Source: Dehalococcoidia bacterium (GTDB taxonomy: Bacteria; Chloroflexota; Dehalococcoidia; Lucifugimonadales; UBA1127). Taken from it: 37,451 bases of DNA. The translations under genes and the position numbers were made by a program. Below the pieces are notes generated by a model, which was given only the letters and a program-made list of their open reading frames with translations, was not told the DNA's origin and did no database searches. Positions 1 to 37,451 of this stretch are shown here, piece after piece. The DNA lies in assembly GCA_029936935.1 (NCBI GenBank), contig JAPYRQ010000017.1, forward strand, positions 1-37,451. Direction: 5' to 3'. Each line of letters opens with the position of its first letter. Positions within the stretch are counted from its first letter, which is position 1.

Positions 1-98
1 CAGGTAGACCACCTGTTTAGAGGACGGGGGTGTACGGCGGGTAACCGCTTTAGCTGACCGTTCCTCATCGGCCGAGGCCTTCCCCACTCCAAGGCTTG
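1..98 (+). rRNA. 23S rRNA, 3' terminal fragment
   Basis: 'ttagctgaccgttcctcatcggccgaggccttcccc' resembles the conserved 23S 3' end (AGCTGACCGGTACTAATCGGCCGAGGGCTTGACC) with several substitutions; a 5S rRNA lies directly downstream. End approximate. Confidence 0.7.
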
Positions 99-184
99 GT
101 GCTTCTCCTTAAAAACGGCTTTTACTAACTTGCTCTTTTCCTGTCCTGATTCGTCAGGACTGTGCGTACCATATGTGAAGTATT

Positions 185-304
185 CCCCGGGTGACTAGAG
201 CGAGGTGGTCCCACCCGTTCCCATTCCGAACACGGAAGTGAAACGCCTCAGCGCCAACGATACTGCCCTCGGGAGGGGGTGGGAAAATCGGCCGTTGCCC
301 GGGG
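185..304 (+). rRNA. rrf: 5S rRNA
   Basis: Contains 'ggtggtcccacccgttcccattccgaacacggaagtgaaacgcctcagcgcc...tactgccctcgggagggggtgggaaaatcggccgttgcccgggg'; terminal stem ccccggg/cccgggg. Ends approximate. Confidence 0.93.
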
Positions 305-411
305 GCTTCTTTTGTCTGGCATTCCTCATTTATTTCCCCTTCTCTACCAATCCATCTCTTCCTCTTCTGCGTATTTGGGGGTAAACCCTCATGGAATACG
401 CGTCACTGACC

Positions 412-441
412 TTTACAGCCTCTAGAAGCCCATCCTATAAT
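412..441 (+). promoter_or_regulatory. Sigma70-type promoter upstream of the S1-domain gene
   Basis: TTTACA (412-417), 18-nt spacer, TATAAT (436-441). Confidence 0.6.
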
Positions 442-479
442 GACCTCAGGTCGCGTATCCAGGAAAGCGGTAGGTTACT

Positions 480-1595
480 TTGGTTTCTTCTCCGCAAGAG
501 CAGCCCCCTGAAACGCTGACCATGGGTGAGCTTCTGGAGATGTCTGGCGGTTGGAAAGATCTCCACCGGGGCGAAGTGGTCGATGGCGTAGTTATGCGCG
601 TGGATCAAGAGGGTATCCTAGTAAACGTTGGTGGCAAATCAGAAGGTATAATCCCCTCTAGAGAAGCCCGGAGTCTCACCTCAGAAGCCTTACTAGCTTT
701 AGAAATTGGTTCCTCCATTACTGCTTACGTCCTGAAGACTGAGCAGGAAGAGGGGATAGCAGTACTCTCTCTGGATAGAGCCCGTAGCGAGACCGGTTGG
801 GCTGTACTGGAGAAAGCGTTAGCTGATGATTCTCTTGTGACGGGAACCATCGTAGATCACAATCACGGCGGTGTAGTTGTTGATGTAGAGGGTGTTCAAG
901 CGTTTGTGCCTCTATCCCACCTTTTACCATCTACAAGACAGCAAAAAGAACAACAAGAGGCTGGAGTGAATACTCCGCCATTTGAACCCCAGCAATACAA
1001 GGTTCTGGAGGTTGACCGTAGAGGCAGGAGAGCCATCCTCTCAGAACGGTTGGCCTGGCAAGACTGGCGAGAAGAGCAAAAAACCAAGCTCATGCAGGAA
1101 CTGGTTGAAGGGGAGACTCGGAAGGGTAAAGTCAGCGGGATGGCCAAGTTCGGTGTTTTCGTAGATCTTGGCGGCGCTGATGGCCTGATCCACACCTCTG
1201 AACTCTCCTGGCAAACGGTGACAAACCCGGAGGAATTCGTCCACATAGGTGACGAACTTGATGTGATGGTGTTAAATGTAGACCAGGAGAAAGAACGTAT
1301 CTCCTTAAGTCTACGGAGGCTCAATACGGAGCCTTGGACTACAATCACAGAAGCGTTTGAGATAGGACAGATAGTAACTGGTACAATAACCCGGTTGACA
1401 ACGTTCGGTGCATTTGCTCAGATTGAAGGGGGCATTGAAGGCCTCATCCATATTTCTGAGTTGAGCGACAAGCGCATTACACATCCGAAAGAAGCGGTGC
1501 AAGAGGGAGAGGTTCTAGAACTCAAGATTCTGAACCTTGACCCAGAGAAACACCGGCTAGGACTTAGCAGACGGCGGGTGGTGGAGGAAATGTAG
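480..1595 (+). CDS. rpsA: S1 RNA-binding domain protein (30S ribosomal protein S1-like, four S1 repeats)
   Basis: ORF of 371 aa; repeated S1 motifs (GVVMRVDQEGILVNVGGKSEGIIP, GKVSGMAKFGVFVDLGGADGLIHTSELSW, GTITRLTTFGAFAQIEGGIEGLIHISEL). TTG start as given; ATG at 522 is an alternative. Confidence 0.88.
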   Translation: MVSSPQEQPPETLTMGELLEMSGGWKDLHRGEVVDGVVMRVDQEGILVNVGGKSEGIIPSREARSLTSEALLALEIGSSITAYVLKTEQEEGIAVLSLDRARSETGWAVLEKALADDSLVTGTIVDHNHGGVVVDVEGVQAFVPLSHLLPSTRQQKEQQEAGVNTPPFEPQQYKVLEVDRRGRRAILSERLAWQDWREEQKTKLMQELVEGETRKGKVSGMAKFGVFVDLGGADGLIHTSELSWQTVTNPEEFVHIGDELDVMVLNVDQEKERISLSLRRLNTEPWTTITEAFEIGQIVTGTITRLTTFGAFAQIEGGIEGLIHISELSDKRITHPKEAVQEGEVLELKILNLDPEKHRLGLSRRRVVEEM

Positions 1596-1657
1596 GTCTG
1601 CGCCTCTATAGCGCAAAGCGCGCGAGGGGCCTGCCCAAAAAACTGCTTAGTTAGGGG

Positions 1658-4192
1658 ATGGCTATGGCTAGTAGGTTTGAGAAGTTCTCAGAACGGGCCC
1701 GCAGGGTTCTCTCCTTGTCCCAAGAAGAGGCGCTCCGGTTCAACCATAACTACATTGGCACGGAGCACATCCTTTTGGGGCTTGTCAGGGAGACGGAGGG
1801 CGTAGCTGCGCGTGTGCTTAGTAACTTAGGTATTGAGCTCAGCAAAGTGCGTTCCGCGGTAGAGTTCATCATCGGCAGAGGCGAAAAACCTGTTTCCGGC
1901 GAGAACATCGGCTTGACCCCCAGGGCCAAGCGTGTCATTGAGCTCGCTGTAGACGAAGCTCGCAGGATGAGCCACCACTACATCGGCACAGAGCATCTCC
2001 TCATCGGTCTCATGCGTGAGGGTGAGGGCGTTGCCGCAGGCGTGCTTGAGAGCCTAGGCGTCACTTTGGACAAGGTTAGAGCGGAAACGCAACGACTGTT
2101 GAGCCAGAGCCTGACTCCCGGTCAGCAGGGACAGGGATCCGGACGTGGGGCAACCGCTGCCAGCACAACACGGACACCCATCCTGGACCAACTCGGCGTA
2201 GACCTGACAGCGCTATCCCGCACCAGCAAGCTTGACCCGGTATGGGGTAGGCAGAAGGAACTCGCGAGGGCTATCCAGATTCTCTCCCGTAGAACAAAGA
2301 ACAACCCTGTGCTCATGGGTGAGCCCGGTGTTGGTAAGACCGCAATCGTTGAGGCACTTGCCCAAAAGATTGTAGCCGGTGACGTGCCAGAGACCTTGAT
2401 AGACAAGCGGTTGGTCACCCTGGACATGGGTGCCCTAGTAGCGGGAACCAAATATCGCGGTGAGTTTGAAGAGCGCCTGAAGAAGGTGCTTGAAGAGATC
2501 AAGGCTGCAGGCAACTGCGTCCTCTTCATTGACGAAATGCACACGTTGGTTGGCGCAGGTGCCGCTGAAGGCGCCGTAGACGCTGCCAACATCCTCAAGC
2601 CCGCCCTTGCCCGTGGAGAGATCAGGGTTATCGGCGCAACTACCCTGGACGACTATCGCAAGTACGTTGAACGGGATTCCGCGCTAGAGCGTCGGTTCCA
2701 GCCGGTGCTTGTTGAAGAGCCGACCGAGGAAGAGACTGCTGAGATTCTTCGACACGTGAAGGGTCGTTACGAAGAGCATCACAAGCTGATCATCAGTGAA
2801 GAAGCGGTTGTGGCAGCTGCAAGGCTGGCTGCACGCTTCATTCCGGATCGATTCCTGCCTGACAAGGCTATCGACTTGATCGACGAGGCCTCGTCGCGCG
2901 TACGTATCCTCCACAGCACTATGCCGCTCTCTGTAAAAGAGGCGATGAAGGTTCTGGAGAGCGTGCGCGGTGAGAAGGAAGAGGCCCTGTCCGATCAGCA
3001 GTACGAGTATGCTGCTGAACTGCGCGAGCGTGAGCTTACTCTTGCCGGCAAAGTGGAGAACCTTGAGGGCGAGTGGCAGGAAACCAAAGAGAACGAGCAG
3101 CCCACGGTGACCGCTGACGATGTTGCAGAGGTTGTGGGCATGTGGACCGGGATACCGGTGACCCGTTTGCAGACCAAGGAAACTGAGCGACTCCTTCACA
3201 TGGAAGAGCATCTCCACAACCGCATCATTGGCCAGGAAGAGGCTATCGTGGCGGTCTCCAAGGCTGTGCGTCGTGCACGATCCGGTCTCAAGGACCCCAG
3301 GCGGCCTGTGGGCGTGTTCACGTTCCTTGGGCCCACGGGTGTTGGTAAGACCGAGTTGGCCAGAGCGCTCGCTGAGTTCATGTTCGGATCTGACGATGCG
3401 TTAATCCGGTTGGACATGTCAGAGTTCATGGAGCGGCACACTGTGGCCCGCCTGGTTGGTGCACCTCCTGGGTACATAGGCTACGACGATGGTGGTCAGC
3501 TGACGGAGGCAATCCGTAGGAAGCCCCACTCAGTCATCCTGTTGGACGAGATTGAAAAGGCTCACCCGGATGTGTACAACATCCTTCTGCAGATCTTTGA
3601 CGATGGTCATTTGACCGACGCCAAGGGCAGGAAGGTGGACTTCCGCAACGCTGTCGTCATCATGACCAGTAACCTGGGTTCAGACCTGATTAAGCGTGAT
3701 ACCCGTCTTGGGTTCGCCGCCAAGCAAGATGACGGCAAGACGTTTGAACAGGACTACGCACGGATGCAGGAAAAGGTCATGGATGAGGTGAAGAAGTTCT
3801 TCCGGCCAGAGTTCCTGAACCGCATCGACGCCTCCGTGGTGTTCCATGCCCTGGATCAGAAGCACATCATTGAGATTGTTGATCTGATGCTGGACCAGGT
3901 ACAAAACGAGGTGAAGGACCAGGAGATGACCATGGTGGTCACCCAGGCCGCCAAGCAGAAGCTTGCAGAGGAAGGGTACGACCCACATCTGGGTGCTCGA
4001 CCGCTGCGCAGGGTTATTCAGAGTAAGATTGAAGACAAGCTCTCCGAGGAGATTCTGTCTGGCAAGTACGTCATAGGCGACAGGATTATCCTGGATGTAG
4101 ACGACAATGGAGATATTGTCAGCAGTCCAGACCTTACACCTGCGGAACCAGCTGAGCCGCCGGAACCGGCTGAAACCGCGACTGCTACCTAG
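1658..4192 (+). CDS. clpC: ATP-dependent Clp protease ATP-binding subunit ClpC
   Basis: 844 aa; Clp N repeats, two Walker A motifs ([16 protein letters not shown]), UVR-like middle segment, conserved NBD2. Confidence 0.96.
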
Positions 4193-4213
4193 TCGGTCAC
4201 AGATAAGAGCTTA

Positions 4214-4253
4214 AAAAGAAGAGGCCCTCTCCTAGGAGAGGGCCTCTTCTTTT
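4214..4253. terminator. Bidirectional intrinsic terminator (40-bp perfect palindrome)
   Basis: AAAAGAAGAGGCCCTCTCCTAGGAGAGGGCCTCTTCTTTT, symmetric about CCTAGG, located after clpC and facing the minus-strand gene block. Confidence 0.9.
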
Positions 4254-4430
4254 GTTATGAGTCCTGTGGTGCATTGAGGCTGTTGTCCCGTGTCTGTGCC
4301 CCTGCAGTGGCGCACAGACGGTGCCATGTGTAGTTGCCTCGAAGACATGGCTGGCATGGCACACCCAAATACATGACAGAGAACTATAAAGGGAGGACAA
4401 AGAAGGAGTTAAAGAGATGGGATAGGGACG

Positions 4431-5291
4431 CTAGCTTTGCCTTCTACGTACCGCTCTGGCTTCCTTACGCATCTCAAGGGGTTCGGGAGAGCCGAAATTA
4501 CCGAACTTCCCTTTGATTGCTAGGATTGGCACCGTCCCCATCAACACGAGTATCGAAACGACCTGGGCCTCGTTCAATCCAAGGAACCACGTGTCATAGT
4601 CGTGCATGATGAGGATGAATACGCGTCCGAAGGCGTACATGGCAAGAGAAGCGGCAAACACCATGCCGTCAGGTCGTATAAGCTTCGGCAACACCCAGAG
4701 CGCCAACGCGACGATGGCCACGTCCAGCATTGCCTCGTACACCACAGCGGGGTGACTCCCTCCTACCAGACCTGTAATCGGATCTAAGTGCGCCTGGTAG
4801 CTGACGCTGCTGGGGTGGGTCCACGCAAAGGCCCAGGGAAGGTCTGTGGCGTCCGCCAGGTGCTCTCCGTTGATGATGTCGCCAATGCGACCGATAGCCA
4901 TGGCCAACAACAACCCCGGAGCGGTGATGTCAGCGAGTCGCCCGCGCACAATGCCGGCCCTTGAGGCGTAAATCCAAGCACCGGCCAAACCACCTAGCAC
5001 TCCACCCCAGACCGCGATACCGCCGTTCCACACCTGGATGATTTTTTCAGGGTTGTCCCAGTAGAAGGAAGTCTCGTCTATGACGTGGAGCAACCTTGCC
5101 CCGATTACTCCGCCTAGAATGCCCCAGGTGGCTACAGCGTACACATCGTCGGTGGAAATCCCGTGTTTTGGTGCAAGTCTGGCCGTCAGGAGCACCGCGA
5201 CAATCACAGCAATGAAGCTCAGGAAGCCATGCCAACTAAGGACAAAGCTACCGGAATCGATGATGTTCGGGCCGATGCCAATCTCAATCAT
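4431..5291 (-). CDS. lgt: Prolipoprotein diacylglyceryl transferase
   Basis: 286 aa; multi-TM, 'RIGDIINGEHLADATDLPWAFAWTHP', 'HPAVVYEAMLD', typical Lgt motifs. Confidence 0.9.
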   Translation of the reverse strand: MIEIGIGPNIIDSGSFVLSWHGFLSFIAVIVAVLLTARLAPKHGISTDDVYAVATWGILGGVIGARLLHVIDETSFYWDNPEKIIQVWNGGIAVWGGVLGGLAGAWIYASRAGIVRGRLADITAPGLLLAMAIGRIGDIINGEHLADATDLPWAFAWTHPSSVSYQAHLDPITGLVGGSHPAVVYEAMLDVAIVALALWVLPKLIRPDGMVFAASLAMYAFGRVFILIMHDYDTWFLGLNEAQVVSILVLMGTVPILAIKGKFGNFGSPEPLEMRKEARAVRRRQS

Positions 5292-5315
5292 TGCGTTATG
5301 CCGCTTTCGCGCGCC

Positions 5316-6197
5316 TTATACTCGGACGCCCATCTTCATGGCGACGTCAAAGGCGGAGATGATGTGCTTGTTCAAACCCAGGGAAGGGCCATCCATGCCC
5401 AATGCTGCACCAATGACCTGCGGAAGGTGCAGGATAGGCACGTTAATCTGTTTGCCCATCTGTTTGGCTGCCTTGGCCTGGAACCCGTCCAGGTTCAAGT
5501 GACAGAGGGGGCAGGGAGTGACCATGGCATCGGCACCCAGATCCTGGGCTTCACCGGTGTGTTTTGCCACCATGGCCAGGGAGTTCTTCTCGTTGATAGT
5601 GAGGATGGGGAAGCCGCAGCAGCGTGTCTTGCCATCATTATCTACCGCAGTGGCACCCAGGGCTTTGATTACAAGCTCCAAAGCCACTTTACGCTGGGGA
5701 TGTTCGTCGTACTCCAATGCAGCGGAGGGACGGACAATATAGCAGCCATAGAAAGGTGCCAGGAACACGCCGTCCAGTGATCGCACGGCAAGGGACTTGA
5801 TCTTGTCGAGGCCGATGTCCTCAACCATGATCCACAACATGTGCTTCACTTCTATGCCACCGGTGTACTCAAGGCCCTCTGTGGCAAGTATCTCGTTAAT
5901 CTCCGCTCGGTACTCTTCGTCCTCAAGCTTCACCTTTGCCTGGGCCATCACACCTTGACAGGTGCTGCAGATGGTCATGATGGGTAGACCCATGCGCTGG
6001 GCCAGGGCGAAGTTGCGAGCGTTGAGGGTATCGCCGAGAAGAGGGTTGCTCTCCTGAAGCGCGCCCGCGCCCGTGCAGGACCACCCTTCGATCTCCTCCA
6101 GCTCAATGCCGATCTTCTCAGCGACGGCTACTGTGGACTGGTAAAGCTCCGGAGCACCGCCCCGGGAGACACAACCAGGAAAGAATGTAAATTTCAC
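5316..6197 (-). CDS. HdrB-like / SdhE-type CCG-domain (cysteine-rich) subunit of a succinate dehydrogenase/fumarate reductase complex
   Basis: 293 aa; 'FFPGCVSR', 'CSTCQG', 'CCGFP...CPLCHLNLDG' cysteine motifs; directly downstream of sdhAB. Confidence 0.87.
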   Translation of the reverse strand: MKFTFFPGCVSRGGAPELYQSTVAVAEKIGIELEEIEGWSCTGAGALQESNPLLGDTLNARNFALAQRMGLPIMTICSTCQGVMAQAKVKLEDEEYRAEINEILATEGLEYTGGIEVKHMLWIMVEDIGLDKIKSLAVRSLDGVFLAPFYGCYIVRPSAALEYDEHPQRKVALELVIKALGATAVDNDGKTRCCGFPILTINEKNSLAMVAKHTGEAQDLGADAMVTPCPLCHLNLDGFQAKAAKQMGKQINVPILHLPQVIGAALGMDGPSLGLNKHIISAFDVAMKMGVRV

Positions 6198-6227
6198 CTT
6201 GACCTCCTTGAACGATATGGAGAGCGC

Positions 6228-7214
6228 CTACTTGGCTGCTTTCCTTTTGTTTGCGCTGATTCGAGCTGCGATACGGCGTATCTGACCCACGCCGGGGACG
6301 GCAGGATGGAGCAGCGGTGGCATCTTGCGCCGGAACGCTGCATTCATTGCTACCGGAACTAGGCCCAGCATCTTGGGTATGTTGAACAACCCAAGGGTCT
6401 TGATCACCAGCTTGGTTTCATCCAACCGGCCACTATGGGAAATGATGTCTTCAAACACCTGCGAGTGGCGATACCCATACGCGGCGCCGTCGTAGGAGCC
6501 GGTAGGTATTTTGGCCTCCATGGCCTTCTCTCGCAGCGCCATGATGCGCTCCATGGGCGCAACACCCTTGGGGCAGGCAGTTACGCACTCACCACAACGT
6601 GTGCAGTCCCACATGCCGCCATAGGCGTTGTACATGCGGAGTCGCTTGTCGTCCTCGACGTCGCGGGTATCGGCAACAAAGCGATATGCCTTGGCCAACG
6701 CCGCCGGGCCCAGGAAGTTCTTATCCACTTCCAGAACCGTGCAGTCAGAGACGCAGGCGCCACACATGATGCATCCCATCACATCGACGAGGTGGAGCAT
6801 GACATCGTTTGGTGCCAGATACTCCGCTTCAGGTTCAGGAAGAGAAGGCTGCATGTAGGGTTCCACCGCGCGAATCTTATCCCAGAAGGGGTTCAGGTCA
6901 ACCACCAGGTCTTTGATTACCGGCAGGTTGCCTGCGGGCTCAATGGAGACTGAGTCGTCTTCAGAAAGGTGCTCACTCACGTGAGTCTTGCACGCCAGGA
7001 CAGCGTGGCCGTTCACTCGAACAGCGCAGGAACCACAGATGGAAGCCCGGCAGGAGCAGCGCAGCGCCAGGGAACCATCAATCTCCTCACGCACCTTGAT
7101 GAGGGTGTCCAGGACGGTGAAGTTCTCATCAACCTCAACCTGATACTCCTGGTTGTATGACTTGGGTGCTTCTTCGTCCGGGTTGAACCGCCGGACGTTG
7201 ACGTTTGCCTGCAT
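6228..7214 (-). CDS. sdhB: Succinate dehydrogenase/fumarate reductase iron-sulfur subunit
   Basis: 328 aa; 2Fe-2S motif 'CSCRASICGSCAVRVNG', then 'CIMCGACVSDC' and 'CTRCGECVTACPKG'. Confidence 0.93.
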   Translation of the reverse strand: MQANVNVRRFNPDEEAPKSYNQEYQVEVDENFTVLDTLIKVREEIDGSLALRCSCRASICGSCAVRVNGHAVLACKTHVSEHLSEDDSVSIEPAGNLPVIKDLVVDLNPFWDKIRAVEPYMQPSLPEPEAEYLAPNDVMLHLVDVMGCIMCGACVSDCTVLEVDKNFLGPAALAKAYRFVADTRDVEDDKRLRMYNAYGGMWDCTRCGECVTACPKGVAPMERIMALREKAMEAKIPTGSYDGAAYGYRHSQVFEDIISHSGRLDETKLVIKTLGLFNIPKMLGLVPVAMNAAFRRKMPPLLHPAVPGVGQIRRIAARISANKRKAAK

Positions 7215-8941
7215 TAGTACTTCCTCTCCTCAGGCTGCCACTGCGTAACCACGATAGGCATGTATTCCTTGGTGACCTCATCCCCTGCGCCCTTGCGAAG
7301 GAGGATGTGCTTCATCCAGTTCTCGTCGTCCCGGGTCGTGTAGTCCGTGCGACTGTGCGCGCCGCGGCTTTCCTTGCGCTCTATGCCTCCAATGGCGATG
7401 GCTTCAGCGCAGTCCAGCATGCAGCCTAGTTCCATGGCGAAGATGAGGTTGGTGTTGAAGGATTTGCCCTTATCCTGAACGACGACCTTTTTGTACCGCT
7501 CCCTCATACCCTGAACGGCAGTTAGTGCCTCTTGCATATCGTCTTCCGTGCGATAGACTCCCAGGCCCTTGTCCATGGCTACTGCCATGTCCATCCTGAG
7601 CTTGGCTACAAGGTCTCCGCTGTCATCGTTGTCCAGGAAGCCCTGCATCTTGGCCTTTTCACTGTTCACCCAATCGCTCTCAGAGAAGTCCAAGTGGTTG
7701 TTCTTGTTGGCGTATTCCATGGCTCCTATGGCGCTCCGTCGACCGAAGATGACGGTGTCCAGCAAGGAGTTTGCTCCCAGCCTGTTGCCGCCGTGGACGC
7801 TGACGCATGCAGTCTCTCCCGCTGCAAACAGTCCCTCTACGCCCTTCCAGCCACCACTTGGGTCCCAGCATCGGCCATCGATATCTGTCTTGATGCCGCC
7901 CATCTGATAGTGGACGCCGGGCCTAATCGGCACGGGGTCCTTGGTGATATCTACGCCTACAAGGTCCATAGAGACCTCATGGATGTAGGAAAGTCTTTCC
8001 ATGATTTTGGCTGCGCCAAGGTGGCGGCAGTCCAGCAACACGCATCCATCTATACCAAAGCCAGCCTCGATCTCCGTGGTCTCTGCACGGGACACCACGT
8101 CACGGGAGGCCAGCTCCATCATGTTAGGCGCGTACTTTTCCATGAACCGCTCACCCTTGTTGTTGATGAGAAATGCGCCTTCGCCTCGTGCGCCCTCTGT
8201 GAGCAGGACGCCGGAGCCCTTCAGCGTGGTGGGATGGTACTGAACCATCTCCATGTCCATGAGTGGTGCACCGGCACGATAGGCCAGGGACATTCCGTCG
8301 CCGGAGCAGATAAGCGCGTTGGTGGATGGCTCAAAGACGCGACCCGAGCCGCCTGTGGCCAGGATAGTGGCCTTGGCTTGGATGGCATGGACCTCGCCGG
8401 TCCGCATCTCCATGGCAACGACGCCCCCGCAGCGGTTGCCGTCCATAATCAGGTTCGTTGCGTACCACTCGTCGTAGACGCGGACGTTGTACTTCAGAAT
8501 CTGTTCAAACATCACGTGGAGGATAGCCTGGCCGGTGATGTCGGCCACGAAGAACGTGCGGGCTTTCCGCTGGCCGCCGAAGGCACGTGTGCCAAGATGT
8601 CCCTCTTCGTCGCGGTTGAAGATGACACCCATGTGCTCCAGGTTAATCAGCTCCTGACCGGCCTCCCTGCACATGACCTCGATAGCGTCCTGGTCACCCA
8701 GGAAGTCGCTACCTTTTACGGTGTCGTAAGCGTGATCCGTCCAGTCGTCACCGCGATCCGTGAGGGCGGCGTTGATACCACCTTGGGCGGCGTTGGAGTG
8801 GCTGCGGACGGGATAGACCTTGGATAACATGGCAACGTTGGCTCCGGATTTAGCCGCTTCCAGGGCGGCGCGCATGCCGGCCAGGCCAGCTCCGAGTACC
8901 AAGACATCATGGGAGTACAATGCTTTTCCCTTCTTCCTCAC
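7214..8941 (-). CDS. sdhA: Succinate dehydrogenase/fumarate reductase flavoprotein subunit
   Basis: 575 aa; 'VLVLGAGLAGMRAALEAAKSGANVAMLSK', 'HSNAAQGGINAAL', 'HGGNRLGANSLLDTVIFGR', 'ESRGAHSRTDYTTRDDENWMKH'. Confidence 0.96.
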   Translation of the reverse strand: MRKKGKALYSHDVLVLGAGLAGMRAALEAAKSGANVAMLSKVYPVRSHSNAAQGGINAALTDRGDDWTDHAYDTVKGSDFLGDQDAIEVMCREAGQELINLEHMGVIFNRDEEGHLGTRAFGGQRKARTFFVADITGQAILHVMFEQILKYNVRVYDEWYATNLIMDGNRCGGVVAMEMRTGEVHAIQAKATILATGGSGRVFEPSTNALICSGDGMSLAYRAGAPLMDMEMVQYHPTTLKGSGVLLTEGARGEGAFLINNKGERFMEKYAPNMMELASRDVVSRAETTEIEAGFGIDGCVLLDCRHLGAAKIMERLSYIHEVSMDLVGVDITKDPVPIRPGVHYQMGGIKTDIDGRCWDPSGGWKGVEGLFAAGETACVSVHGGNRLGANSLLDTVIFGRRSAIGAMEYANKNNHLDFSESDWVNSEKAKMQGFLDNDDSGDLVAKLRMDMAVAMDKGLGVYRTEDDMQEALTAVQGMRERYKKVVVQDKGKSFNTNLIFAMELGCMLDCAEAIAIGGIERKESRGAHSRTDYTTRDDENWMKHILLRKGAGDEVTKEYMPIVVTQWQPEERKY

Positions 8942-9276
8942 ACACGCCTAGTGCGGTGTGGGGGCGGCATACGATTTCAGTGTTACTTTGTAGCTACGAT
9001 TTGGGGTGTCAATTACCAGTGCTGAACATAGCATTTTTGAACCCGAGTAACTATACCAAATACAGCTAGGCGTGACAACGGCCATCAGTGCTAGCCCTGA
9101 ACCCATACCGAGGCCATTAGGCCTCAATGCAAACCTCGTTCCAATCCAAAAGTGGGTGCTGACCTAATTTCAGGAGAGCCGGGAGACCCAGACAGAAGCG
9201 TTAGATGTCCCCATCCGCCTCATCCTGGAGCAGGAAATAGGCCACCAAGGTTAGCCCTGGACCCATGCTGCGGTTG

Positions 9277-9837
9277 TCATGCCCCTACGCCGGCCTCGTT
9301 CTGAAAAAGGAAGTAGGCCATCTGCAGTGCGGACATGCTTTTGGAGTCCTGTATAGTACCATTACGAATGAGGTGCGGGATATCTTACCAGGGAACAGGC
9401 ACCACCTCAATGTCCTCATCTTCATCGGCGGGGAGAGGGTCAGGTCTAAGCTCCGTGGCAAAGAAGGCGTACATATATTCCGTGGAGTAGCCGGGGGCCA
9501 TCCGGAAGCCGTCCATGCGGAGCAGCTTGTCCGAAGCGTGTCCGGTCTCCTCACGCAATTCCCGTCGAGCACCGTCTTCCGGTTCTTCGCCCTGTTCCAA
9601 CCTGCCTGCCCGTGCTTCAAGGAGCATGGCCTCTATCGCCCACCGATACTGGCGCACCAACAACACGTTTCCTGCTGCATCTACGGGCACCAGAACCACA
9701 GCGGCGACGTGATCGACGACCTCTCGGACAGCCTCTATCGACCCGGTTTCCATGTCGACACGGGCGGTATCGCGCCTGACACGAAGAAACGCGCCTTCGT
9801 AGACGCGTTCACTCTTGATGAGTTCCTCTTTAGCCAA
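9277..9837 (-). pseudogene. NUDIX hydrolase (ADP-ribose pyrophosphatase-like) interrupted by an in-frame TAA at 9385-9387
   Basis: 150-aa ORF (9385-9837) carries a NUDIX box GRLEQGEEPEDGARRELREETG; the same frame past the TAA continues DIPHLIRNGTIQDSKSMSALQMAYFLFQNEAGVGA* to 9277, resembling the missing family C-terminus. Confidence 0.8.
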
Positions 9838-9848
9838 GGGGTATCTCC

Positions 9849-10727
9849 TTACTCGCTGGGGGTTGTGCCACCGTTTCGCTGTCGGCGGATTGAGCTAAGT
9901 CGACGTGACAATGCGGATGGCAGTGCGTGGGGGGTGCCCTGACGCAGGAACTTCGCCTTGTGGTGCCCTGATTGCACTCGCACCGTATCGCCCGGGGACA
10001 GGTCAAGGTCCATGTAGCCGTCTACGCTGACCATGGCGTCCTGATCGGCTTCCACCTCTATCTCAACTATCGCGCCTGGGTGCAGCACGATCGCAGCACT
10101 GTCAGCAAGCTGAGGCACCACGGGTTGAACCAATAGCGACGTAGACTCTGCGTACAAAATTGGTCCACCAGCACCCAGGGCGTAGCCGGTACTGCCCGTT
10201 GCTGTGGACACGATGACCGCATCTGCGGCGTAGGCAGCAAGCGAGTAATCATCGACGCGCACCTCGACGTAAACCATGCGCGAGGGTTTGGTGCGGCTTA
10301 CCACGGCATCATTCAGGCCGGTGTAGCTCAGGAGTTTGTCGTTGGTCCGGTTGGCTGGGTGTATCTCAGCCTCCAGCATGGTGCGCTCTTCCATCCACCC
10401 CTCGCCGCTGGCAAAGGAGTTGACGCGGGCAACCGCTTCTTCCGCCGGGAGTTCAGCCATGAAGCCTACACGCCCCAGGTTCACACCCACGATGGGGATG
10501 CCAGCGGGAGCCGCAAGCCTAACGGTACGGAGGATTGTGCCATCGCCGCCAATGGTGATGAAGGTGGAGCAACGCTTGGCCATATCGGCATTGGCGTCCA
10601 GCTCCAGGACGGAACACACCCACGGTTTGTGGTTTTTGCTGAGAGCGTCCACAAGGGTCTTGGCGAGGGGTTCAGCCTCTTCAACCCAGGGACTGTAGAT
10701 GACACCGACCTGTTGGTTCTCTGCCAT
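9849..10727 (-). CDS. nadK: NAD+ kinase
   Basis: 292 aa; 'ITIGGDGTILRTVR', 'GVNLGRVGFMAEL', 'ADAVIVSTATGSTGYALGAGGPI'. Confidence 0.94.
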   Translation of the reverse strand: MAENQQVGVIYSPWVEEAEPLAKTLVDALSKNHKPWVCSVLELDANADMAKRCSTFITIGGDGTILRTVRLAAPAGIPIVGVNLGRVGFMAELPAEEAVARVNSFASGEGWMEERTMLEAEIHPANRTNDKLLSYTGLNDAVVSRTKPSRMVYVEVRVDDYSLAAYAADAVIVSTATGSTGYALGAGGPILYAESTSLLVQPVVPQLADSAAIVLHPGAIVEIEVEADQDAMVSVDGYMDLDLSPGDTVRVQSGHHKAKFLRQGTPHALPSALSRRLSSIRRQRNGGTTPSE

Positions 10728-10818
10728 GACGTTCGGAGGCTCCTAGCTAGTGCTGATATGCCAGGTAATTGCTATGCACATAGCATATCACGGTGACCAG
10801 AATGTAGGTGTTGGGGGC

Positions 10819-12336
10819 CTAGAATATCGTTTGGACAGCCCTATTGGCCACTTCAAGCAGCCCCTGGGGCCACACGCCCAACGCAACCACGGCCACCGCA
10901 GTCACCGCCACGGAGATGTCCAACGGAATGACACGGACAGAGCGTTCATCGTCCTTGGGTTCGGCCAGGTACATCACTCGTATCACACGCAGGTAGAAGT
11001 ACGCTGAGACGACGCTGTTCACAGCGCCCAGGGCCACCAACCATGCCAGGTCAGCCTTGATTGCCGCGCCGAACACGAACAGCTTGGCCATGAACCCCAC
11101 GGTTGGTGGGATGCCTGTTAGCGACAGCAGGGCGATGGTGAGCGCCAGCGCCAGCCACGGAGCGCGTTTACCCATGCCTGCGAAGCTATCGATGAGTTCA
11201 CTGCGAGTGCGGTCCATGATTGCGATGACAGCGAAGAAAGCGGCCAGGTTGGTCACTGCATAGGCACCCAGGTAGAAGAGGAGCGTTTCAGAACCCAGGG
11301 AGACGTCGTCCTCCGTCCGAGAGGCCACAGCCGCCAGCCCTACCAGCATGTACCCGGCGTGGGCGATGGTGCTGTAGGCCAGCATCCGTTTGATGTTGGT
11401 CTGCGCGATGGCCACCAGGTTACCGATGGTCATGGAGATTGCGGCTATCACTGCGAAGAGGATAGCCCAATCGACTTCCAGTGGCTGAAAGGCCGTGGAG
11501 AATACACGGATTATGACGGCAAAGCCCGCTGCTTTGCTCGCCACAGACAGGAACGCGGTCACAGGAACGGGTGAGCCCTCATAAACATCGGGTACCCACC
11601 CCTGGAACGGCACCGCTGCGATCTTGAACCCGAAGCCTGCCACCATCAGCACGATGCCCACGGCCAGCAAAGGACCACCGAAATCACCTGCGCCACTTGT
11701 CGCGGCGTTGCCAATTACCACGGCCATCGATTCAAGGTTGGTGCTGCCGGTGAAGGCGAAGGTGAGGGTCATGCCGTAGAGCAGTATTGCCGATGCTATA
11801 GCACCGAGCACTAGGTACTTCAACCCGGCCTCGGACGAGCGGCGGTCGCCACCAAAGGCAGCCAGTGCGACCAGTGGCAGCGTGGACAGTTCTAGGGCAA
11901 CGTAGAGGGTTATCAACTCGGTGCCAGCAGCCATCAGCATCATACCAACGGCGGAGAACATGATCAGGACATGGAACTCGCCTCGACGTTCCGAAAAGCG
12001 CTCAACGTATCCGTAGGAAGACATCAGTACGAGGCCGACGCTGCCGATGAAGATGAACTTGAAGAACAAGGCAAACCGGTCCACCGCGAGGGTCCCGTAG
12101 AGGGTTGGGATGGACACATCCGCCTTCTCGCCCACCTGCGGGTCAAGGAGGCTCCACCAATCGGCAATCTCTCCCCACAGCAGCACGGTGAAGAAGAGCG
12201 GGATAGCCAATCCTACTACCGCTACAGACGGCACCAGTTTCCTGGGGCCATTGAGCGCATCAGCAAGTACCACCATGAACGCCACGGCGGCCAAGCTGAT
12301 TTCCGGCGATAGGAGATAAAGATCGTGGGGGGTCAT
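10819..12336 (-). CDS. nuoN: NADH-quinone oxidoreductase subunit N
   Basis: 505 aa multi-TM; 'NIKRMLAYSTIAHAGYMLVGL', 'GIPPTVGFMAKLFVFGAAI'. Confidence 0.94.
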   Translation of the reverse strand: MTPHDLYLLSPEISLAAVAFMVVLADALNGPRKLVPSVAVVGLAIPLFFTVLLWGEIADWWSLLDPQVGEKADVSIPTLYGTLAVDRFALFFKFIFIGSVGLVLMSSYGYVERFSERRGEFHVLIMFSAVGMMLMAAGTELITLYVALELSTLPLVALAAFGGDRRSSEAGLKYLVLGAIASAILLYGMTLTFAFTGSTNLESMAVVIGNAATSGAGDFGGPLLAVGIVLMVAGFGFKIAAVPFQGWVPDVYEGSPVPVTAFLSVASKAAGFAVIIRVFSTAFQPLEVDWAILFAVIAAISMTIGNLVAIAQTNIKRMLAYSTIAHAGYMLVGLAAVASRTEDDVSLGSETLLFYLGAYAVTNLAAFFAVIAIMDRTRSELIDSFAGMGKRAPWLALALTIALLSLTGIPPTVGFMAKLFVFGAAIKADLAWLVALGAVNSVVSAYFYLRVIRVMYLAEPKDDERSVRVIPLDISVAVTAVAVVALGVWPQGLLEVANRAVQTIF

Positions 12337-12364
12337 GCTTCCCCTCGATCATGTACCGGCACGT

Positions 12365-12382
12365 CCTTCGACAAGCTCAGGG
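12365..12382. repeat. Short dispersed repeat copy (CCTTCGACAAGCTCAGGG)
   Basis: Core CGACAAGCTCAGGG also occurs at 30122-30135 inside trpE. Confidence 0.6.
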
Positions 12383-12418
12383 TGGCTGTTCTTTTGTAGT
12401 CGCGGTTCAGGATATTGA

Positions 12419-13891
12419 TCATCCCATCAACCTCGGGAAGAAATCGTTGATGCCAGCTTTGAAGACATCGCTCAGAATAGCAGGGTAGATGCCCACGATG
12501 AGAATGGCTGCGATAAGCAACACCGGGGCAACGGCCTCTACAGCCGAGACATCGGTCAGGTGCGCCCATCGCTCTCGTGGTGGCCCGAACAACGTCCGCT
12601 GGACCATCCACAACACGTAGCCCGCCGCCAGCAGCACGCCTACGGTGGACAGAGCGGTTATGACTCCGTGGGCCGGGAAGGTGCCCAAGAATATCATGAT
12701 CTCTGCCGCAAACCCGGCGGTGCCCGGTAGCCCCAACGCTGCCAGCCCGGCAATCATGAAGGCGATTGCAGCTATGGGCATCCTGGTTGCCAGCCCACCC
12801 AGGTCAGGGATGTGTCTTGTGTGCGCTTTGTCGTAAATCACGCCAACCATGACGAAGAGCAGGCCGGTGATGACGCCGTGGGTGAACATCTGCATAGCCG
12901 CGCCGGTCAGTCCGATAGGCGTCAGGTTGCCAGCCGTTGCGCCAATGGACGCGATGCCCAGCAACACGAACCCCATGTGGCTCACGCTGCTGTTGGCCAC
13001 CAATCGTTTGAGATCGCTCTGTCGGAAGGTCACCATAGCCCCGTAGAGGATGCTGATCACCGCCAGGATAGCCATAGGTATGGCTGCATTCACTGCTACA
13101 TCAGGGAACATGGACACGTTGATGCGGATGAGGCCGTAGCCACCCATCTTTAACAACACGCCGGCCAGCATCACGCTGACTGCCGTCGGTGCATCGGTAT
13201 GCGCGTCCGGAAGCCACGTGTGGACAGGCCAGATGGGCAACTTGATAGCAAATCCAATGAAGAATAAGGCGAACACCAACTGGCTTGGTAATAATAGATC
13301 GCTGAGATCCATCCCTACGAGTTGGGTCATATCGAAGGTGTTCACGGAGAAGAACACCGTAAGCAGTGCCACCAACATGAACGCGCTGCCCGTGAAGGTG
13401 AACAGCAGGAACTTCATCGCCGAATATTCTTTGCGGCCACTGCCCCAAATCGAGATGAGGAAGAACATCGGGATGAGCTCAAGTTCCCAGAAGATGAAGA
13501 AGAGGATGAAGTCCTGAGCAGCAAAGACGCCCATCACTGCCGTCTGCAGCACCAACAACCAGGCGAAGTATTCTTTATGTCGAGTGGCAACGCTCCAGGA
13601 ACTGTAGATAGCCGCCAACCCCAGCAGGCCAGTCAGCAGAATCAGCGGCGCACTCAGTCCGTCAATCGCCAGGTGGTACTGGATGTCCATCAGCGGAACC
13701 CAATCAAACTGTTGGGTAAGCTGGAACCCGGCGGCAGTATGGTCGTATTGAGCGAAGACGATGATGGACAGCACGAACTCGGCGATGCCGATGCCCGCAA
13801 CAAACCACTTCATACCCCTTGGGTTATCCCCAAGGAGCGCAATGATGCCAATAGCACCTGCCAACGGCAAAAAGACGACTGCCGTTAGCAT
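12419..13891 (-). CDS. nuoM: NADH-quinone oxidoreductase subunit M
   Basis: 490 aa; 'LPIWPVHTWLPDAHTDAPTAVSVMLAGVLLKMGGYGLIR', 'DLKRLVANSSVSHMGFVLLG'. Confidence 0.95.
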   Translation of the reverse strand: MLTAVVFLPLAGAIGIIALLGDNPRGMKWFVAGIGIAEFVLSIIVFAQYDHTAAGFQLTQQFDWVPLMDIQYHLAIDGLSAPLILLTGLLGLAAIYSSWSVATRHKEYFAWLLVLQTAVMGVFAAQDFILFFIFWELELIPMFFLISIWGSGRKEYSAMKFLLFTFTGSAFMLVALLTVFFSVNTFDMTQLVGMDLSDLLLPSQLVFALFFIGFAIKLPIWPVHTWLPDAHTDAPTAVSVMLAGVLLKMGGYGLIRINVSMFPDVAVNAAIPMAILAVISILYGAMVTFRQSDLKRLVANSSVSHMGFVLLGIASIGATAGNLTPIGLTGAAMQMFTHGVITGLLFVMVGVIYDKAHTRHIPDLGGLATRMPIAAIAFMIAGLAALGLPGTAGFAAEIMIFLGTFPAHGVITALSTVGVLLAAGYVLWMVQRTLFGPPRERWAHLTDVSAVEAVAPVLLIAAILIVGIYPAILSDVFKAGINDFFPRLMG

Positions 13892-13950
13892 CTATTCTGC
13901 CTCTCGAACCTGTTCGTCAAGTTGTAACCTTTCATTTGTCGGGGGCACTC

Positions 13951-14044
13951 TTTTTAGCCGGGGACACGTCCCCCGGAACCCCATTGGTCCGTTATGCCGG
14001 GAACACATTTCCCAGATCCCTTTGCCAGAGGGGAACCCCTCTGG
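13951..14044. repeat. Cluster of three hairpin modules between nuoM and nuoL
   Basis: GGGGACACGTCCCCcGGAACCCC; CCGGGAACACATTTCCCAGATCCC; CCAGAGGGG-AA-CCCCTCTGGACTCCCC. Confidence 0.7.
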
Positions 14045-14066
14045 ACTCCCCAAACGAGCTGGGCCC

Positions 14067-14093
14067 GTAACTTAGGTCCAGGGCTAGCCTTGG
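14067..14093 (-). repeat. Palindromic module just after the nuoL stop
   Basis: Minus strand: CCAAGGCTAGCCCTGGACCTAAGTTAC. Confidence 0.65.
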
Positions 14094-16100
14094 TTATCGA
14101 ATGAGATATATCAACAGCATGATTACCGCACCAGCGGTGAACACGCTTCCGTATGCCTGAACCTGTCCGTTTTGTATTGCCGCAATCCCGCGGCCGATAT
14201 TGCGCCCAACCCAGCCGATGTTGTCGGACACGCCGTCTACAAACACCCTATCGAACCAGTCCAGCAGGCCAGCGCCGTATCGATAGAAGACCTGACCGAC
14301 GATGAACCTCTCATACAGGTCGTCCATGTAGTACTTGCGCATGGTCAGTTGGTAGAGTGGCTTGAACGTCAAACGCTCAGGAGCAATCTTGCCCGCCGCG
14401 TAGGTGGCCCAGGCCAACCCCACTCCTGTCAGTGCAAGGATGATGGAGAGAATCGCCACCCACCCGATGAACTCAGGCGTCTCCGCGTGACCCAACGGCG
14501 CTACAAGGAACTCGCTAATCCAGTGCTTGGGGATGGTAAACAGCTTGAATGGCGCGTTTGCAACAAACCCAGACACCACCGCCAGCACAGCCAAAGCGCC
14601 CATAGGTAGAATCATCACCAATGGCGATTCAGCCATGTGGGCGTGACCGCCTTCCGCTATTTTCTCTTCTTCGTCGGCGGTCAGCACCATCTCGCTATCA
14701 GGCAATGCAACAGCTTCAGCCTTCTTTTCAACGCCGCCACGGAACTCACCGTGGAAGGTCATGAACAACGCCCGGAAGATATAGAACGCCGTCATGAAGG
14801 CCGCAGCCATCGCGAGGACGAACACCAATCGACTCACGAAGTCACCGTTGTGGAACGCCTCTGCCAGAATCTCGTCCTTGCTCCAGAACCCTGCAAGCGG
14901 GAATATCCCCGCCAGGCTTAACGATGCAACGACAAACATGCCGTAGGTCCAGGGCTGCACCTTGCGGAGGCCACCCATGAATCGCATATCGAAGGTGCCA
15001 ACCACGTGGTTGACACTACCGGCGCCCAGGAAGAGCAGCGCCTTGAAAAACGCATGGTTGAACAGATGGAACACCGCAGCGGTGTACGCGCCGATTCCCA
15101 GGGCCAGCATCATGTAGCCAAGCTGGCTGATGGTGGAGTAGGCCACCACACGCTTGATGTCGTTGCTGGTCATTGCCATCGTCGCGGCAAAGACCGTCGT
15201 GATACCGCCAGTGATGGCCACCAAGTTCATCGCGGATTCAGATCCCTCGAACACCGGGAACATCCTGGCGACCAGGAACACGCCCGCCGCGACCATTGTT
15301 GCCGCATGGATGAGCGCACTGACGGGGGTTGGGCCCTCCATCGCGTCGGGTAACCAGACATGCAACGGGAACTGGGCCGATTTACCCACAGCGCCGGCAA
15401 AGAACCCTATGGCCAACCAGGTAAGCGCCGTTGTGCCGAGCAAGCCAGCTCCGGCAGCTACGTAAATGTCGTTGATATTGAAAGAGTTCAAACCTGAGTT
15501 GCTAAAGACGTCCTGATGGAAGAAGAGGTACAGAATCGCGATGAGGAAACCTAAATCGCCAAGTCGCGTAACCAGGAACGCCTTCATGGCCGCTCGTGCC
15601 GCCGAGGGCCTGTGGTACCAGAACCCGATGAGCAGGTACGACGAGAGGCCTACAAGCTCCCAGAACACGAACATCTGCAGGATGCTGCTAGCGAGTACCA
15701 GTCCCAACATGGAAGCGGTGAAAAGCGACATGTAGGCGTAGTAGCGGGCATATCCGGCATCGCCCTTCATGTATGCCTGGGAATAGACCTGGACTGCCAG
15801 ACTGACACCCGTGACCACCACCAGCATGATGGCTGTCAGGGAGTTCATCAAGATGCCGATGCGTATCTCAAGGTTCCCAACAGTCAGCCATTCATGGGAG
15901 TCATAACCGATAGCCTGATCGTGACCGGTAGTCGACTTCAATGCCCAGAGCGACAGGGCGAAGGCACCGCCGATTGCGCCGATGGTGAGATAACCCGCCA
16001 GCTCACTTCGGTTGTTCAGGAACGGGCGTATCACCAGGGCAATAAGAACAAAGGACGCCATTGGTAGGAAGAAGATAGCCCAGGCAGCTGATTCCCACAT
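14094..16100 (-). CDS. nuoL: NADH-quinone oxidoreductase subunit L
   Basis: 668 aa; 'GKSAQFPLHVWLPDAMEGPTPVSALIHAATMVAAGVFLVAR', 'DIKRVVAYSTISQLGYMMLALG'. Confidence 0.96.
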   Translation of the reverse strand: MWESAAWAIFFLPMASFVLIALVIRPFLNNRSELAGYLTIGAIGGAFALSLWALKSTTGHDQAIGYDSHEWLTVGNLEIRIGILMNSLTAIMLVVVTGVSLAVQVYSQAYMKGDAGYARYYAYMSLFTASMLGLVLASSILQMFVFWELVGLSSYLLIGFWYHRPSAARAAMKAFLVTRLGDLGFLIAILYLFFHQDVFSNSGLNSFNINDIYVAAGAGLLGTTALTWLAIGFFAGAVGKSAQFPLHVWLPDAMEGPTPVSALIHAATMVAAGVFLVARMFPVFEGSESAMNLVAITGGITTVFAATMAMTSNDIKRVVAYSTISQLGYMMLALGIGAYTAAVFHLFNHAFFKALLFLGAGSVNHVVGTFDMRFMGGLRKVQPWTYGMFVVASLSLAGIFPLAGFWSKDEILAEAFHNGDFVSRLVFVLAMAAAFMTAFYIFRALFMTFHGEFRGGVEKKAEAVALPDSEMVLTADEEEKIAEGGHAHMAESPLVMILPMGALAVLAVVSGFVANAPFKLFTIPKHWISEFLVAPLGHAETPEFIGWVAILSIILALTGVGLAWATYAAGKIAPERLTFKPLYQLTMRKYYMDDLYERFIVGQVFYRYGAGLLDWFDRVFVDGVSDNIGWVGRNIGRGIAAIQNGQVQAYGSVFTAGAVIMLLIYLIR

Positions 16101-16101
16101 A

Positions 16102-16296
16102 CTACAGCTTCCTCAGTATCTCTTCGGCCACGTGTTCACGGCCTTTGGGTACGTAGACAATGAATGGAACGGTCTCACTCCAACTCAAGATATCGCCTTC
16201 CGGCAGGATACGGCTGGGCAGACCTTCAGACTCGAAGGTATCCTTCCACATCTCTGCCATCATCAGGCTTGGAACTTTTTTGAACTCAACCCACAT
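16102..16296 (-). CDS. Small DUF2007-like putative signal-transducing protein
   Basis: 64 aa, 'WVEFKKVPSLMMAEMWKDTFESEGLPSRI...PFIVYVPKGREHVAEEILRKL'; stop is 2 nt upstream of the nuoL start. Confidence 0.65.
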   Translation of the reverse strand: MWVEFKKVPSLMMAEMWKDTFESEGLPSRILPEGDILSWSETVPFIVYVPKGREHVAEEILRKL

Positions 16297-16321
16297 AGTG
16301 TCCTTTTAGCTTGACCGGGTC

Positions 16322-16377
16322 TTTTTTAACTGGGGACACGTCCCCCGGGAGCCCCCTTTGGCCTGCCCTAATTGGAA
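16322..16377. repeat. Hairpin module related to 13951-13984
   Basis: 'ttttttaactggggacacgtcccccgggagcccc' matches 'tttttagccggggacacgtcccccggaacccc'; followed by GGAAG-CACAT-CTTCC (16374-16388). Confidence 0.65.
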
Positions 16378-16407
16378 GCACATCTTCCATCGTCACTTGG
16401 GGCGCTT

Positions 16408-17277
16408 TCATGCAAAATAGCCAGCACAATACAAAATCGCAACACTGACACTCGCCTCGGGGTCATAAACCGTTAGCTCTTCAATTTTCAAACCATGCGA
16501 TTTAAGTTTGACTTGGTAAGAATGGTTAAACGCCATACGTCCCCTTCTAGTTGAACGTTCCGCGTTTTTAAATCTGAATATACTCAGGTCGACCGGCTCA
16601 ATGAATGCCAGGGCTTTTGCACCACAGCTCTCAACTTTTCTAATAAACGTGTCAAGCTCTTCTTCCACGAAGTACTCGGCCGTCCCGCAGGTAAACACCA
16701 AATCTGGGCGCACTTCCTCAAGAATATCGGAAGTCAGGATGTCCGCAGCCATGAACTTCATGTTGGTTTGGGAGCTAAAACGTTCCGTGTTCTGCTCTAA
16801 GGTGTGCTCGTTCAAATCAACACCACAAAGAGTTACAGAGGACTCCACCTTCGGTAGTAAGGCCCAAAGATCTGCGCCTCCGGCACATCCAACCTGGAGT
16901 ATTGAAGTTGCACCCACTGAGGATGCCACAGTTGATATCCAATCCATCTCTCGATTCCGAGCTACCTCTCTTGTATCATGATCCACCCGATCATGGTACA
17001 AATCACACCATGTATCTCCCGCTTCGTGGTTGCCAACAATCCCGGTTCGATTCTTGGGTACATTCAAATAGAACAGAAAGTCTAAGAAAAAAGACCGAAA
17101 GCTTGCTTCAACCAACCCTGTAGGTTTCCCCGACAACAAACGCATCATATATACTTCTTTGCGAAATCCTGCCGCGTACGCTATAGCTCCCGGTGTCCAA
17201 ATAATCAGAACGACCAACGGTTTGACCGTGTACCGTATGATTGGCAAATTCAAAAACGCTCTAACCAATTTCTTCAT
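16408..17277 (-). CDS. Class I SAM-dependent methyltransferase
   Basis: 289 aa; motif I 'SILQVGCAGGADLWALL', 'LCGVDLNE', 'MKFMAADILTSDILEEVRPDLVFTCGTAEYF'. Visibly more AT-rich than neighbours. Confidence 0.75.
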   Translation of the reverse strand: MKKLVRAFLNLPIIRYTVKPLVVLIIWTPGAIAYAAGFRKEVYMMRLLSGKPTGLVEASFRSFFLDFLFYLNVPKNRTGIVGNHEAGDTWCDLYHDRVDHDTREVARNREMDWISTVASSVGATSILQVGCAGGADLWALLPKVESSVTLCGVDLNEHTLEQNTERFSSQTNMKFMAADILTSDILEEVRPDLVFTCGTAEYFVEEELDTFIRKVESCGAKALAFIEPVDLSIFRFKNAERSTRRGRMAFNHSYQVKLKSHGLKIEELTVYDPEASVSVAILYCAGYFA

Positions 17278-17312
17278 TAAATCTCATGGATCCAGTACAA
17301 GTTAATTTCTGC

Positions 17313-17648
17313 CTAGTGGTTCATGATGTTGGCTTCGCCGACTTCCACAGACCCCTGGTTTCGATACATGGTGATGACGATTGCCAGCCCAAGAGCTACC
17401 TCGGCGGCAGCGACCGTCACAATGAACAGAGCAAAGACCTGCCCCGTTAGCAACAGGTCCACGTTGTCGGCTGTCAGGCCGAAGGGCGTCGTGTACCGGG
17501 CCACACCCACCACGGCCACGTTGACCGCATTGAACAGAATCTCGATGGACATCAGCACCGCGATGGCGTTACGCCTTGTCAGCGAGCCGTACAGCCCTAT
17601 GGCAAAGAGCACGGCTGAAAGGATGAGGAAGTGTTCCAGTCCTATCAT
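17313..17648 (-). CDS. nuoK: NADH-quinone oxidoreductase subunit K
   Basis: 111 aa; 'NAIAVLMSIEILFNAVNVAVVG', 'LFIVTVAAAEVALGLAIVITMYR'. Confidence 0.95.
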   Translation of the reverse strand: MIGLEHFLILSAVLFAIGLYGSLTRRNAIAVLMSIEILFNAVNVAVVGVARYTTPFGLTADNVDLLLTGQVFALFIVTVAAAEVALGLAIVITMYRNQGSVEVGEANIMNH

Positions 17649-18191
17649 CTACTCCCCCTTCACCAGTGCGATGGCTCCCACCAACGTTGCCGTCAGCAGC
17701 AGCGCAGCGGCTTCCAGGGGCAGTACGAACTCACGTAGCAGCAGTCCACCGAGCACCGGCGGGCTATCGCTGAATGCCTCTTCTACTCCAGCCTGAACAG
17801 CAGCAGTGAGCATAGCTTCGCCCAACAGGTTCCACTGTGTGTCCAGAACCACGAACGTGATGATTCCAACAAGCACCGCGCCAAGGGCAAAGGCCGGTAT
17901 ACGCAGGCTGTTGGCCTGGCTACCACGCTGGGTGTCACGAATCATCATGATGCCGAAGATCAGCAGGATAGAAACAGCACCGGCGTAGACCAGTATCTGT
18001 ACTACCGCCAGGAACTCTGCATTGAGCATCACGAACAGTCCTGCAATACCCAGGAACGTGCCGATCAACCCCATAGCGGCTTTCACCAGGTCCTGGAGAA
18101 ACACTACCAGCAACGCAGCAGCCACCGTGAGGGTCGCGATGACCCACCAGATGGCGGTGAATATGCCGGACTCTTCAATGCCTCCGGTCAT
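17649..18191 (-). CDS. nuoJ: NADH-quinone oxidoreductase subunit J
   Basis: 'AAMGLIGTFLGIAGLFVMLNAEFLAVVQILVYAGAVSILLIFGIMM'; ATG at 18191 overlaps the nuoI stop (ATGA). Confidence 0.93.
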   Translation of the reverse strand: MTGGIEESGIFTAIWWVIATLTVAAALLVVFLQDLVKAAMGLIGTFLGIAGLFVMLNAEFLAVVQILVYAGAVSILLIFGIMMIRDTQRGSQANSLRIPAFALGAVLVGIITFVVLDTQWNLLGEAMLTAAVQAGVEEAFSDSPPVLGGLLLREFVLPLEAAALLLTATLVGAIALVKGE

Positions 18192-18748
18192 CGTTTTTCC
18201 ACCCATCGTTTGAGCATATCGTCGTACGTGGGAGCCACCGTGGCCTCACGCCCGGCGTCCTGCCATGAGACTTCTTCACCTGAGGCAGGGTCGTATCCGC
18301 GATCCTGGAGTTGGGGCCTGAACCACGTGGAGGGTCGTTTGGCCGACGCCCTCAACTCATCGACGGTGATGACCAGGTCGGATTTGCGAGGCATCGCGCG
18401 CTCGAAGCCAGTGCCCATGTGCAACGCATCGTAGGGGCATGCCTCGACGCACAAGCCGCAGAACATGCATCGCGCGATTTCAATATCGAAGGTCTCCAGC
18501 TTGTACTTCTCGCCCTCCTGGGTCTGCTCGCCGCTGGGGGAGGTCACGATCTTGATGATGCCCTGGGGGCAGTACTTGGCGCAGCTCGCACAGCCGGTAC
18601 AACGCTCCTCGTACCATACGAAGTCCTCGCCACGGAAGCGGGGGTTCTGCGTCACCCGTTGCTCCGGGTATTGCACCGTCACCGGCTTGCGAGCCAGGTT
18701 GCGCAGCGTGACCATCATGCCTTTTGCTATACCTAATCCGAAGGGCAT
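18188..18748 (-). CDS. nuoI: NADH-quinone oxidoreductase subunit I (2x 4Fe-4S)
   Basis: 'CTGCASCAKYCPQG', 'CMFCGLCVEACPYDAL'; start chosen at MPFGLG, overlapping the nuoH stop. Confidence 0.93.
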   Translation of the reverse strand: MPFGLGIAKGMMVTLRNLARKPVTVQYPEQRVTQNPRFRGEDFVWYEERCTGCASCAKYCPQGIIKIVTSPSGEQTQEGEKYKLETFDIEIARCMFCGLCVEACPYDALHMGTGFERAMPRKSDLVITVDELRASAKRPSTWFRPQLQDRGYDPASGEEVSWQDAGREATVAPTYDDMLKRWVEKR

Positions 18749-19956
18749 CAGTTCACCTCCGCAGGTATCTGTACTAGACGTACCGATTCCGTTGGCTTCT
18801 GTCGGTGTCGTCCTCTGGACAGGGTATACCCGGTCAGGCAACCGATGGCCACAGCCCAGTTCACGCCCACCATAATCCATAGCTGGGTATATGTGGGGTC
18901 AGGCCAGGCGACAACCAACGCCGCCGTGACAAACATGTTGATGAGAGCCAACGGGAAGAGCACCTTCCACGCGAAGGCCATCACCTGATCGATGCGCATA
19001 CGTGGGAGCGTTGCCCGTATCCACGTAAAGATGAGCATAAAGAACAGCATCTTTCCAATGAGCCACAACTGCGGGGGCAGAACCTGCTGCCAGTCTGCAG
19101 GGATGAAGGGGTTCTCCCAGCCTCGCAGGAAGAGGGTCGCTAAGATGGCGGACGTGACCACCACCTCGCCAAACTCGGCAAGCTGCAACAACCCGAAACG
19201 CATGCCGCTGAACTCCGTATGGAATCCAGCCGTCAACTCCGATTCCGCTTCCATCAGATCGAAAGGCGAACGGTTCATCTCCGCCGAGGCAGACACGAGG
19301 AACACGAAGAACGCGATGGGCTGCAACAGAATGAAGGGAATCTGCTGTGCCTGAACCACGTCCACAAGGGACATGCTTCCCGCCAGTATCAGGATTCCCG
19401 CCAACGACACAATCATTGGGACTTCATAGCTGATGAGCATGGCCACAGCCCTTGCCGCGCCAAGCAGCGCAAACCTGTTGCCGGAGCCCCAGCCGCCAAG
19501 GAACATGGACACGGTGGCGATGGTGGGAATGCCGACGAGGTAAAGCACACCGATGTTCAGGTCTGCAAGGAACGAGTCCTTCCCGAAAGGAACTACAGCC
19601 ACAACGACCAACATCGATGTGACCATGAGTACGGGCGCAAGGAAGAAGGTAATCTTGTCTGCTGATTCCGGCCTCAGGTCTTCTTTGGTGATGAGCTTCA
19701 GGAGGTCGGCCAGAGGCTGTAGGAGGCCGAAGGGGCCTACGCGGTTAGGGCCAAGTCGCGTCTGGAATCTACCGAGCACTCGACGTTCCATATACGTCCC
19801 AAACGCAGTCAACATCAACACAGCGTTCACCATAATCAAGATGATGGTGAGTCCCGTGCCGAGGTACGCCATCCAACTCAAGCTTTCTGGCAACAAGTCC
19901 AAAAAGATATCGTTGAGGTTGGCGAACAATGCGTTCTTATCGAACGAAGATTCCAC
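18748..19956 (-). CDS. nuoH: NADH-quinone oxidoreductase subunit H
   Basis: 402 aa; 'RFQTRLGPNRVGPFGLLQPLADLLKLITKED', 'EMNRSPFDLMEAESELTAGFHTEFSGM'. Confidence 0.96.
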   Translation of the reverse strand: MESSFDKNALFANLNDIFLDLLPESLSWMAYLGTGLTIILIMVNAVLMLTAFGTYMERRVLGRFQTRLGPNRVGPFGLLQPLADLLKLITKEDLRPESADKITFFLAPVLMVTSMLVVVAVVPFGKDSFLADLNIGVLYLVGIPTIATVSMFLGGWGSGNRFALLGAARAVAMLISYEVPMIVSLAGILILAGSMSLVDVVQAQQIPFILLQPIAFFVFLVSASAEMNRSPFDLMEAESELTAGFHTEFSGMRFGLLQLAEFGEVVVTSAILATLFLRGWENPFIPADWQQVLPPQLWLIGKMLFFMLIFTWIRATLPRMRIDQVMAFAWKVLFPLALINMFVTAALVVAWPDPTYTQLWIMVGVNWAVAIGCLTGYTLSRGRHRQKPTESVRLVQIPAEVN

Positions 19957-19957
19957 G

Positions 19958-21139
19958 CTACCTGTCTACCTCCCCCATGTTCACATCAAGGCTTCCAAAG
20001 ATGACCATAAGGTCGGCCACCTTCCAGCCAAGGAGCATCTCCGTCAGTGCCGTCAGGTTGATGAAGGAAGGTGCTCTAATCTTGCATCGGTACGGTGCGA
20101 TTCCGCCGTCGCTCACCAGGTAGAACCCAAGCTCGCCCTTGGACGCTTCCACATGGGCGTAGGCGTCGCCGGGGGGTGGTCGGAAGAAGTAAGGGACTTC
20201 GGAGCGAATAGGGCCGTCCGGTATCTGCTGAACGCATTGCTCGACGATACGCAGGCTCTGGTGAATCTCCATCACCCGAACCAGGAAACGATCGTAGCTG
20301 TCACCGTTGGAGCCTACCGGGATATCGAAATCCATCCGACCGTACACATCGTAGGGGTCTGCCTTACGCAGGTCCCATGCCACGCCAGATGCGCGGAGGT
20401 TGGGGCCACTGATAGAGCTATCGATAGCCAACTCGCGCGGCAATAGGCCGACGCCCTTGGTACGGGCGACAACGATCTCGTTCTCCAGGATCAGTCGTTC
20501 AAGTTCATCAATGTAGTGAGGAAACTCGGATAGCAGTTCCTTCAAAGCAGGCCAGAATTCCGGCGGTGGCTCCTGGGTCACTCCGCCGGGCCGCATGTAA
20601 CTCACGGTCACTCGTGCACCGCAGATCATCTCAAAGAGATCGAGGATGCGCTCACGCTCGCGGAAGCAGTACATGAGCGGCGTACCCATAGCGCCCAGGT
20701 CTTGCAGGAAGAACCCGATGCCCATGAGGTGGCTAGCAACCCGTTGAAGCTCTGCTGTGAGCACTCGGAGGTACTGTGCGCGCTCCGGGACTTCCAGGCC
20801 TGCCAGCTTTTCCGTGGCCATAACGTAGGCCTGGTTATTGATCATGGACGATGTATAGTCGAGTCGATCCGTCAGGGTAACAATCTGGGTGTAGGTGCGT
20901 TCCTCGGCCAGCTTCTCCGTACCGCGATGGAGGTAGCCGAATATCGGCTCAATGTCTTGGATGACCTCACCATCAAGGGTCACACGAATCCGAAACACCC
21001 CGTGTGTGCTGGGGTGCTGGGGTCCAAGGTTGATTGTTATGGACTCTGATGGCAGTGCCACGAACTTCTCCGTTACGCCTATGGTTTGCTGATTGTTTTG
21101 TTCTTGGTTGGCCCTGGAAATCCCACCAACTCGTAGCAA
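19958..21139 (-). CDS. nuoD: NADH-quinone oxidoreductase subunit D
   Basis: 'NLGPQHPSTHGVFRIRVTLDGE', 'GYLHRGTEKLAEERTYTQ', 'LMVIFGSLDVNMGEVDR'. N-terminal start uncertain. Confidence 0.95.
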   Translation of the reverse strand: MLRVGGISRANQEQNNQQTIGVTEKFVALPSESITINLGPQHPSTHGVFRIRVTLDGEVIQDIEPIFGYLHRGTEKLAEERTYTQIVTLTDRLDYTSSMINNQAYVMATEKLAGLEVPERAQYLRVLTAELQRVASHLMGIGFFLQDLGAMGTPLMYCFRERERILDLFEMICGARVTVSYMRPGGVTQEPPPEFWPALKELLSEFPHYIDELERLILENEIVVARTKGVGLLPRELAIDSSISGPNLRASGVAWDLRKADPYDVYGRMDFDIPVGSNGDSYDRFLVRVMEIHQSLRIVEQCVQQIPDGPIRSEVPYFFRPPPGDAYAHVEASKGELGFYLVSDGGIAPYRCKIRAPSFINLTALTEMLLGWKVADLMVIFGSLDVNMGEVDR

Positions 21140-21157
21140 ATAGCCCGCAATGCGGGC

Positions 21158-21604
21158 TTAGCCGCCGAGATGGTCTTTACGAAGTGGGTGGCCGGGAAAT
21201 CCTTCCCACGTCAATATCCGTTTCATATTGGGATGGCCAGTGAAGCCAATGCCCATGAGATCCCAGACCTCACGCTCCTGCAGGTCTGCTCCCTTCCACA
21301 CATTGATGACCGATGGAAGCTCCACATCGTCCCTGCCGTACAGCGTCGTCTTCAGCACCACGCTGTGGTTGTGGGTCAGTGAGGTCAGGTGGTAGACCAC
21401 CTCGAACGACTCCACATAGTCGACGCCCGTTATCGAAGAGAGATAGTCCATTGCGAGATCAGGGGTGTCCCTCAAATAACGGCAGATGTCGACGATAGAA
21501 TCCGGCTGGACACGTACATCGCCATCACCCCATGAAGTCACCGCGTCTGGAAACGCCCCTTGAAGTTGCTGGCCAACTGCCTCGCCCTGGAGTTGGGTAG
21601 TCAT
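21158..21604 (-). CDS. nuoC: NADH-quinone oxidoreductase subunit C
   Basis: 'LQEREVWDLMGIGFTGHPNMKRILTWEGFPGHPLRKD'; ATG at 21604 overlaps the nuoB stop. Confidence 0.93.
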   Translation of the reverse strand: MTTQLQGEAVGQQLQGAFPDAVTSWGDGDVRVQPDSIVDICRYLRDTPDLAMDYLSSITGVDYVESFEVVYHLTSLTHNHSVVLKTTLYGRDDVELPSVINVWKGADLQEREVWDLMGIGFTGHPNMKRILTWEGFPGHPLRKDHLGG

Positions 21605-22209
21605 CAGGAACCGGCGGGGCGATGCGCAAGGCTGTACTGCTTGATCTTCTCGTGGAGCTGCATCACTCCGTAGAGCAACGCGTCCGGTCGGGGTGGGCAT
21701 CCGGGCACGTACACATCCACCGGGATGATGCGATTCACGCCGGGAACCACGCTGTACGATTCATAGTAGGGGCCGCCTGCCGTAGCGCATGCGCCCATGG
21801 AGATTACCCACTTGGGTTCTGCCATCTGTTCGTAAATACGTTCAATTGCCGGTGCCATTTTCCAGGTCACTGTGCCTGCCACGATCATCAAATCTGCCTG
21901 GCGAGGTGTTGCGCGGAAGACCTCCATACCGAACCGGGCGATGTCCCATCGCGCCATTGCGCTGGCCATCATCTCGAAAGCACAGCAGGCAAGTCCGAAG
22001 CTGAGGGGCCAGACCGTGGATTTGCGACCCCAGTTAATGATCTCATCAAGGGCGGTGACCATCACGTTGCGTTGAAGCTCGTCCGGCACGTCAATGAGCG
22101 GATCCGGATATTGCTCCGTGTGAGAGGACTTCATGGAACCGATGGTCAGACCTTCAGCCCGGTCCAATTCCCAGGTGGTGTCTCGAAGTGTTTCGCCGTC
22201 CTCTGTCAT
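21604..22209 (-). CDS. nuoB: NADH-quinone oxidoreductase subunit B
   Basis: '[16 protein letters not shown]', '[44 protein letters not shown]'; ATG 22209 preceded by GGAGG. Confidence 0.95.
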
Positions 22210-22211
22210 CC

Positions 22212-22595
22212 CTACCTCCACTCGAACGCACCCTTCCGCCATGCATAGGCCCAGCCAACGCCGAGGATGGCAATGAATCCGAGCATCGTCAGGAGGGCAT
22301 CACCGCCAAGTTCACGGAGAGTGATTGCCCACGGATAGATGAAGATGGCCGTCACATCGAAAACGAGGAAGAGGAGTGCGAACAAGTAGTAACGGAAGTT
22401 GAACTGAACCCAACGACCGCCGATGGTCTCCATGCCGCACTCATAGATGTCTGACTTTACGGGGCTTGGTTTGTGGGGGCGGATGTGGAGCATTTGCGCC
22501 ATGCGGGACATCATCATCATGCTCAGCGGCACGATGACAGCGGCTCCTATGAGCAGGAGCACCAGTCCGTATTGGCGATAGTAGTCGTCCAACAT
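22212..22595 (-). CDS. nuoA: NADH-quinone oxidoreductase subunit A
   Basis: 127 aa; '[44 protein letters not shown]'. Confidence 0.95.
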
Positions 22596-22656
22596 GCTAA
22601 ATCCACCGCTTTCCTATTGGGCAAAATATAGCATAGGGGCGTGAAAAAAACCACAA

Positions 22657-22697
22657 TCCAGGGCGATGCCCTGGATCCATATGACCTGGCGGTTACC
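22657..22697 (+). repeat. Palindromic module
   Basis: TCCAGGGCGATGCCCTGGATCCATATGACCTGGCGGTTACC; tail matches the 32640-end copy (ACCTGACGGTTACC) with one mismatch. Confidence 0.75.
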
Positions 22698-22811
22698 ACC
22701 AAGGCTCAGTAATCATCAGTCAGCCAGGCAACGACCATAGCGCATCGACTTTGCCTGATGATAGTGAGACCATAGGTGCCAGTCAGAACAGCTGAAACAG
22801 GGGAGGACGTG

Positions 22812-23189
22812 ATGGAACGTATTGATGCAGACAACCTGGCATTCCTGGTAGCTACCCGGGGCATCGGGAACGACGGTGGGCCGTCTATCGAAGTGCACAC
22901 GCAGGTCGGTGACAAGGATGTCCAGCTGCTCCGGTTCGATTGCTTCCGTGTGCGACCCCACTACCACTACGACCCAAACTCTATGGACGAAGAGCACAAC
23001 CTGGACACCATCCTGATTGAGGACAGCCTGCCCTGGGCGCTTACGCAACTCCGGCACAGGCTTCCACAGATGGTGGAGCATGCAGGCTATCCCGAGGTGG
23101 CAGGAGCTATCCAAAACACCACTGTTACAACGGGATTGGACGAGGTTGAAGCGTTCTTTCAGAAAGAGTCTGCCGTTCAATCTACCTAG
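22812..23189 (+). CDS. Conserved hypothetical protein (~125 aa)
   Basis: ATG 22812 with GGGGAGG upstream; 'MERIDADNLAFLVATRGIGNDGGPSIEVHTQVGDKDVQLLRFDCFRVRPHYHYDPN'. Confidence 0.7.
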   Translation: MERIDADNLAFLVATRGIGNDGGPSIEVHTQVGDKDVQLLRFDCFRVRPHYHYDPNSMDEEHNLDTILIEDSLPWALTQLRHRLPQMVEHAGYPEVAGAIQNTTVTTGLDEVEAFFQKESAVQST

Positions 23190-23303
23190 TCCCATGTTTG
23201 TCCTGAGCCGTTCAAATACACGCCTGCCGGTAGGCACAGGGAAAATAGGTGCAGGACTAGTCTTCCATGTTCAGTACCCAATCCGGAGCAAGGGTGGCCG
23301 CAC

Positions 23304-24623
23304 CTAGAGTCTTCTGAGGCCCTTTGCGAACACCAGGCTCACGCCAGCCAGGGCGAATAGCAATCCTCCGTTGAGGGTGAGAGCGACGGAGAGTCCGGCG
23401 ATTCCGGCAATGTAGCCTGCCTGTAGGTTGCCGAAGGGGCCGAAGCCCACTGCCACCTGCCATGCCCCGGCAGCTCGGCCACGTTGCTCGTTGGGCACCA
23501 CAGACTGCATCAACCCCTGGGACAGCACGTCTGTGACTGCCATAGTTGCATTCACAACCACAATGGCTGCAAGCACCATCACAAGGGAATTGGCTTGGCC
23601 AAGCCACACCAATCCAGCGCCAAAGACAAGCAGCGTCACCAGAAACACCAAACCTCTGCGCCGGGTCTCGCCAGCGATTGCCAGTACGACTACCGCTCCC
23701 ATGCCACCTACGGCTCCGACTGACTGGATGAGCCCGAGGCCATCTGCCCCTAGGCCTAACACATCGCGAGCAATGCTGGGCATCAGCGCCATGGTGGAGA
23801 AGCCCAGGATCTCAATCCCGCCGGTCAACAGCACAAGCAACGCCAGCGAAGGGTTTGTCCTTACCTCGACGGCGAACTCCTTCAGGTTGTTCAGTACAGA
23901 CTCTCTTGCAGACGTGACCAGCCTCTCCCTCGATTTGATGAATAAGACAGAGAGCAGCGTTGCCGCGTGGGCAACCGTAATCACGCCGTATGCCGTTGCG
24001 GAGTCTGTAGCATCAAGCACCGCCCCGATTCCAACTGCGCCAGCTATCCCACCGAGTCGCTGGGCCAGTATGTTGATGGACAGCCCACTGACCATGTCCC
24101 GTGCACCGACGATGTCATAGGTCATGCTCTGACGCAGCGTCCTCACCCCCGTCCACCAGGTGCCTAGCAATAGGTTCAGTAGGAGAAGAGGCCAGAGGTC
24201 CAGCCAATCAAGTTGCAGCAGCACAGCCATGACAAGCGTTGTGACGGTCAGCGCTACCACCGTGCCTACAAGCAGGAGCTTCCGATCGAACCTATCGGCA
24301 ACAGCGCCGAAGGGGATACCGAAGATCAGGCTTGGAGCCTGTCGCAGTCCGATTGCGAGGCCGACCATGAACGAGGAGTCGGTGAGTTCAAGTACCAGCC
24401 AGCCGAGGACGACCATCTCGCCCAGGAATGTTATCCCGCCAACGATCGCTGAGGCGCTTAAGGCTCGAAAATCAGGAATCGACAGGGTACGGATCGCACC
24501 GATGCTGTGTGTGCTCGTCTGGCCCTGGTTTGTTGGTTCTTCTTCTTGCACAGCGGTTCCTAGCAATGAGTGGGTTGGGAAAACGGGGTGACACCATGTA
24601 GGATGTGCCTTTACGGTGCCCAA
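23304..24623 (-). CDS. MFS transporter
   Basis: ~439 aa, ~12 TM; 'FGIPFGAVADRFDRKLLLVGT', 'VPNEQRGRAAGAWQVAVGFGPFGNLQAGYIAG'. Start uncertain. Confidence 0.85.
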   Translation of the reverse strand: MGTVKAHPTWCHPVFPTHSLLGTAVQEEEPTNQGQTSTHSIGAIRTLSIPDFRALSASAIVGGITFLGEMVVLGWLVLELTDSSFMVGLAIGLRQAPSLIFGIPFGAVADRFDRKLLLVGTVVALTVTTLVMAVLLQLDWLDLWPLLLLNLLLGTWWTGVRTLRQSMTYDIVGARDMVSGLSINILAQRLGGIAGAVGIGAVLDATDSATAYGVITVAHAATLLSVLFIKSRERLVTSARESVLNNLKEFAVEVRTNPSLALLVLLTGGIEILGFSTMALMPSIARDVLGLGADGLGLIQSVGAVGGMGAVVVLAIAGETRRRGLVFLVTLLVFGAGLVWLGQANSLVMVLAAIVVVNATMAVTDVLSQGLMQSVVPNEQRGRAAGAWQVAVGFGPFGNLQAGYIAGIAGLSVALTLNGGLLFALAGVSLVFAKGLRRL

Positions 24624-24660
24624 GGGATACTAGCACATGTGATAGCTACGGGAGGGTGTG

Positions 24661-25296
24661 ATGGCTGAAACAGGACTGGTGCTCAAGGAGACCCTGATAG
24701 CTCAACCTACAACGGGGATCGCCTTTGAAGTGAAGAAGGGGCAAGTGCTCCGCGTAGTGCTTGTCGAAGGGCCACAGGTCGTCGACTTCGATGTGTTCAA
24801 CAGCGACAACCTGAAGGAGCGCTTCAGCTCCTCTGTCACTCGGTCGAACCACGGCGCTCACCTGACGAAGGGCCACACCCTCACCTCCATCCCGCCGTAC
24901 CTGAACCCTATGTTCACCATCATCGACGACACCCTGGCCCACAAGCCAAACCCCAAAGGCGCTATATCCCATGACCTGTTGTTCGGCAGGTGTAACTGGC
25001 GGGTCCGCAAAGAGGCATACAACTCGGACTCCAACGGGTGTCAGGAGAACATTGCGGGGGTCATCGCAAAGTACGGTCTTGAGCCAGAAGACGTGCACGA
25101 CCCGCTCAACATCTTCATGACCACGACGTTGAACGAAGCCGAAAAGCCCATCTTCATAGACCCCGATGCCGTTGCTGGCGATTATCTGGAGCTTCAAGCG
25201 GAGATGAACTGCCTGGTGGCCGCGTCAATATGCCCGGGCCGCTCAAGCGGGCCGGTACCACATATCGTCCACTTTGAGATCTACGAGCGAGCTTAG
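24661..25296 (+). CDS. DUF1989 / urea carboxylase-associated family protein
   Basis: 'FEVKKGQVLRVVLVEGPQVVDFDVFNSDNLKERFSSSVTR...HDLLFGRCN...ICPGRSSGPVPHIVHFEIYE'. Confidence 0.8.
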   Translation: MAETGLVLKETLIAQPTTGIAFEVKKGQVLRVVLVEGPQVVDFDVFNSDNLKERFSSSVTRSNHGAHLTKGHTLTSIPPYLNPMFTIIDDTLAHKPNPKGAISHDLLFGRCNWRVRKEAYNSDSNGCQENIAGVIAKYGLEPEDVHDPLNIFMTTTLNEAEKPIFIDPDAVAGDYLELQAEMNCLVAASICPGRSSGPVPHIVHFEIYERA

Positions 25297-25706
25297 TCGG
25301 CCTTCCAGGCAATCAACTTGCTGGGAGTCAGTATGAGAAGGACGCTGTCACCTTCTTTTTGGTGATCCTCAACGAAGGCCGTCCCGCTTTCGGGGCCCTT
25401 GTACCGTGTGGCGATAGAGATGGCGGTCTCCTTCATATCGACCTCGCTTGTAATGACGGTGCACTCTGCCGTCACATAACGGTAGGGTCGGTCATCTGAG
25501 GCGACGGACATCGTTGCACGAGGGTCGCCGGAGATGTTCTTGAACCGACGTGTGGAGCGGCCTGTCCAAACAACGAACACACCGTCGCGAAACTCGTACC
25601 AGATTGGCGCCGCCTGTGGTGCGCCGTTCGCTTGCAGCGTGACCATGTGCCCGATGCGCGGCTCGTCGAGAAACTTCTGCATCTCCTGCTCTGACATCTT
25701 GCCCAT
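25293..25706 (-). CDS. Pyridoxamine 5'-phosphate oxidase-like (PPOX/F420-type) protein
   Basis: 'GHMVTLQANGAPQAAPIWYEFRDGVFVVWTGRSTRRFKNISGDPRATMSVASDDRPYRYVTAECTV'. Confidence 0.82.
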   Translation of the reverse strand: MGKMSEQEMQKFLDEPRIGHMVTLQANGAPQAAPIWYEFRDGVFVVWTGRSTRRFKNISGDPRATMSVASDDRPYRYVTAECTVITSEVDMKETAISIATRYKGPESGTAFVEDHQKEGDSVLLILTPSKLIAWKAD

Positions 25707-25810
25707 TCCGTGCCTCCCTTGTCCCGTTACAACGGGAGTGTTGCCCTGGTGCGCGGCTCTCTGCAGCATGGTAGCATGCGTCTCCACTGAATACCGCCAA
25801 GGAGAACCCA

Positions 25811-27184
25811 ATGACTACCGGATTAAAACCGCACCAACTCTCAGCCGCACAGGCCGCCGCATTAATACGTTCAGGTGACCTATCACCGGTGATGCTGGTG
25901 GAAGACCTTCTGCGCCGCATCGACGAGCTGGAGCCAATGCTTCAAGCATGGGTGACCGTTGACCGTGAGGGCGCTCTGGCAACGGCTAAGGCTTCTGAGC
26001 TAGAGCTTGAGAAGTCGGGGCCGCGCGGGCCTCTCCACGGCGTTCCTGTTGGTCTGAAGGACATCTTCTATACCGCCGGGCTCAAGACCACCGCGGGATC
26101 ACCGCTCTATGCCGACTTTGTGCCCGAGTATGACGCTACGTCCGTGGCCAAGTTCCGACAGGCAGGGGCAATCGTGCTGGGCAAGACCGTCACTACGGAG
26201 TTCGCGGACGGCGACCCGTCACCCACGTTCAACCCCTGGAACCTGGAACACACACCCGGTGGCTCAAGCAGCGGATCGGGAGCGGCCATCGCTGCGGGCA
26301 TGGTTCCTATCGCCACGGGCTCCCAGACGGTCGGCTCAACACTTCGGCCAGCGGCGTACAACGGCATCGTCGGGCTGAAGCCAACGTTGGGGCTCATCAG
26401 CACCTACGGCGTGGTTCCCGTCAGCTTCTCCACAGACACCGTGGGCATCATGGTACGCACGGTTGAGGACGCAGCCCTGACCCTGGACGCACTGGCAGGC
26501 TACGACTCCAAGAACCCCGCCTTGGTCAACGTGCCCGTGGGTCAGTACCACGCTGCCGTGTACCGCAGGCAGTCACCACCCCGTATCGGTCTACTGAAGG
26601 ACTTTTTCTACGAGCGGGCTGACGAAGAGGTTCGCAGCCACACTGACACAGTTGCACAGAAGCTGGCAGCAGCCGGGGCCATCGTCGAGGAGGTCACGCT
26701 GCCGGAACCGTTCCACAGAGCCGTAGAGGACATCGCCAGCGTGGTCTGGGCAGAGACTGCAGCCTTCCATGAAGAGAGCTACGCCCACCATCGAGAGGAC
26801 TACGGCCCCAACATCGGCAGTCGCATGGACCGCGCATTGGAGTCGTCACCGATTCCGTATATCAAGGCCCAACAGGGTAGGAAACCGCTTCAGGCCGCAA
26901 TGGAACCGATCTTCGCCAAGTACGATGTGCTCTTAAGCCCTTGCACTCCCGGCCCTGCGCCCAAGGACCGCACGACCACCGGGCAGACGTTCTTCCAGGC
27001 TCCGTGGACGTGGATTGCATGCCCAACTATCGGGGTGCCAAGCGGACTGGCAGCGAACGGGATGCCATTGGCCATACAACTGGCTGCAGGGCCGTTTGAC
27101 GAGGAGCGGTTGATTGGCGCGGCGGCGTGGTGCGAACGAGTGCTGGATGTGCATCTGACACCCATGAACCCGAACCAGGGTTAA
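25811..27184 (+). CDS. Amidase (GatA-like amidase-signature family)
   Basis: 457 aa; 'GPLHGVPVGLKDIFYTAG', 'TPGGSSSGSGAAIAAGMVPIATGSQTVGSTLRPAAYNGIVGLKPT'. Confidence 0.92.
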   Translation: MTTGLKPHQLSAAQAAALIRSGDLSPVMLVEDLLRRIDELEPMLQAWVTVDREGALATAKASELELEKSGPRGPLHGVPVGLKDIFYTAGLKTTAGSPLYADFVPEYDATSVAKFRQAGAIVLGKTVTTEFADGDPSPTFNPWNLEHTPGGSSSGSGAAIAAGMVPIATGSQTVGSTLRPAAYNGIVGLKPTLGLISTYGVVPVSFSTDTVGIMVRTVEDAALTLDALAGYDSKNPALVNVPVGQYHAAVYRRQSPPRIGLLKDFFYERADEEVRSHTDTVAQKLAAAGAIVEEVTLPEPFHRAVEDIASVVWAETAAFHEESYAHHREDYGPNIGSRMDRALESSPIPYIKAQQGRKPLQAAMEPIFAKYDVLLSPCTPGPAPKDRTTTGQTFFQAPWTWIACPTIGVPSGLAANGMPLAIQLAAGPFDEERLIGAAAWCERVLDVHLTPMNPNQG

Positions 27185-27229
27185 CCCTGGACCCATGTTT
27201 ACCAGGGCACGCCCTGGACCCGAGCTTAC
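27175..27229 (+). repeat. Two tandem palindromic modules; the first contains the amidase stop codon
   Basis: CCAGGGTTAACCCTGG (27175-27190, perfect) + ACCCATGTTTACC, then CCAGGGC-AC-GCCCTGG (27202-27217) + ACCCGAGCTTACGG. Confidence 0.8.
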
Positions 27230-27287
27230 GGGGTGATGAAGTTGTCAGTCGGGTGAGCAATTAAGGTGGTTGGTTAGGGTCAAAGGT

Positions 27288-27625
27288 TTACTTGGCGGGT
27301 AGCGATAGAGTGAAGCTCAAGCCGCGCTGTAGCCAGCTTTCAAGGTCGTCGTCGGACTCCAGGCCTTCTTGCCCCACGTAGACCATGCCCTTCATGGCTT
27401 TCCCGGTGAAATCCATGGGTCTGGCATGGGGTTGAGCCAGGGCGTCGGCGTGACCCTCAGCGCCAACACGCACTATCATGTCATCCTGCAAAATGCCGCA
27501 GCACATGTTGCCTGCACCATGAAGCATAGCCCGCCGAACATCTTCTTCTCGACGACATCCAACTCATCCTCGCGGGCTTCCAGCAACTCTCGGACGCGAT
27601 GGGCCAGACCTTCGTCGTACGCCAT
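27288..27625 (-). pseudogene. TfoX N-terminal domain protein with a -1 frameshift near 27509-27513
   Basis: Frame 1: MAYDEGLAHRVRELLEAREDELDVVEKKMFGGLCFMVQ; frame 2: (G)NMCCGILQDDMIVRVGAEGHADALAQPHARPMDFTGKAMKGMVYVGQEGLESDDDLESWLQRGLSFTLSLPAK*. One added G restores a continuous protein. Confidence 0.82.
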
Positions 27626-27634
27626 GACTATCTC

Positions 27635-28285
27635 CTAGTTTGCGCTGAACCTTTGGGAGGGGCCTTCACGTCGCACCCGGCGGCGAACGTGCTCTATCGT
27701 CAGATCCAGTATCTCCACCTCGGCGATCAGGCGCTCCTCTGAGGTGTCCATCTCCAACAGGCCCTGCTTCACCATCATGCTGGCTTCCAGGCTCTGAGCA
27801 ACCAGGTATGAGAGTTCAGCCGCCTCGTCCGGGACCTTGACCTCCCGCATCCACTCGTTGCTCATGCCTGCCACGAGTCGAGCGTAGTCAATGTACTTCT
27901 CCCGTAACTCGAGGGCAGCCTGAGAGATACTGGGCTCCTCCGGCTCCAGCAGTTCCACCCTGGCGATGATGTAGGGCCGCTGTTGGATGATGTTCAAAGT
28001 GCGGAATCGCTCCTGTCCCTCTGCTACGAGGATGATCCGACCGTCCGGCGAGTCCTCACGCTGCATCACCTGGGCCACGGTGCCAATATCGTAGGGCGTG
28101 GCAGGCTCACCCACCTCTTTGCCCTCTTTGATCAGCACAACGCCGAATTTGGAATCGTCATTGGTGATATCTGCCATCATCTGCACGTATCGGTCCTCAA
28201 ATATCTGAAGCGGGAGGTTCATACCGGGGAAGAGCACAGTCCCACCAAGGGGGAAGAGGGGGAGTTCACGTTCAATGTTCGGCAT
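27635..28285 (-). CDS. Lon N-terminal (LON substrate-binding) domain protein
   Basis: 216 aa; 'ELPLFPLGGTVLFPGMNLPLQIFEDRYVQMMADI...FGVVLIKEGKEVGEPATPYDIGTVAQV', no ATPase domain. Confidence 0.87.
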   Translation of the reverse strand: MPNIERELPLFPLGGTVLFPGMNLPLQIFEDRYVQMMADITNDDSKFGVVLIKEGKEVGEPATPYDIGTVAQVMQREDSPDGRIILVAEGQERFRTLNIIQQRPYIIARVELLEPEEPSISQAALELREKYIDYARLVAGMSNEWMREVKVPDEAAELSYLVAQSLEASMMVKQGLLEMDTSEERLIAEVEILDLTIEHVRRRVRREGPSQRFSAN

Positions 28286-28366
28286 CGCGTCCTATCTATG
28301 CGTCTGGGCTTTTGAAGATGCGCCAGAGTATACGCGATAGACGTGGTGGGCACCAGCAGGATGAGG

Positions 28367-29110
28367 CTACGAGGGCTGGTCAGCAGGCTTGAAACGGTAC
28401 CCCACGTTCCACACAGTCTCAATGAAGACGTGGTTGGCGTCCTCCACCTTGCTGCGGAGTCGTCGGACATGGACGTCCACGGTGCGGGTGCCGCCGAAGT
28501 ACTCGTAGCCCCACACGCGAGAGAGCAGCTCCTCTCGAGAGAAGACACGCCCGGGGTTGGAGGCCAGCAGCCTCAGCAACTCATACTCCTTGAAGGTGAG
28601 GAGTACTTTGTGGCCGGAGACGGTCACTTCATACCGAGATTGATCAATGACCAGGTCATCGATATGGATGGTCTCAGCCCCCTCGCGACCACGCAGTCGA
28701 CGCAGGAGTTGTTGTACACGCAGCATCAGTTCTGTTGGGTTGGGCGGTTTTAACGCGAAGTCATCGGCGCTGCGAGAGAGGTCGTAGGTGTCCAGTTCCC
28801 GCTGCGTGACCAATGCCATCACCGGGAGGTGGAGGTCTCGACAGCATTGCAGCGCCTCTTCCGTCTCGCTGAGGGAAAAGCTACCGGCATCCAGCAACAC
28901 GATGTCCGGGGTCTGCTCCACCGTCAGGGACGGCAGTTGGCTGGAATCGGTCATGGTTGATGTGGTGAACTCCCCCTTTGGGAAGCACAGCATCAGCGTC
29001 TCCGCTGCACGGTCGTCTCGACTCACCATCAGGACTGTGGGCACAGAAAACAACTCCAGAATCGGTTTCCGTAGAAGCAACAAGTATAGCATGATGGTAT
29101 TCGCATCCAC
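28367..29110 (-). CDS. OmpR-family response regulator (receiver + winged helix)
   Basis: C-terminal 'LLTFKEYELLRLLASNPGRVFSREELLSRVWGYEYFGGTRTVDVHVRRLRSKVED...ETVWNVGYRF'; receiver-like N-terminus. Start uncertain. Confidence 0.87.
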   Translation of the reverse strand: MDANTIMLYLLLLRKPILELFSVPTVLMVSRDDRAAETLMLCFPKGEFTTSTMTDSSQLPSLTVEQTPDIVLLDAGSFSLSETEEALQCCRDLHLPVMALVTQRELDTYDLSRSADDFALKPPNPTELMLRVQQLLRRLRGREGAETIHIDDLVIDQSRYEVTVSGHKVLLTFKEYELLRLLASNPGRVFSREELLSRVWGYEYFGGTRTVDVHVRRLRSKVEDANHVFIETVWNVGYRFKPADQPS

Positions 29111-29129
29111 TCATGGCTCTATTCGAAAT

Positions 29130-29159
29130 CTTGACAAGCCGTGAAAAAGAGCCTTAGAC
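29130..29159 (+). promoter_or_regulatory. Candidate promoter for the trp operon
   Basis: TTGACA (29130-29135), 18-nt spacer, TAGACT (29154-29159), immediately upstream of the T-box leader. Confidence 0.5.
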
Positions 29160-29165
29160 TGAATG

Positions 29166-29477
29166 CAACATTTACATAAAGGGCGACGGTCTGGAGTAGT
29201 ACGTCCCAAGCGGAGCCACAGAGAGTCGGGAACGGTGGAAACCGACGTTAGCGCAGGGGCTGAATGGACCATTCGGGGCATCCCGATATATCGGGAGAAG
29301 CTCAACGTCACCGGCGGTAGGACACCGCTTCAATGTCCCGGCAGAGAAGACGTCACCGGAAACGGGGCGCACTGCTGAAGAGATTTTGCTGCAGGCTTTT
29401 ATATGAGGCCAAGCAGCAAAAACAAGGGTGGCACCGCGGAGTGACCCCGCCCCTTGCATGGGACGGGGTTTTTTATT
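29166..29477 (+). ncRNA. T-box leader, probable tRNA-Trp sensor
   Basis: Stem I 'acagagagtcgggaacggtggaaaccgac' (AGAGAG / GGTG-AA motifs), conserved 'aagggtggcaccgcgg' (29424-29439), candidate UGG specifier in 'gaaTGGacc' (29265-29267), downstream terminator and trpE. Left end approximate. Confidence 0.9.
29445..29474 (+). terminator. Intrinsic terminator of the T-box
   Basis: ccccgccccttgcatgggacgggg followed by TTTTTT. Confidence 0.88.
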
Positions 29478-29493
29478 GCCTGAAATTAGCGGT

Positions 29494-30981
29494 ATGAGGA
29501 TGATGATGTACACACCAACATTGGAACAGGTCAAGGAGCTGGCGGCAGAGGGCAACCTCATCCCCGTCTATCAGGAGATCAACGCAGACCTTGATACGCC
29601 GGTCACTGCCTACATGAAGGTGGCTAAAGGCCCCTACTCCTTCCTCCTGGAGAGCATTGAGGGGGGTGAGAGGATGGCGCGCTTCAGCATCATTGGGACA
29701 GAGCCGTCAAAGGTGATTCGCACCGGCCCTGGCCAGCCTGACGGAGCTGTAGACCCGCTTCGCCTAATTGAGAAGACGCTGAGTCGATTCAAGCCTGTAG
29801 CCGTCCCGGGCCTCCCACGTTTCCATGGCGGCCAAGTAGGATTTTTGGCTTACGATGCCGTCCACTACTTCGAGCCCCGGGTGCCCGCCCCTGCCAGCAA
29901 CCCGCTGGACCTTCCGGAATCGACGTTCATGCTGGCGGACACGCTGCTGGTGTTCGACCATCTGCGACACAAGATCCAAGTCGTCAGCCACGTCCACGTC
30001 CGGGGCGATATTGAGGCTGCCTACAACAAGGCGACCAAGCGCATCGACAGGTTGGTAAAACGACTGGAACGGCCGTTGAAGCGGCAGAAGCGTGGCCCCG
30101 GGGGGGCTAAAGACGACCCTACGACAAGCTCAGGGCGAACGGAGGTCAGCTACACCTCCAACCGTACCTATGAGGAGTACGACGAGATCGTTCGGAAGTC
30201 GCGAGAGTACATCATCGCAGGCGACATCATCCAGGTGGTTCCATCCCAGCGATTGGCTCGACCGACGGAGGCCTCGCCTCTTGACTTGTACCGTGCATTG
30301 CGGGGGAGCAACCCTTCGCCATACATGTTCTTCCTGGAGCTGGACGACTTCCACATCATCGGCGCTTCGCCGGAGCTGCTCGTACGGGTGGAGGAAGGCC
30401 TGGTGCTGAACTTCCCGTTGGCAGGCACTCGACCTCGCGGCAAGACACCGGAGCAGGACGAAGCGCTGGCGGAGGAACTGAAGAACAACGAGAAGGAAAA
30501 GGCCGAGCACATCATGCTGGTGGACCTGGGCCGCAACGATGTTGGTCGCGTCAGTATCCCCGGTTCCGTGGAAGTTACCGACCTCATGCGCATCGTGAAG
30601 TACTCCCACGTCATGCATCTGGAGTCGGAGATACACGGCCAGCTTCGCCCTGACCGCACCATTTACGACGCCCTGCGCTCGTGCCTCCCGGCTGGGACGC
30701 TGTCCGGCGCGCCCAAAGTCCGTGCGATGGAGATCATCGCTGAGCTTGAAGGCGAAGCTCGAGGCGCGTACGGCGGGGCCGTGGGCTACTTCAGCTTCTC
30801 CGGCAACATGGACACGGCAATCACTATCCGCACCATGATCCTGAAGGACGGGGTGGCGTACATCCAGGCGGGCGGCGGCATTGTGTACGACAGCGAGCCG
30901 GAGGCGGAGTACCAGGAGACGTTCCAGAAGGCCGGGGCACTGCTGAACGCCATCAACCTAGCTGAATCGCAGGGGATGTGA
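29494..30981 (+). CDS. trpE: Anthranilate synthase component I
   Basis: 'IIQVVPSQRLARPTEASPLDLYRALRGSNPSPYMFFLELDDFHIIGASPELLVRVEEG', 'AGTRPRGKTPEQDEALAEELKNNEKEKAEHIMLVDLGRNDVGRV'. Upstream part of the track ORF is leader; ATG 29494/29500/29506 possible. Confidence 0.96.
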   Translation: MRMMMYTPTLEQVKELAAEGNLIPVYQEINADLDTPVTAYMKVAKGPYSFLLESIEGGERMARFSIIGTEPSKVIRTGPGQPDGAVDPLRLIEKTLSRFKPVAVPGLPRFHGGQVGFLAYDAVHYFEPRVPAPASNPLDLPESTFMLADTLLVFDHLRHKIQVVSHVHVRGDIEAAYNKATKRIDRLVKRLERPLKRQKRGPGGAKDDPTTSSGRTEVSYTSNRTYEEYDEIVRKSREYIIAGDIIQVVPSQRLARPTEASPLDLYRALRGSNPSPYMFFLELDDFHIIGASPELLVRVEEGLVLNFPLAGTRPRGKTPEQDEALAEELKNNEKEKAEHIMLVDLGRNDVGRVSIPGSVEVTDLMRIVKYSHVMHLESEIHGQLRPDRTIYDALRSCLPAGTLSGAPKVRAMEIIAELEGEARGAYGGAVGYFSFSGNMDTAITIRTMILKDGVAYIQAGGGIVYDSEPEAEYQETFQKAGALLNAINLAESQGM

Positions 30982-30984
30982 AGA

Positions 30985-31548
30985 ATGATCCTACTGATAG
31001 ACAACTACGATAGCTTTACGTACAACCTGTACCAGTACCTTTGTGAGCTTGGTGCCAAGGTTCAGGTCGAGCGCAACGACCAGATCACGGTGGATGAGAT
31101 AGAGAAGCTCAAGCCAGAAAGGATCGTGGTATCGCCCGGGCCGTGCACTCCCAAGGAGGCAGGCATCTCCGTGGAGGCCATCCTGCGCTTCGGGCCCCGC
31201 ATGCCCGTGCTAGGCGTCTGCTTGGGCCATCAATGCATCGGCGAGGCCTTTGGCGGCACAGTCGGCGGCGCAGGCGAGATCGTCCATGGAAAGACATCAC
31301 CCATCAACCACAACGGCGTTGGCGTGTTGCAGGGGCTACCTGAACCCTTCGAGGCAATCAGGTATCACTCGCTGGTGGTGAATCGAGAGAGCTTGCCCGA
31401 CGACCTAGAGGTCACAGCATGGACCGACAATGGCCTCATCATGGCGTTGAAGCACAAGGGATACCCGATAGAAGGTGTCCAGTTCCATCCAGAGTCAATC
31501 ATGACGGGCGCGGGCAAAGACCTTCTCAAGAATTTTCTGGCGATGTAG
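30985..31548 (+). CDS. trpG: Anthranilate synthase component II (glutamine amidotransferase)
   Basis: 187 aa; '[18 protein letters not shown]', '[18 protein letters not shown]', '[11 protein letters not shown]'. Confidence 0.96.
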
Positions 31549-31577
31549 GCTAACCCAGACTAGAACAGGAGAATTAA

Positions 31578-32591
31578 ATGATTCGTGAAGCGATTGGCGC
31601 GGTAGTCGGCGGAGCTTCCTTGACCCTGGAAGAAGCCGCAGGCGTCATGGAAGAGATCATGTCAGGCGAGGCGACTCCGGCTCAAATCGGGGCATATGTC
31701 ACCGCGCTTCGACTTAAAGGCGAGACATCAGAGGAGATCGCCGGGATGGCGCAGGTCATGCGAGCGAACGGTCTTAAAGTGGTGTACCAGGAGCCGTTGG
31801 TGGACATCGTCGGCACTGGGGGAGATAGTCTCAACACCTTCAACATCTCAACAGCATCGGCTCTGGTGCTGGCGGCGTCAGGGGTCAAAGTGGCCAAGCA
31901 CGGTGCTCGAGCGGCATCGAGTGTGGCTGGCGCGGCAGACGTCCTGGAGGCGTGTGGCGTAAAGCTTGAGTTGACGCCGGAAGAGGTGATGCGATGCATC
32001 GATGAGGCGGGTATGGGCTTCATGTACGCCCCTGCCTTCCATCCTGCAATGCGGCACGCTGGCGCGCCTCGACGGGAAATAGGCATCCGTACCTTCTTCA
32101 ACATCCTTGGACCCATGACAAACCCCGCCGGCGCGGAATCGCTGGTGGTGGGGATAGCAGACCCGGCGTTTGGTGAACGGATGGCCCAGGCCTACGGTCA
32201 GCTTGGCTGCAAACACGTCTTGATAGTGCACGGTTCTGACGGTGCTGACGAACTGACACTGACCGGCCCATCGGAAATATGGGAGATGAAGGGTGGAGAA
32301 GTCACCCACTACGAACTCAAGTTGGAAGATGTGGGGCTGGAGCCCTGTGCGCCTGAAGCATTGAAAGGCAGTGTTGCTGAAGAGAACGCGGAGACCATGG
32401 AGCGACTGCTTGATGGGGAGCTAGGCCCGCTGCATCGCGCTGTGGCATTGAACGCCGGTGCAGGTATGTATGTGGCCGGTACGGTAAGCACCTTGAAAGA
32501 AGGTGCTGAAGCTGCTCGGAAGGTACTATCAAGCAAAGCGGCCCTTGCAACCCTCAAGAAGCTGGTAGAAGTAAGCAACCAGCAGGGCTAG
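31578..32591 (+). CDS. trpD: Anthranilate phosphoribosyltransferase
   Basis: 337 aa; 'DIVGTGGDSLNTFNISTASALVLAASGVKVAKHGARAASSVAGAADVLEACG'. Confidence 0.96.
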   Translation: MIREAIGAVVGGASLTLEEAAGVMEEIMSGEATPAQIGAYVTALRLKGETSEEIAGMAQVMRANGLKVVYQEPLVDIVGTGGDSLNTFNISTASALVLAASGVKVAKHGARAASSVAGAADVLEACGVKLELTPEEVMRCIDEAGMGFMYAPAFHPAMRHAGAPRREIGIRTFFNILGPMTNPAGAESLVVGIADPAFGERMAQAYGQLGCKHVLIVHGSDGADELTLTGPSEIWEMKGGEVTHYELKLEDVGLEPCAPEALKGSVAEENAETMERLLDGELGPLHRAVALNAGAGMYVAGTVSTLKEGAEAARKVLSSKAALATLKKLVEVSNQQG

Positions 32592-32640
32592 CCCTGGCCC
32601 CCAGGGTTCAACCCTGGACCTAGGCTACCTGACGGTTACC
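32583..32640 (+). repeat. Two palindromic modules; the first contains the trpD stop codon
   Basis: CAGGGCTAGCCCTG (32583-32596, perfect) and CCAGGGTTCAACCCTGG (32601-32617) + ACCTAGGCTACCTGACGGTTACC. Confidence 0.8.
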
Positions 32641-32668
32641 TAATGATGGCCAACGAGTAGAGGACAAG

Positions 32669-33463
32669 ATGGCAACAATCCTGGATGAAATAATCGAAGC
32701 AAAGAAGTCGGTGCTTGCACAGGCGAAGCTTGACGCGCCGTTGGACGAACTTCAACGACGTATCGCTGAGAGAGCCGCGCCAATAAGCCTTGCTAACGCG
32801 CTGCAGGGCGACGACATCCGACTCATCGCCGAGGTCAAGAAAGCATCGCCGTCGGCTGGCCTGTTGCGAATGGACTTCAATCCCACCGAGCTGGCAGCTA
32901 CGTACGCAGCAAGCGGTGCTGCAGCCGTCTCCTGCCTGACGGATGACCATTTCCAGGGCACGTTGAATCACCTATCTGAAGTGAAGGCCGCGCTGACTCC
33001 CTACGGGGTTCCGGTGTTGCGCAAAGACTTCCTCACAGACCCGTACCAGCTCTTTGAAGCTCGAGCGTACGGCGCGGATGCAGCGTTGCTCATCGTCGCA
33101 TTGCTGTCACCTGACGCGTTGAAGGCGCTGTTGGGCGTGGCCACAGGGTTGCAGCTTGAATGCTTGGTAGAAGTCCACGACGAGGCTGAGCTTGCTACGG
33201 CTCTGGACGCAGGGGCGAAGATCATCGGCATCAACAACCGTGACTTGCACACGTTCAAGACGGACCTGGCCGTGACCGAAGCGTTAGCTCCCAAGGCCCC
33301 CGACGATGTCACGGTAGTCAGCGAGAGCGGCATCAAAGACCGCAGCGACATGGTGCGCCTGCACGAGTTGGGTGCGGATGCAGGGTTGGTAGGCGAGGCC
33401 ATCGTGACGCAAGCCGACCCAGGTGCCAAGGTCCGTGAATTACTCGGCGTGGCAGGAGCTTAA
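32669..33463 (+). CDS. trpC: Indole-3-glycerol phosphate synthase
   Basis: 264 aa; 'LIAEVKKASPSAGLLRMDFNP', 'VPVLRKDFLTDPYQLFEARAYGADAALLIVALL', 'IIGINNRDLHTFKTDL'. Confidence 0.96.
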   Translation: MATILDEIIEAKKSVLAQAKLDAPLDELQRRIAERAAPISLANALQGDDIRLIAEVKKASPSAGLLRMDFNPTELAATYAASGAAAVSCLTDDHFQGTLNHLSEVKAALTPYGVPVLRKDFLTDPYQLFEARAYGADAALLIVALLSPDALKALLGVATGLQLECLVEVHDEAELATALDAGAKIIGINNRDLHTFKTDLAVTEALAPKAPDDVTVVSESGIKDRSDMVRLHELGADAGLVGEAIVTQADPGAKVRELLGVAGA

Positions 33464-33465
33464 CG

Positions 33466-34173
33466 ATGACGATAGTGAAGATCTGCGGCATGCGGGAGCT
33501 GTCCCACATGGTCGCAGCCGCCGAAGCAGGCGCAGACATGCTGGGCATGGTGTTCGTGCCAGCCGTTCGACGCTACATCAAACCCGAGGACGCTCGCACC
33601 CTAACCAACGATTTCCGAAGTAAATACCCTACCACTGCTGCCCCCCGGACTGGTGTGGGTCAAGGGCTAGCCCTTGTGGGGTTGTTTGCCGACCAGCCAG
33701 TGGAAGAGGTCAACGAAGTGGCAGCGAGCGTAGGGCTGGACATGGTGCAGCTGTGCGGCGATGAGCAGATCGACTACTGGGGAAAGGTCAACGTACCTCT
33801 CCTGAAGGTCGTACACGTAGTGACTCTGCCCACAGAAAGCCAGACTGCCCGCAACATCGTCATGAAAGACGTACACTTCAGGCTGCAGGAGCTTGGGGAG
33901 TCTGGCCACAGCGCAGTACTTGACCGCCAGTCTGACGTGCAACCCGGCGGTATGGGCGAGACGTTTGACTGGTCAATCGCCCGGGAGATGGCTGACCGTG
34001 GACATCGTTTCCTGCTGGCGGGCGGGCTGAACCCTGAGAACGTAGGAAACGCCATAGAAGCTACGCAGCCCTACGGTGTGGACGTCTCCAGCGGTGTAGA
34101 ATCTGATGGCGTGAAAGACATCGCCAAAATCCAGGCATTCATCGCGACGGCGAAAAGGAACTCCCAAGAATGA
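33466..34173 (+). CDS. trpF: Phosphoribosylanthranilate isomerase
   Basis: 235 aa; '[27 protein letters not shown]', '[31 protein letters not shown]', '[15 protein letters not shown]'. Confidence 0.94.
33648..33676 (-). repeat. Palindromic module inside trpF
   Basis: Minus strand CAAGGGCTAGCCCTTG (33661-33676, perfect) followed by ACCCACACCAGTC. Confidence 0.65.
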
Positions 34174-35381
34174 CCAACGTAGAAAACTTACCCAACGAAC
34201 ACGGTCGGTTCGGCGCTTTTGGCGGTCGATTCGTACCTGAGACGTTGATGGCAGCCATCGAAGAACTTTGTGTTGCCTACGAAGCTGCACGTGAAGACCC
34301 AAGCTTCCAGGCGGAGTTGGCGGGGTTACTTGCGACGTACGTTGGGCGACCAACGCCGTTGACCTTCGCCGCTAACCTCACCAAGCACTTTGGCGGGGCC
34401 AAGATATACCTGAAGCGCGAGGATCTGGCACACACCGGCGCGCACAAGATCAACCACGCCATAGGGCAGGCATTGCTGGCCAAACGCATGGGCAAGAACC
34501 GCATCATCGCGGAGACAGGCGCGGGACAGCACGGCGTCGCAACGGCAACTGTGTGTGCGCTCATGGGCATGGAATGCATCGTCTACATGGGCACTGAGGA
34601 CATCCGCAGACAGGAGCCCAACGTGTTCCGGATGGAGCTGATGGGCGCAACAGTGGAGCCGGTCACCAGCGGCTCGCGCACTCTGAAGGACGCCATCAAC
34701 GAGTGCATGCGCGATTGGGTGGCTAACGTCCGCACTACCTTCTACCTGCTGGGCTCCGTAGTGGGGCCACATCCCTATCCAATGATGGTTCGCGACTTCC
34801 AATCAGTGGTTGGTCGAGAGGCCAAGGAACAGATACTGGCCGCAGAAGGCAGGCTACCTGACTACGCTGTGGCCTGTGTTGGCGGCGGCAGCAACGCAAT
34901 GGGCCTCTTCTACGACTTCATACCCAACGAGGAAGTGGCACTCATCGGCGTGGAAGCCGGCGGTCACGGCATAGAGACCGGCAAACATGCAGCACCGCTG
35001 TCGGGAGGCCGCCCCGGTGTCCTCCACGGCTCGCACTCGTACCTGTTACAAGACGATGCCGGGCAGGTGTTGGAGACGCACAGTGTCTCCGCAGGGCTGG
35101 ACTACCCCGGCGTTGGCCCAGAGCATTCCTACCTGAAGGACGCGGGTCGGGCCACCTACGTTTCGGCTACTGACGATGAGGCACTTGAAGCGTTCTCGCT
35201 GTTGTCTCGACTCGAAGGGATCATCCCGGCTCTGGAGTCTTCGCACGCGCTGGCCCACTTGAAGGTGCTGGCGCCGGAGGCCGGGCCGGACAAGGTCATC
35301 GTCGTGAACCTGAGTGGTCGCGGCGATAAAGACCTGGCAGAGGTGATTCGGGTACTTGGAGAACGGAGCGAGGTACAATAG
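34170..35381 (+). CDS. trpB: Tryptophan synthase beta subunit
   Basis: 403 aa; '[16 protein letters not shown]', '[29 protein letters not shown]', '[17 protein letters not shown]'. Confidence 0.97.
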
Positions 35382-35458
35382 CCTGGGGTCTGCCCCTCGC
35401 CAGATTCCTCGTCTTCCGCTCGGAACGACATACTAAGAATAAAACCGAGGACAAACAA

Positions 35459-35647
35459 ATGGTCATTGGCAAAGAACGGACAAGTTGGTACAGCGATCAC
35501 CCCTTGGAATGCACCTGCGTAGACTGCGAATCGCGCCGATCAGACAACAGGCGCTTCCAGGAAATGACCCAGGGTCGCAAGGTGGGTCGCAACGAGTCAT
35601 GCCCCTGCGGTAGCGGCAAGAAGTACAAGAAATGCCACGGAGCATAA
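35459..35647 (+). CDS. SEC-C metal-binding motif mini-protein
   Basis: 62 aa; C-terminal '[18 protein letters not shown]' plus N-terminal '[12 protein letters not shown]'. Confidence 0.75.
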
Positions 35648-35650
35648 GTA

Positions 35651-36037
35651 ATGCCGACTCCCGCCCTTCGTAAAGTCGATAGCATCATGTACAAGGTCAA
35701 AGACCTGGCCATCTCCGAGGCCTTCTATACCGATGTCATGGGCATGACAAAGGTTTGGGAAGACACCGACCAGGGTATGATGGGCTTCCTTCTCAAGGAC
35801 AGCGATTCTGAGATTGTGCTCCACACTCGGGACGACCTTCCGCCCTTCAGCTACAATTACCTGGTCGATAACGTGCGACAGTTCTGTGACGAGCACCGTC
35901 GCAAGGACTACAAGATCGCCTTTGGCCCCATCAAGGTGCGCTCCGGCAGCTACGCCGTCCTGGTAGACCCCGACGGCAACCGCATCCCCATCATCGATCT
36001 GACGGAGTTCGGTGGCGTCCCTCGCTACGATCGGTAG
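35651..36037 (+). CDS. VOC family (glyoxalase/bleomycin-resistance-like) protein
   Basis: 128 aa; 'VDSIMYKVKDLAISEAFYTDVMGMTKVWEDTDQGMMGFLL...YAVLVDPDGNRIPIIDL'. Confidence 0.85.
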   Translation: MPTPALRKVDSIMYKVKDLAISEAFYTDVMGMTKVWEDTDQGMMGFLLKDSDSEIVLHTRDDLPPFSYNYLVDNVRQFCDEHRRKDYKIAFGPIKVRSGSYAVLVDPDGNRIPIIDLTEFGGVPRYDR

Positions 36038-36111
36038 GGCTAGCCCTACACCCACATGCCTGCAGTTACCAAAGTCAGGGAATTGCCTGCACCCACATTC
36101 CTGTGGTTACC
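36035..36111 (+). repeat. Two palindromic modules; the first begins with the VOC gene stop codon
   Basis: TAGGGCTAGCCCTA (36035-36048, perfect) + CACCCACATGCCTGCAGTTACC; CAGGGAATTGCCTG + CACCCACATTCCTGTGGTTACC (36076-36111). Confidence 0.8.
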
Positions 36112-36206
36112 CTAGTGGTCGAAACTATAGACGCCTACGCATTGTGTCCGAAATGTATTAGTATTCGCCACGAATCATGAATATCCATTATGAGTAGCCC
36201 TTGAGC

Positions 36207-37451
36207 ATGCAGACCGCCCAGAGAACAATTGTAGAGTTTGGATTGAATCGACCAAAGTTGGTGGTCATCGGCACTTTGGTGCTCACCCTTCTTCTCACTT
36301 CTTTGATTGCAACAGCAGAGATCAATACAGACCCTGAGAACATGCTCTCGTCAGATCATCCCGTTCGCGTATTGAACCACTCGATACGCGATGACTTCGG
36401 CACGGCTGACATGATCGCGCTAGGCATCATCAACGAGTCGGGTGTGCTGACGGAGGACATCCTCGGCAAGACAGAAGCACTTGTCGGAGAAATAAACAAC
36501 ACCGACGGCGTAGTGCCCGGGGGCGTCATCAGCTTTGCAGCAGCAGGTGCGCCATCGCAGGACGCTGACGCCGTGATGAAGGCTGTCGCCAACAACCCCC
36601 TTCTTGCAGGGAAAGTCATCTCCCCGGACGGCAAAGGCCTGGCGTTGTATATACCCCTTGAAAGCAAGAGCGAGGCCAACGGGGTCTCTTCCGCTATCAA
36701 AGAACTCCTGAATACGTCTGAATATTCGAACCTTGGCGAGACGTACCTGGCGGGCCTGCCCCTTGCAGAGGAGAAGTTTGGGCGGGACATGTTCATCCAA
36801 ATGGCGGTGCTGGCTCCGCTGGCCGGCGGGCTGGTCTTCATTCTGATGTACTACTTCTTCCGCAGGCTGATGATAGTAGTCGCAGCAATGTCTGTAGCAA
36901 TGCTGAGCGTCATGTGGACGATGGGGTTGCTTGCGGGCACAGGTTTCCCGCTCCACATCATGAGCTCCATGATTCCAATCTTCCTGATGCCCATCGCCAT
37001 CCTGGACAGTATCCATATATTGAGCGAGTTCTTTGACCGATATCCGAAGTACAACGACCGTCGCGCCACCCTTAAAGCGGTATACAAGGATCTGTTCAGC
37101 CCTATTACGTACACGACTCTCACAACGGCAGTAGCCTTTTCTTCTTTGGCACTCACACCCATCCCGCCGGTGCAGGTCTTCGGGCTGTTCACTGCGTTCG
37201 GTGTGGCCTCCGCCTGGGCACTGACCATGGTGTTTGTGCCTGCCTTTGTGATGCTCCTGAACGAGGAACGGCTTCAGCAAAGCCTCGCACGGAGCCTGGA
37301 AGACGACAGTCGCGTGCTCAACGGTGGTCTCCGGTGGCTGCGAGGAGTGGCTACTAGTAAGCCATACGTGATACCCATCGTGTTCATCATCCTGGCAGGT
37401 GCCGCTGTCTCGGGCCTGATGCGAATCGAGATCAATGACAACCCCGTGTGC
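36207..37451 (+). CDS. MMPL/RND-superfamily transporter, N-terminal part (runs off the window)
   Basis: Own translation from ATG 36207: MQTAQRTIVEFGLNRPKLVVIGTLVLTLLLTSLIATAEINTDPENMLSSDHPVRVLNHSIRDDFG...; TM block 'HIMSSMIPIFLMPIAILDSIHILSEFFDRY'. Open to the last base, absent from the ORF track. Confidence 0.85.
   Translation, partial: MQTAQRTIVEFGLNRPKLVVIGTLVLTLLLTSLIATAEINTDPENMLSSDHPVRVLNHSIRDDFGTADMIALGIINESGVLTEDILGKTEALVGEINNTDGVVPGGVISFAAAGAPSQDADAVMKAVANNPLLAGKVISPDGKGLALYIPLESKSEANGVSSAIKELLNTSEYSNLGETYLAGLPLAEEKFGRDMFIQMAVLAPLAGGLVFILMYYFFRRLMIVVAAMSVAMLSVMWTMGLLAGTGFPLHIMSSMIPIFLMPIAILDSIHILSEFFDRYPKYNDRRATLKAVYKDLFSPITYTTLTTAVAFSSLALTPIPPVQVFGLFTAFGVASAWALTMVFVPAFVMLLNEERLQQSLARSLEDDSRVLNGGLRWLRGVATSKPYVIPIVFIILAGAAVSGLMRIEINDNPVC

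Follow-up and report, generated by a model that had tools for sequence, protein, structure and literature searches.

A dispersed REP-like repeat with its hairpin at the stop codons of genes in two Dehalococcoidia draft genomes

We analysed a 37,451-nt stretch of DNA (the window) from G000, the draft genome of a Dehalococcoidia bacterium, in which short palindromes meet the ends of genes. An amidase gene (ORF with PF01425, positions 25811 to 27184, plus strand) ends in NPNQG*, and its TAA (27182-27184) lies in the loop of the hairpin CCAGGGTTAACCCTGG (27175-27190). Likewise, trpD (31578-32591, plus strand; PF00591/PF02885) ends in SNQQG*, with its TAG (32589-32591) in the hairpin loop of the palindrome CAGGGCTAGCCCTG (32583-32596, plus strand). 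An earlier sequence-only reading of the window had described these two QG* endings with stops inside palindrome centres, and coordinates and translations agree with it. It had also counted a VOC/glyoxalase-family gene (35651-36037, plus strand; PF00903) as a like case, which we could not uphold. This gene ends in RYDR* (last residues DR), and its TAG (36035-36037) forms the outer 5' edge of the stem TAGGGCTAGCCCTA rather than its centre, so that neither the QG ending nor the placement of the stop is common to all three.

The palindrome at these gene ends is the 5' hairpin of a longer repeat of about 41 nt. At the amidase end, the hairpin and the linker GACCCATG form a first unit (27175-27197, plus strand) in which no 3' module could be recognised. 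Behind it lies a second 5' module, CCAGGGCACGCCCTGGACCCGAG (27201-27224, plus strand). A complete tandem unit, CCAGGGTTCAACCCTGGACCTAGGCTACCTGACGGTTACCTAATG (32598-32645, plus strand), stands between trpD and trpC. Two tandem 41-nt units follow the VOC gene: unit A, TAGGGCTAGCCCTACACCCACATGCCTGCAGTTACCAAAGT (36035-36075), and unit B (36076-36116), both on the plus strand. An antisense copy lies in frame within trpF (33466-34173, plus strand; ORF with Pfam support), reading CCACAAGGGCTAGCCCTTGACCCACACC on the minus strand (33652-33679); it sits within an 11-residue in-frame insertion that is absent from the sister species G003 and three congeners. A complete unit is found between divergent genes (22656-22698, plus strand), and a 5' module lies directly behind the nuoL stop (14067-14093, minus strand; TAA at 14094-14096). 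Two further 5' modules are intergenic, one at 9084-9107 (plus strand), away from stops and with CAGGGCTAGCCCTGCACCC at the same site in G003, the other at 9244-9267 (plus strand). In all, the units that the earlier reading had not listed stand at 9084, 9244, 14067 (minus), 22656, 27201, 32600, 33652 (minus) and 36076. An Rfam search of the window at gathering score returned only 5S rRNA, leaving the element unmatched.

The repeat consensus is CAGGGYTARCCCTG-SACCCAYRTG-ACCTGACGGTTACCnAAG (hairpin, linker and 3' module). Aligned palindromes had the right flank in common, and a search with this flank also recovered copies with a different hairpin sequence. A whole-element profile built from 38 copies gave 191 matches at E<=1 in 1.34 Mb sampled from G000 and G003 (likewise a draft), and 0 in reversed sequence; element counts refer to these sampled stretches, not to complete genomes. 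The exact sequence CAGGGNTANCCCTG occurred at 13 sites in the 2.05-Mb genome G000 (reversed pattern, 0), while CAGGGYTARCCCTG with up to two mismatches gave 100 matches compared with 18 in the control. If one looked at this window alone, its two or three cases might be put down to palindromic, restriction-like words overlapping gene ends by chance. This explanation is refuted, and retains practically no probability, once copies are counted genome-wide and compared with reversed sequence and with random placement. In about half of the copies, no 3' module could be recognised after the hairpin and linker; a few had a different module in its place (TCGCTGCGGCGA...). The repeat family is therefore mosaic. 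Loop centres varied among copies, with neither CTAG nor TTAA fixed, and stems with 4-nt and 5-nt loops were both present.

A simple caller based on hexamers predicted the genes of the sampled stretches, and each copy was placed relative to the nearest stop codon. Directly behind a sense stop codon, within a few bases, lay 59 of 190 copies. The modal spacing was zero, the stop touching the stem (offset -3) in 28 copies. The upstream gene's stop fell inside the hairpin in 41 of 190 copies, with a modal offset of +7, which is the loop. Other classes held a stop in the 3' half of the element (8 copies), a stop far away (10), no stop at all (47) or a position within an ORF (9). For non-coding copies, a stop directly before the stem occurred in 32.6%, compared with 2.2% for random intergenic placement in both orientations, and a stop inside the hairpin in 22.7%, compared with 3.3%. 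The expected enrichment of stops in hairpins was thus found in the sampled stretches. Some of these stretches had been picked because palindromes were present; as a check on sampling bias, stretches chosen by contig number rather than for palindromes gave the same stop-class proportions. Copies at stops were mostly in the sense orientation relative to the gene. A stop triplet stood at the loop in 87% of the copies that ended a gene in the hairpin, compared with 33-37% of those that follow a stop or have none at all. The suggestion that a CTAG or TTAA centre provides the stop therefore captured the role of the loop where it is used, but not the centre sequence, which varies.

G+C-rich hairpins at gene ends bring to mind intrinsic transcription terminators. 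This interpretation is extremely unlikely. The conserved SACCCAYRTG adjoins the stem on its 3' side, where the terminator class (a G+C-rich hairpin followed by a T-run) has its run of T. Moreover, within the trp cluster one copy separates trpD from trpC, the next gene lay within 150 nt in 33 of 68 same-strand cases, and convergent gene pairs were hardly enriched (37 of 105, compared with 404 of 1,286).

The exact contact of stop and stem in 28 copies (offset -3) is tighter than tolerance alone predicts. A modal spacing of exactly zero would suit insertion directed to translation stops by sequence, structure or coupling to termination, as would a second repeat, GTCGCTGCGGCGAGGRGACTAAAGCC, that likewise clusters 8-28 nt behind stops. 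In that case the placement would stem from the mechanism rather than from selection afterwards. However, copies away from stops show no conserved upstream bases, which rules out a TA or TAG insertion target; target duplication was not found in aligned sites, and G000-G004 yielded no candidate enzyme. We regard directed insertion as very unlikely.

Comparison of protein C-termini separated the two main classes of copies. To find orthologues in G003 and in element-free congeners, concatenated C-termini served as search queries. QG* was the commonest last pair among the called genes (28 of 1,312), and 14 of the 28 came from the element. Proteins ending in the hairpin closed with QG* (14), KG* (7) or other residues. 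In eight of nine stop-in-hairpin genes, the last residues differed from those of element-free congeners: NPNQG vs DPK/DPR, KRQG vs SQRA, NLQG vs ELD and NRKG vs NRQN. The amidase and TrpD both differed in this way from orthologues lacking the element, TrpD ending in SNQQG rather than SQSA or SQRT. One KG* (in the stretch L045) was native, its element-free orthologues ending likewise. Where the element follows the stop, ending and length mostly remained those of the congeners (e.g. GLDLL*, KGL*, FLFSV*, RLDNPN* and HTRP*).

The same gene could also fall into different classes in G000 and G003, one species using a stop in front of the stem and the other a stop at or within the hairpin (the VOC gene; L062/L222; L071/L210). 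At the VOC locus, G003 has a single element unit where G000 has the tandem pair, and the G003 protein retains the R* end with a TAA preceding the element. The sequence-only reading had held that element insertion replaced native C-termini. This is right for about a fifth of copies, the 41 of 190 with a stop in the hairpin, but not for the 59 in which the stop in front was kept. Replacement was also slight. Changes were confined to the last one to three residues, and eight of nine genes differed in length by no more than three; a single gene had lost about 10 residues.

The profile models sequence only, and stem pairing was counted copy by copy. With six positions per copy, 1,024 of 1,140 cells were Watson-Crick, and all four Watson-Crick pair types occurred at outer stem positions. 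RNAalifold on a MAFFT alignment returned 0 pairs because the alignment did not bring stems with 4-nt and 5-nt loops into register. At 16 sites common to G000 and G003, 27 pairs had changed on both sides with Watson-Crick pairing kept; at the same sites, 10 changes affected one side only, and 7 affected both sides and destroyed pairing. Paired changes of this kind can arise by exchange between copies or reflect selection for the hairpin. G-U and A-C cells were equally rare (34 and 30), and there was therefore no sign of selection on RNA rather than DNA.

These data bear on the idea of a functional 3'-end RNA element, in which a hairpin kept at the stop tunes termination, ribosome stalling or mRNA decay and owes its position to selection. 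The paired changes at sites common to two species are consistent with such a role, as are the sense orientation and the exact contact with stops. There is also a precedent, since ribosomes are reported to stall at E. coli REPs that lie no more than 15 nt from a stop (earlier work cited in PMC12306157). On the other hand, exchange between copies can also yield paired changes, G-U is not in excess over A-C, and many copies stand at no stop (47 with none and 10 with a distant one, of 190). We consider this explanation unlikely.

A search of 60 relatives found at least 100 copies in G000 and at least 98 in G003, both lower limits with 97 candidates scored per genome, and 0 copies in the congeners G001, G002 and G004. 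Among comparable element sites, 34 of 58 were common to G000 and G003, which argues for a functional RNA element; the absence of the element from the same genes in three congeners argues against one. Some copies present in one of the two species were not recognised at the equivalent place in the other. A Y1/RAYT transposase (PF01797) gave no match in the five draft genomes of the genus (G000-G004), and the aligned G000/G003 sites contained no clean empty site with target duplication. Mobility is therefore a presumption. Elsewhere among the relatives, G039 had one element match, on a probably mis-binned contig with 81-92% identity to G000. G045, from another family of the order, had three good copies, two of them in tandem (L257, 4495-4572 and 8795-8833), on a contig not similar to G000. 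These may represent wider occurrence, transfer or contamination.

Repeats of comparable organisation are known. According to Di Nocera et al. (2013, PMC3733652), GTAG and CGTC REPs lie near gene 3' ends, neighbouring ORFs often take their TAG stop from the terminus of a GTAG REP, and the CGTC class lacks a transposase of its own. The present repeat resembles both in being a short palindrome in many copies near gene 3' ends, with some copies in frame inside genes, and, as no REP-type transposase was found in the five draft genomes, resembles CGTC REPs in this respect too. It fits a broad description of REPs as palindromic units of 20-40 nt in many copies with a consensus (here about 41 nt) and a mainly extragenic location (9 of 190 copies in ORFs). 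In contrast to GTAG and CGTC REPs, it has its stop in the hairpin loop or before the stem, and a conserved one-sided 3' module. The consensus lacks an unpaired GTAG at the stem end, and no RAYT was found in five draft genomes. Nor did we find the arrangement of CGTC REPs (CGTC beside an 8-9 bp stem, a loop of 4-5 and a CCA tail); a GACG/CGTC word is present within the 3' module, some 14 nt away from the stem. As the tag beside the stem is absent, we place the repeat in neither superfamily. A MITE was rejected on the grounds that the palindrome is at one end only and aligned sites show no target duplication.

Compared with the E. coli REP/BIME system (reviewed in PMC12306157), the repeat is alike in its hairpins near stops, mosaic modules and copies between operon genes, but it is unrelated in sequence, has no RAYT that we could find and often carries the stop inside the hairpin. 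Rickettsia palindromic elements (as cited in PMC3733652) likewise lie in frame inside conserved genes (TrpF here); the present repeat is rarely internal (9 of 190 copies in ORFs) and unrelated in sequence. In the open-licence literature, we found no description of this repeat family and, for stop-overlapping palindromes in this lineage, nothing closer than PMC3733652 and PMC12306157. The repeat is a REP-like mosaic whose family is apparently undescribed. Stops supplied by REP termini have already been reported (PMC3733652), and a stop in the hairpin loop is a variation on that theme.

Our data are best accommodated by a dispersed, mosaic REP-like repeat that probably multiplied in the G000/G003 lineage, mostly at the 3' edges of genes, and that ends proteins in its loop where it lands just before a stop. 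Copies would have become established mainly at the 3' edge in the sense orientation. A copy just behind the native stop would leave the protein end intact. A copy landing a few bases before the stop would carry the frame into the hairpin, to end at a stop triplet at or close to the loop, and the reading CAG GGY TAR would yield QG* or KG*. The restricted occurrence of the repeat and the presence/absence differences between the two species suggest spread by non-autonomous mobility. Insertions deeper in genes were presumably mostly purged, and a hairpin at the stop may be tolerated or may even be of use, perhaps because it forms an RNA structure at the 3' end that influences translation or mRNA stability, a role also proposed for E. 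coli REPs lying within 15 nt of a stop.

That the repeat is directed to translation stops, whether because of how it inserts or because a 'stop-in-hairpin' module is selected for, appears quite unlikely. If it were, one mobile sequence would provide dozens of unrelated genes in a marine lineage with an interchangeable gene end, stop codon and 3' hairpin together. QG* is the commonest C-terminal pair in the sampled genes because of one repeat, and in this sense a small repeat writes protein ends. With about half of copies at stops where a few per cent are expected, the known link between REP-like repeats and gene ends can be measured here in a lineage that lacks the usual REP transposase, with element-free congeners as a baseline.

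Several other repeats and palindromes were observed. A second repeat family, RYRTGTCGCTGCGGCGAGGRGACTAAAGCC, had 28 sites (0 in the control; e.g. L063 14892, L067 10591 on the minus strand and L062 8501). It clusters 8-28 nt behind sense stops and can stand in for the 3' module of the first repeat. Within the window, a pair of intergenic TTTTTARCYGGGGACACGTCCCCCGG repeats, 88% identical, lies at 13951-13982 and 16323-16354, with related copies in G003. A perfect 40-nt palindrome (AAAAGAAGAGGCCCTCTCCT/AGGAGAGGGCCTCTTCTTTT, 4214-4253) shortly behind a Clp-type ATPase gene ending at 4192 looks like an ordinary terminator.

MoaD-like proteins normally end at a diglycine. In G000 and G003, a MoaD-like small protein (L060 5763-5349 and L086 6048-5685, minus strand) extends beyond PPVSGG with a tail coded by the repeat, giving PPVSGG-WAEPTSSS* in G000 and PPVSGG-QGATLDSYDLTVG* in G003. 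Unless removed by cleavage, such an extension should prevent the protein from being activated at its C-terminus in the usual way.
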